Positions 1 through 64,000 of a stretch of 64,000 nucleotides of DNA are shown piece after piece. The DNA lies in assembly GCA_029204225.1 (NCBI GenBank), contig CM055094.1:11761859-11825858 (forward strand). The letters are read 5' to 3'. The position numbers and the translations under genes were made by a program. The stretch comes from Diphasiastrum complanatum (Eukaryota; Streptophyta; Lycopodiopsida; Lycopodiales; Lycopodiaceae). The notes under the pieces were generated by a model. The model was not told the DNA's origin. It was given only the letters and a program-made list of their open reading frames with translations, and ran no database searches. Numbering within the stretch: position 1 is the first letter of the stretch; every line of letters begins with the position of its first letter.

Positions 1-600
1 TAAAAGACATTAATGCCTTTTGTTATTATTATTGTTTGATATTAATGAAAATATAAAATATGCGTAAACTCAATAATGATAGCTAATTTCACCAATTTTA
101 AATAAAAATTTAATTCAAATATATACGAGTGTGAAAAAATAACAAAGGTCATGAAAACCATGATTAAATTTTTGTTAATGAGAATCGAAATACCTAGAAA
201 TAATTAAATATAATTTCAAAGAACATTTACTTGATTATTATTTTGTATTTTTTTAAGTTTTTAAAATTTTAATAATATAAAATTTCTAAAATTATTATTT
301 TTTAAATATGGAAGTTTAGATTTTAGTTCACAATCACCCCAACATAAGACATTTTTCACATCTTAAATGCTCAAACATATCTTCCATTACCAAATAATAA
401 TTATCCCTACTTTTATTAAAAATGATGGAAAAACCCATGATCAAACAAGAAGATTAAAGTATTTAAAATAATACCATAGAACGACAAAAATGAATTAAGC
501 TAGCCAAAAGCTAAGTAAAACTTAGAATAGTAAGCTAATTACTTAAAACCAACTGCTCGATGTAAATCAATAACTAAATAGTAACCTAATTACTAAAAAA
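1..600. other. AT-rich intergenic sequence
   Basis: The stretch is very AT-rich with many short poly-A and poly-T runs and stops in all frames. I see no gene, RNA gene or repeat structure in it. Confidence 0.6.
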
Positions 601-607
601 CAACTGC

Positions 608-1309
608 CTAATGTAAATCACTAACTAAAATAGATCCAGTAATAGGTAATGTAGAAAGCTTTGAAGCAGCCTCTCCTGCAAACTGAGCCCGTCGAAGAAT
701 TGAAATTGTCTGTGAACGGTGTAATGCTATAGAAATACGTTGACGGTAGAAAAAAACAATGATGGAAGGTAAAGTAATGTTTTGTCCTTGGCATTTCACC
801 ATAAGCTCTGCACATACAAATAAAAAATCATTAAATTTCTCGTGAAGACAACCATATGTTTCCAAGGCAAAGGGGATGAAATCTTCACCGGGTGCACGAT
901 CATTATAATCTCGTTCATTTTCTTGAGCTGTGTGAGATGCAGCGGCCCCTTGCGTGGTGGAAGAACGACGAAGGAGGTCCTGACGAGAGGGATCAGCAAT
1001 TATAACACCTCCTAGAGTATGAATTCCATCACGCGAGAGAACAAGGTCAACTCATCGTCGAGTAGATTGTGAGGAAGGCCCTGGTAAAATGTGTGTCTAT
1101 TCTCGAACAACATGAAAGCCACTATCATGAGCAATAGCAGCAAGGGCATCACGAATGAAATCATGTGAAACAATACGTTCTCCACCCGAGGGACATAGCA
1201 TAAGATGTGTACCCAAGGAATCCAACACATGCCCACATGAACACTTAGAGATACCAATTAATATTGGATGTGGAAGTCCCAATCTGGTTCGAAGGGTAGT
1301 TATAAACAA
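608..1309 (-). pseudogene. Non-LTR pol C-terminus: CCHC finger and nuclease-like domain
   Basis: The frame at 1309-1097 has RTRLGLPHP, then the finger CSCGHVLDSLGTHLMLC, then GGERIVSHDFIRDALAAIA. Further down (about 1050-608) the coherent reading is VDLVLSRDG, GVIIADPSRQDLL, ENERDYNDR and FIPFALETYGCLHEKF. The spacing of D (VDLV), D (IIADP) and E/R-rich (ENERDY) residues resembles the D...(D/E)xK core of restriction-like endonucleases. That is an inference from motif order, not a proven fold. An in-frame TGA at 1052-1054 sits just before VDLV where CGA (Arg) is expected. Such a nuclease would nick target DNA for target-primed reverse transcription. Confidence 0.6.
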
Positions 1310-1324
1310 GTCATTATTGAGTCA

Positions 1325-1882
1325 CTATAGTGGAAGAACTGGACGTGCAACCAGCCAAGCCCCTGCACCTGGACCAGCACAAGAAAAAAGACGAGCTCGA
1401 ATTGCATCAAAAGCTAAATCTTTGATAAGTTGACCGAAGGAATAAGAGTGAAGATGCTCCATAATAGTCTTCTGAAAAATACGTTGTTGATTTGTCACCA
1501 AAGATTCGAAGGGAGGCACAAAAGGCTGTACAAGTGGTGGAAGTAAATCTCGAACAATGCGTAGAGCTTGTTGAAAAACAAAATTGCCAGTCTCCACATG
1601 AGCCATCGTATCAAGAAGAAGAGGTTGGTTACCCTGCTAAAACTTGGAGACTAGTGCAGAGGCAACAAGAGCCCAACTTCCGAGAAAAGCAACTGATGCA
1701 ATGCAAGCAGTAGATACTAGGCCAACACCACCAGAGGAGGCAACAAGAGCCCAACTTTCGAGAAAAGTAATTGATGCAATGCAAGCAGTAGATACTAGGC
1801 CAACACCACCAGAGGAGGCAGGAAGAGAAATTTGCCGCTTAGAAAACTGACCTTCACAAGTGTCAAAGGTTCCTAGTCCCAA
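1325..1882 (-). pseudogene. Non-LTR pol fragment, post-RT region
   Basis: Two frames (1882-1637 and 1606-1325) carry the region after the polymerase. The first has SGGVGLVSTACIAS..FL.SWALVAS, present twice because of a 78-bp duplication. The second has DLAFDAIRARLFSCAGPGAG followed by AWLVARP. An RARLLS..PGAGAWL-type motif followed by a cysteine finger is what I expect downstream of RT in this family of non-LTR elements. Biochemical role unknown; it may form the thumb or connection. Confidence 0.55.
1661..1816. repeat. 78-bp tandem duplication
   Basis: The unit at 1661-1738 is repeated immediately at 1739-1816 with only a few substitutions. It duplicates 26 codons in frame within the post-RT region of the non-LTR pol. 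Confidence 0.9.
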
Positions 1883-2017
1883 AAGGCGACCAAATACGCC
1901 CAGTAAAGTATCATCAAAATCCCAAAGTAAGGATATTATATCTAGTGAAGGAGATACGCAACGTAGAATATAGCTAGGACGTTGAGCAAAGCACTGAGTG
2001 AGAATTCCAAATGCAAC

Positions 2018-2921
2018 CTAAGAATTTCGAAGCTTTGGCAACAAATCAGAATGCCAAGCAAATCCATTTAGATTTTCCCGCATAAATGAATTGACATATC
2101 CAGAAGAACCAATGGGAACACCCAATGCCTTAATCCCAAGCTGTGGAGTAATGAAACCTTCAGGTAAGGAGATATCTGCTGGAAGGCCTTTTGGGCACCA
2201 AGCAACGCACTTATACTTGTTCACTGTAAGCCCAATAGAAGAAAGTTGAGCTGAGAAATGCAAAAAAGCAGGGACGACTTCACTTGCAGGCCCCACAATA
2301 TGAGTATCATCCTCAATAGAGGGGAATAGATAGGACGAAAAAGCTGAAGCTGTAGCACACAATGCGCGATAATGTGCCAAAGCAAAGAGAGGACACCCAA
2401 GGGATCCCCTTGTCGAGTTCCTTCAGCAGAAGAAATGACGGGAACATCACCAGCACGAGAAGCGTGACTAAAGTATAAAGGAGAACTTTTTGAATAGAAG
2501 CTCCACACAAAATTCTTGAAAGAAAGCCGCCCGACAAAACTGAGTTAAAAGCATTAGCAACATCAACTCGCAATACTACCCAGTCAGGATGAATATCCAA
2601 AATAGCGCGTAAAGCATGAATGACTGTCTCACAACCACCAGAAGTAGCACACCCAAATTGAAATGGAAAAAGATGAGCATGAAATGCTTTTCGAAACTGG
2701 AAACAAAGTGCCCTTGCCACCAATTTGTATATACATTCCCCCACTGCAATTGGATGCACACCACCAAAAGCTTTATCCAATGCTAAAAGGCGAGTAGCAC
2801 CTAAAAAATGACCGACTGAAGGCAGGATTTGCCCAGATGCAATGAAAGAGCACACATTCAAGAGAAGATCAAAGCCACTTGGCAAAATCTTCTGGAGAAA
2901 AACAATCACATAGATGTTCAA
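2018..2921 (-). pseudogene. Non-LTR reverse transcriptase domain, frameshifted
   Basis: Three overlapping frames give the RT domain in order. At 2921-2313 are the words HPIAVGECIYKLVARAL (RT fingers), FQFGCATSGGCETVIHAL and VVLRVDVANAFNSV, where the D of VDVANAF is the first catalytic aspartate. At 2508-2221 is SSAEGTRQGDPLGVL (the RQGDPL motif). At 2380-2018 is SIEDDTHIVGP, the active-site DD box, followed by LTVNKYKCVAW and LGIKALGVPIGS. All core motifs of an RNA-directed DNA polymerase are recognisable. The frame changes show it is dead. Confidence 0.8.
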
Positions 2922-3231
2922 AAACCATTCCTAAAGGTCCACCAGCTGAGAGGCGAGGACTACGCAAAAAAGCTTTCATAAAATGAGCTTCTACAAGTTG
3001 AAGATCGGAGTCAAGCTGAAAGTCTTCCACAAACAAAGGAAGAGTATCACTAGCATGGGGATGAAGTTGTTCCAATGCCTGAATAGTTGTAGAAGGTGTT
3101 GCTGAAATTGATGGAGCAAGAGCGTGTGCAGCCCAAGAAAATTCACCAGCTTGTCCAAGCAAAACACAACGACGTAGACGACTATGAATAGGAATGAATC
3201 CCGAGTCGGAGCCTGAATTAAACCCTATCAA
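2869..3231 (-). pseudogene. Non-LTR pol fragment, N-terminal to RT
   Basis: This 120-residue open segment precedes the polymerase fingers. It contains the words FSWAAHAL near residue 31 and LSAGGPLGMVFEHL near residue 95, followed by a LCDCFSPEDF segment. These look like the region just upstream of RT motif 1 in non-LTR elements, where the protein often repeats a leucine- and histidine-rich block. The next segment continues in a different frame from about 2921, so a frameshift separates them. The methionine at the start need not be the original start. Function is inferred from position only. Confidence 0.55.
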
Positions 3232-3650
3232 TTATATGAATTTTGCGCCCACCCAACTTACATAATCACTTCTTTAAATGCTCCATAAAAAAAGCCCTTG
3301 CAGATACTACGAGCCTACGAGTAGAGAGCTCAGACAACAAGTCGATGGATCAAGTGCCAAAACAGTATGAGCAATTTCGCCTTTGAAAACCTTCACATGC
3401 TACATGCTTTCTCATCGAAAGAAGGAGAAGAAGATGATGAAATTGAGGTGCTGGTGTTGGTGTTGGTGCTATGGTGGTGAGAGATTAAGGAAAGAAAAAT
3501 AGGAGAGTAGGGGGAGGACTTTGAGGCTTTGAGTAGTGGATCGGAAGAAGAAAATATGGAAGATCACATGAGGAGAGTAAAATGAGCTTGTGACATTTGC
3601 TTGTAATGTTGTGCGAGAGAGAAAAGAAAAATGTGTGAAATGAATAAGTT

Positions 3651-3721
<71 letters not shown>

Positions 3722-4287
3722 AAAAAAAAGAAAGAAAGAAAGTAAATCATTTGCATAAAGCAAATAGAAGCATCAATAAGAAAAGGAAATAAAAATTTAA
3801 AAGGGCAACAAATCAGTATTGGAAAATCATTCTCTTATACTTTCAAATTTCAGTCCATTTCTACTATAACAACAAGATTGGTTAGTTACTCTGTCCATCA
3901 TGTATTACTGTTTCCATTTTCTCATCCATTAATATTGTTGGCGGAGAGACATTAAGCCATGCACAGTGCTGCTTGAAGGCCCCAAATTCTTGTTGAAGTA
4001 GGAATCATGCTTAATCCTCCACTTATTTTATTACTATAAAAATATATCTTGTAGCACTCTGAAGGAAACCAAGATTTGAGGTGCGACGTAAGATTTGCAT
4101 GAAGAGCCAGATGATCACATGTGCAGAAATACAGTCGAATACAAAACAACAACGTCAAATAACTGACTACTGCAACTTGTATGGTATAGCTTCAGCAGGT
4201 GAGCACTGAAATCCAGTTCGTACCCATCTTGGAATAAGTAAGTCGGCATGAAAAACTCATAGATTTCCCTAGGAAAGCAACGAGCAT
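3232..4287. other. Intergenic sequence between non-LTR element and kinase
   Basis: Apart from the compound microsatellite at about 3652-3719 I see no gene. The part adjoining 4287 lies downstream of the kinase stop codon and could contain its 3' untranslated region. Confidence 0.5.
3652..3719. repeat. Compound (GT)n(GA)n microsatellite
   Basis: About 18 GT units run directly into about 15 GA units, followed by A-rich AAAG repeats to about 3741. Open frames across it are artefacts of the repeat. Confidence 0.95.
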
Positions 4288-5447
4288 CTATTCATATGGA
4301 CTACCGTCAGTTCCTCTGGAAAATGGAACTGGTGGTTCTGGAACTTGGGTTTCTCCTTCCAAATACTTGAGTACTTTAGCCATTGTCGGTCTTGCTGATA
4401 CCTCCTCCTGAATACACCATAAAGCAACATATGCCATCCTCCTCACCTGCTCAATGTCTGCATCAGCCACTATTACTCTTGCATCAACAATATTCATATA
4501 CTTGTCATATTTCACCTGATCGTATGCCCACGCTGGGAAATACATTGTGCTTGAAGTAGCTTTTGTATCCACATTTTTTCTAAGAGGACCATACCAAAGT
4601 TATAAACATCGATCTTATCTGTTATACCAGTGTTGCCGAAGAACCATTCGGGTGCGAGGTACCCTCTTGTTCCTGGAACTACTGTAAAAGCCCTGTTTTC
4701 CTCTTTATCCAAGAGCTTTGCCATTCCAAAGTCCGAAACCTTGGGGGTGAAGTTCTTATCAAGAAGAACATTTTCTGGTTTGACGTCGCAATGAATTATG
4801 TGCTTTCTGCATCCATCGTGCAAATAGGCAATGCCACGGGCCGTGCCCAAAGCCGCTTGAAATCGCTGTTCCCAGCTGAGTATTGAAGAATCTGCGTTAT
4901 CGGGCTCGTAAAAAATGTGTTGATCTAAGGACCCGTTCTCCATGTACTCATAAACTAGTAGCCTCTCCGATCTATGATGACAGTATCCAACAAGTTCAAC
5001 CAAGTTGTAATGGTGAACATTGCCAATGGTGGCAACTTCAGCTGCGAACTGGGACTCGCCGTGGCCTGTAAATTCCAGTCTCTTAACAGCAACAAACCGT
5101 CCATCAGGCAACTGTCCTTTGAACACAGAACCAAACCCGCCTCTGCCAATTTTTTGGCTAAAGTTATTGGTGGCAATCACCATCTCATTGTATTGAAATT
5201 GAATAGTTGAGCTCCAAATTTCATGTGCAGTAATTACAAGGCTTCTCTGCCGAATGAGCCTGTCGTTAATGGATCTTGCAGCTCTTTGAGCATAAACAAA
5301 TAGCTTAGAGCACTTACGCAGGTATATCAGGATTGCAAAAGCACAAACAACTGCTGCAACTGTTGTTGCTGCACCAACAAAGAGCACTTGCGTTAGCGAG
5401 AAACTATGAAGACTCCATAGCAAGACTACATTTGGAATTGATAACCC
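4288..5447 (-). pseudogene. Receptor-like protein kinase, frameshifted, ectodomain missing
   Basis: The frame runs from about 5447 and shows one membrane segment (FVGAATTVAAVVCAFAILIY), a basic juxtamembrane stretch and a Ser/Thr kinase. Visible are the Gly loop GRGGFGSVFKG, catalytic Lys in FVAVKRL, IIHCDVKPENVLLD (non-RD type loop), SDFGMAKL, GTRGYLAPEWF and DVYNFGMVLLE. After VLLE near 4575 the frame changes. The kinase C-terminus continues at 4572-4288 with YFPAWAYDQVKYDKYMN and RPTMAKVLKYLEG. A short deletion with a frameshift at an A-run explains this. The loop and C-terminus resemble G-type lectin or LRK10-like kinases. The extracellular domain is absent; an in-frame TGA lies at 5448-5450, so an upstream exon may have been lost. 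Confidence 0.8.
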
Positions 5448-5450
5448 TCA

Positions 5451-5852
5451 GAGCTCAAATTAAAACTAATTCATTGAAGGTACTTAAGAGTTTTGACCAA
5501 ATAACTTCCTATCCTTTTTACTTAACTCTTAGAAGCTCGTGGGGATCATGATCATGATTCGGCTCAAATTTTTCATGGTTGAACACTTCATGGAGATAGC
5601 ATTTGGGCAGTCGAGACCCTCATTATCCAATATCCACTAGTTGAAATGGTCATGATCAAGCACATCTTTTTGTCTTTCTAGATGTAGACTTGAAGGGCTA
5701 CTACCCATTAGAGCTCTAACCTTTATTAAGCCTATAGTTTGTTCTTTATGAGATAATGAAATTTTCCAAATTGTTGTGTGTGCTTCTCATGTTGATTGTA
5801 CTTTGGATTGACTAAATCCTAGATGATAGCTTGTTTCACTCAAAATCGATTT
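5451..5852. other. Unassigned, possible degraded LTR
   Basis: No coding frame is recognised. It lies directly upstream of a primer-binding-site-like sequence at 5853, so part may be a degraded copia 5' LTR. I could not find TG...CA boundaries. Confidence 0.35.
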
Positions 5853-5864
5853 TGGTATCATAGC
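5853..5864 (+). other. Primer-binding-site-like sequence (tRNA-iMet)
   Basis: TGGTATCATAGC matches the copia primer site TGGTATCAGAGC at 11 of 12 positions. It would prime minus-strand synthesis for the plus-strand copia fragment that follows. Confidence 0.5.
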
Positions 5865-6545
5865 AATTGGTTGCTTGGAGTGAGGGTGGATCAATCACAT
5901 CTCATTGTTCGGTGGAGAACAAGCAGGACATGATCATCGAAGCTCAAAATTGGTATGTCATAAACAATTGCTAGGACGAGAGATTTCGAAGAGGAAACAT
6001 ATTTGCATATAGTAGCAAAATTCAAATTGCTTGAAATTGATCAACTCTCTAGGAAATTGAGTCAAATTACTTAGTGTGTTTGTTCTAGGTTGGGACAAGA
6101 TGCTACGAGAATGTTCTTGATACACATGCACTAGTGACAAGAATATAAGTTGTGAGTTTTGTAGTAGGGTAGACTTCTATGCTCTGGTTGGAAAACCTTG
6201 GATGTTGAGCTACATAAGCTCATTTTTGGAGCATTTCTTATGGTTTTCCAAGGGCAATAAATAAATGCAACAACAACAACAAAAGTCTCACACTCAAGGT
6301 GAGAACAATGGATCACGCAAGAAGCTTTTCTGCAGATATTGCAAGAGAGCCAATCACGACATCAAGGAGAGTCGTATCCGCAATCTACAACGAGGCAAAG
6401 AAGCAACAACAGCAGCACCCAGACTCCTCCAATGTGGTGGAATTTAAGGAGCAAGATACACACATGTTAATGGCTTACAACAGTGGCAACGAAGATCATG
6501 ATAGCTGTGGAAAAAGTACAAAAAGGACCAAGAGTGGATCCTAAT
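5865..6545 (+). pseudogene. Ty1/copia gag fragment with zinc knuckle
   Basis: Downstream of the primer site, scattered stops break the gag frame. From about 6265 the frame has a Gln-rich stretch and then CRYCKRANHDIKESR at 6331, a CX2CX4HX4C knuckle whose last Cys is replaced by Ser/Arg. A second frame carries on with KEQDTHMLMAYNSG before a stop at 6542. This is the nucleocapsid end of a copia gag. The matching protease begins only at 10836, on the far side of a minus-strand element, which suggests an interrupted copy. Confidence 0.65.
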
Positions 6546-6669
6546 CTGATCCTCAAGAGGGATTGGATGTTAGATTTACTTGATCTATCAATCTACATAA
6601 GATTAAGATCAATCTAGATCAATTCTAGACATAAAATCCAAACAAGAACAATCATTTATTGAAGGTAAA
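6546..6669. other. Short spacer of unknown origin
   Basis: This is 124 bp of AT-rich sequence between the gag stop and the LTR of the inserted element. It does not read as gag or protease in any frame, and it is not the target duplication of the neighbour. Confidence 0.4.
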
Positions 6670-7336
6670 TGTACTTGCTGGTTTCACACGTGTAAAACCC
6701 TGTCAGGGTACGGACTCCAACCTGAAAATCAAGTACACATTGATAGAACCTCAAAACAATCAGAACAAATTAGACAAATGGAGAGAATCACTCAAAATTG
6801 CTTCCAAAACCAAGATTGGTGTCTCACATTGATTATGGCCAAATGTGGCTCTATATATACAATAAGTGGGAGCTCGTGGTACTGATCATCCCTTTGATCC
6901 CACATGTGTGAAGGTGCTTTGTCATATGATGATTCATCATGCAAAACTGACACTTGGACAAAACCTTCTATTTTGAGCACTTTTGGTCCATTTTCCTTCT
7001 ATATGGAGATCTACTTGGAAATCTTCTAGAAGTCAAAATTTGCCTACTTCAGCTTATTCCACACATGTGAGCTGTCCTCTACACATGGGATATGACACCT
7101 AACCAAAGATGTGGCTCATGCAATCAATAGATTGATGCCATGTGTCATATGTCTAGAAAACTAGTTTTTGGCATTTTTAGCCACTAGAACTTGAATTAAA
7201 TCATATGTACAACCTATATGATTATGGTACATGACAAGTACACTATTTTCACACATGGGAATAGGCTCCACACATGTGTGTTTATCTATATACAAGATTT
7301 TTGGCCTCTACCAAGCTTATTTTTGCATTTTTCACA
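6670..7336 (-). repeat. 3' LTR of the 6.7-10.8 kb element
   Basis: 667 bp, TG...CA. Nearly identical to 10165-10834. It contains a TATA-like run near 6850 that, on the minus strand, lies roughly two thirds into the LTR, as expected for a U3 promoter. Confidence 0.9.
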
Positions 7337-7345
7337 CTCCTCCTC
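7337..7345 (-). other. Polypurine tract
   Basis: GAGGAGGAG on the minus strand directly precedes the TG of the 3' LTR, the usual position of the plus-strand primer. Confidence 0.75.
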
Positions 7346-7539
7346 AAAAATCTAGCTTGGTAAATCTAGCTTGATGGAAAACGTGATGATCTTGAACTTG
7401 ACTCCATGGGTTGAATTGGTCTTTGCTGGTTCAAAAGGTGTGAAGATCAGCCAACGAGCTTGATGTTGGTCTGAAATCACCATATCCATGATAGTGCTTC
7501 TTTGATGTTGACATCTTTGATGAGCTTGAGAGCTTTGCA

Positions 7540-8196
7540 CTATCCTAGCACCTCCAAAATTGATTCCTTCCAAATTTCATGTAGATGCTTGACTTTGAGG
7601 CGTGCTCCTTCTTCATGTGCATGCTCCTTCATGAGAAAATAAATATTTCTTCTTGATTTATTAGGATCACAAAGATCTAACATCATGTTACCATGATCTA
7701 GAGAATTAGACTCATCCAAATTGGCAAGACTATGCATGCTATAATAACAAAGTGTTTGCATCATATCTTCATGCTTGTCTACCATGCTAATCTCTGATCC
7801 AATGAGGCTAAATACTTCATTATGGAGATAAGTGTCTTTAGAAGATGATTCACTTACTCTCATAAAGAGTTTACAATTTGCCTCAATACAAATTTTCAAA
7901 CTATGAGTGAACAAATCACTTTTGCTCGTGCATGACTCAAGAGCATACATTTGATGAAATAACCATTTGCTTTCTAATTGATTTAAAATCAATTTCAACC
8001 TTTTAAGAACATCATCTATGTTCTCAAGAGAGACTTCATACTCAACCAGTATGGCTTTACTCCAATTTGGAGATGCAATGATCTCACTAAAGCGAATTGA
8101 TTTATCAAATGACATAAGAGAAATAAGTATGTGATGTATACCACATGAGATATGCTCCTCTTTCCCTTGAAATGTGAGCCACATGGACTCAACCAT
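7540..8196 (-). CDS. Downstream frame of element protein, second copy of unknown domain
   Basis: 218 residues in the -1 frame relative to the upstream frame (8016-9431), overlapping it by about 180 bp. It contains FSEIIASPNWSKAILVEYEV and, further on, EANCKLFMRVSESSSKDTYL followed by HNEVFSLIGSEIS. These words repeat, in the same order and similar spacing, words in the upstream frame, so this is the second copy of one domain. It ends with MKEHAHEEGARLKVKHLHEIW. It matches no protein family I can name. Whether the two frames were one protein broken by an indel, or are joined by ribosomal frameshifting, cannot be decided here. Confidence 0.6.
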   Translation of the reverse strand: MVESMWLTFQGKEEHISCGIHHILISLMSFDKSIRFSEIIASPNWSKAILVEYEVSLENIDDVLKRLKLILNQLESKWLFHQMYALESCTSKSDLFTHSLKICIEANCKLFMRVSESSSKDTYLHNEVFSLIGSEISMVDKHEDMMQTLCYYSMHSLANLDESNSLDHGNMMLDLCDPNKSRRNIYFLMKEHAHEEGARLKVKHLHEIWKESILEVLG

Positions 8197-9431
8197 ATTT
8201 CTTGAGTTTCTTTTTGGATCACAATTTGAGAAGGTCTCTCCTCCTCAATCCTAGGCACACTTGAACCTTGAGAAGGATTCTCCTCCTCAATCCTCGGCAC
8301 ATTTGAACCTTGAGATGACTCCTTAAGATCCTCTTCATGGTGCTCCTTTTTGATGGAAATTTGAGACCTCCATGTCTCATAATGATCACAACAACTATGA
8401 CCACACAATATGCACTTCCTATGATTATCAAAATTACTTATGCTAAAAACATAAGTCCAAAAATCACCACAACTTGGCATGATTTTTCTAATATTGAAAT
8501 CAAAAGGTATTTCCATCTCAATAAGGCTAACTACTTCCTTATGGATATAAGTGTCCACTTTGGATGCTTCACTTATTCTCATAAGAAGTTTACAACTTGC
8601 CTTTAAGATTGAAAACTTACAATTTTCATCTTTATGAATGAACACATCATTCATGATCTTATTGAAACCAAAAGATCCTACATTATGAAGATATTTCCAT
8701 TTCCTTGACTTCATAACTAATGTAAGCTTACAAGGAAAACATATTTTGCTATCTTTTAAGGCATCACACTCAACTAGTATTGCCTTAATCCACCTATGAG
8801 ATACAAAAATCTCTTCAAAGCAAAATGGTTCTTCATAAGTTGACATGATAGCATAAATGAAACTATTTTCATTTTGTGATTGCTGATCCTTATTCTTGAT
8901 TGATTTCTCTTGGATCATAACAATAAGTTTGAACTTATCTAAAGCTCCAAGCAAAATACTTTCCAAGGATATAAAATAAATCCAAGTTACTTTCATGAAA
9001 GTGACATCTATCTTTGCATCTTGAACCAAACAATGCACTCCCAAATGAAAAATTTCAAAAGATTTGACATGTGTTGTGATGGACTCTTGAAGACAAATCT
9101 TGCAAGTCCTTGTGAGACTCCAAGCCTCATTCACCTTTCCACAAAGGAAACACCTTTCCTTGGACTTGTCCTTCTTGTATTTGCATTTTGAACTTGAAGC
9201 TCCATCCTTCACCTCGGCCCCCTTGCTTTGATTCTCCTTGGATGGACTGGTCTTCTTTTTGTAGCATCTTGAGAAAAAATATCCTCCCTTGCCACAAAGG
9301 TTGCACTCATGATCCTTTCTTTCCTTCAATAGAATGCCACCTATTGATGCCATGTGAATAAAAACCTGTGATATGATTCTACAAATGTAATTTGTGACTT
9401 TCAAGAGACTAGATTTGAACATCTTCAACAA
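8016..9431 (-). CDS. Unknown element protein: degenerate knuckle plus first domain copy
   Basis: 471 residues. Near residue 43 is CNLCGKGGYFFSRC, which fits a CX2CX4HX4C knuckle except that His is Tyr. A second Cys cluster, CFLCGK...CKIC, follows near residue 95, after a Lys-rich stretch. Then come FEEIFVSHRWIKAILVECDA and KASCKLLMRISEASKVDTYI with HKEVVSLIEMEIP, the first copy of the unknown domain. A third Cys cluster (CILCGHSCC) and a 14-residue tandem repeat (SQGS(N/S)VPRIEEE) follow. After about 8196 this frame is probably out of register. The protein may replace Gag for this non-autonomous element; that is inference from position and the knuckle. Confidence 0.6.
   Translation of the reverse strand: MLKMFKSSLLKVTNYICRIISQVFIHMASIGGILLKERKDHECNLCGKGGYFFSRCYKKKTSPSKENQSKGAEVKDGASSSKCKYKKDKSKERCFLCGKVNEAWSLTRTCKICLQESITTHVKSFEIFHLGVHCLVQDAKIDVTFMKVTWIYFISLESILLGALDKFKLIVMIQEKSIKNKDQQSQNENSFIYAIMSTYEEPFCFEEIFVSHRWIKAILVECDALKDSKICFPCKLTLVMKSRKWKYLHNVGSFGFNKIMNDVFIHKDENCKFSILKASCKLLMRISEASKVDTYIHKEVVSLIEMEIPFDFNIRKIMPSCGDFWTYVFSISNFDNHRKCILCGHSCCDHYETWRSQISIKKEHHEEDLKESSQGSNVPRIEEENPSQGSSVPRIEEERPSQIVIQKETQEIWLSPCGSHFKGKRSISHVVYITYLFLLCHLINQFALVRSLHLQIGVKPYWLSMKSLLRT
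8224..8308 (-). repeat. 42-bp tandem repeat in element protein
   Basis: Two near-identical 42-bp units on the minus strand encode two copies of a 14-residue SQGSxVPRIEEExP motif. Confidence 0.7.
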
Positions 9432-10143
9432 TCTAGAAGGATCTACAAAAGATCTAGCTCACAAACCTAAGAATCAATCTTCACAATAATGACTAGTCAC
9501 TTGGAAACTTTGCTTTGATCACTAAGACAAAAGCACACAATCTTTGAATCAAATCACTAAAGAAATCAGATCCAATCTCCTATTGGAATCATTAAATACC
9601 AATGACTCTTTCTTTTGAAAGTTGAAATGGATATGAAAAACATTTGACACCTAGATTTTCCTTTTCACTTGACTAGTTCTCTCAACACTTGAGATTCTTG
9701 AAGAAAAGATGGATTTTGTTTCAAACACATGAAAATCAAACTTAATCACTTCTTTTGGACTCACTCTTGACCCAAATAATCTCACTCTTGAGATTTAGAA
9801 TGAATTTGATTTGATTTGAAAACAAACTATACCACCAATTTTTCACAAAGCTAAAAAATTAGACAACTAGAGATTCACAAAGATCTCAACCATGCATGAA
9901 TACTCAAATATGGACTCCTCCTCATTCTAGACATCCAATGGGATCTCAAATTGACCCTCACACTCTCACAAAGAAAGTTGAATATAACTAATTTGAGTTT
10001 CATACATACTATGTCAATTTTTTCTCAATAAATTGATTCAATCACCCCTATTGGATTCCACCAATTACTCTACCTCTTAAGACTTGGAATGAAATTCAAA
10101 ATCAAAGGTTGTGATTTTTCTCACTAAGATATTGTGCTTCAAA
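9432..10143 (-). other. 5' leader of the non-autonomous element
   Basis: About 710 bp between the primer site and the first methionine of the long frame. It has no long frame and is AT-rich. It presumably holds the untranslated leader and any packaging signal. Confidence 0.5.
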
Positions 10144-10155
10144 GAGCTAATGCCA
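10144..10155 (-). other. Degenerate primer-binding site
   Basis: On the minus strand TGGCATTAGCTC lies about nine bases inside the 5' LTR. It matches the first nine bases of the iMet site TGGTATCAGAGC apart from two C/T transitions; the last three bases diverge. Confidence 0.45.
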
Positions 10156-10164
10156 CTTAGAAAG

Positions 10165-10834
10165 TGTACTTGCTGGTTTCACACGTGTGAAACCCTGTCA
10201 GGGTACGGACTCCAACCTGAAAATCAAGTACACATTGATAGAACCTCAAAACAATCAGAACAAATGTAGACAAATGGAGAGAATCACTCAAAATTGCTTC
10301 CAAAACCAAGATTGGTGTCTCACATTGATTATGGCCAAATGTGGCTCTATATATACAATAAGTGGGAGCTCGTGGTACTGATCATCCCTCTGATCCCACA
10401 TGTGTGAAGGTGCTTTTGTCATATGATGATTCATCATGCAAAACTGACACTTGGACAAAACCTTCTATTTTGAGCACTTTTGGTCCATTTTCCTTCTATA
10501 TGGAGATCTACTTGGAAATCTTCAAGAAGTCAAAATTTGCCTACTTCAGCTTATTCCACACATGTGAGCTTTCCTCTACACATGGGATATGACACCTAAC
10601 CAAAGGATGTGGCTCATGCAATCAATAGATTGATGCCATGTGTCATATGTCTAGAAAACTAGTTTTTGGCATTTTTAGCCACTAGAACTTGAATTAAATC
10701 ATATGTACAACCTATATGATTATGGTACATGACAAGTACACTATTTTCACACGTGGGAATAGGCTCCACACATTTGTGTTTATCTATATACAAGATTTTT
10801 GGCCTCTACCAAACTTATTTTTGCATTTTTCACA
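10165..10834 (-). repeat. 5' LTR of the 6.7-10.8 kb element
   Basis: 670 bp, TG...CA, nearly identical to 6670-7336. The close match implies a fairly recent insertion compared with its decayed neighbours. Confidence 0.9.
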
Positions 10835-10835
10835 A

Positions 10836-11300
10836 TAGCTGGTACCTGGACAATGGCGCTACCCAACACATGACCTCTTGCAAGGGATTGTTTACCAAGT
10901 ATGTAGCGTACAGCAGAGATCAATTCATCTACCTCGGAGATTCCAGCACCATACGCGTTGAAGGCAAAGGGACAGTCAAGATCACTTTCAACAATGATGT
11001 TTCTATCTAAGTCACTAATATTCTTCACGTACCTCAGTTTCCAAAGAACCTGTTGTCAGTTTCAAAGATGACTGATGAGGGCTACACTGTTACTTTCTCA
11101 TCTGAGCAGTGTACAATCTTCGATGAAGATACTACTCTGACTACATGCACTAGAGTCGAAAATCTTGACATACTCTCTAATTCAGTTGCATTAGCTAGCA
11201 TCTCTCATGAAAATGTAAATGATAATGCTATTCTGTGGCATAGTCGATTTGGACACATGAATACAAGATCACTTTCTGAGCAGACAACTTGTAATGCTTC
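10836..11300 (+). pseudogene. Ty1/copia protease and pre-integrase fragment
   Basis: The frame starts WYLDNGATQHMTSC, the copia aspartic protease active site (D-S/N-G-A). It continues with LGDSSTIRVEGKGTVKI, then an in-frame TAA at 11008-11010, then NILHVPQFPKNLLSVSKMT and, near 11237, LWHSRFGHMNTRSL, the GAG-pre-integrase histidine motif. Coding similarity stops abruptly near 11300, where a minus-strand gypsy fragment begins. Same strand as the gag piece at 5865-6545, so the two are probably parts of one copia copy separated by the 6.7-10.8 kb element. Confidence 0.8.
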
Positions 11301-11304
11301 CTAG

Positions 11305-12300
11305 TATGCATTACCTTAGAATCCTTTGGAATTCTCAAAGACACCCAATCCCCAACTTGAAACTCCCAAGGCAATTTTTTTAGATTAGCAAAATGTCTTA
11401 CCCAATCCTGGGTACTTAGAACATTTTCACGTGCTAATTGTAGCATTTCTTGCATTTCTCGCAAGAAATCCGCCACTTTCTGAATTTTAATCTACTCAGT
11501 TTCAACCGTTATTGGAGATCCGGGTTGAAATCCATACATAAGCATACACGGACTATACCCAGTAATGCTTACTACTCTTACAAGAAAACTCAATCAATAG
11601 AAGATACCTTATCCAACGAGATTGCCATAAGGAGATTGATGCACAAAACATTCAACCTTTTCACCACTCATGTTACCCTCTCTTGAAAGTCATATATAGA
11701 CTAGAACCTGAACTATGATTCGTCAATCATTATGCACTGGATTCTTATTCTATATTTGAAAATAAGAGAACGTGAATGCAACTACTCTTAAAGACATGAG
11801 AGTTGCTCCACAAAAAATCCTTTCCACTAGAAAAATTCTCGGTTTAAATACATCTACACCCCAATACTCTTAAGTTCTGATCTAGAATAACTTAAGATTA
11901 ATTAACTTCATTATCCAACTCCAACTGAGTTTCTAGGATAATTTATTTTCATACAAAAAATAATTAGAACAAAAAGTTCCTACATATCTTATGTAAATCA
12001 CCCATTACATGAGTCACAAAATAACTCATCATGGTTGTGACTTACAATCGACACAACTTATCTACAATATCAACAAATAATGATATCTTGTAGACTCATC
12101 CAACAACTCAGACGCTTACACTATAGTCTTTACCAGAATAAACATAACCAATTTAGTTAACCGGTCAACCATGACCCAAAATTGTACCATTCTTGTTTAT
12201 TCGTACACGGTAAAACGACTTCAAAATCCATCAAGATATTATCCCACCAATTAGTAGGATTATCTAATGGATGCAACAACCCACTAGCCTTCATGCATTT
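11305..12300 (-). pseudogene. Ty3/gypsy integrase, catalytic to C-terminal part
   Basis: Read from 12300 downward: GLLHPLDNPTNWWDNILMDF and VDRLTKLVMFI mark the start of the integrase core; ITGYSPCMLMYGFQPGSPIT near 11530-11600 is the late core; KVADFLREMQEMLQLAREN then EFQVGDWVSLRIP are the C-terminal DNA-binding part. Frames change between these pieces. The element is cut at 12300 by the 12301-17004 insertion, and the more N-terminal integrase lies beyond it near 17010-17230. The downstream junction at about 11300 joins directly to copia sequence on the opposite strand. Confidence 0.75.
12296..12300. repeat. Target-site duplication, left copy (CATTT)
   Basis: CATTT precedes the left LTR and recurs at 17005-17009 directly after the right LTR: a perfect 5-bp duplication. 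Confidence 0.9.
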
Positions 12301-13488
12301 TGTTGTAAAGCTACATTTATAAGCTTTACTTCCGGCACCACTGGCGCCAGCATTGTCCCCAGTGCCAGCAGCGCCGCTCCCGACGCCACTGTGACCAGAA
12401 TCCAGCCGGCGCCAAGTTCCTATGGCTGAAAATCTTTGATCGGTTCTAGCGAAGTCCAGAGAGCTCAGATCGATGTGCAATCACCTCACACGATCTAGGC
12501 ATGATTAAAGGAAGCCTGGGGATCAATAAACTCTAGAGAGAGAAAATGACTTTCTAGAGATGTGCTTTACCAGCCTGGGTAGAGTGCTTGCTATGAGGGG
12601 GGGGGTGCCGAATCCCACCAATACTATAGGGGAGTGCGGGTTGCGACTCAGGGCGAGCTCCAACCAAGTCTCAGCCTCCCTTGCTGGAATGTTGTCATGG
12701 CTCTCGCCTTGGCATGCTAGCGCCCGGAGACTAGGGTCGGTCACACACTTAAAATGTAACCTTCTCAGATTTATCAATAAAGTGGGATTTTTCTCAAACT
12801 GACTCTGATTACCTTCTGGGTTTCAGTGTTCGGTAAAAGCGCCAGTTGTAAGGCCGCTTCAAAATTTTTAAGTTGGCACATAGCTGAGGGTTGTATCTCG
12901 GGACGCCAGCGGTATGCCGTCGGGATCATTCGGTCCGTGGCGTCAGCGGTATGCTGTCGGGACCATTTGGTCCAGGAGCTGGTTGTCTCCATATTTGTCG
13001 CGGCTTGTGGTTCTGAGTGTTCCTTGCATGAAAGTGAATGGGTTAAGCTCTTGGGGAATGGGCTCTAACCTGTCGGTTGAGTTGGATGGCTTGCTTGGGT
13101 GGAAGTTACCTGTTTATGGCTGTCCAGTCTGGCGTGGCGCCAGGTTGGCTTCCAGCGCTCATGACGAAGCTTTCAGTTGGTTAAGTCTGATGTAAGTCAG
13201 ACCGCTTGCTTGGAATGGATGTTACTCGTTTGTAACGAAGCTTCGAGTTGGTCAAGTTTGATGTATGTCGGGCGGCTTGCTTGGAGGGAAGTCACCCACA
13301 TCGGGACCCCTCATCTGGCATGGCGCCAACTTGGATCTCAATGTTGGTTTTCGGAACTTCAAGTTGGTTAAGTCTGATCGTTGTTGGCGAGTTGGCTGCT
13401 TGTATGTCAAGTGGGTTTGGATGGCAAGAGTTGAAGGCTGGGAAGCTAAGTCGTGGTTCCTGGCTCCCTTTGGGATGCCTGCGCTACA
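12301..13488 (+). repeat. 5' LTR of LARD-like element
   Basis: 1188 bp, TGTTG...CTACA. It begins with a block rich in GGCGCC palindromes (12330-12420). A 36-bp segment near 12902-12970 is tandemly duplicated here but single in the 3' LTR. A roughly 75-bp subrepeat with the core GTTGGTTAAGTCTGAT recurs three times between 13160 and 13410. Confidence 0.95.
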
Positions 13489-13490
13489 TG

Positions 13491-13503
13491 TGGTATCAGA
13501 GCC
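13491..13503 (+). other. Primer-binding site (tRNA-iMet)
   Basis: TGGTATCAGAGCC lies two bases after the LTR end and is a perfect match to the initiator-Met tRNA 3' end used by many plant LTR elements. Confidence 0.95.
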
Positions 13504-13578
13504 GATTGGCCGGTCAGTTATGCGGATCTCACGGAAATGGCCACTGTTTGGGGTTCATTAGGATAACTGTTGTGCAAG

Positions 13579-13964
13579 GTGCTACCCACAGTGCAAGCAC
13601 GGGTGCGTCCACGGTCGGGGTGGTCGGCAGAACGGGGGACTTGATGAGTCAAAGTGCTGCCCTCGAGGTGTAAGCACGGTCAGTTCTCGCGGTTCGGGCC
13701 TGGCGCTGTCTGCACGTAGGACGGATGAGGCAAAGTGCTGCCTAGGTAGGTGAAAGCACGGTCTGTGCCTTGTGGGGTGCGGGGCGACATATTTGAACCG
13801 TACGGGTTAACTATTGATACAGAGATGCTGCTCGAATTCGGGTGTAAAGCACGGGTGGTTAGCTGCCGGTGCGGGATAGCTGCCGATCGTTTAGCTATAA
13901 GGGCTATCGACCAAAAACTGGTGGGGCGTGATTGAGGCAATGTGCTGCTTAATGGTGAAAGCAC
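13579..13964 (+). repeat. Array of five GTGCT...AGCAC stem-loop modules
   Basis: Five times in about 390 bp a GTGCT(G) word is followed after 9-18 bases by its complement AGCAC, usually within CAAAGTGCTGC...GTGAAAGCACGG. The word pairs are at 13580/13596, 13654/13673, 13735/13755, 13825/13848 (one base changed) and 13942/13960. Each can fold into a short hairpin. They lie directly downstream of the primer site, where packaging and dimerisation signals of retroelements reside. Confidence 0.75.
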
Positions 13965-15809
13965 GGATAGTTGGAGGGGTGTCCTATGTGGGCTGATTCT
14001 GTGATCGATTTGTATGGGCGCGGCCAGGCAAAGGTCCGTTGGCAGGACCATCTCAAAGGGGGACCTTGTCTTTGTTACTTGTTAGTAAACCTGCCCGAGT
14101 GTCTTACTTGTATGTATTCGTGGTGAGTCTTAGTACTCGTGCTTTGCTTGGTTTGCATGATTGCTTGTGATACAAGGAGCTGATGGCTTGAGAAGGAACC
14201 TTTCTTTTGAAGGTTGATACCATCAAACAAAGAGGACTACAGAATCTGTGGGGCGGATTTGCAGTTCAAGTACTCGCACGTGAACGGCAACGAAACGACT
14301 CAATGTTTGCAAAGGATGGATGGCTAGCCTGTTTCTTGGGTTAGTTTCATTTGCGACAACGCCCACCAGACGCAAGCAGGAAGTCAAAAGTTGGAAAGGG
14401 CAATTTCAGGGGAGATCTTCTATGGAGCAGTTGGTCTTCATTTTGGGACGGCCACCTTCGGAACTGAAACTCACTGAGCATGGGTGATATCCAGTATCAG
14501 TTGGGTTTTTCCTCAAAGGGGAAAGACTAGGATCCTTTTCAGAGATTGGCAACAAGTTGGATCGAGCCATAATCCTAGCAGATGGGAAGCAAAGTGTTGG
14601 AAAGGCTTTTTGTCCGAAGAACTCTACTCTAAGTCCGATCAGCTGATTTTATAAGTGGAGGGGAACTATCACACACATCTCTCTCTTGGGGCAAATTTTG
14701 AATGAAAGTTGATCAAAACAGGGGCAAATTCAAGGTGACCTAGCCATACTCACACGAGGAGACTGGCGAACTTTGGACCCAATAAGTTGACAAGTTTTTG
14801 TTGTGGAAAGTAAGCTTGTTATAGGCTTTCTCTGGACCAGCAATGATGAGGAAACATATGAGTACGCTGGCTTGTGTTACGTGTAAGGCAGCTGATCAAT
14901 GAAGGAACTGTGAAAGTTGAGTCTTGCATGAGAGACTTGGTATTTCGAACGGACGCTAAGGGACAGTTCACGTTGAGATCAGACTAGTGCAAACTCTGGG
15001 TGCATGTGTCTGATTCAAAGAGAGCTACTTGAAGCCAAGCTCGATGTACACTTCTTGTTTTGACTGTGAGGCAACTGACCAGTGATGTAATTGTGAAAGT
15101 CAAGTTTTGCGCGACGGACATGGTGCTTCAAACAAACGCGAAGAGATAGTTCGTATGCGGATCAAACTGGTGCGACCCTTTGGCTTTCCACGAGGTCAAT
15201 GTTTACATTTGGGCTGATTCAAAGAGCTACTTCAAGCTAAGTGAGAGGTGCATTGCGGAGTACTCAATCTTTGCCTACCTTAAAGAGCCAAGAAGGAAAT
15301 GTATCAAGACCAGGCTGGGACAAGGAGAGAAGATCAAGGTGCGAAGCAACAAGGCACGGAGTGACCATAAAGTGGACAATCAAACGATAAATCCTTTGGC
15401 TCAGGGAGCCTTGATACCTGTGCGGAACTGATCAAATTTGGAGCTCAGGGAGCTCAACACAAAGTGCATCAAGGACAAATCAGGAGCTCAAAGGAGTTCC
15501 AAAGTCGAAAATCAGAAGCGACAGGGGCGAACATTTCAAAGAAAGGCCTCTGTCACCAGTTAAGAAGGTTCTTGGGTTTTACGAAAGCGATATAAGATCT
15601 ACGCTTTTTCCAGACAAAGAGATATTTTCAAGTTATGTAATTTTTCAGTACAAAGAGTTGAGCCCCCGACTTGTGGTGTGCCAGCTTCAATGTTAATAAA
15701 AAGTGGCCAGTAAATTGAGTATTGTGCCAAGTAGCTTAAATGTATATTTATTTTAATTGGGAGACACCTTTACTTTAATCTGACATTTGATGAGGACATC
15801 AGATTTTAT
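13965..15809 (+). other. Internal region of LARD-like element, no coding capacity
   Basis: No protein family is recognised. A diverged tandem duplication of about 180 bp is visible: a block at about 14885-15060 (GTGAAAGTTGAGTCTTGC...) recurs at about 15067-15242 (GTGAAAGTCAAGTTTTGC...), each followed by GATTCAAAGAG and GCTACTT. Confidence 0.7.
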
Positions 15810-15823
15810 AAAGGTGGGGTGGA
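15810..15823 (+). other. Polypurine tract
   Basis: AAAGGTGGGGTGGA ends immediately before the TG of the 3' LTR. Confidence 0.9.
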
Positions 15824-17004
15824 TGTTGTAAAGCTACCTTTATAAGCTTTACTTCCGGCGCCACTGGTGCCAGCATTGTCCCCGGCGCCAGCAGCGCCCC
15901 AGCTAATCCCGGCGCCAACGGCGCCGGCGCCGCTCCCGGTGCCAAGTTCCTATGGCTGAAAATCTTTGATCGGTTCTAGCGAAGTCCAGAGAGCTCAGAT
16001 CGATGTGCAATCACCTCACACGATCTAGGCATGATTAAAGGAAGCCTGGGGATCAATAAAATCTAGAGAGAGAAAATGACTTCTAGAGAGAGGAAATCCT
16101 AGAGAGAGGAAAACGTGCTTTACCAGCCTAGGTAGAGTGCTTGCTATGAGGGGGGGGTGCCGAATCCCACCAATACTATAGGGGAGTGCAGGTTGCGACT
16201 CTGGGCGAGCTCCAACCAAGTCTCAGCCTCCCTTGCTGGAATGTTGTCATGGCTCTCGCCTTGGCATGCTAGCGCCCCGGAGACTAGGGTCGGTCACACA
16301 TTTGAAATGTAACCTTCTCAGATTTTTCAATAAAGTGGGATTTTTCTCAAACTGACTCTGATTACCTTCTGAGTTTCAGTGTTTGGTAAAAGCGCCAGTT
16401 GTAAGGCCGCTTCAAAATTTTTAAGTTGACAAATAGCTGAGGGTCGTATCCCGGGGGGCCACCGGTATGCTGTCGGGACCATTTGGTCCAGGAACTGGTT
16501 GTCTCCATATCAGTCGCGGCTTGTGGTTCTGAGTGTTCCTTGCATGAACGTGAATGGGTTAAGCTCTTGGGGAACGGGCTCTAACCTGTCGGCTGAGTTG
16601 GATGGCTTGCTTGGGTGGAAGTTACCTGTTTATGGCTGTCCAGTCTGGCGTGGCGCCAGGTTGGCTTCCAGCGCTCGTGACGAAGCTTTCAGTTGGTTAA
16701 GTCTGATGTAAGTCAGACCGCTTGCTTGGAATGGATGTTACTCGTTTGTAACGAAGCTTCGAGTTGGTCAAGTTTGATGTATGTCGGGCGGCTTGCTTGG
16801 AGGGAAGTCACCCACATCGGGACCCCCGATCTGGCATGGCGCCAAGTTGGATCTCAATGTTGGTTTTCGGAACTTCAAGTTGGTTAAGTCTGATCGTTGT
16901 TGGCGAGTTGGCTGCTTGTATGTCAAGTGGGTTTGGATGGCAAGAGTTGAAGGCTGGGAAGCTAAGTCGTGGTTCTCGGCTCCCTTTGGGATGCCTGCGC
17001 TACA
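15824..17004 (+). repeat. 3' LTR of LARD-like element
   Basis: 1181 bp, matching 12301-13488. It differs by a GC-rich insertion near 15900, an extra copy of an AGAGAGAGGAAA segment near 16085-16110 and loss of the 36-bp duplication. Confidence 0.95.
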
Positions 17005-17009
17005 CATTT
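17005..17009. repeat. Target-site duplication, right copy (CATTT)
   Basis: Perfect match to 12296-12300. Confidence 0.9.
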
Positions 17010-17230
17010 CCACTGTCACTGTTATCAGTTCAACACATAAGATTCTACGAAAGGCATTAACTTTGGCCAAAAGGAAATCCTCCGTACCAAATCTATACAT
17101 CATGTGAGAATTTGTCATAAGACACTTCTCAACAATATGTCTATGTTTGCTGACTAGTTTATGCATGCAAATAAACTCAGTCCAATGATCTCATAGTGAA
17201 TCCACATGATTAAGAATTTGCGCGACAAAT
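17010..17230 (-). pseudogene. Ty3/gypsy integrase zinc-binding remnant
   Basis: On the minus strand one frame reads ISFWPKLMPFVESYVLN followed by stops where the CxxC of an integrase HHCC finger is expected. It sits where the part of integrase upstream of 12300 should lie once the 12301-17004 element is removed. The alternative frame KLVSKHRHIVEKCLM is longer but matches nothing I know. Confidence 0.4.
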
Positions 17231-19620
17231 ACACAATCCCGCTATGAATCAATACATAGCATATCTCCACAGATCGTACCCAATCTGTATAAATTAGATG
17301 CCTAACTGAGAATCATGGAACCCATTTATCCTGAGAGAAAATATCTCTCAAAGAGCGCTTTTTTACAGAATAGGAAACCAAAATCTTGATCAAAGATTTT
17401 TTCCTAAAACAATATATCACTAGCCAAAAATTTCTTTCTTTGCATCAACTCTTAGTTCTCACTAAACCCAAGTTGATCAAACCAACAAGGAACCATCTAA
17501 ACAACCCCTTCTTATAATAGGATCACCTAATACCAACCAGTCTGATTTATAATTAGTGACTTCCTATTCATACGAGAATGGCTTCTAATTTTTTTTTTCC
17601 ATACATCTTCTAACTGGATTTTTTTTTTTACAACCCTTAGAAGATCCCAACAATACCAAAAATCCTATTAATTCTGATTCAAAACCTAGTCCCTCATCTA
17701 TACACATTACGCATCCTATCCAAAATCAATGCTATAGATGTTTCACCCAGGCAACTTTCTATCACCTACTTCTCCCCCTTTTATCAGAAAACTCCACAAG
17801 TTTCCAATAAAAGTCATATCACACCATATATAGTCTAGGAGAAGTCTAACAGAAGATCCCATTGAACTGAATAAGTCGATAGCAAATGTTGCATCAACCG
17901 ACTCCAAGATAGTTAATGACCCAACATACCAGAATAACAACTTATCCAAAGGTATTCTTCTCTGATTATAGAAACCATTACCTCTTGTGAAACCAATTCG
18001 AATAGATCATAAAAGCATTCGGACATGGATCAGCGAATTATTCCCAATTAGTTATCCATGAATACCACTGTTAGTCTATGGAAAATTATTTAACATTTCA
18101 TGCACTATTAGGTAGATACTTTATTTTCCAAGGAATCACATGAACTCGGGTTGTTAGATTCAAAAACAAGAAATTTTCAAATATATAAGATAGCACTCAG
18201 GGTTTCCTATTTTGTAATTTGAGATATCCATAAAGGGATCATGACCAATACCTCAACAATCCCTACAAAAAAACCCTCTTGTAGTCCATAGCAATTGGCA
18301 TCCTTCAAGTTAAGCAGCTTTACTATGGTCACCACGATCAGTTAGCTTCAAACTACCTCTTTGGAATTGCATGCGTCCCATACCACATGTTCTTCCTCCA
18401 AGATAACCATCCACTTTCCAATCAATCATTCCAGAAATCAATTGATTCCATTGGAACTTACAAAATCTTCAGAGAATTTCTCATAATCTCAAGATTCAAT
18501 AAGTGATTAAGGTAACTTAAGAATCCATTTACCGGTACTATGCCAAGTTTCCAGAAATTACGAAATTCCTACTTCATAGTACAAATTCCAACTTATGTCC
18601 TCTTTCCCTCTTTTTTGAATCTTCCAGTCACAAGAAAGGACTTTAAGTTACGCTAAAAAATCCTTGAAGTTGACAAATTTAGAAATTGGATAGAACAAGT
18701 GGAAGACAAGATCCATTCAAAAAAAGTTACCTTTCTATTGATTCTTTTTTTCACCCCACTCACTTGGACTTAAATTTTCTACTCTAAAGCTTGGGCCCTT
18801 TTGACCGGTACCTTGGTCAAATTTTTGTGAAAGTTTTGACCCTAGTCACTAATTCAAGATTGTCCAAAAAGCAATTGGAAAACAAATATTCACTTCGGAC
18901 CCCAAAATAGCAATGTAAGCCTACAAAAATTCCACAAGGAATTTAGCCTTTTTTGGCTGTCTCCAAGGAATTTCCCTCGCTCAAGGGAAACTATCCCTTC
19001 CAGAAACAAAAGGACTGAAAAAATTGGTTTTATGTCCGGACCCATACTAGCGCACAAGTTATAATAAAGTCACTATATTGCAATTAGTTAATTAGTTGTT
19101 ACTAATAGCTTGCAACTCCAATACATCTTTCGTACGCACGAAGGCCACGCAACTGCTCTTCAAAAAACGAAGTCCAAAAAATAATTGCAAAAATCCTTTT
19201 GCAGGAGAATGGGGATAAAATCAATACCAAACCAAACCCAAAAAGTTTTGTTTTTTCTATCACACGGAAAATGACCATTATCCATAACTCGAAAACCTCC
19301 AGTGAGAAAAGCATACACAAGGGCACAAGCCCACCGCATGAAGACCACTTTAAACCAACATGCACTAGTTTTTCAAATTACATCATTTAATAAAAAAAAC
19401 TTGGCATGTCCCCCCCCCCGAGCCATCTCGGGCCACAGCCCCAAACCCTGATCGCGCCAAGCTCATGCAACAGTGAGCAGCCAGCAGGGTGAAAAGGGCA
19501 CCCGAGAGAGAGAAAGAATGTATGCTGTGATAGACAAAACGTGATTCTCGCGTTTTGATTCGTCCGTTCAAAAATTAGGGTTTTAACTTATCTTGACCAT
19601 TGACTTATCTGGATCATAAG
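17231..19620. other. Unidentified, probably decayed gypsy sequence
   Basis: No frame longer than about 90 residues and no motif I can name. It may be the rest of the minus-strand gypsy element (RT, gag or LTR), but I found no RT signature. A C-rich run at about 19410-19420 and GA-rich patches near 19505 are the only simple-sequence features. Confidence 0.4.
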
Positions 19621-19712
19621 TGAAGTATTGCTAATTATGGTTTTGACTAGGTGTAGATTGCATGGGTGAAATATTGTTAATTATGGTTTTGGCTAGGTGT
19701 CAATTGCATGCA
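19621..19712. repeat. 46-bp tandem duplication
   Basis: TGAAGTATTGCTAATTATGG... at 19621-19666 is repeated with a few substitutions at 19667-19712. Confidence 0.85.
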
Positions 19713-19851
19713 TCCATGTTCTTGAAAACTTCTATCTTGGGAGAGATGCTTGGAATCAAAAGAGGTTTTTTTAAGAGAGAGAATTTGTCATAAGAAACAG
19801 GTTTATAGTGGGAATTTTAGGGCGATGATGGAAAAAGTCCAAAGAATGTCA

Positions 19852-19854
<3 letters not shown>

Positions 19855-19882
<28 letters not shown>
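19855..19882. repeat. (GA)14 microsatellite
   Basis: Uninterrupted GA dinucleotides. Confidence 0.95.
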
Positions 19883-19883
<1 letters not shown>

Positions 19884-20726
19884 ATGGCAGCAAGCAGGTT
19901 CGAGAGCGCGATGGACTGCGCTACCTTCCACCCCAGCCAGGTCGCCCGCACCACCAATATAAGCAGGAATAGGCAACCCCATTTTCTCTCAGAAAAGGCT
20001 TGGATTTACGCGCTCACACTCTCTGTAGGTTCAGTACAGGAGATAGAGCTGCGTTTCATTGGCCTCCTTGGGTTTAAATCAACAATTTTTCGATTGTTGA
20101 AAATTCAAACAGTCACCAACGTTGTCTACATCGAGCTTATGACTCAGACGAAGGGTTACAGAAACAGCTAAAGCTCAAAACAACACCATATGTTGCCATC
20201 CTACTTTATCATCATTCTTACAGCCCAGCAGTTGTTCCCAAGCCCCACTAACTCTTTTCGCACCAATTTTCAGTTTGATTAATACTTCAAACTCACTATG
20301 CACAGAGTACATGTCATGCAAACCCTGATTTACAATCCTGTTGCCTATTCTCTAATTTTGCATTCACTTGTGCTACCTTTAGTCAGAAAACATCCATTTC
20401 TATGTTAACTTGATAGATAGTAAGAGTAATCTTTGCATGCAATGCATAGACAATGGGAAAACCCATTTCCTAAGCTACGCAAACCACATGCAAGAAATAA
20501 TTTGCAATCAGCTTCAATCCAATTCCCCATTGTGAAGAAGAGGATTCTGAAACTCCATGCAACTCAAGAAATCCAACCAACAACAAAAAACCAGCAGTAT
20601 GGAAAAATCAGAATTCACATAATCACGGTTTCTAACCTGGAAAGCAATAACGTTACAAACAATCCAAAAAAATCTTTCCAAACTGAATCAACCAAAATAT
20701 GGTAGAACACCTAATTGGAAGACCAC
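19883..20726. other. Unassigned sequence
   Basis: Open frames up to about 95 residues exist (for example 19884-20171 on the plus strand) but show no recognisable domain, and the composition is not clearly coding. I see no gene I can support. Confidence 0.4.
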
Positions 20727-20794
20727 CGATTTACCGAAAACTAACCGGTTGTCGATCCCTCGATTTACCGAAAACTAACCGGTTGTCGATCCCT
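20727..20794. repeat. 34-bp perfect tandem duplication
   Basis: The unit CGATTTACCGAAAACTAACC... occurs at 20727-20760 and again at 20761-20794 without mismatch. Confidence 0.95.
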
Positions 20795-20846
20795 TGATTC
20801 CACAGCAAATCCGCTCACACGTTGCCGCTCCAACATCTCGATTGGT

Positions 20847-20859
20847 GGCTCTGATACCA
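20847..20859 (-). other. Perfect iMet primer-binding-site sequence, minus strand
   Basis: On the minus strand TGGTATCAGAGCC matches the initiator-Met primer site at all 13 positions. It suggests a minus-strand LTR element whose 5' LTR would lie to the right, but the adjoining bases do not end in CA and I found no LTR pair or gag. Confidence 0.45.
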
Positions 20860-21280
20860 ACAAAACGACCCCCAAGACCTCCAATCCGAATTGAGCGTCA
20901 AGAACACAATAAGGGAGTGTAGTAGGCGAAACCGTCCCAACCAAATCTAGACCGTCCAATCTAGCCCTCGAGCACTAGGGAGTATGGCAAATCATTATGA
21001 TGGTAAGCGCTTACCAATCCAACAGCATAACGGCCGCAGGCTCTCAATGAATCCTATGGACACAAGTGAGGGTATATATGGAGAGTAGCACCCACCCTGC
21101 CTGCCCATGCACTGAGTCCACGTGTAAGCGTGCTATCAACTCATGCCTAATTTACTCCAGTTTTGCATATGTACAAAGGTTGGTAACTGCCCTTAGGAAA
21201 TTTGTTTCTCCACTTGTTTTAGGGTTGATGATAAGTTCGCGACATCGGTGTGCCAATGTAACAAAAATGCGAAAAACCCG

Positions 21281-21590
21281 AAAGGTGCCCTTTGACTTAA
21301 GGTGTGTAAATCCCTAAGGCGCCTGTAGATTGAAGCCAGTGAAGAAGGCGAAGAAAGGCGACAAAGACGAAGGTGCCTTACACTGAAGTTTTAGCAAAGA
21401 AGGCAGAGGTGCCTTGGATTAAAGGCAACGAAAAAGCAAAAAAGACGAAGGTGCCTTTAAAATGGCAAAAAGGCAAAAAGGAGAAGGTGCCTTAAAAATG
21501 ATTTCTAAGGCATTCTGGCCACTTGGCCATTGTGTCATTTTTTTTTCGCGAAGTTGAGAAAAAGGAGAAGGTGTCTGAATTACGTTTAAG
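21281..21590. repeat. Irregular array of AAGGTGCCTT-like words
   Basis: The near-palindrome GAAGGTGCCTT or a close variant occurs at about 21281, 21369, 21406, 21447, 21482 and 21567, with related AAGGCG/AAGGCA words between. Spacers are unequal (about 35-90 bp), so it is neither a simple tandem repeat nor a CRISPR-type array. Confidence 0.65.
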
Positions 21591-22344
21591 GCACAAAAAA
21601 TCTCAAGTAAAACATGTGAAGCCCCGAAAACATGTTGTCGGCCTTCGATTTTTAGGATGCTCATTACTTGAACGATTTGTTTAAGACTGAGCATAAGAAA
21701 TCTAGCAATTAGATGACAAATATTTATTGTAATTAATACATGGATGCAATCTATAAATGGATCATCTGGGCACACTCTACGAGATGCTCCATCCATGAGA
21801 CGAATGATTTTGAGCCTCCTAGTTACGCTGTCATTCTGGTTGTAGCTGTCATTGTTGTGCTTCAGTGTAATATAGCAGCAACACGCTTTTCTATCTGTGT
21901 AATACGTATATGAATGCTTGTTGTGATTTGAATGCACTTCATTTCTGTTTGATTGCACTTGTTTACTCACTCTGATCAGAACACGGACGTTTACGACTCC
22001 TCAGCTTCTGATTAGACAATGGCTGTCTTTGACGCCTAAGGAACTCGCATCATTTTGTTGCACTATCAGTCCAAAGTTTTTAACTAAACTTCTTATCAAA
22101 TCTGATTTACAGTAATATTTCAAACCATTTCTAATCTCTGCGGTGGACTGTACTCCTTTTGTTTTTGTGAGTATGAATTAATCTATAAGATCCTATTGGG
22201 CAACAGAATATTCAAGCTACGATTATACTTAGCATAAACATTCTATTAGGTTGTTTTTGCATCTAGCAGCCCATTGCAATGGGAGAGATGTTCCGCAAAT
22301 ATTTCTGCTCTCTTCTCCGTTCGCGTTTGGCATTCTCCCTTGCC
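21591..22344. other. Unassigned sequence
   Basis: No gene or repeat recognised. A minus-strand frame of 183 codons (21419-21970) overlaps the repeat array and has no recognisable domain. Confidence 0.4.
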
Positions 22345-23863
22345 CCATCACTTTGAACTCTCTACTTCACAAGTGATTGAAAGTAGAGATGTTATATTCC
22401 ATAAAGATCAACATCCATCACTTGTCCTTCAGAGCAGTATGCATTCTATGCTAAATGAAAATTGAAGACCCACCGAATATGTGAGGAACACTTTGAAGGG
22501 GTTGAGATCAAGTTACCTCAAGATCCATGAACTATCATGCCTATTGAAGACAATCAAAAGATGTTGGGGTCGAGATTTGAGGAGGAGTCTCCTCAGATTT
22601 TCACATCTAGGAGGACATCAAGAGAGAGATCCGAGCCTAAGAGGCTTTCTTATGTTGACAAAGACAAGCAAGTGGAGCTTGATTCCACCAACTTTGCATA
22701 TTTCATCTCACATGAAGAGCCAAAGGATGTTGAAGATGCACTCAATACCAAGGAGTGGTATGAGGCCATGAAACAAGAATATGAAGCCTTGATCATCAAC
22801 AACACTTGGGAGCTTGTGGATCCTCTATCCAACAAGCACATCATTGGATCCAAGTGGGTATTCCGCGTCAAGTATAATCAAGATGGCGCCATCAAAAAGT
22901 ACAAGGCAAGATTATGTGCCAAGGGATTTGCTCAAATCTATGGACTTGGTTATAAAGAGACCTTTGCACCCGTGGCAAAGATGGTGACAACAAGAATTCT
23001 TCTATCTCTTGCTACCTATTTCAAGTGGAAGGTGTTCCAATTACATGTTTCCAATGCATTTATCTTGAAGAGGAAATCTACATGGAACAACCTCAAGGAT
23101 TTATCAAGGATGAATCAAAAGTGTGCTTGCTTTTCAAAAGTCTTTATGGACTCAAGCAAGCACCAAGATCTTGGTATGAGAGACTCAACTCTTTTCTTAT
23201 CTCACTAGGATTCACTCTTAGTGACTATGATCCTTCCATGTATCTAAAGTTCGTTGCTAGTGATATTGTTATTCTTCTCATCTATGTAGATGACATTATC
23301 CTATGTGGAAGTTGTATCAAATTGGTTGAAGAAACCAAAATAGTACTTGGAAAAGAGCTTTGCAAGATCTAGGAGAGATCCATTATATCTTAGGCCTAGA
23401 GATTGACTTTCATGATGATTATGGTTTTATTTGTCAATCTACATATGCTCTTGTTATGTTGGAAAAATTCCAAAAAGCAAGCTACTATCTCTCTTTCTTC
23501 TTGTGAGGCCAAGTATAAAGCACTCACTACATCAACAAAAGAAGTGCTTTGGATCAAGAGGATTCCATTGGAGCTAAAGTGCATCAAAGAAGAGGAGCTA
23601 CCATTGATTGATTGTTGTAATATCTTGGCTCAAGCTCTTGCAAATAATCCATTTTTCATGCAAGAAGCAAGCACGTAGAAGTGGCACACCACTTTGTGAG
23701 AGAGAAGCTTATTGGAGGAGAGATCCATTTGGAGCATATCGATTCATCATCTTGTATTGCCGATCTACTCACCAAGCCTCTACTCAAGAGTTCCTTCATC
23801 AAACATAGATCCAATCTTGGAATGATTCCAAGATCCATGCTTTTCTAAATTAGATATCTTTTT
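22345..23863 (+). pseudogene. Ty1/copia pol fragment (integrase end, RT, RNase H)
   Basis: It starts near 22352 with STSQVIESRDVIFHKDQH, the C-terminal end of copia integrase. The RT follows: EWYEAMKQEYEALIINNTWE, GSKWVFRVKYNQDGAIKKYK, GYKETFAPVAKM, then a frameshift near 23040, then [35 protein letters not shown] and the catalytic LIYVDDIILCGS. After YALVMLEKF at about 23465 it jumps to KKQATISLSSCEAKYKAL (RNase H), so roughly 150 codons are missing. The element is 5'-truncated and followed by its purine tract and LTR. Confidence 0.85.
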
Positions 23864-23871
23864 AGGAGGGG
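23864..23871 (+). other. Polypurine tract
   Basis: AGGAGGGG immediately precedes the TGTGAAATT start of the 3' LTR. Confidence 0.75.
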
Positions 23872-24305
23872 TGTGAAATTATAAAAAGTTATCTATCATA
23901 GCTTTAGGGGTTTGCTAAGTTTTTTATGTCAAGCATCTTTGTGTAGGACTTTGATAGGGCCAAAATTGGCAAACATGTCAAAATGGTCAATTCCACATGT
24001 AAAGCGCAATCAAGTTTTGCTTGTATTTCCTTCTCTTTCTACTCGAGAGAAAATTGGTCTATTCTCTCTCTCTCTCTCTCTCTACCCGAGGAGAGGAGCC
24101 TAATTTGCCTTTGAATTTTCATGATGTACTTTTCCCATGCGTGAAATTACTTTGGTTATCAATCTATGCATCTATCCTTGCCTCTTTGCCTTAGATTTTG
24201 ACATAGATCTTGGATTTCAATCTAGTGTTGATCTAAAGTGCATAAGCTTTGCTTAGGAGATCATTCTCACACATTAGGGCATTCCCACACGTGTGAATTT
24301 TCACA
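23872..24305 (+). repeat. Probable copia 3' LTR
   Basis: Starts TGTGAAATT after the purine tract and probably ends AATTTTCACA at 24305, giving short inverted termini. It contains a (TC)n run at 24063-24083. The right end is inferred because no second LTR is present. Confidence 0.6.
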
Positions 24306-24399
24306 CTTTACATAGCGTTTTGCCTAACCTCCATTTTTCGGTTAGATAGTAATAAACGATTGATAGTCTAACAACGTCTGGTGGTGCTGCTACACCTAG

Positions 24400-26950
24400 C
24401 ATGCCCACATTTGCAAATTTGTTAGCAATTCAGATCAGCCCTCAATGAGATGAATGGACATAAACAGCTCAAGGTCCAGTAGATGGAGGTAATGTTGAAG
24501 CAAATAAAATTGCTTACCTCGCCCAGCTTAGGATTTCAACCTAAGCCATATGTTGGGGAAAAGCGAGACAAGATGCCCGAAGTAGTACAGGACTGGTTGG
24601 CAAAGTGAAATAGCTACTTTAACCTTCATAACATTTCGAAGGAAAAGAAGATAGAAGTAATGGTTTTGTTTTTGAGAGGTCAATCTTCATCGTGGTGGTG
24701 GGATTTGACCTTGAAACCAATGACATGGGGAGCATTTATGGAAGTTTTTTGGAAGGTGTTTTTGGTAGCTGATGATGCATACTATAATTAATGATTTATC
24801 AATTGTGGAATGGAGAGTAATTAAGAGACAAAATACATACATTCAAATTTTTTTGTATTTGTTGGCCAGGATTCCATAATTTAACATGAAGTAGCTTTAT
24901 GGCAATTTATCCTAGGAAAGTCTGCTAACTACCAAAATGAATGTCAAAGCTTCAAAACTTTGACGGAGTGATTCGGATCACAAAGGCCTATGGTTCTAAG
25001 ATAGTAGCATGAACGAAGCAGCAACAACAAAAGCCATCACCCTCCAAGTCCAAGAAAGGAATAAAACAACTTTGAGAGTAGAAGTACTTTAATGAATTAG
25101 ATAGAGCAGCTTCTAAAAATAAAAATTTGTTTAGAAGAAGGCTCATGAATCTAGCATTTGTTGCATACTATTTCTTGCATGCCAAATGAACTATGTTGCT
25201 TAAAAGGCATAGTGTATGGTAAAAAAGTTAGCATTTTACTAGACAATGGATTGACGGATAACTTCAATTCTCATATTGTGCAGAAACTTAGCATGAACAC
25301 TAAAGCCAAGAACCATAGATATAAAATTTATCTAGCTTTGGGTGTTGAATTGGAGAATTGAGATGCAAAAGTGTCAAATATCCCAGTTTCTATTCAAAGA
25401 CATACACAAATAATTATAAATTTTCACGTTTTAGATTTAGCATGGATGGATGTTATCCTAGGTTACGAATGGTTATTTAAGAAGTCCAAATCTTTGGGCA
25501 TATATTTTGAAAGACATGTACTTTCTTTCAAAGGATGACATAAAATAGTAAAGGTGATTGGAGGTAAATATGTTTCTCCCTCTAAAGAATTTTCTTTAGC
25601 AAGTTTAGTAGAAGTTCTTGATGATTCTATGTATGAAGTGTTTGTTTTGCTTGCTTCAAAAAAAGTATTTAAATGGTTGTGAATTTTTGAAAGTTTTTAA
25701 CTTTGTTGATTTAGATGTAGAGCAAACCAAGAAAGATATGATCATGTAGATTCTGGGTAGTCAACCTATGTCTAGACAATCTTATAAAGTTTCTCAAAAG
25801 AAGGAGATAGAGATTACTAATCAGATAGGAAACTACTTGAGAATGGGACATATTCAACTAGTAAGTTGCCATGGAGTACTCCTATTCTCATAAAAGAGAA
25901 GAAGAATGGAGACGAACAGATGCATGTCAACTACAAGGGTTTGAATAAGGTAACTATAAAAAATAAATGTCCATTACCTAGGATGGATAACTTGGTAGAT
26001 TGCTTAAGTAGGGCCATATACGTCACTACGATAGATCTCAAGTCTAGGTATCATAAAATTAGGATTCATTTAGAGGATGTACAAAAGAATGGTTTTCGAA
26101 CTAGATTTGATCATTATAGATTTTTAGTATTTCCTTTTGGGTTTACAAATGCACTAGCAACATTTCAACATCTGATGATAAGTGATTTATTTTATCCATA
26201 TATGGAAAAATTTGTAGTTGTGTTCCTAGATGACATTCTCATATATAGTCCATTTGAAATGAATGTCATTGAGAATATGATTGAGATTGACTCACAAGGG
26301 TCTCAACAATCTTAGAAAGGTGAGAATATTGTAGACAATATAGCATTCAAACTGAATTATTATTTCATAATGGAAAGATTTGTGTACCAAATGATGAAGC
26401 ATTGAAAAAAAGATTTTTTGGATGTCAAGACAATCCATATGATAGTCATCCTGGTATACATAGAACCCTAGACCTAGTCAAGAGAGAGTTATATTGGCCG
26501 AAACTCAAACTATACGTGGAAGAGCATGTAATAAGCTGTAAACCTTGTCAATTATCTAAAGCTTAATGTCGTAAAGCTGGTGGTTTACTACATCATTTAG
26601 ATGCCCATATAAGAAATGGAAAAATATATATATGGATTTTGTGGTTGGAATTTCGAGGACCCAACACCAGAATGATTCTATTTGGGTGGTAGTGGACAAA
26701 CTAAGTTAGTTAGTTGTGAAGGCTTTAATTTAGCCCAATTTATCTTGGATGAAAGATTATTTCGATTTTATGGTATGTCTAGTTTCAAAAAATGGAGACT
26801 TGAAATTTACTAGACACTTATAGTCGGTAGTTTTCCATGACCTGGAGAACCCCTTAGGTCTATTTCTACCGATCATCCTACATTAAATGGACAAACTTAG
26901 AAAACTAGTTAGACTGACAAGGAAGAGAAAACATGATCTAAATGCTTTCC
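24400..26950 (+). pseudogene. Ty3/gypsy gag-protease-RT-integrase remnant
   Basis: Gag is visible near 24580-24770 (WLAK, then YFNLHNISKEKKIEVMVLFL, SSSWWWDLTLKPMTWGAF). The protease is near 25200 (GKKVSILLDNGLTDNF, from DSGAT). RT spans 25866-26260 with MHVNYKGLNKVTIKNKCPLP, TTIDLKSRYHKIRI, FPFGFTNALATFQ and VVFLDDILIYS. About 60 bases after RT the frame is already integrase: SHPGIHRTLDLVKRELYWPK, then VISCKPCQLSK (HHCC finger). RNase H is therefore deleted. The end of the integrase core (HPTLNGQT) is near 26880. Many stops. Confidence 0.85.
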
Positions 26951-27183
26951 AATTTTAAAATGTTTATGCATGTATCAATTGTTCTTTTCAAACTTTAGAT
27001 GCACTATTAACTTATAAGCTTAAAAAAATGACTTACAATATGTAAGCAAGCGATAACTAAAGAACATAGTGTAGTACCTATGATGATGATGGTGTTTTTC
27101 CTTTTGGTTGATGTGCATGACGTACAATCTATGTCATCCAAATGAATTGTTAGAACTAGCATAAGAGTCTCTTTATACTAGGA

Positions 27184-27215
<32 letters not shown>

Positions 27216-29626
27216 TTTGATACAATTACCAAAAATTGTATGTGCAAAGTAGCATATAAATGTATTGACCACAAATAAGTGTCATCGAAGCTATTTGGAA
27301 ATGAAGTCAAACTAGCATTTTTAATCATTCAAGTCACTCACTGTGAAAGATTTGAAAAATAAGCTATTCTATGTCTATGTTGAAATATCAAGTAGGTGAA
27401 CATGTACTTATTTTTTATATTGTGAATTCATAGTCCAGGTTCTCAAATTGTTTTTTGATGTTTGATTTCTAGAAAAACTTGAAAGTGATTGCAATATTTC
27501 AAAAATATTTCTTTGGCAATAAACCATTGAGAAATGTTTCAATATGGAAAATTATAGGCTAGTATAAAATATTTTGGAGAAGCTTAGATTCCCTTTAAGG
27601 AGACCACCCTAGTTTATGTAAGCCAATTAATAAGCTATGTCAAAAAAAAAAGTAGCTATAATAGAAATGCAAGGTTGAGCCTCCATATAGAATATTTGGT
27701 ACATTACAACCCTTATTAACATTTTAATGTTGCTAATAAAAATTTATTTCAATTTGATTATAAATAAGTTAAACTAGATATCACTAGCATCTAAGGGCAT
27801 ATTTTATTACAATATGCTATCAACACCTACTTGCACATGATGGCTATGCTATGGTAGAATTATATTGGCCTAGATTGTGTGTTTTCATGCTCTCAATAAC
27901 TTATAGATCAATAAAGTCAACCGAAAAAATGTAACTTGAATCAAAGAACATGATATATGGACATCTTGAGTATTGCACTTCCCATTAAAAGATTTTTTTT
28001 TACAACAATCATCTGCACAATGCTATTTGCATGTGAGACAATTTAATGTTGACATACCATTTGAACTAATAATGAAAAGCTAATGTTTATAAAAATCTAA
28101 TAGTTGAAGATGCATTCTTTTCAATTCTCTTTTTGGATTCCGTGAAACTAGTATATCTGTACCCATGCACCGGGATTGACTGACTTTGTGATAATTACAA
28201 AACCATCATTATTTTCAACTTTGTGTGTTACTGAATTTGATAGCTTATGTGAATTGTAGCATATCTACATGAAAGATATTTTATCACTATTAAGTATTCT
28301 AGAATCTCCCAATTCGTCCTCTAAGTGATATTCCCTTTTTCCCAATACCTTTTCTAGTCCTTGATCCTTAGGCTTTACCTCTTTCAACTCCAAACCATAT
28401 AGCAAATTTTCCCCATTATGTAAGCAATGTTTTAGACTTGATCTAATTGAAATAGGAGATTTGAGCTCATAATTGACCTCTTTAAAACCTTGAGCTTGAA
28501 AATCCTTAGTCCAAAAAAATGGACAAAAAACACTTACCACTATGTGGGGTCAGATATTCATTAGCAAGAAGCAAGGTTTCAAAACCATTCTAAGACAAAA
28601 AGCAAGGTTTCCTAAATATATGCTACATATATTTTTATATTATCTAGCCTAAAATTGGTAACATCCATGTGGATTGAGGTTCATAATTCATATTCATACA
28701 TTGTCACAAAAAAGCTCAAACTAGTGGCTAAATGTTTTGATTGGAAATTACCTCTCCTAATGAGCTTGTTTCTTCGTAGTAAAAATCTAAACCAGACCCC
28801 CTTCTGACTAAGGGCGATCCCCACTAATAGTGGACTCTTTTTTCTATTTTAACTCAAAGAAACCACTTGTAAACTTGGAGTCGTCATTCACAATAAGTCA
28901 TGGAGATTCCTAGAGATGAAAGAGAGTCCACTAATTTATTTTCTAGCTCAAAGCCTTGACCTTAGTCTTTTTGTATATAAAATGTGTGATGTTTGTTAGT
29001 TAATTAACCCACTAAAATCCTTGGAAGTACTCTCCCAGTTCCTTTTTGAAGCTTGTAGGAAACTCAACAATCATGTCAACTTCCATCTTTCATGAGCCAA
29101 AATTTCTTGACGAGTGAAATATGTTGTGCAATTATTATGAAGTTTATTTAGCACAAGATCCAATTTTGAAACCTGCGCAAGCGTTTTTCTAGCAACTTAG
29201 GAACCATGCACTTGTTACTACATCATGGTATCCATACAAGATGTCCTTATTCATGTTCACATTCATGGGCACAAAAAATTTCATATCTAGAAAAATCACA
29301 CATTGTTGGAGGTTCTTTTTGCAATTACTTGAGAGAAAATCCACCCTCTCCACCTTGTGCTAGCACAAAATGAGACTCATTAACTCCTCATATGAGCAAC
29401 TATAAGTAAAATTTAATATCATATGCCACCTTAATGTGTTGATTTTCATATGAAACTCATGAACCAGATTTTACCAAAAAGACTTTGATGTTTTGAATAT
29501 GGCTAATAAAAACATGAATATTTTGAAGTGTGGTACTGTGTGCAAACAATTAACTTATAATCAGAGATGCCCAAACTTCAGATCCAGTTTGAGAAGAGCA
29601 AATAGATTTCAGAAAGCTACAAATAC
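26951..29626. other. AT-rich intergenic sequence
   Basis: No gene is recognised. It includes a (TG)n microsatellite at 27185-27213 and a 91-codon minus-strand frame at 28265-28540 with no recognisable domain. Confidence 0.45.
27185..27213. repeat. (TG)n microsatellite
   Basis: About 14 TG units. Confidence 0.95.
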
Positions 29627-29747
29627 CTGATTTTGAGCTTGAGAGTGGCGCCGGGGTTGGCTTCTGCACCTGCTCCTGGCTGTCACTGTTGCTTTCAATT
29701 GCCAGAAATACAAGAACACTTCCAGTGAGTATATATGAGCACAACAT
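29627..29747 (-). CDS. Candidate first exon of an unidentified secreted protein
   Basis: Minus-strand ATG at 29747 opens MLCSYILTGSVLVFLAIESN, which looks like a signal peptide, followed by a Gln/Pro/Ser-rich stretch (QKPTPAPLSSSKS). The frame reaches a good splice donor (TCAG then GTATTT) at 29627/29626. A TATA-like ACATATAGA lies at 29902-29909, about 150 bp upstream of the ATG. This looks like the first coding exon of a small secreted protein gene. I could not find a following exon to the left, so the family is unknown and it may be a remnant. Confidence 0.3.
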
Positions 29748-29901
29748 CCTCGTGTCTTCCTAGATATGCATAGCCACATTGAGCTCAATAGTCTTCATTA
29801 AACCGTAACTAACTAGTTAGTTTCTCTACTATGGTTGAGCAATGCTCTATGAGCAACCATGTAGGCTTACTGAACAAGTTTGTTAGCTGCTAGCATCTTC
29901 T

Positions 29902-29909
29902 CTATATGT
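29902..29909 (-). promoter_or_regulatory. TATA-like box upstream of candidate exon
   Basis: CATATAGA on the minus strand, about 155 bp upstream of the ATG at 29747. Support is positional only. Confidence 0.25.
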
Positions 29910-30034
29910 ACACGAGAGAACTCTTCAACTCGCTGGTCATTTTGACTCCAATATGACACGCCCACAAATTTAAATGAGGACATACAAGAGAAAAATAGCT
30001 ACACTAATCACTCTTCAGTTTTGATAAGCTTTGA

Positions 30035-30956
30035 TACCATGCTAGGGAATGGGGATGTAGGTTTGAAGGATCGGTCCAAATCGAACAATCGGATTGGAAC
30101 ATTCCTACTACTGTGCAAAGGCAATGGTCGATGAATTCCCCCCGTGCGTGCACTACTATCACAATAGGTGAACACAAGATTAAATAAAACTTAATTGCAT
30201 GGTTGTTAGCGAAAGCAAAAGAGAAGACAATGAAGCAAAGCAATAAGAATGTTAGACAAGAAGACGTAGTAGCAAAACATACAATTTTGACAAGAACTCT
30301 GAACGCAATAAAAGACAGTGATTGATTCAGATTACTGTATGGAAATACACGTCAGTTTGATGCTATGAGCACAAGGCAATAGCGGACGAAATCGCGTGCT
30401 CAATAAGATAACTCCACTCTGTAAAAGCTACGAGCTTATTATTGACAATCAATTTGAAGAAAGAATCGATGCATGAAAGCATTTACAGTGTCTGTCTCAT
30501 TATCAACATTAATTGATTAGATTACAATAGTTATCTCTATACAATTTATATCTGTGTAGATGAGTGTACAAAATATGGCAAGGAGCCGTTGTGCCGTCTG
30601 TAGGAGATCATGGCTGCTGCTGTCATTTGCATAGTACAGGGAGTGAGCGTGAAGAGGCTTCTACTATTCGGACGTCGAGAAAGTCGCTGTTGTGGCCAAT
30701 TGGGTAGTCTACAAGTCGGACCTCCTGATAAGTCAGACAAGTCGACTAGTCGAGAGAGTCGATAAGTCGGGTTCCCAGATATTTTGGCCAAGTCGGGCTT
30801 CCCCGATAAGTCGGCCAAGTAGATAAGTCGGGGCCATTCTCTTGTTTGTCTTCAGTAATTGAGTTGTGTGACAATGCATGTAAATTTGCAACATTATGAA
30901 TGGAACTAAATTAACATGGGATTTAGGAGAGTAGAGGAGATAAATCCAACATACCA
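30035..30956. mobile_element. Apparent solo LTR with TACCA duplication
   Basis: A block of 912 bp, 30040-30951, starts TGCTAGGG and ends CCAACA and is flanked by TACCA at 30035-30039 and 30952-30956. Read on the minus strand it begins TGTTGGATTTATC, a common copia LTR start. The flank plus adjacent bases on the minus strand also read TGGTATCAAAGC, 11 of 12 identical to an iMet primer site, so it could instead be a 5' LTR of a minus-strand element. No gag follows to the left, which favours a solo LTR. Confidence 0.6.
30681..30833. repeat. AAGTCGG heptamer cluster inside the LTR
   Basis: AAGTCG(G) or a one-base variant occurs about nine times in about 150 bp, mostly preceded by GAT or CC(A), with irregular spacing. 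Confidence 0.7.
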
Positions 30957-31375
30957 AAACATGGTAGATTGTGAACCTTTTTTTATGGCCTATATTATAT
31001 TTTTCACATGTCTTACATGTACGATTTCAAAAGAACAAAACAATCATCGATTATGATGATTGACCACATCGACTTTTAGTAGATCACTAATATGCTAGTA
31101 AATGATAAGATGGCAAATTCAATCAACTTTTATAATGTAGAAATAAGTTGCAAAGTTCGAGGTCCACATGGATTCACTGCTTTGTTGCTTTTAGAGTTTG
31201 AATGATTGAGATATTAGTTTTAGCTTTGATAAAACTCTTTACTCCATATTTAGTTGTCTTGTTCATTCGAATTTCTAATATAGTAGATTAGTGCACATAA
31301 AGTCAGCTACAATATTGAAATTTTAGAGAATTGATCTATTTAATACATCTTCCATCAATTATTTTGAACCCTAAT
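30957..31375. other. Unassigned, possible degraded LTR
   Basis: AT-rich sequence without coding frames, directly upstream of a degenerate primer-site-like sequence at 31376. It may be a decayed LTR of the gag fragment that follows. Confidence 0.3.
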
Positions 31376-32112
31376 TGATATCAAAGTCATGTTATCAGAA
31401 GATTGATTGTTTGTTTTCAATATTGAGCAATATTCAACTTTTAACACTCTATCTCTTTTACTTGATATTGAAGTCTTAATTTCTAAACCTCAATCTCATT
31501 GATAGCTTCAATGGAAGCTTGGGATCTATCAGAGGATCAAAGATGGCAAGACATAAACCATTGTCACCTTCAAGCTACTCTTAGATTTCAAATGCTTACA
31601 AGTGTCAATCAAGGACACATGAGATATTTTGATCAATTTGTTTAAGACTTAAGTCATAACAACGTGTCTTTCTTTCAGAAAATTTCTTTTTGCCTATAAA
31701 TTGTTAAAAGACTCTTTGATGTTGGATCGATTATCATCATTACGCTCTGCTATCTCTAAAAAAGACTCTATTATGTCACTGGTAGTAGCGTACCAACTTC
31801 CTTTAACAATTTTCGCATGATCATTTTTGCACAAACAAGATTGGCCTTGGAAAAAGTCATATCTACATTACTCCAAGAAGAAACTAGCAAGAAATCCAAT
31901 AATTCTTCTCATCTTGATAGGGGCCATTTGCTCTTCATTCGACCAAGAAAAGACAAAAAGACAAGAAATCTTTTCACAATCTTTTCTATTTTCAATAAAA
32001 GAAAATTCAAACTTCCATTCACAAATCCAAAGACAAGGCCAAGCTCTTCTTCAAACATTGCAAAAATATAGGGCATGAAATTAAAGAATGTAGAAAACTT
32101 GCATTCAAGGCA
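31376..32112 (+). pseudogene. Ty1/copia gag remnant
   Basis: A degenerate iMet primer-like word (TTGATATCAAAGTC) is at 31376-31388. Gag words follow with frame changes: FDQFV near 31630, LEKVISTLLQEETSKKSNNS at 31847-31906, and KHCKNIGHEIKECRKL near 32058, a zinc knuckle whose first Cys is Phe. No protease or pol follows, so the copy is 3'-truncated. Confidence 0.65.
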
Positions 32113-32879
32113 TTAGGACTGTGCAAATTATATTTTAAGATGACATTTTAGGACTAATCTTTGATGTTTTTTATGTCTCAAGATTAACAGAGAACACACT
32201 TGTCATTTCTAGATTGCATAGAAGGATTACATATAATACTACAACACAATGGCCATTTTTTGAGGAGAGCGCCAAAATTTCTGTCAAGATTACAAAAACT
32301 GGTGTGTTTATCAGAAGATGTGATCAATTGATGTTGATATTCTCCATGAAACACGGAATCTTTTGAAATGAGAAATGGTGGACTCATTTTTTTGAAGCCC
32401 TGACGATTTTTTGGAGTTCATGTAAATTTTGAATCTTCAATTAAAAAAATATCTAATTAGTTGTAAGATACTACATTTTGCATATATTTAAAATTTAGAC
32501 CGCTTGATGCAAGATATTTTAAAAATTTTACATTCAAATTGCTAAAAAATACAAACATTAACTATGTGCAATTTGTTAGTTTGAAAAATAATTGTTAAAT
32601 TAGGTGGATATAAAATTTTAGCTTTTTAATTAAAAAAAAGGATACAGAACATTCTGATGTTAATATTTCAACATTTAAACATGTCACAAATGTAAATTAT
32701 TAAAAAAATTGTTTATCTAGCAAATATAAATCATTAATAAATTTAAATAATACAAAGATGTTTAAAAATCATTTCCAAGAAACAATCATTTTTAAAATAT
32801 ATACAATCATCTTTGAAAAAACCTGTATCTGTTGGAGCCACTATATACTCATGAGTAACACCATCTACTACTACATTAT
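32113..32879. other. AT-rich sequence without recognised genes
   Basis: Dense in poly-A and poly-T runs and stops in all frames. Downstream (minus-strand) flank of the methyltransferase-like gene. Confidence 0.45.
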
Positions 32880-33408
32880 ATTGTTGCTCTATACCCAACC
32901 ACCTCTACTAGATTACCTTCATCACTCACAATGCCACTAGCAGGTGGTTGAGGCACCTTACCAAGTGGATCAACATTGTCCTCGGAGGGCCCCAACTTAT
33001 TCACTTTCTCAAATTCTCAAAACTGAGATTCCAATTAATCTCATTTTAACAAAATTTACTAAACTCGTCTAATTCTACTACTGCTACATGTCTGCCCTTT
33101 TGGACAAGTTCACATGCACTAGTTGTGCCACTATCACTAAACAAGTCCAAAATCCAATCGACAAAATGAGAAAATATTTCAATTTATTTATTTACAAAAT
33201 ATTGAAACTTTTGGTATGGAGAAGCCACGGAACCAATCACTGGAGTTTTTAGCTTTTTTATCACTGTAGGAAAGTCGAAGCGATTTCCAAAGTCCAAGTT
33301 TCCTACAATGTTGTACTGCAACCATCAGTAGAAAAATAGTCAATGGTGAGATATTCAATCTCGTTGTAGAGATGAGCACGATTGAAATTTCGCACATTTG
33401 GCTTGTAC
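32880..33408 (-). pseudogene. Methyltransferase-like gene, 3' exon(s)
   Basis: An acceptor (TTTGTAG) precedes 33408. The reading is YKPNVRNFNRAHLYNEIEYL, TIDYFSTDG, a frameshift, VGNLDFGNRFDFPTVIKKLK, PYQKFQYFV, a TAA, then IEIFSHFVDWILDLFSDSGT and TSACELVQKGRHVAVVELDE. LDLFSDSGTT (33121-33153) followed by GRHVAVVELD (33067-33096) matches motif I, the S-adenosylmethionine-binding signature, of beta-class DNA methyltransferases, in which this motif is C-terminal. The first Gly of GSG is Asp here. A further coding-like tail runs to about 32880. No DPPY motif was found, so the assignment is inferred. Confidence 0.5.
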
Positions 33409-33510
33409 CTACAAATTATTCAAAATAAATAGTAAAAAAAAATAAAATAATAAAGAATGTATAAAAATAAGAATAATTTGTAAATGTGTTTAAACAAAAT
33501 CAGAATTTAC

Positions 33511-33645
33511 TAGATGGCATTCTCGATTCCTACATTGTAGATCTCAAGTAAGGCTTTGTGCACACCTACTTGTTGCCAACTGGAGCTCATTTTAGAGTAT
33601 ACTCTATTCATGGAACATACCTCCATGATAGCATTACAAGTAAAG
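33511..33645 (-). pseudogene. Methyltransferase-like gene, internal exon
   Basis: One frame reads from the edge of the copia element: CNAIMEVCSMNRVYSK, then SSSWQQVGVHKALLEIYNV and GIENAI, ending at a GTAAATT donor at 33510. The next exon starts 103 bp further on after TTTGTAG. Frame and splice sites agree with the exon at 32880-33408. Function of this part unknown. Confidence 0.45.
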
Positions 33646-33650
33646 GCTTT

Positions 33651-34497
33651 TTACATGACCTGGTCTAAGCCAAGTTTGGCTCTAAAAGTTTCAAACTTTT
33701 CTTTACTTAAAGCTTTTGTAAATATATCAGCAACTTGTAACAACGTAGAACAATGTACAATACCTATGTCTTCAGATTGGAATTTTTCATGCACAAAGTG
33801 ATATTTTACTTCAATATGTTTTGTCCTTGCATGAAAGATTGGATTTTTAGCCAATTGTATTCCGCTTTTACTGTCACAAAAAATAACAGTGGGATTTACC
33901 TGCTTCATGCCAATCTCACATAACAACTTACGTAGCCAAATAGCTTCCTGGGTAGCAGAACTCAACGCTTTATATTCGGCTTCTATGGAAGAAAGAGAAA
34001 TAGTATCTTGCTTCTTGCTAGACCATGAAGCCGCTACCAAAATTGAAGGTATAACCTGTTGTTGACTTTCTATCATCTATACTTCCAGCCCAATCAGCGT
34101 CAACATAACCTTGCAACTTAGGTAAAACACTTTGTCTTTTGTAGACTAGACCAAGGTTCGGTGTACCTTTTACATACCTCAAATTCCTTTTTGCAGCTTT
34201 CCAATGGTTCATAGTGGGTGATGACATGAATTGGCTAATCAAACTTACAGCATAGCAGATATCAAGACGTGTAGTTGTAAGATATATTAAACTTCCAACT
34301 AGCTGACGAAATAGTGTAGCATCAACATGTGCACTATCATCAATACGAGATAATTTCTTACCAGCTTCGCAAGAGGTGATGGAAGGTTTGCACTCTGTCA
34401 TGTGAAATCTCTCCAATATCTTGCCTACATACTTGTTTTGACATAACCTGATATCACTGCTAGTTTGCCATACTTCAACACCCAAGCAATAGTGCAT
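33651..34497 (-). pseudogene. Copia RT C-terminus and RNase H
   Basis: The frame at 34497-34018 has MHYCLGVEVWQTSSDIRLCQ, RQLVGSLIYLTTTRLDICYA and GYVDADWAGSIDDRKSTTGY. The next (34076-33651) has ASWSSKKQDTISLSSIEAEY, IFCDSKSGIQLAKNPIFHAR and KHIEVKYHFVHEK, then ADIFTKALSKEKF. These are the tether and RNase H motifs of copia pol, with catalytic D and E residues present. One frameshift separates the two parts near 34050, and a stop (TAA) precedes the first. Confidence 0.85.
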
Positions 34498-35673
34498 AAG
34501 ATCTTAATCTGTCATCTCAAATTGCTTGCACAAGTTGGCTTTGATAGAACGAGTGAGGTTCTCATCATTGCCAGTGATAATGATATCATCAACGTAAAGT
34601 ACAATCAAGGCAATGTTTTCATCATTTATAAGAACATAAAGATCTGAATTTGTTCTTACAAATCCATGTGAAAGAAAGTAACTGTCAATGCGTCCATATC
34701 ATGCGCGTGGCGCTTGCTTAAGGCCATAAAGTGCTTTGTGTAGTTTACATACTTTCTGTTCTTGCCCTTTTGCCATGAAGCCCTGCGGTTGGACCATGTA
34801 AACTTCTTCCTCTAAGTCACCATTCAAAATGCAGACTTCACATCCATTTGATGGATCTTCCACCCAAAATGAGATGCTAAGGCAATGATAAGGCATAGCG
34901 TAGTCCACTTAGCCACTGGAGCAATTGTCTCTTCATAGTCAATTCCTTTGCTTTGCTCATAACCCTTCACTACTAGGCGTGCCTTATACTTTGCTATTGT
35001 GCCATCCGCATGAAACTTTGTTCTAAACACCCATTTGTTGTCAATGGGTTTCTTTCCAAGTGGTAGATCAACCAACTCCCATGTATCATGTCTTTGGATG
35101 GATTGTATCTCTTCTTCCATTGCCCTTTGCCACTCTTTGTGATCTTTTGCCTCATCAAAGGTTGATGGCTCTCGACACTTCAAAATGTCAGTCATTAGGG
35201 CATAGTTCACATGATAACGATCGGGAGACTTCCTTTCCCGTGTCGATTTTCTCACTTCACTTTGTGTGCTAGATCCTGTTTGATTTAGCTTTGCGTCCTT
35301 CATGATCTTTTCATACCATTTTGGTATCTTAGATTCAGGTGATACACTACGTGGAGAGTACTTATCCCAAGGAGTGTCCAAGTAATGTCTCTTACTTCCA
35401 AACGGTTTCTCCTTTATTGCTCCTATTGGCAAGTACCTCCCCCTAGGCTCTTGGATAGGTGGTGTTCTTTCATATTCGCCCTTTCGACTTTCGTCTTCAC
35501 GTGCATCATTTTGTGGAGCATCTTCTTCATTTTCTTCCTCCAGAATTGTGGGAAGTCTCTTGATGCTTTCACCGCTTGCATGGTCTTCATCTTCATACCT
35601 ATGCGTTTCATCAAAGATCACATCTTTGCTAATGTGAATCTTGTTCATTACAGGATCAAAACACCTGTAAGCT
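34498..35673 (-). pseudogene. Copia reverse transcriptase, broken
   Basis: From 35648: NKIHISKDVIFDE (integrase tail), an acidic linker, [54 protein letters not shown], then a frameshift at about 34830 after [11 protein letters not shown]. The following frame has [18 protein letters not shown] and [14 protein letters not shown], then a TGA in place of a Trp codon, then the catalytic YVDDIIITG near 34575. All RT motifs are present but in three frames. Confidence 0.85.
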
Positions 35674-36385
35674 TTCGTTCTTTTGATGACGACTCTCCTT
35701 CGTCATCATCATCCTTGGATTTCTTAGAAATCCTTTTCCATCCTTTCTGCTTGCCTTTATCCAGCAAGGCTTGATCCTCCTGTGGGGTTTGTCTTGACTT
35801 CACCACTTCGTGACGCTGCTCTTCTTGCAACATGATTCCGTGGAAGTCTTCAAAAGTAGGCAACCTCTCCCTCGAAGCAATGCCGCTCACAAACATCTGT
35901 AGCCCTTCCGAGACACCGCTCATTGTGGTATGTACCAATTCAATATCTCTGATTGGTTCTCCAATCGCCACAAGTTGATCTCTCAGCTCCTTTATCCTGG
36001 TGAAGAAGGATCCCACTGATTCATTTTCTTCCATCCTTATTGTGTTCAATCTCGACTTTAAGAACATGGCTCGAGCTGGATTGCAAGTTTGAAATTGCAT
36101 TCTAAGAGCTTCCCAAGCTCCCCTAGCCGTCGTGGCATCACTTATGTGAGTGATCACATGGTCTTTCACTGAAAGATTGATCAAGGATAATGCGCTCTGT
36201 GCCTTTTTATCAAAGGCCCTTATGTCACCTGGAGTGGTATTTGGTCGGACTTCAATACCTGCCACGATTTCCCACAACTCTTTTTCCATCAAAATGCTCT
36301 TCATTTTGAATTTCCAGATGTTGTAGTTAGAAGCCCCATCAAGTTTGCTTTCATCGCCCAAAATTGCCTCATTGACGTTTGCCAT
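35648..36385 (-). CDS. Copia Gag, intact up to deletion junction
   Basis: 245 codons from a clear ATG (MANVNEAILGDESKLDGASN). It contains the LDGASNYNIWKFKMKSIL start typical of copia Gag, then ALSLINLSVKDHVITHI, AWEALRMQFQ, LKSRLNTIRMEENESVGSFF, and RIKELRDQLVAIGEPI (UBN2-type Gag core). It ends in a Lys/Asp/Ser-rich stretch. The zinc knuckle that should follow is missing. The last eleven codons read through the deletion junction out of frame and stop at 35648. It would form the capsid; in this copy, incomplete. Confidence 0.85.
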   Translation of the reverse strand: MANVNEAILGDESKLDGASNYNIWKFKMKSILMEKELWEIVAGIEVRPNTTPGDIRAFDKKAQSALSLINLSVKDHVITHISDATTARGAWEALRMQFQTCNPARAMFLKSRLNTIRMEENESVGSFFTRIKELRDQLVAIGEPIRDIELVHTTMSGVSEGLQMFVSGIASRERLPTFEDFHGIMLQEEQRHEVVKSRQTPQEDQALLDKGKQKGWKRISKKSKDDDDEGESSSKERKLTGVLIL

Positions 36386-37627
36386 CTCCGAACTGCTTAA
36401 AACTTCACCTGTAGGCTATAAAGTGTATGCTAGAGCCAACTGTGATGTTAGAAATCGATAATAATGACCTGCAATTTTTAGCTTACCAGGCCACCCGCTG
36501 CTCTTTTGCCAAATTGAAAGCCAAATTGGCGTCGTTTTCCAAAATGCTTCACATCACCAACTCCCAGCTTCCTGCCCAGTGGAATGGTGAAATCACTTCT
36601 GACGCACTTCGAACACTTTCTCCACGGCAATCACTCTGTTTTGGTGTCCCGTACTTGCAGGTACAGTCAGGGTGCCCTTCGTTTGGAGGCTATAGCCTTT
36701 TGTTTGGTCAAAATAGGCTAAAGGAGGTGAAAATAAGGGCAATTTGGGTTTTTGAACTGTTTCTTCAGTGTGAAGAAACTTCACCCTTCAAAGACTTGGG
36801 ACCCAACAATTTTTTCAGTTTGAAGATTTTTAATGAAGTTGCAATGCACTTTGCACTTCAGACCCCTTCAATCCAACGGATCCTTTAGATCCAACGACCC
36901 ACCTATTGTGAAATAACCATCGTCGATCTGTATGAATCGAGATCGGACGGCTGTCAATGCTTTTGTGCATTGATCAAAGGCCTTCGAAGCACTGAACACT
37001 TCGGGCCGCTAGTTGATGATTAGGACTGAGCCCGCGAGAGCTCCCGCGACCTCTCCTCCTCCTCTCTTTCTCAGCGATGGAGTTTTCTCTCTCCTTCACG
37101 GGCTATGGCAGCTCCACATGGATCGAACTGGCTGCCTTCCTCTTCCACGGCCAGTCGCGGCCTCCCTACCGCTGAATCGCGCTACCAGGGCGCCCATTCC
37201 CAGCCTCTCACAGCTTTGAAAACGTCCTCCTACAAGGAGATATCTCAAATTTTGTCCCTTGAAACCCTAAAAATTTTGAAGAGAAGAATATATTGAGCTT
37301 TACTCAGGCTTTCCCTAAGCTTTCCTTTGCAGCTCCTAACTGGCTGAGGTCGTCCTACTGTAGGTTATCTTCTACTCCAAACCGCTCTTCAAATGATATT
37401 CGATTGGATTCAAACCAATCACAAACGCCAAGCAACCCTCCAGAAGAATTTTTTAGCTTCAAAATTGCTTGCTTTCTGATTCAACCAGCAATTCCCTGTC
37501 TCTGAATTCTTTTTACAGTTTTGAGCCGTTCAACGAATCTCCACAGACTCAGTTTTGTGCTTCCTAGCCAACAAACCGTCGTGAATTCGCAGCTCTCTAT
37601 TCTTGTCCGGTGATTCCAGCCACCAAG
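36386..37627 (-). other. Long leader of the copia element
   Basis: About 1.24 kb separates the primer site from the gag ATG, much longer than the usual copia leader of a few hundred bases. It holds purine-rich (on the minus strand) segments near 37040-37100 and no recognised protein. Confidence 0.5.
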
Positions 37628-37640
37628 GGCTCTGATACCA
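37628..37640 (-). other. Primer-binding site (tRNA-iMet)
   Basis: On the minus strand TGGTATCAGAGCC, a perfect 13-base match. Confidence 0.9.
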
Positions 37641-38148
37641 AGTTAAGAAAACACAATTGAAAACACCCGACCGGATCAATCACCACAACACAACGTCAAG
37701 TGCAACAAGAATTCAGAATTGCTCTCTTCAAACTGTATATTCAACTACTTTGTAAGTACAAAGATGAATTCCTTAAAAACACTCAAAGGGCTCGTAAAAG
37801 AAAGATGGCCCGATAACTCTAGAACTAAGCACACGTGGTGCCGTCGAAATAAGAAAGCAATGTATAAGTCGATCATTGCTATTTTAACTAAAATTGTATG
37901 AAATATCTACAATGCAAAGGGTGTAGGGTCTTCTTTTCACAAATTTTGATATTTCTCTTGCATTGCCTTGTTGATTTATATGAAAACAAGGGAGATATGT
38001 TGAGCATGGATAAACAACATTGAGAGAAAAAAAATACATAAAATGATTATGATATCTAAAAGCTTTGAAGATAACTGCTCATGCTTAACATATAATATTT
38101 TTTCACATCAATGATTAACAATTAGAAACTTTAAAAAGAAAAACTTAC

Positions 38149-38284
38149 TATATCTCGAATAAAATTAAATATCTTTGAAGCTTCTCATCCTTGGAGTTGA
38201 TAGGGTATAATTGTTGACACTCAACCCAATCTTGATAATTGAGTCTCTTAACTATTGCCTCTTGCACTTTCACGAAAAGTTTGT
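38149..38284 (-). pseudogene. Methyltransferase-like gene, exon with strong splice sites
   Basis: Acceptor TTTTTTTTCAG precedes 38284, donor GTAAGT follows 38149. The frame is open throughout: KLFVKVQEAIVKRLNYQDWV, then ECQQLYPINSKDEKLQRYLI. No domain is recognised. It shows that a spliced host-type gene runs on this strand just outside the copia element. Confidence 0.5.
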
Positions 38285-38373
38285 CTGAAAAAAAATAAAA
38301 ATATTAGAATAAAAAAATGAAAATATGATAAAAATATATAAAATCAACATTTAAAAACTAAAATCTTTTTTAC

Positions 38374-38602
38374 ATCTCTAAAAGCCTAAGCTATCCGTTG
38401 CTCTTGACAAAACGCTCACAACGACATCTTGCAAAAGAATGCCTTGCATATTTTCCACTCATATATTATCATATCTTGAGGGATGAGAGCAAGTGCTAGC
38501 TGAGAGAATTATTTTTCTTCAAAAAAGACAACCCTTTTGGAATATGTCCTTTTTATTTCAAACTTCTCCCACTTATCAAAGATTGTCAACAAGATCCCAA
38601 AT
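38374..38602 (-). pseudogene. Methyltransferase-like gene, exon with stops
   Basis: Acceptor TTTTTTTAG precedes 38602, donor GTAAAA follows 38374. The frame reads FGILLTIFDKWEKFEIKRTY, SKRVVFFEEK, a TAA, FSQLALALIPQDMIIYEW. In another frame GKYARHSFARCRCERFVKSN is coherent. Internal stops and a likely frameshift show decay. Confidence 0.45.
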
Positions 38603-38699
38603 CTAAAAAAAAACATTTCTTGTGTAAGGTAGAGAAAAATGAAATTGTATATTAAAAAAAATCGAACAAATAAAAGAAAAACAGGACTCTTGAAATTAC

Positions 38700-39030
38700 C
38701 TATCCAGTACGAAAGGCCAATTGAAAAAAGTTATCATATTTTGTTAGGGAAGAAACTAGATTATTTTCTAAAAGAAAAGGCTCGTCTCTAGTGCACAGAG
38801 GCATTTTAATTGAATATTTGTCTTGTCACCTTCTTTGTGGAGTCTAAGGTACTCCTTGTGAAAGAACATGATTCTCCGTATGACTGTCATTTTCAGTCTG
38901 TAGTCTTGATCAATGTTATGGTCCCAATCAAGAAGCTTGGCCTCCTCAACAGTCAAGCTAGCAAAAATAATCGCACTACCTTGTCTAAATTATTGGATGT
39001 GTGGGGACTCAATTGAAAGCTCTTTTTGGC
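38700..39030 (-). pseudogene. Methyltransferase-like gene, exon
   Basis: Acceptor TTTACAG precedes 39030, donor GTAATT follows 38700. The reading is QKELSIESPHIQ, a TAA (from CAA), FRQGSAIIFASLTVEEAKLL, DWDHNIDQDYRLKMTVIRRI and MFFHKEYLRLHKEGDKTN, then a frameshift, then PLCTRDEPFLLENNLVSSLT and KYDNFFQLAFRTG. Composition and length suggest a real former exon. Confidence 0.45.
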
Positions 39031-39103
39031 CTGTAAACAATGAAATCAACCTAAAATAAAAAAAAAATCTATAGGAATTTAGTAATTGAATATCAAAATC
39101 TAC

Positions 39104-39400
39104 TATTGTGGCACAGTCAACAAGGTAACGAGTAACTATAGCTTGGGTGTAGTCTTTAAACTCTAATTTGAGATTATGTACATGAGATGGGTTTGGTTTT
39201 TTGATTTCCATTGGCATATCACTAGTGATTGGGTCAATGGGAGGTCCTTCACATTGTTCAATGTCCAGAATAAAAGTAGTTTTTCGAATTTTCATAAATT
39301 TGGATTTTCATTCTGGCCACATTTCTACTCGTTGAATCAAGGGTAATCTTAGCACCTACTAAATTTAAATTCATAGTTTGAGTTTGGGGCCTTATGTGTA
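39104..39400 (-). pseudogene. Methyltransferase-like gene, exon next to Tat-like LTR
   Basis: Two frames are coherent: TMNLNLVGAKITLDSTSRNV then ARMKIQIYE (about 39390-39300), and KTTFILDIEQCEGPPIDPIT followed by KLEFKDYTQAIVTRYLVDCA (39280-39104), ending at a possible GTAGAT donor. The change of frame is near 39290. The left LTR of the Tat-like element lies about 50 bp further right. Confidence 0.4.
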
Positions 39401-39446
39401 ACCTTTAGTTTTTGGAGTCATAGTTTTAATTTTTTTTGTCTTAAGT

Positions 39447-40609
39447 TGTTGGCTGATTCTGATGAATCCCCAAGATACTCGGACAGAGCAACTCAAGAGC
39501 ACCTCTCACCTTAGACCGAGGAGGTCTCTGAGAAGACTAGACAAATGAAGACTGAGACCCGAGTATGAGAACCGAGAAATACTAGCTAGGAAAGACATGC
39601 AAGATCTGTGTAAGCCTCATGGTGAATCCCGAAAGATGGAATGACCATGTAGGAACTAGTATTTCTAGGCAAATGTAATAAATGCAAGTAGACACCTCTT
39701 AAAGAAAGTAGAGTGAGCCACCTTTTGATGGTGACCTCTAGTGGAGAGCATTATTCCACTTGTAATTTGTGAAATGTGGAAATTCCACTAGGATGCCACC
39801 TAAGGAGCTCTCTTGCTTATTTAAGAGACTCCCTCTTTGAGTAGAGGAGCTTTTTGAGAATTGTATCAACTCCATGCTGAAATAAGAAGAGCTTCCACGA
39901 GTTAGATGCATCCTTTGAGCTCCTTGATCATGATGGTTTTATTGAGTGATGCCCCTATGATCATGCCCTTCCATTCATTGTGTGTGGTTGTGGACTGTAG
40001 AGTGGATTAGATTTGCTGTTTTGTAGAGTGGATTAGCTTTCTTGCTTTCTTGTGGATTAATGTAGGAACTAGCATTCAGGTAAACTAAATAGGCTGGATC
40101 TGTGGTGTGATTATTGCATATCTCTGTACAATCCAATTTTTGTTCTTGGGATGTCCAAGAATCAATAGACTGGTTGGTTTCTTGATTCTTGGACTTCTAA
40201 CATGTTGTAGTTTAGTTCTTGTTTTTTGTTTATCAATCTATGCAAGTGTAGCTCAGTGTTAGTATATTGTAGGGTCTGATTCAGTTCGTTTAAAGAATAG
40301 GTAGTTGTAGAATCTTCTGAACGTTCATTTGGGTTGCATGCTGATCTGTGAATGAGTGTTCTTGGCTTGCATCCTATGTAGAATGTAAGTGTGTTCAAGA
40401 GTGACGACCCCAAGTAGTCCTCTGACAGGCAGGACAAAAACAATAATACAACATTAATCTGTTTCCTTATGCCTGGGTTGGCATCGTAAAGTCAAGAAAC
40501 CATCTAACGAATGCCATGAAGCCTGATAACAAGCAAAAACTGTTCTGAAGAATTGGCAAGAAAAGAAGCTATAGTAAACAGATCCTCTGGAGCCGGGAAT
40601 CTATAAACA
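39447..40609 (+). repeat. 5' LTR of Tat/Athila-like element
   Basis: 1163 bp, TGTTGG...AAACA. It includes 39664-40224, absent from the 3' LTR, which carries a TATA-like GCTTATTTAAGAG near 39816 and so probably the promoter. Confidence 0.85.
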
Positions 40610-40610
40610 T

Positions 40611-40624
40611 TTGGCGCCGTTGCC
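40611..40624 (+). other. Primer-binding site, TGGCGCC type
   Basis: TTGGCGCCGTTGCC lies one base after the LTR end; this site class is used by Tat and Athila gypsy elements. Confidence 0.85.
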
Positions 40625-40732
40625 CATTGAACTCCAACACCTTCTACATCAGAAACCCGCAACCTTGCCCACGTTCAGATCACTGCAAGCGCATTCTAAA
40701 TCTTTAAAAACACATCTGAGTTTCTGTAGCTG

Positions 40733-41545
40733 AACAGAGCCGCTCCATTGGCTACATTATTACCCAGATCCACGAGTTGTTAGACTCGCCAATCACTTGT
40801 AACCAAACATAATAACAGACTTGGATTTCATTCTATCCAAGCTCCCGCTCCTCTAGTTTTCTCATGCTTCACATCTCAACCGGAGCTTTAGCTAAAACCT
40901 CAACCGGAGCTCACGTTTAGATCTCAACCGAAGCACCATCTTCAAATCTCAACCGGAGCTTCAGCTCAATTCTCAACCAGAGCCCAGTTCAAATTGCAAT
41001 CGGAGCTCACGCTCAAATCTCAATCAAAGGCCTCAAAGCAATCTCAACCGAAGCTCTCTGTGAAATCTCACCCGGAACTCTCTGTGAAATTTCAACCGAA
41101 GCAAGCCACTGAACAGAGCCACCCCGTTGGCTGCATCATTGCCCAAATCCACGAGCTGATAGACTCACAAATCCATTGTTAACAAACGCCAACACATTCA
41201 TGGATTTACTTCTACACAGGCTCACACTCCTTCCGTCCCCTCACGCTAAAATCTCAACCGGAGCTCTCTGTAAAATCTCAACCGGAGCTCTCTGTCAAAT
41301 CTCAACTGGAGCTCTCTTCAGATCTCAACCGAAGCACCGCTTCAGATCTCAACTGGAGGGCCTCCTCAAATCTCAACCAAAGCACTGCTTCAGATCTCAA
41401 CCGGAGCCCTCTTCAGATCTCAACGGAAGCACCATCTTCAAATCTCAACCGAAGCTCCAGTTCAAATCTCAATCGGAGCTCACGCTCCCATCTCAACAGG
41501 AGATCCAGCTCAACTCTCAATCGGAGCTCACGCTCCCATCTCAGC
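40733..41545 (+). repeat. Minisatellite in two blocks, units TCTCAACCGGAGCTC
   Basis: A roughly 24-26 bp unit with the core TCTCAACCGGAGCTC recurs about 10 times at 40870-41105 and about 12 times at 41240-41545, with variants AACCGAAGC and AATCGGAGC. Each block is preceded by a similar unique segment (AACAGAGCC...TTGGCT...GATCCACGAG) at 40733 and 41111, so a unit of about 378 bp was duplicated as a whole. Confidence 0.85.
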
Positions 41546-41599
41546 CGATGAGATTCTATCTGATCTGGACAGCAAGACTTCCTCACCACCGCCACTGAC

Positions 41600-43770
41600 A
41601 ACACTCCATTATGACCACCGCATCACTTCGCAACCATCGCCATCTACCGCAAACAAACAAACGGACCACCTCGGCAACCACCTCCATCCGTTTCCGTAAT
41701 CACATACACTGTAACCACACCTGCCTTCACCTGTCGCACCCGAATCAACCCACCAACAGATACCCTACGGCTACCCTCGACCACACCCACCTTACGGACC
41801 ACCTCCACCTCCATTCACAATCACCCTACCACCGTATTGCCCCACACCATCCGCAACATTTTACACTCTCCCCACCTTACGGACCACCTCCACCTACATC
41901 AGCATACACCATCCCGACAGCCTTCCATAAAAAACACCTGCAATCACACAACCCTACGACTAACCTCAGACCACCTTTAACCGCAATTCACAAAGATCGC
42001 AACGGACCACAACGGACCGCAACGGACCACAACAGACCGCAACTGACCACCCCCTCACCTACACTTCAACCCTTCTACCGCAAACAAACACCTGCATTCA
42101 CCATTCACCAGCACCAACCCGCAATCCAACCGTAACCCTCCAACTAAACCACACTACACTGCCTAACTAAATTGAACCGTTACCACCACATTACCCATCA
42201 CAACCGCCCTCCGTCGCACACAACCAACATGCCACCCTCTACCCACACTCGCATACCACCGCAATAGCCGCTTTCCACTCATCCACCGTAGAAACAGTCA
42301 TACACCGCCATCACACACCTTGAATCTTCCACCGCAGGCAACTGCATCCCACCTATCGCACCACCCGTTTTCACCCATAGGAACCGTCATCCATCATAAC
42401 CATAGACATTGTAGTATATCGCAACCGTACGGATTGTAAACAATCGCAAACCACCGTCATCCATCGCAAACTGTACGAACTGCAATCCACCGTAACCAGT
42501 AGGAACAGCAACCCACCGCAAACCGTTGCCACCCATCCCGAACCGTAGGATCCATCCACCATCGCAAACACACGCAACTCACTGTCATCGATTCTTGTCA
42601 ATCCTCGTAACCGTTTCCGAGTGACACCGTTCGGCCCGCAAATCACCGCACAACTCCACAATCACCTCATCTCCGTTCTCGACCTGTGGAAACCGCAAGC
42701 CATCCACCATTCAGCCATAGTGGCCTCAGTCACCTCCAACCTGAGCGTCTTCAAACCATAATCAACAATAACACCCGCTTCACACCTCTCCATCTCCATT
42801 TGTCCTTATATCCATCCCAATACCATCCCCACACACACGACCACTGCATTCACCTACACTCATCTCCATTCGCCATCCTCGCATCAGATCCCACGTGACC
42901 ACGATACACCAGCCCGTAACTAACCACAATTGACTGCAATCCAGTCGACCACCAACCACCGCCACCAATCCGCATACTGCCTACAGTCACCTTTCACGCA
43001 CAACAAATTACCCCCAAACGCCTTCACCCATAAACAACTACACCCCACCCAACGAGAAAACCACAACACATAACCTACCATCAATCGCCACATCTGCATT
43101 CACCAATACACCATCTACATTTGCCTACGATCCACACAGATAACATTACACCTGCAAACAAGCCAATCTTAACTACGCCCGCCCTGAACTACAGATACAT
43201 CACAATCTTCCACAGACGCACACACCCACACCCCATCTCCATTCACCCTCGCACTACAGTACCTCACCTTGGACTGCATTCCATCCAAAAACTGTGAACC
43301 ACCGTTTTCACCCGTCCCAACTGCAGTAGTCTGCCATCGCCCCATTACGACTACACACCAACTGCCTCCGCATAGCACCACCACTGCCCGCAAGCATTCG
43401 CTGAAGCCGCACTCACCCGTCTCCAACGTAGTAAACCGTATCCCTCCATTCTCAACCGCAGATAACCACCACTGATCGCACCAGTCAACATCCCTCCGTA
43501 ATCAGCCGCAATCTACCGTAGCCACCGCAACCCCAATCAACCATAGCTAAATGTAACTGAACGCAGCTAACCGCAACCATCCGTCAACCGCATCAGCTAG
43601 CAAATAATCACAACCCCCCGTAACCGTAAATCGTAAATCGTAGGGACCGCAAAACACCAAAAAAAAAATCTAAAAAAATCCAAAAGCCACCAAAAATCCA
43701 AAAAATACCAAAGATTCTAAAAAATCCAAAAACTCTAGAAACACATACCCAACACCAAAACGACACAACC
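41600..43770 (+). other. C-rich, G-poor leader segment
   Basis: About 2.1 kb made largely of ACC, CAC and CCGCAAC words. The plus strand is rich in C and A and poor in G. Frames such as 41611-42135 (His/Pro/Thr-rich) are by-products of this composition. It lies between the primer site and gag. Confidence 0.75.
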
Positions 43771-43777
43771 GTACCCA

Positions 43778-44283
43778 ATGGCCGACAATACAGATCCTGA
43801 AATCCCAGAAGATTATCCATACGAGATCAAGTCCCTTGTAGCTGAACAAATCAGACGTCATAGGTTCTACCGAATGCGAGCCGAACTCCAAGAGCCATCC
43901 ACAAACCCGTTTGACGGGGACAAGAACCTGATAGAGTCAAGTCTTCACGAGCACGATCCCATTTTGATGGTACTAAGCCCTCGCGGGTCAGAACCAACCC
44001 TAATGGAGTTTCTGCTACCCACGGAGCTCATCTTGAGAGACGTACACCAAAACTAGATCTACCAAAGTTTGATGGTAGTTTGGACCCTCAAATATTTTTG
44101 CAAATCTTTGAGAATGCATGTGATGTATATGGCGAATTATCCCCCGATGCTATGGTCCAACTGTTTTCGATGACCATGATTGCTAAAGCACGCGATTGGT
44201 TTTTCAACCTTGATCGTGAAGATAAGACAGACTGGTCAATTTTGAAAGAGTCTTTTATCAGATGCTCATCATCTGGTTCCTAG
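43778..44283 (+). pseudogene. Gypsy Gag of the Tat/Athila-like element
   Basis: The frame from ATG 43778 reads MADNTDPEIPEDYPYEIKSL with FRMRAELQEPSTNPFDG-type sequence and stops at 44054. After a frameshift near 44050, LPKFDGSLDPQIFLQIFENA, SPDAMVQLFSMTMIAKARDW and LKESFI match the retrotransposon Gag core. The knuckle follows at 44625. Confidence 0.75.
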
Positions 44284-45470
44284 GCAGACTTCCAAGATGG
44301 ATTAGACGCGAGCTTATATCCAATGATGAATATATGAGCCTAAAGTTAGCTATGTCTGATGCCATCAAGGAAGAAGACAAAGGATCAGATGTTGACGAAT
44401 CCAGGGAAAGACGATCACCATGTGCTCTTGTCAATTAGTTGAAGCCGATCGAGGACAACCGAGATCAGCTTTGGAAATCCCAGTTAGAGTTGCTTAATAA
44501 GCAACATCAATTGCAAATGGAGAAACTCACCAATGAGTTTCAAACTACCTTGAAGTCTATCCAAAGCAGTATGTCTGGTCAGCCAAACCCTACATAGGTA
44601 CCTTATAGACGAAAAACAATATGGTGCCCACACTGTCGGGCTACGCATCCTGTTGATGCTTGTCCTTCATATAGACCTATCCAAGCACATACAGTTTGAT
44701 AGTCTTACCGAAGCAGCTGATAGATCATTGCAAATGTCTTGCGGAGACAATTGCCACCTACAATGGTTGATCAACCAAACGAAGGCCTAAGAAGCGGGCG
44801 AAGTAGCTAGAAGAACTAAAGAGGAAGATCCAAGAAGCTGAGGAGAAAAGGACAAAACTTAAGAAACAGATGAGTAAGATCAATCTTGATCAAAAGAAAC
44901 TCTCTGCAGTAATGATAGTTGAATCCCCTCCTTCGAAGCCAAAGAGATCCAAAAGTAACAAATCAAAAGAAAGAGCTGCAGAAAAGAAAAGGAAAGATGA
45001 AGACAACCGTGAACTTGCAAAATAAAGCGAGTTCCTCACCCAACAAGTGGTGGTCAAAGCTCGGCATTGCAAGGGTCCAAGAGACTGCAACTGTAGAACT
45101 ACCAGTTCCTTCACCCTACCACCAAGCCTTCATCATGTTTCCTTACCATTGCCAAACCGTCTACCCAAATATGTTTCTACCACCAACTTTATGTGAAAGA
45201 AGACACAGGGAAAGCACTCGGGCAGACAAGTTGTGAAGCTGCTGAGAGCTCTCTAATTTTGAGAATGTCAACCACCTATGGCAATAAGACATTCTCGTTA
45301 AATTGCGGCAATCTGCGGAAACGGTTTTGATAAAGACTGGCGACAATAAGCACTTGGTTTTATGTAAGCGAACGAGGATCTACACTTTTCCAAGTACTGT
45401 TCGAAGACGCCAATGCAAAAGCATAATGACATCGTCCAATATGAGTTGCAGTGGGTCCTGCAACACATTA
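44284..45470 (+). pseudogene. Gag C-terminus with zinc knuckle, decayed
   Basis: WCPHCRATHPVDACP at 44625-44663 is a CX2CX3HX4C knuckle in a broken frame. After it, Lys/Glu-rich coiled-coil-like sequence (44810-45010) continues to the purine tract. No protease or polymerase is present. Confidence 0.65.
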
Positions 45471-45482
45471 GGGGTGGGATGA
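45471..45482 (+). other. Polypurine tract
   Basis: GGGGTGGGATGA directly precedes the 3' LTR. Confidence 0.85.
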
Positions 45483-46082
45483 TGTTGGCTGATTCTGATG
45501 AATCCCCAAGATACTCGGACAGAGCAACTCAAGAGCACCTCTCACCTTAGACCGAGGAGGTCTCTTAGAAGACTAGACAAACGAAGACTGAGAGCCGAGT
45601 ATGAGAGCCAAGAAATACTAGCTAGGAAAGACATGCAAGAACTGTGTAGGCCTCATGGTGAATCCCGGAAGATGGAATGACCATGTAGGAACTAGTATTT
45701 GTTTATCAATCTATGCAAGTGTAGCTCAGTGTTAGTATATTGTAGGCTCTGATTCAGTTCGTTTAAAGAATAAATAGCTGTAGAATCTTCTGAACGTTCA
45801 TTTGGGCTACATGCTGATCTGTGAATGAGCGTTTTTGGCTTGCATCCTATGTAGAATGTAAGTGCGTTCAAGAGTGACGACCCCGAGTAGTCCTCTAACA
45901 GGCAGGACAAAAACAATACTACAACGTTAATCCGTTTCTTTCTGTCTGGGTTGGCATCGTAAAATCAAGAAACCATCTAACGAATGCCATGAAGCCTGAT
46001 AACAGGCAAAAACGGTTCTGAAGATGTGGCAAGAAAAGAAACAGTAGTAAACAGATCCTCTGGATCAGGGGATTTGTATTCA
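45483..46082 (+). repeat. 3' LTR of Tat/Athila-like element, internally deleted
   Basis: About 600 bp. It joins the counterpart of 39663 directly to that of 40225 (GTATTT to GTTTATC), losing about 560 bp including the TATA region. Similarity to the 5' LTR is weak in the last 18 bp. Confidence 0.8.
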
Positions 46083-46303
46083 GGAGAAGCAGCGACATCA
46101 GGAGTTTTCTCTAGAGAACTATGTTTCGTTTTTGGAGGTGAAAAATTTCATGTTCCCATAGAGTAATCTGGTGCTTGGGAATCCTTTTGTGAAGAGGATT
46201 CCAAGCTTTTGCGAGAGGATAGTGACTTGATAAACTTCTACAAAACAATGTCTTATTTGTTCTCCAAAGCTTCAGTAGCAATCAAAATTGAAGCTTTTAA
46301 TGT
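46083..46303 (-). pseudogene. Methyltransferase-like gene, upstream exon beside LTR
   Basis: Acceptor TTTTTTCAG precedes 46303. One frame reads LKASILIATEALENK, TAA, DIVL, TAG, KFIKSLSSRKSLESSSQKDS, QAPDYSMGT, TGA, NFSPPKTKHSSLEKTPDVAA and continues up to the LTR. Stops stand where CAA/GAA or TGG codons would fit. A Ser/Lys-rich linker is likely. It belongs to the same strand as the exons left of the Tat-like element. Confidence 0.45.
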
Positions 46304-46401
46304 CTGAAAAAAGTAGCAAAACTAATTTTGCTTAACCAAAACCCACGCTAGGCATAGAAAAGAATGTGTTAATTAGAATAAAAGAAAAGAAATTAACTTA
46401 C

Positions 46402-46619
46402 AATAGTCTTCAACGCTTCATTGAAGAAATTTCTCAAAATAACATATTCACAAAGACGAATTTTCATGAGGTTTGCTTTCAAAATCTCTTGGTAAACATT
46501 TTTGTCTAAGGCTTTAACATGAACATTAGTGAAGCAATCTTTCTCATCTGCCACCGTTACCTTGTAATGCACGTGCCAGAAATAAACTAGAATGGTGACA
46601 CAACATCAAGGGTCTATCC
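46402..46619 (-). pseudogene. Methyltransferase-like gene, upstream exon
   Basis: A long coherent frame reads TILVYFWHVHYKVTVADEKD, CFTNVHVKALDKNVYQEIL, KANLMKIRLCEYVILRNFFN and EALKTI, ending at a strong GTAAGT donor at 46401. One TGA lies near its start. No domain is recognised. The intron to the next exon is 98 bp. Confidence 0.5.
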
Positions 46620-46624
46620 AAATA

Positions 46625-48530
46625 TCAACAATGAGGAGAAGAAATACCACAACATGAGGCAGTGGATTAAATCTCCAAGAAGAAAAAGCTACGGAAAAAG
46701 CCAGAGCTACAGCAGAGGTTCATTCCATACCTATGCCACCAATGGATTTGTCGGATCTCTTGTTAAGATCACATCAACGGATGTTAACTCAGTTACATCA
46801 TCATGAAGAACCATTCAAGATGACTGAACCAGAGGTGTCACAAATAGAAATTATTGTGAATATTCTGTCAAGTAAAATGAACATTACTTTGGAAGAATTC
46901 TTGAAATTGGTGTCTCAAGCCAACGAAGTATTAGCTGAGAGATTGATGAAGACTGAAGTGAAGGTCCAACAGAAACCGTCGTTTGTGTCGGATTTTGAAG
47001 ATCCAAATGAAGTACTCAATGTAGGGGCATCTTGAGAAAGTGAGCATAGAAATATCACTTTGCCAACACAACATAAACTTATTTAGTCGAGAGGCGGTCG
47101 TGATAGATGGAGGTTCAGGAGTCAATCTGATCTCAACAAAGTTATGTGCCAAATGGGGTCTTGTAAAGATTAAGCTTGCCAATTTTTCTATTAAGTTAGC
47201 TGATCATACTACAGTTCGATCTAAAGGCATAGCAGATGTTCAATTTGTCATTACTTTTGTAGTAATGGATTTATCAGACGCACCATAGGTCTGTTGCATT
47301 TTATTGGGATGCCCATGGGTATGAGTTGCGCAAGTAATTCATAACTGGAGAATAGGAAAGATCGCATTTCAAAATCGTGAATGTGCAGGCAAAGTTGATC
47401 CATTGACATGGGCAATCAAACCAGTAGTTCAAAAGGAAGATGGTGATTCTTCAACCACAGATCATTCTTGTGATCAAGTAGACAAAGCTTTGGGAGTTCA
47501 TTACGACTCTTAAACATATAATGTGAATTGGAATCAAGCTCTTGCAATTGTGGATTGTACAATAGGTTATATGTGCAAAAGGGATGACAAGTCAGAAGTA
47601 AGAGATATTCTTGTAACTAATCGTACCCTTGATACACCAATAACATTTCCAGTCAACATGATGAATGTGGCATGGATATCGATTGATCCGATTCCATATC
47701 CTCTTGAAGATGAACTTATTCATGTCAGTCATGCTTTATCTTATGATGAGAATGCGGAACTCAATGATGATCAAATTCTAAATCATATGGATCCTACAAA
47801 GTTTGGAGTTCGCAATATTTCAGATGAACCACTAGTACAATTGCCAAAAGTAGGGAAGACCACATGACCAATGACGAAGAAGAAAGCTAAGCAGCATTAT
47901 AATATGATCCTGAAGTGGAAGAATCCACCAAATGAAGCAATTTCAATGATTGATCCATAAATTATTACTCTGGAGGATATACCACCTTTATTGGATAAAT
48001 GGAAAGGAAAAATTTAAAGATGATTTTTCGCAATAAATCTAAATGCAAAAAAAAGGTTAATCCCTTTGAACAAGAGAAAGAAGATGAAGTTCATCAAGAC
48101 ATACCGAATCATTTCAAACGTTATACTCTTGATGATGTTGTGATTATGTAAACACAAGAAATTTACGATGGACCAGCTAGGATGCAGCCTATGAATCTAG
48201 CCAAACCAGGAAAATATGAGAAGATTGTTCAAGTTGGAGCGCAATTTACCTCAGAGCAGTTTCAAGCTTTGAGAAACTTAGTGATCAAATATCAAGATTG
48301 TTTTGCTTGGACGTATAAAGGTTTGAAGAGAATTTCTACTTTTGTAGTCGAGCATACTATCCCTCTTGTACCGGATGCAGTGCCAAAGGTGACAAGATTT
48401 TATCGTTGTAATCCGAATGTCAGAAATCCTATAAAGAAGGAGCTGCAGAGATTATTGGAAGTAGATTTCATTTATGAAATTGAGCATATCGGTCGACTGT
48501 TTATCGGTGCTCTATTTTGATCCAAATCTA
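46625..48530 (+). pseudogene. Ty3/gypsy protease and RT N-terminus (Tat-like)
   Basis: The protease region near 47095-47290 reads VVIDGGSGVNLISTKLCAKW and LANFSIKLADHTTVRSKG. The RT N-terminus at 48240-48500 reads KYQDCFAWTYKGLKRISTFV, VEHTIPLVPDA, VTRFYRCNPNVRNPIKKELQ and LLEVDFIYEI, typical of the Tat lineage (FAWTYKDLKGI). RT catalytic motifs are not present. A separate fragment from the 39.4-46.1 kb element, on the same strand. Confidence 0.75.
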
Positions 48531-49468
48531 CCAATGGCATCATATAAAGTTCCATATCAATTGCAAATAGCTTGACTATACTACCATGCGGCAATGTTGG
48601 GTGGTTCATGGGAGCAACGATCAATATTCAAGATATTCGCGTTTCAATATTCACAATTTTAGAGAATTGTCGCCAACTATCAATCATGTAGTCTTTATGA
48701 CCCATCTATGAAAAGTCGAGCAGTTTTTCATCCAATATATGGAAGACATTATATATACATCCTACAAAAGAAGACACTATTAGAAACAATAAAATTATGT
48801 TGTCAAAGAAATTATCAAAATATATTGTCACTTGTCATATTTCTTCATTCAAGCATGCGAGAGCACAATAAGTAGTAGTAGAAACTACAACATTGTAAAA
48901 CCAAGCATGCATAATCTTTCAAGTCTCCTACTCATACCCGAGGGCGGAAGGGCCGAGGAGCCAGCCCTTCCCTTGCGTGAATTTCGTTTTCATATTTTTT
49001 TTTTCTTTTTTTTTGAGGTAAAATTTTTTTTACACGCACCTTCTGGGCGGAAGGTGTGTAAAAAAATGTAAATTTTTTTACGTGCACCTTCCGGAGTCCG
49101 GAGGGCGCCTATAAAAGAAATTTGTCCAAAAAAAATTTGCCCCGCAGAGTATGTTCTGTGAGGCGGTCAATTTTCTTTGTAAAAATTTGAAAACTGATTC
49201 TACGATCATTCAAACAAATGTTGTTTGCTATTTTCCATGCACGCATAATCACCTACATGTGGGGTACTTGGGCATTTAACCAAAGTCCAAACTTAAAACG
49301 TCGTGGGACATTTTAGCCTTTAATTTTGACTTTGACTTGTTTATAAAATACATTGAATAATCTCAACACATAGCATTGACTTTGCAAGGCAAGGCCAAAA
49401 ATAACAACCTCAAATATGGCTCATGTGTTCTAAAATCTATTAAGGATGTAGTCAGAGTCAGATGATTG
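48531..49468. other. Spacer upstream of the RNA-binding gene
   Basis: No gene is recognised. It contains a GC-richer segment with the inverted repeat at 49021-49068 and then promoter-proximal sequence of the following gene. Confidence 0.45.
49021..49068. repeat. Imperfect inverted repeat (hairpin)
   Basis: TTTTTTTTACACGCACCTTC is followed after six bases by GAAGGTGTGTAAAAAAA, nearly its complement. A third, related TTTTTTACGTGCACCTTCCGG lies at 49074-49094. Confidence 0.75.
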
Positions 49469-49476
49469 CCACGTGG
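49469..49476. promoter_or_regulatory. G-box CCACGTGG
   Basis: A perfect palindromic G-box 415 bp upstream of the RBP start codon; bZIP and bHLH factors bind this element in plants. Activity here is inferred. Confidence 0.45.
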
Positions 49477-49559
49477 ACACAAAAGCATATTTAGTCCGTC
49501 CGATTGCTTCTATCTAACCCTAGCCTGCTACCATAGAAAGCGGTGACGATCTTTTATCT

Positions 49560-49890
49560 TTAGTGCTCGTCTTGCATTCTCACAATTCTCTTCTGCCATC
49601 TCCTCCTCCTCCTCCTCCTCCGCAAGAATTGTACGCTCCACCCTGCTTGGTATCGGAGCGAAGTCTTTCAAAAGCTGAAGGATGATCAGAGCTGAAGTAT
49701 GATCATGTTTGTGTAGGTTTAGGAATTGGGTTTTTTAGGCGAGGTTGGGTTTGCTTTCTGAGAGATTAGGAAGCTATTAGAATAGGCTTCCTTGCTGATA
49801 GCTACGAGTAAGAAGATTGCTGAGGCTGTGCTCCAGTGCTGGGTAGAAATTGGGCATTTGGAATCATCAATCAGAAGTAGAATTTGAAGG
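49560..49890 (+). promoter_or_regulatory. Putative 5' UTR with (CTC)n tract and short uORF
   Basis: A CTC/TCC tract at about 49599-49621 is typical of plant 5' leaders. ATG at 49682 opens a six-codon uORF ending TGA at 49700-49702. An in-frame TGA six to four bases before 49891 closes the frame upstream of the main start. Confidence 0.4.
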
Positions 49891-50247
49891 ATGATGCAGA
49901 ACCCAGGCGGAGTTGGGCCCCTTGCGCCTCCCGTAGCTGACGGTCAGCAGTGGATGATGATGCAACAACAGCAGCCGATCATGCAGCAGCCCACCCAGAC
50001 ATTGATGCAGCCACAACCGCAGCCGCAGCCGGTTATGATACCTCCTCAAAAGATGATGCAACCTCATCAGGGGTTTATGCCACCGCAGTCAGTGATGCAG
50101 CCTCAGGGATTTGTGAACCCTGGGCAGGCCCTGCATTCCCAGCAGCCTCAGCAGCAGCCTGACGAATTGAAAAGTCTTTGGATCGGAGATCTTTTGTATT
50201 GGATGGATGAAAATTACTTGTATAGTTGCTTTGCCCAATCTGGCGAG
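49891..50247 (+). CDS. RBP45/47: RBP45/47-like exon 1
   Basis: Start codon (two ATGs in tandem) through the first half of RRM1, ending ...QSGE at donor GTATGT. Confidence 0.9.
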
Positions 50248-53200
50248 GTATGTGTGACATTCTATTGAAGATGACAAGTTGTACTTTAAAGCTTGGAGTG
50301 CTTTTCCCTTTTAAAGGTGTGTATGCTTTTTAGAAACTTTAAAGGCAATATATGTATTTGGCAATGGATTTTCTAGCGATGTTTGCATCCGGTGGAACGA
50401 CCCTAAAATGTAGGAGGCTGTAGGCTGAGCCATCTGTTGAGCTTTCCGCCTAGCTATAACCGGGTGGAAAGATGAGTAAAAAATACTCTCCCAAGCGTTA
50501 AGGATGGCAAGGCTGTCCCCTTTTGGGCTGATATTTTTTGAAGGGCATCATATTTCTTTTTTTTTAAGGGCTATAATATTCCTGGAATTTTTTTTAATGG
50601 TTATAATCTACTTGTAGAAGTTATTATGACAGGCTATGTAGCCTTTTTTACTCGTAGTCTGCCCTTAGATTTGCAATGGCTTTCTGACAATGTGAAGAAA
50701 TTAGGCAGTTCTCCCTATAAATCTCTTGAGAACGCAAACCTTTGCATGGTTTATTGCACCTCAAGAATGGACAGTCAAAAGCCACTTAAATCCTCTACGT
50801 TTCATGAGAAGCCCTCTTGTTTCCTTAAAATTATGGTTGAGAAATTGTTGGCAGTTGAGATTGTAATTAGAATCAAGCTTGACTTGATAATAATTAACCA
50901 GCAGTTACTAGGAATAGGTGAATCTAGAACTAGCGACTTTTCAAAACGTTAGAAGACATGAATAGGTGAAACGACAATCTGAGCAGTTGTATTGTTAAGA
51001 ATTTTGGGATCATGCTTTCAATATTAGGTCTTCATTTTATCCGAATGTTTTTGAGTGTTTTGTCATTGTCAGCTATTGATTTAGTAAGATTGTAGAATGT
51101 GGTAAGAGCTCTTGCACCCATCAATGTCGAATTAGCATGCCCTGGATAATGTTTTTGGTTTGAATTGGTGTGCAAAATTTGTTCCTGGTAGCTTGGCATG
51201 GTGTTTTATTTGTCTTGCTACCATCTGCTTCTTCAGGTGGCCTTTGCAAAAGTAATTCGCAACAAGCAGACAGGGCATTCTGAGGGTTATGGATTCATTG
51301 AATTTGTTTCTCACACTGCAGCCGAGAAAGCCTTGCAAAGTTACAATGGAGTCCAAATGCCTCAGGCAGAGCAGCTTTTTAGATTGAACTGGGCTTCTTT
51401 TGGTATTGGTGACAGACGGCCTGAGGCAGCATCTGATGAGTCAATCTTTGTTGGAGATCTTGCTTCAGATGTTACAGATTTTGTTCTGCATGAAACTTTT
51501 CACAGCCGTTATCCATCTGTCAAGGGTGCCAAAGTTATCATAGATACCATTACAGGGCGATCCAAGGGCTATGGCTTTGTGAAATTTGGTGATGAGCTTG
51601 AGAAGACTCGTGCTATGACTGAGATGAATGGAGTGTATTGTTCTAGTCGTCCTATGCGGCTTGGTACAGCCACACCAAAAAAAGCTTTAGGACCTGCTCA
51701 GCAGTTCAATTTCAAAGGTAAGTCTATAAAACTAGTCCTCTACATGTAGTACCAGATTTGTTCTATTTAAAATAAAATCTTACTTGAATGCAGCATCCAC
51801 GGTAACACATCCAGGGTCACTTGATTGTGAAGTAGCAGAGGTGTATTTGTATGTAGACCTAGGAGAACTTATTTTTAGCTCGCTCATTCCTGAGTCATTA
51901 GTTCCTGAAAAGTTGTAGATACACATAATATAATAGAAAGTTCTTAATCAATATGACATTGAATCTAGTATGACATGGTTATGAGTCATCACAAGGCTTT
52001 AACCATTGGAGTAGTGACTCATATATAATTATATCTTCTATTGTTGTTCTTGAAGTTGCTGGTGAATATGGATACTTGAAATTTATCCATGACACTTTCA
52101 GTTGTATACCCTCACTGTAAGATTCATGCTGAGAAACTATCACAGATTCTTTTAGGTCTCATGTTTCCTTTGTTAGCAAGGAAAAGTCATCATAGCCTGC
52201 TGCAGAAGGCTGTTCTTTGGCCATACATCGGAGATGGACTTTTGCAGTATTCTTTGTTCGCAGTTTATAAAGCTATTATTACATTTACTCATTCAGTTTT
52301 CTCCTGTACCCTCCTGCTTATTTCCTTTATGGTTCCAGTTATCCTTCAATTACAGTTCCTTTTTTTCATCCGTCTATTCAGCAGTTGTTGCTTTCGTTGT
52401 TCCTTACTAAGGAATTCCTGCTTTAAATCGTCCTATTCAGCAGTTTCTGCTTTGATTCGTCCTTGATTTCAGCAGCTGAGTACTGGAATCATTATTTGAA
52501 TCGTGAAACACATGCTCAAGTTGGATGTCAGTTTTACCTTTAGAGCTCATCAGACTTTATTTGTCTCAAAGCAGGATGGCAACTGGCTTCTACACAAAGG
52601 GGCCCTGAACAAACTTATTCAGTCCGAAGCATCTTGTGTAGTGGTTGGCCTATGCTTTAGGTCCATCGCCCTGTTTGTGTTTTTAATGCAGTTCACTCAT
52701 TTTATGAGCTTGGTGAACTTTGGAGCCAGATCGCTACCCCTCCATGGTCGCCAGTGTAGTATTATGGTAAGAACATAAGCATCATGAAGTTCTGATTATG
52801 TCCAGAGTGGTGCTTCTATATTGTTAAGTCAGCACAGAGAATAGGTACAAGGAGTCGTCCTTCAGTCGAGTTTACCACACTTGGTCTGTGGATCCCTTAT
52901 TAGCTTTCTCATTATTGAGACTGGTGATGATTTAGATTTCATTTATCATCAAAACTTTCAGGCTGCTTATTTTATATTCCCAAGACATGCTAGTTTTGTT
53001 TCAATTTCAAGTTTTTGAATAGGTGTCTTTGTGAGCAAGCTAGCAGATTCAAGTGCTTTGAAGTTGTCCTTTAAATTCAGTTAGCAGCATCTATAAAGAA
53101 ATGCTACATTCCTTTTTCTGGAGCTAAAAGAATGCAAATCCTGTTGAACTTATTAACACATTTGGTACGCCACTCAATACTTTTCAAGATTCATGGCATG

Positions 53201-56200
53201 TTTTCAAGTTCTCGTGGTATTGTAATTGTTTCAATTATTTGACTGGTTTAATCTGCCTTCCGTTTTCAGCTGCATATCAAGGTTCAGCATATGGAGGTGC
53301 AACTTCACATAACATTGCGAGTGAGAATGATCCAAACAATACCACGGTAGGCAATTTAACAATCTTTTATTCTTGACAATGATTATAGATCTTGGGCCCT
53401 TTTCTCTTCAATAAGAACAAGGTGTTCTTTCAACTATTAATTACTTTGTTAGCTCATTTCTTTTTCCAACGGTATTCAAATATTCTTTCATATTTTAATT
53501 TTTTTGATTCGATTAGTAAAAGCTTGATTAAAAATAAAGTGCATTGAAATTGATTTGATTTAAACTATTCTATCTTCTATATGCAAACTTTATCTTTTGT
53601 TCTGGTCTTGGGGTCACACTACCACCTTGCGTTTGATCGGGCCTTAACTATTTGACATATTGGGCATGGTGTTGTGACTAATAATGAACACGTTGTGCTC
53701 AACATGGCGTAGCAGTTAGCTTGACCATCCCATAGCTTGTTTTCTAGCTTCTTGCCTAACATTGACACTAATGGCTATGTCGATGATAGTCATCCTCAAC
53801 CCACATGTTTGAATACCTGCCAGACGTGCTCACGTGGTTGTAGCTTGCAACACACTTGACCTCGGGTTGGGGTAGATTCCTCCATCTCTTTATTTATAGG
53901 ATAGAATCTGCAGATCTAAGGATTATCTTTAAGAGTGTCTACCACAACAACAAAGAGCTAACTCATCGTTTATGGGGACAAAAATATTATAAGCTGTGTT
54001 GGAGCGGATCGCGATCCGCTGCAAAAACGTTCCGGATCGTGCGATCCGGAAAGTGATCTGGATCGCAATTTTTTTTTTTTTTTTGGAAAAAGGAGTAATT
54101 GCCAATTTTTTTTTTTTTTTGAGTTTAATACTAACTAAACCATAACTGAATGGTGGACATGCTTTTCCAATAGATATCAGAAATCAGTTTTGAATGGTGT
54201 TCTGATGCCAATGGTTTGCAGATCTACTGATTCCGTTTGCTGTTAGAAAATGATAGAAAGAGTTAGAAGGAGCCTTCCTTAGACTGGCGGGAATTGTATA
54301 CTTCTTTTGGAATAGCTGAAACAGGGGGTTCGGGGGGCGGTTGCCCCCCGGTAGGGGGTTTGGGGGGCAACGCCCCCCAACGGCGGGGTCCGGGGGCTGC
54401 TGGTAGACCCCGGCCCCGACGGTAAGGCCTCTTCATAATTTGGCCTTCCAACTCCCTGAGTGAAAACACACTTTTTGGTGTTTCGCACCCGAAACAGTCG
54501 GCAAACTACACAGTCATAATGCTCTCAATCAGAGCTTTCATCTGATACCCATATTGCCTAAATTTCAAAAAAAAAAAAATGATTCTGCACAATTCTTGGA
54601 AAATCCCGAAACACGATTCTGAATCGTGGTGCATCTATGGCTGAAACCATCTACTGATGTCCAAATTTCTGAAACCATATGAAAATGCAGCCAGTTTTCT
54701 TAAACCATCTACTATGTCCAGATTTCTAATCAGTGTAGCCTGCAGCCATCTGAAACCAAGCAACAGATCTGCATAACAATTGCGTTTTTGATATCCTTTC
54801 ACATGATACCCATATTGGCAACTATACAAAAATAAAAAAATTTGCGTTCTGGGAAACCCTCATGGGAAATCCCGGAACGCGGACTGCAACCTTGATTATA
54901 AGGGAGGTGTTACGTGATGGATATTTGTAGCTATATTGGGTTACTTAATATAGCTATTTTTTATGTAGTGAGAGCCTGAGTAAGATTTAATAGATACTTC
55001 AAGTAGTCAACAAGGAGTTACAAAGTAGTCAACTAGTTACTAGCACTTAATAGACTTGTGTCCACTGTCATATATCCGTATATTTTGGTTCATTTGAATT
55101 TGCAATTTGAAAAACATTGCTTCTACAATGTAGTTCAGGAGATCCTAGTTCATGTTTAAGATTAGCCTATATGTCTATTTGTGATAATCGGCCATCAATG
55201 TAGCTTATTGGGCCCTTTGGAGCGATTCGGCCAATCATGTTAGGTTTAACACAAGGATAAGTTTTTTAGGGAGTGATTGTATGATCAAAAAAGAATAGTT
55301 AGAACATTCAACAACTTATGATGTGACAAGAAAGACAAGGTGCCGACATTTGTTTGGGGCTCGACAAGCAGCTTGAAATAAACATTTTGCATTGAAAGTT
55401 CAATCGTGAAAGTTTGTCGAGCATTTAAACCCAGTCAATGAACTTCAATTTGCACTTAACACATTTTTTATTTTTGTTATGTGTGGAAATCTACAAACTC
55501 TTGAAACCTGTTTGGTCGATCCTTTCCAGTTTCAAATCATGAATGCATGTGTATGGATCATAGTTGCACTCTGATTCCAAAACGTGGTCCAGAATTGCGT
55601 TTCGGATTTTTTCTAGAAACGTTCAGAAATTTGTTTTTTTTTTTTGACTTTTTTTTGGGCAATATGGGTATCAGATGAAAGCTCTAACTAAGAGCATTAT
55701 TACTGTGTAGTTTGCCGAATGTTTCGGGTACAGGATGGTCCAGTTTAGGTGCATTAATTTATGTTGGTGGTTGAGGATGACCTTCAGGGGCCTAGCAGTT
55801 AGTGTTTGAGCTAGTTGCAATGTGATGAGCTGCCAGCTAGTGAGGTATCAGAAAGGTCAAGACCACTGCCAGGCCAGGGTATTCTAGTTGTTCTGAATAG
55901 TCACCACATTCCAAATGAGTCAGAAGCACGAAGATCTGGTCAGCGTCCGATCAATCTTGAAACGGAATATCAAAAGTAGAGTACACAAATAGTGGTCCAA
56001 GGCAGGGGGGAGCTTCATTCTTGCTACCAGATAGTCCCAAATCAGAAGCTAGGAGGAAAGCTTGCTCATGAGACCTCAAAAGGATTTTGGCACCTCCACT
56101 TGCATAATCACATCTGTTTTCTATATCCATGCGTTTATTTATTAACTGCTGTAAAGCAAACAAGCATCATAAAGGGACCATATATTTGGACTAACGTGGC

Positions 56201-57288
56201 GGACCCCGGACGCGAACGCGCCAGGGGTGCGTCCGCTTCCCGGGATGCGTCCGGTTTTTTTTTTTAAAATTTTTTTTTTGATTTTTTTTTGATTTTTTTA
56301 GATTTAAAAAATTAAAAAAAAAAAAATATGGACGCTTCCGACCCCGCGCCCGGGGGTCGGACGGGTCCGGACGCCAGACGCGGACGCCCGCGTCCGGCCC
56401 GGACCCTCATGTCTGATTTGGACATTTCATGAAAGTCCTATGATATATGCCACACGATTGCTTAAATGTGTCCGACTAATGATATGAAATCTTAACTATG
56501 AACGATGACTTCCATGAGATGTATCCAGGTATACAGTGTCAGTTATTTATTTGTTACATGTGATGAAGTTGTGATGATTCTGTGCAGGTATTTGTCGGTG
56601 GGCTAGATCCAAATGCAACAGATGAAGACTTGAGGCAGGTCTTCTCTCAGTTTGGGGAGATTGTCTACGTAAAGATTCCTTTTGGTAAAGGTTGTGGGTT
56701 TGTGCAGTATACCAACAGGTATATACTTGGCATCCCATCATTAGTTTAGGTTGTGAGGTTTCTAGTTTGCAATCTATCATATTTACCCTAAACTTCAGGG
56801 TCTTTTTGGGGTGCAGAGCTAGTGCTGAGGATGCTCTACATAACTTGCATGGCACCATAATTGGTCAACAAACCATCCGATTATCATGGGGGAGGACTCC
56901 GACCAAAAAACAAGTATGTTTGTTCTTTCTTATTGCACGTTTGCTTCCTGAACAGAGTTCTCATTTGTTGTCTAATTTGTGTTAGGAGGCTCCCTATAGG
57001 CTTCTAATTAACCAGTTCTCAAGGGTGTACTCAATAGAACTTCTCTTGCCATGTTTGAGATCTTTCAAACTTTTGTTATTTTTGGTTGTACAGAGGCAGC
57101 CTCAGTCAGGTTGGGGTCAACCGCAAATGGATCCAAACCAGTGGAGTGGGGGATTTTATGGTTATGGTCAAGGACACGGCCCTGTACAAGGTTATGAGGG
57201 TTATGGGTTCACAGCTCCACAAGACCCTGGAGCATATGCATATGGTACTTATCAGGGGTATGGAATATATCCGCAACAAGTAAGCTGA
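49891..57288 (+). CDS. RBP45/47: RBP45/47-like RNA-binding protein, six exons
   Basis: Joining exons 49891-50247, 51237-51717, 53270-53346, 56588-56718, 56817-56913 and 57094-57288 gives 446 codons including the stop, with GT/AG at every junction and no frame break. The protein (445 residues) has a Gln/Met/Pro-rich N-terminus (1-90), RRM1 (about 94-172; LWIGDLLYWMDE, EGYGFIEF), RRM2 (about 187-265; IFVGDLASDV, KGYGFVKF), RRM3 (about 306-380; VFVGGLDPNATDEDL, GCGFVQY) and a Gly/Tyr/Gln-rich tail. This is the plant RBP45/47 family of U-rich RNA-binding proteins, mainly nuclear and recruited to stress granules. It looks intact. Intron 3 (3.2 kb) is enlarged by repeats. Confidence 0.93.
51237..51717 (+). 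CDS. RBP45/47: RBP45/47-like exon 2
   Basis: Begins VAFAKVIRNKQTG after CTTCAG. It carries the rest of RRM1 and all of RRM2, ending with FNFK plus one base at donor GTAAGT. Confidence 0.93.
53270..53346 (+). CDS. RBP45/47: RBP45/47-like exon 3
   Basis: 77 bp after TTTTCAG, encoding the RRM2-RRM3 linker (AAYQGSAYGGATSHNIASEN), ending ACG at donor GTAGGC. Confidence 0.85.
54000..54120. repeat. GGATCG-word palindromic repeat with poly-T
   Basis: GCGGATCGCGATCCGC, then TCCGGATCGTGCGATCCGGA, are nested palindromes built from GGATC/GATCC, followed by two runs of about 15 T. Confidence 0.75.
54325..54412. repeat. G-rich segment with alternating G and C runs
   Basis: At least five runs of five or six G on the plus strand, interleaved with runs of C (GGGGGGCGGTTGCCCCCC; GGGGGGCAACGCCCCCC). 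It could form strong hairpins or G-quadruplexes in DNA and in the intron RNA. Confidence 0.8.
54483..55738. repeat. Inverted pair of about 150-bp repeats
   Basis: The segment at about 54483-54635 recurs in reverse complement at about 55565-55738: both contain GGCAATATGGGTATCAGATG, GCATTAT, GTGTAGTTTGCCGA and TTTCGGGT in the reverse sense, plus a poly-A/T run and a GATTC/GTTTCGG block. A third, shorter relative is at about 54797-54890. Confidence 0.75.
56196..56413. repeat. GC-armed, A/T-cored hairpin-like element
   Basis: A GC-rich arm (GGACCCCGGACGCG...ATGCGTCCGG) is followed by about 75 bp of T- then A-runs and an opposing GC-rich arm (GGACGCTTCC...GCGTCCGGCCCGGACCC). Ends are partly complementary. 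It resembles a small MITE-like element. Confidence 0.6.
56588..56718 (+). CDS. RBP45/47: RBP45/47-like exon 4
   Basis: Starts VFVGGLDPNATDEDL after TGTGCAG. First part of RRM3 through GCGFVQYTN, donor GTATAT. Confidence 0.92.
56817..56913 (+). CDS. RBP45/47: RBP45/47-like exon 5
   Basis: After GGTGCAG: ASAEDALHNLHGTIIGQQTI and LSWGRTPTKKQ, the second part of RRM3, donor GTATGT. Confidence 0.92.
57094..57288 (+). CDS. RBP45/47: RBP45/47-like exon 6
   Basis: After TTGTACAG: RQPQSGWGQPQMDPNQWSGG, then Gly/Tyr-rich repeats, ending YPQQVS with TGA at 57286-57288. The GTAAGC before the stop also resembles a splice donor, so an alternative extra 3' exon is possible. Confidence 0.85.
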   Translation, partial: RQPQSGWGQPQMDPNQWSGGFYGYGQGHGPVQGYEGYGFTAPQDPGAYAYGTYQGYGIYPQQVS

Positions 57289-59155
57289 ATGCATCCCACT
57301 GTGCAATGTGCCTGACTGATGACTTACGTGTTCAAACAAGCAGATTGGTGCATTAACCGAATCTACGGGAGTACTGTCAAATAATCTCAACAAACTGTTT
57401 GGTTGATTTGTATCTTCCTATAAAGTCCCTAGAGAAGGTAATGACAGTCAAATTCTGCAGTCTATGAAACAAAGCATATACAAACCTTAGTCAACTTTTG
57501 TGGTTTTATTATTGAAAGTAGTTTGGATGTTTTTTGTATTTGGTACTTTAGTTAGAAAGTGGCCTATACTTTTCAGCATGGTTTCTTTGAGAAGATATGC
57601 AGTTTGCTGCGTTCCTTGTGCCAAAGGCGACAGATTTCTGAAAGTTTGTGCTTAGTTGTTTACAAGGTTTCACTGTGCTCCATTTATAGAGATCGTCCAC
57701 CACAGCTACAATTCATATTCATACTCAAAGAAAATGTGGTGTATCATGAATTTCCGAGTCATAGTATCAGTACCTTCAAGATAGGTAGACAATTTTCTAT
57801 GCTAGGACTAATGCAGTAGGTTGTTTTCATGTCAAGTAGACCTTAAGTGATGGGTGTCTTGGCATGGTCGCTAAAAACCTGTTACAATCATGAGTGCATC
57901 GGTGTAAAAGTGGTCAATTTCCAGGGCATAGTTGTTATGTAACATTGCATGCACATGATCTAGCTGGAAAAGGTTGGCTTGTTGATATCATTTTAGGATG
58001 GAAGAGTGTTTTCATTCTGAGTGATATCAAACGAATGTCTACTACTTGCTTTGAGTGCCATATAATGTTTTCTGCAAGGCAAGTGCAATTCTTTTCAAGG
58101 ATATCGAGCATGCAAAATTGTCTTCACACAAGCCTATTTAAGGGCTTTTGAGTGCATGTTAATTCTGATTAAACTGTGGAGGCAGAGTGAATATGACCTT
58201 TGCAATATCATAACAGAAAATGTATTTTCAAAGGAGCACACATTGGGAAAATCACGTCATAAAGTTGCTAAGGCGTTCAATAAGGAAAACCTTATTAACA
58301 ACAGTTATATCAAAATAACCGTTAAGTCTTTTATCATACCTATGCATGCCTACCTCACAAGACCTGGTGTTTAAGCTGCAGCTGTGACTTCATCTTCACT
58401 CTTTTCATGTTTAGAATGTAAAAACTATTCCATCTTTATGGTCTCTTAAACATTTTCTCGTGCAAGGCCTCCTTTTGGCAACTAAAAATGAAGGTGTGAT
58501 TAGGAAGATGGTCAACATAGGTTATGAAATTGGGCCTATCAAATCAATCGATAAGATGAGAGGGTGTAAAATAGGTAATGTCTACTTTTAAGTTTTGATT
58601 TTTGGAAAATGTGTATGGATTTTGCGGCTCATGGAAGGGCAATCCTTATCAATCTCTTTCATGTGTGACCTCTATAGAAGCATGGCCAGAAAAAGCAAGT
58701 AGAAAAGGGTAAAAAAGAAAATCCATAAAGACTCTTTGTTCCGCCAAAAGATCCTTGATGCACTGGGGAGGTAAGTAAATCTCAAAGACAAGCAACAACA
58801 ATATTCTTAACCAAAATGTCAAATCTATTATAATGGGTGGTGTTAACAATAGTGTTTTGTGCATAACCTCATCACTTTGAAACCACGTCAATTTTAACAA
58901 TAAAAAGGACTGATTTGACAAAGAACATGTAGCCATCTGTACCAACCTTAGATTAGCCCCCATTCATTTGGTTCACTATAGAAAAATATATGTACACACA
59001 AAGGTTTGGCTACACATAGGGATCATGAATAGTTGGAAAAAGGAGTTGTATGCATAAAATAGTGAAATTTCTTTTGTTGTAATATACTCGGCAGGGTCAT
59101 GATCTAAGGGCCCATCAATAGCAATTTTCAGATTCTAATATGGTGTATTAAGTAG

Positions 59156-59159
<4 letters not shown>
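57289..59159. other. 3' UTR and downstream spacer
   Basis: The first part must include the 3' UTR; I could not place its end. No other gene is recognised. A 104-codon minus-strand frame (58649-58963) has no identifiable domain. Confidence 0.45.

Positions 59160-59249
<90 letters not shown>
59160..59249. repeat. (TC)20(TA)24 compound microsatellite
   Basis: About 20 TC units followed directly by about 24 TA units. Confidence 0.95.
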
Positions 59250-59251
<2 letters not shown>

Positions 59252-59262
59252 CACTTAGTTGT

Positions 59263-59358
59263 GGCTAGTCTCTAGTGTAAAAGATTGGCCTCACGTGTGT
59301 ACACTAAATTGGCTAGTGTCTAGTGTAAAAGATTGGCCTCACGTGTGTACACTAAATT
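59263..59358. repeat. 48-bp tandem duplication
   Basis: The unit GGCTAGTCTCTAGTGTAAAA...CACGTGTGTACACTAAATT occurs at 59263-59310 and 59311-59358, with almost no difference. Confidence 0.9.
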
Positions 59359-59979
59359 GATTCGATGCACATTGCACCTAGATCATCAATGTGAGTTAAA
59401 CTTTGCTAAATGGTCACAAGATGTTATATCACCATCCTGAGATCAATGGCGAAGATCGAAATTTAAGGGAACATTTTTCAAGTTTGTGAATATCTTAACA
59501 ATATTGGCCTCAACACTTCAAACTTTAAGGTTTAAAAACCTTCAAGTTGAAGAGACCCAATTTTTTGTCTTTAGTTCTGTAGGTTGCTCCAGCTTCTAAA
59601 ATTCTACCTACTGAAACTTTGTAGTAGGAAATCCAAAAATAGAAGGATGGAATCATATAATGAGAGATTGTTATTTCAAATTTGAGTAGAAAGGAGCTAT
59701 GTGGGAGCCATTAGCTACAAACTGATCCAAAAATATTTAAAATCAGAGATTTGTGCATGGATAGCTAAATTTTCAAAGTGGGCAAGTTAGCCATAAATCA
59801 CATTTTTTAGGGTTTTAAGGTGCTTGTGGGGCTAGTTTAAGACCAAAACCTTAAATCTGTGACACCGTAAGCTTGATTAAGGTGCAATTTGAGATTTCAA
59901 TTATCAAATTCATAAGAAAATTTTCATTTTTGTAGCTATTCTTGCTATACAAAGTCATCCAATAGCTTAAAATGTGATC

Positions 59980-60200
59980 AATTTATCAATGAAGGATGCC
60001 ATTATTCTCTACATCATAGATTCAAAATGACCAAAAGAAGCTTGGAATACCTTGAAGGCATTGTTTGAGACAACCAAAACATTTTGAGTTTATTTTTGGT
60101 GTTGTCTTTGCAAAGGCAATACTATGTGTTTAGGTTGGCCATTGGGGTTTTACAACAAAGTCAACGTTAAAGGCGATGTTATGGATTATAACGGTGTTTG
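59980..60200 (+). pseudogene. Ty1/copia gag scrap
   Basis: SMKDAIILYIIDSK, a stop, PKEAWNTLKALFETTKTF: the PKEAWDTL..LF.TT motif of copia Gag. No knuckle or pol follows. Confidence 0.6.
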
Positions 60201-60262
60201 TAGTGAAAAGTCTTTTAATATAGGCTCTACACCTTCATAACAAATGCTCTCTCAATTGCTGC

Positions 60263-62394
<2,132 letters not shown>

Positions 62395-63109
62395 TTGAAC
62401 GATCCTACTACTGCACGAAGGCAGTGGTCGACTGATTCCCTCGGTGCATGGACTAAGCAATGCACGAAATTTGTTGTGTGCATTAATGCTCAATGCCTTG
62501 GTAAACACATCTACAATCATGTCTTGCGTCAAAAGATTTGGGATCAATTCAGATCCAAATCTACTAAAGATCTTTGGTTACAAAACAAACTACTCCACCA
62601 ATCTTGCCAATGTAGAAAAATCAACATCTACACACAAAATAGAATTTAAAGTCTAATAGAACCTGATCAAAGATGAATCAAAACATAAAGTACCGTTGTT
62701 GTCCGTACACATAGAATTGCAAGATATCACAAGTATAGTGCACCAATGGATAGTAGATATCAAGAGAACTATGTATAAGCATGAAATGAGATAGAGAAGA
62801 GGGAAGATCTACTTCTCCACGAGTTACATACTTTTATAACAGGTCCAAACCCTATTTGACGACTTGGCTTTCCCTCCAAACTGCAAATCCTTCTATTTTT
62901 GGGTCTAGATTCAATGTACCCAACATTCAAATGTGAATATACTCAAACTCGACTTCTAACTTTTCCACACTTTCAAAAAGTGTCTATTCAAATGAGATTT
63001 AGACCTATTAACTTTGAAAAGTCAAACTTTAAGTCTAATATAAAGTTGGCCTCAATTTGTCAAATATAGAAATGTAGCAAATATAATTAAACTAGTTGAA
63101 TTTTTCACA
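62395..63109 (-). repeat. 3' LTR of a minus-strand copia element
   Basis: The right end (TTTTTCACA on plus; TGTGAAAAATTC on minus) is fixed by the purine tract next to it. The left end at TGAACGATCC (62395) is inferred; from there 50 bp resemble the interior of the LTR at 30087-30137. Confidence 0.55.
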
Positions 63110-64000
63110 CTCCCTCTTCAACTAGTTTTACCATAGACTTTGATAACACTCCAAGTGAAGTCCTATGCTTCATGAACAAGTCCTTTCCCAATGCTTTGGT
63201 GAAGATATCAACTACACATTCCCTTGAGGACACATGTTGAAGCACCACCTCATTTGCAATGACTTGCTCCCTCACAAAATGATATTGCACCTCAATATGC
63301 TTGCTCCTAGCATGAAAGATAGGATTGGTTGCCAACCTTTGGGCTGATTGATTGTCATAGAAGATGATTGGGCTCTCTGAAAAATCCAGCAAGTGAAGAT
63401 CCTTGATCATCCTCTTGATCCATACCATCTCCTTTGTGTAATGTGTAAGAGCTTTTTACTCGGCCTCACTAGATGACAATGATAAAGTGGCTTGTTTCTT
63501 CGACATCCATGATATAGCTCCATCACCTATGAAAATACAATGAGTGCTAATGGATTTCCTATCCATTACATCTCCAGCATAGTCCAAATCTGAAAATCCA
63601 AAAAGATTAGATGATGATCCCTCATACAATATGCCAAAATCTTGAGCTCCAATGATGTACCTCAAAACTTGTTTTCCTAGCTTCCAATGCTCCTCACTAG
63701 GATCTTGTATGAATTGACTCAATCTTCCAACACAATAGCTTAGATCTAGTCTAGTAATGGTTAGATAGATGAGTGAACCAACTAGCTTTCTATAGAGAGT
63801 AATGTCCTTGAAGGATCTTTCACTACCTCTTATAGTTAGATTTACATGAGACTCCATAGGTGTATCACTAGCTTTTGCATCTACCATATGAAATCTTTCT
63901 AGAATAGAACTAGCATACTTTTCTTGACAAATGAAAGTAGATTGAGAAGATCTAATGACTTCTATTCCCAAAATGTAATGCAAGATACCAAGATCATGCA
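63105..64000 (-). pseudogene. Ty1/copia RT end and RNase H, cut by window edge
   Basis: From 63983 the frame reads MHYILGIEVIRSSQSTFICQ, YRKLVGSLIYLTITRLDLSY, GFSDLDYAGDVMDRKSI and SKKQATLSLSSSEAE, then a TAA at about 63457 where Tyr-Lys-Ala is expected, then EMVWIKRMIKDLHLLDFSES, IFYDNQSAQRLATNPIFHAR, KHIEVQYHFVREQVI and VDIFTKALGKDLFMKH. Only one stop interrupts an otherwise well-preserved sequence, so this copy is younger than the other copia remnants. It continues beyond the window. Confidence 0.88.
63110..63119 (-). other. Polypurine tract
   Basis: GAAGAGGGAG on the minus strand directly before the LTR TG. Confidence 0.8.

Follow-up and report, generated by a model that had tools for sequence, protein, structure and literature searches.

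A probable Copia-derived, non-autonomous LTR retrotransposon family of Diphasiastrum complanatum encoding a mosaic protein with a doubled module

Background

The DNA analysed here, 64,000 nucleotides of contig CM055094.1 from the lycopod Diphasiastrum complanatum (hereafter the window), contains an LTR element whose protein was originally predicted to carry two copies of a domain unlike anything in Gag or Pol and to have been under selection while the element moved. Where do the parts of this protein come from, how does the element move, and does the protein work? The evidence presented below makes it likely that the element is a damaged copy of a high-copy, non-autonomous, Copia-derived mosaic family of LTR elements, here termed family A, that probably moves in trans.

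Limits of the element and its insertion site

The features of the element are collected in Table 1. It extends from 6506 to 10834 between copies of ATAGC and has an 831-bp LTR at 6506-7336. These limits replace the earlier bounds of 6670-10834, since the left boundary at 6670 has no target duplication, whereas 6506 gives ATAGC on both sides. The minus strand is the sense strand because TTTTTGAGGAGGAG abuts the 3' LTR, and this position of the polypurine tract rules out a plus-strand sense. The near-identity claimed for the LTRs holds, with 7 differences in 667 aligned sites (K80 distance 0.0106). The window copy is 4329 bp long as against 5349 bp for a relative, L018, and the ~1.02 kb that it lacks takes in the last part of the 5' LTR, the primer-binding site and the beginning of the leader; a short word resembling a primer-binding site beside the truncated 5' LTR was dropped once the relatives had revealed the real one. 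An LTR pair with TG..CA ends, a primer-binding site and a polypurine tract, as expected of a non-autonomous Copia element, are thus all found, the primer-binding site in the relatives only, having been lost from the window copy. In addition to ATAGC at the window copy, 5-bp target duplications are perfect in five of eight relatives and not in the other three.

Joining the flanks across the element gives an uninterrupted Copia frame, in which NEDHDS runs on into WYLDNG. The host of the insertion is another Copia gag-pol (window 6264-6500 and 10840-11100), entered between the end of its Gag (MLMAYNSGNEDHDS) and its protease region (WYLDNGATQHM).

Table 1. Features of the family A element in the window
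Feature	Position	Strand	Observation
Target-site duplication, left copy, ATAGC	6501-6505	.	identical to 10835-10839
3' LTR in sense direction, 831 bp, TGTG...CACA	6506-7336	minus	end-to-end match to full-length LTRs in many retrieved relatives
Polypurine tract TTTTTGAGGAGGAG, adjoining the 3' LTR	7337-7350	minus	relatives have this tract or a shorter one ahead of the 3' LTR
Last residues of the protein in the window copy	7540-7608	minus	
Module X, second copy, with tail (KWLFHQMYALES...ANCKLFMRVSESSSKDTYLHNEVFSLI...)	7609-8037	minus	aligns to X1; 45-47% amino acid identity to family B X
Copia integrase-RT linker / RT N-terminus, second copy	8038-8196	minus	
42-bp tandem repeat (x2) in linker, encoding VPRIEEENPSQGSS-like units	8226-8309	minus	repeat finder, family D5
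Module X, first copy, with C-terminal CILCGHSCCDHYETWRSQISIKKEHH tail	8337-8747	minus	43% amino acid identity to family B X (L059)
Copia integrase-RT linker / RT N-terminus, first copy (FEEI..S..W.KAILVE)	8748-8885	minus	
Integrase remnant: zinc-binding Cys region and start of core	8919-9143	minus	
Gag start (MASIGGILL) joined to Gag nucleocapsid region, degenerate knuckle	9135-9353	minus	
Remainder of the non-coding leader	9432-10164	minus	relatives 94-97% identical (~1.57 kb in full copies)
5' LTR in sense direction, its 3' end missing	10165-10834	minus	primer-binding site and first part of leader also gone
Target-site duplication, right copy, ATAGC	10835-10839	.	identical to 6501-6505

A mosaic protein with a duplicated unit

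In the window copy the protein is split between two overlapping minus-strand reading frames, 7540-8196 (218 aa) and 8016-9431 (471 aa), the frame being broken near 8.2 kb. The longest stop-to-stop frame has 480 codons, as compared with at most 188 in 1000 Markov simulations. The two copies of one domain are well supported, with 31% identity over 177 columns (blastp E 9e-16) and a local alignment score of 176, against a mean of 38 and a maximum of 72 for 1000 shuffles. Low complexity or chance could be suspected in an AT-rich window (39% GC), but with 0 of 1000 shuffles reaching the observed score, an artefactual duplication is extremely improbable. Between the duplicated copies, 202 of 486 aligned nucleotides differ and neither copy contains a stop; random substitution to that divergence gave a mean of 9.8 stops, with at least 2 in every one of 500 simulations. 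The duplicated unit exceeds the two motifs by which it was recognised, extending from the integrase-RT linker through ~130 further residues, and judged from its sequence it is an RT start followed by a module that we call X (first copy X1, second copy X2).

The nucleocapsid region, the integrase remnant and both linker segments match Copia sequences of the same genome, with none of 500 shuffles as good in each case, and through these four segments the coding sequence is traced to Copia gag-pol. The linker resembles the acidic Copia hinge, and the first catalytic Asp of the integrase, as we take that motif to read, is presumably not kept in the remnant. The same test (500 shuffles) did not support Copia gag-pol ancestry for X1, X2 or the C-terminus. 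The extra Cys clusters of the original prediction are indeed present and have a Copia source, the extra Cys cluster matching integrase and the knuckle region matching the Gag nucleocapsid. The Tyr-substituted knuckle, CNLCGKGGYFFSRC, was also confirmed; among 16 intact-frame copies its Tyr is found in 15 and is replaced by Phe in one, and at the second Cys of CILCG nine copies have Cys, six have Asn and one has Thr. The description of the domain as unlike Gag or Pol holds for its second motif, which belongs to the ~130-residue module X and matches neither, and fails for its first, which is the integrase-RT linker and RT start; half of the 'unfamiliar' domain is thus, as its alignments read, ordinary Copia sequence.

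The predicted non-autonomy is borne out by Pfam, with which neither the intact-frame copy L003 nor the window reading frames give a domain that reaches the cut-off, so that the Gag capsid, protease, integrase core, RT and RNase H of an autonomous Copia are all absent from them by this search. Because Pfam finds no domain, domain-based annotation would call the protein non-coding or novel. Sequence searches of the PDB with the protein and with X returned nothing convincing (best E 0.29 and 0.38). No relatives of the family A protein were found in viral and prokaryotic contig collections, nor of the X alignment in the viral contigs, which says little about plants because these collections hold viral and prokaryotic sequence.

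Module X in a second family

Module X was also found in a second family, family B, reached by a codon-constrained pattern that was built to exclude family A. This pattern matched two places, which are near-identical duplicates of one Copia-like locus (L031/L032; 5.5 kb, 99.6%, on C6 and C251). L031 contains Pol_BBD, the same X behind the linker, and a second, broken X upstream of its truncated Gag. A linker-plus-X query gave 5592 candidates, of which the best 150 were scored. In a better copy of family B, L059, a single frame of 477 codons comprises Gag nucleocapsid, protease, linker, a short RT piece and X, with Pol_BBD recognised by Pfam and the knuckle falling below cut-off, and X stands where RT-RNase H would be expected. 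DNA identity between L059 and the Copia on the minus strand of L058 is 78% in gag-protease, 72% in the hinge, 79% in the short RT piece and 95% at the 3' end of pol; the 428 bp of X, at 2441-2868 of L059 in reverse complement, have no match in that Copia at E 1e-3. Because these 428 bp stand for 1.1 kb of absent pol between flanks that are 72-95% identical, X looks like a replacement and is unlikely to be diverged pol. Family B X shares 43% amino acid identity with X1 over 129 codons and 45-47% with X2 over 125 codons (L018, L010). Family A is best understood as a later stage, its linker-X unit being in tandem and most of its Gag-protease lost.

The origin of X allows two further readings. It may be a fragment captured from a host gene (transduplication) and fused in frame to a deleted Copia, as would suit both the exchange of pol for X at L059 and the gene capture known for plant LTR elements from the available text of PMC3726574. 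However, one codon-constrained pattern that excluded family A recovered no host donor gene from the element's own genome, both of its matches being the one family B-like locus, and Pfam (with nothing above cut-off for family B X) and the PDB offer nothing for X; we consider host capture possible, if somewhat doubtful. Alternatively, X could be a strongly decayed Copia RT fingers region or Gag capsid. CKLFMRVSES..DTYLHNEVFSLI can be matched by eye to the RT fingers motif that ends in ETFAPV, in tblastn the alignments of the linker continue into KWLFHQMYALESCKSK opposite KWVFRLKYNQDGSISK, and an hhalign comparison of X1 and X2 together with RT scored 12.85, a value reached by 0 of 60 decoys (maximum 12.6), as compared with 1 of 60 for X2 alone. 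Direct comparison of X with Gag and RT gave no convincing match, with no support for a capsid and none for an RT, the latter falling short of full exclusion; decay of either kind seems improbable. An AlphaFold model of the domain is all-helical, its mean pLDDT rising from 35.1 with 2 sequences to 45.9 with 19, and a Foldseek search of the PDB with the predicted domain was uninformative (best E 1.4).

Family A and its probable partner Copia in the genome

The window's own genome (1.74 Gb, 5176 contigs) was searched for further copies. The best 102 of 27503 first-look candidates were scored and consist of the window copy itself plus 101 further copies of 90-96% identity. Of these 102 best matches, 21 keep a frame of 640 codons or more without interruption. 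Twenty copies were retrieved, mostly picked for open frames, and in this sample, biased towards open frames, 16 of 20 have a frame of at least 640 codons; two pairs among the open-frame copies are duplicates or near-duplicates. For a 27-mer from the second module, the genome has 1985 occurrences when up to 2 mismatches are allowed (reversed control 0). Full copies consist of an LTR (~832 bp in the relatives), a TGGTATCAGAGCC primer site, a non-coding leader of ~1.57 kb, an open frame of ~659 codons, the polypurine tract and the second LTR; no long frame was seen in the leader of the three copies translated. L018 and L019, on the separate large contigs C8 and C19, have identical open frames as well as identical flanking bases, and hence represent a segmental duplication or an assembly effect and not two insertions. 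Several further matches pair a large with a small contig at equal score (e.g., C6 and C3554).

The 18-mer GCACA+TGGTATCAGAGCC, which joins the LTR end to the primer-binding site, occurs 996 times in the genome (reversed control 0). Among the first 22 of these 996 sites as listed, 16 are followed by the family A leader, four by a Copia Gag and two by neither. The Gag-bearing L034/L036 resembles family A at 88.8% in the LTR (832 bp) and 86.6% in the first 586 bp of the leader, and past this common leader it encodes, in broken frames, a Gag with the normal knuckle CFFCENKGHFASEC and a protease motif. Its Gag start, MASMGGFLL, resembles the MASIGGILL of the family A protein, and it has 94.6-96.0% identity with the three remaining Gag copies. 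Downstream of Gag, L057 contains part of an integrase (rve, SH3) and RVT_2; L058 contains protease, pre-integrase and rve on its plus strand, and on its minus strand another, distinct Copia that comprises Gag, knuckle, protease and RVT_2. The LTR of family A is common, at 88.8%, with a Gag-protease Copia, and integrase and RT frames follow two further Gag-bearing sites, L057 and L058, no fully intact copy being found among the sites examined. At the two sites with neither leader nor Gag, L044 has a 66-bp match to the 3' end of family A and L048 has none; both are possibly further derivatives on the same LTR.

Family A retains the parts needed in cis for mobility, namely the 832-bp LTR, a primer-binding site of the initiator-Met type, the leader and the polypurine tract, while Gag, protease, integrase and RT would most likely be supplied by the Copia of the same genome that has the common LTR and the first ~590 bp of leader. 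We infer mobilisation in trans because LTR, primer site and leader are common with this partner; family A RNA would be packaged and copied by Copia proteins, as in other non-autonomous LTR elements. Deletions and joins in a Copia gag-pol most likely produced the order of Gag start, nucleocapsid, integrase zinc region and then linker/RT start-X twice, with tandem duplication of the linker-X unit as the probable route from a single unit such as that of family B, and template switching or recombination as the presumed means of joining. Family A illustrates a concrete way for a seemingly novel retrotransposon protein to come about, in which an internal deletion is combined with the in-frame gain of a foreign module and the joint is then doubled in tandem, the LTR, primer site and leader remaining similar to those of the partner.

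Selection on the open frame

Among 14 intact-frame copies of family A, pN/pS is 0.67 (bootstrap 0.52-0.89), within the range of a neutral simulation with the leader spectrum (mean 0.81, range 0.45-1.41), and in the same copies the open frame has diverged by 3.5% and the leader by 4.5%. Over the longer term, pN/pS is 0.92-0.93 for X1 against family B X, 0.61-0.63 for X2 against family B X, and 0.82 and 0.89 for X1 against X2, with neutral ranges of 0.58-1.23, 0.62-1.16 and 0.62-1.13 at differences of 0.29, 0.35 and 0.38.

It is conceivable that the open frame encodes a working trans-acting protein (in RNA binding, packaging or interference with the partner) in which X is a real domain, doubled as two work better. 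This would agree with the open frame in 21 of the 102 best matches, with a nucleocapsid-like basic Cys region that has been kept, and with the presence of X in two families and its predicted all-helical fold. No stops occur in X1, X2 or family B X at nucleotide differences of 0.35-0.42, where 3.7-4.7 are expected, and the amino acid identity of X2 to family B X (0.45-0.47) exceeds the maximum of 300 neutral simulations (0.41), that of X1 (0.43) remaining below its simulated maximum (0.44), although alignment by protein similarity itself favours such identities. Variants found in at least three of 16 copies have a ratio of 0.50 (18:37 synonymous:nonsynonymous) versus 0.68 for singletons (53:148), all small counts. 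Against such a role, neither the pN/pS among the 14 copies nor that between X1 and X2 is distinguishable from neutral, whereas the Gag-protease of related Copias is far lower, at 0.32 (family B against L058) and 0.30 (L036 against L058). Moreover, the ratio varies by region from 0.33 to 4.05 with no clear pattern, the second Cys of CILCG is variable, and the model of X has low confidence. We therefore regard a working protein as unlikely.

The claim of selection during movement is partly supported, in that the frame has stayed open, but constraint on its residues is weak and near neutral among copies. The residues vary far more freely than those of a real Gag, and X2 alone hints at constraint. 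In the reading that we favour, the mosaic protein probably has no strongly conserved biochemical role, and its frame may be kept open mainly by selection against truncating stops. A bolder proposal, which we rate as having little chance of being right, is that X is an undescribed helical domain from outside Copia, placed in frame behind the RT start in two non-autonomous families, doubled in one of them and spread to ~2000 places; it could then influence the particles of the partner in trans, either as packaging adaptor or as dominant interference factor, with stops kept out of its frame and rapid drift among its residues. Module X is in any case a defined sequence to trace in other plants.

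Comparison with known kinds of element

Elements of this kind are already known, since in the available text of PMC9744471 the RLG_Sabrina_NA derivatives of wheat have their gag-protease region replaced by sequence encoding proteins without homology. That text considers them dependent on an autonomous family, and discusses transfer of LTRs between families in wheat by gene conversion or template switching. Sabrina is a Gypsy element, whereas family A is built on Copia, with recognisable Gag, integrase and RT-start remnants, and has the foreign module twice in one frame. These three traits, namely the Copia scaffold, the leftover pieces of Gag-Pol and the doubling of the foreign module, are what sets family A apart.

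Family A resembles TR-GAG elements, as outlined in the accessible part of PMC6022998, in having LTRs and coding sequence that derives from Gag but no polymerase, and in being a probable deletion derivative. It differs in having no detectable capsid and in carrying integrase and RT-start remnants and X; a TR-GAG has a Gag or Gag-plus-protease domain only, whereas family A has no Pfam gag match and retains Pol remnants. Family B, with Pol_BBD and a sub-cut-off knuckle in L059, is closer to TR-GAG on the same outline. A domain-based classifier would file family A as a LARD as that source sketches it, with an internal region of more than 2 kb without a profile-recognised domain; unlike a LARD so described, family A has, without any Pfam domain, a long open frame of 659 codons with demonstrable Copia Gag-Pol ancestry. 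With the captured-gene plant LTR elements of PMC3726574, as far as its available text goes, family A has in common an in-frame foreign segment amplified by an LTR element, but the one pattern search identified no donor gene for X; the captured genes treated there are in many cases neutral in rice and more often under purifying selection in sorghum. The antisense reading frame of Retand, in the available part of PMC11963269, is not applicable, the family A frame being sense.

Other features of the window

Two tandem 37-bp units, 84% alike by repeat finder, occur at 12899-12972. The reading frames at 4512-5423 and 51198-51749 resemble, judging by their sequence, a receptor-like kinase of plants and an RRM protein. 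Other Copia fragments lie at 22537-23312, 34018-36385 and 63456-63983; RVT_2 was found in both of those that were scanned, and in one of these two a Gag-like and an RT frame stand side by side.
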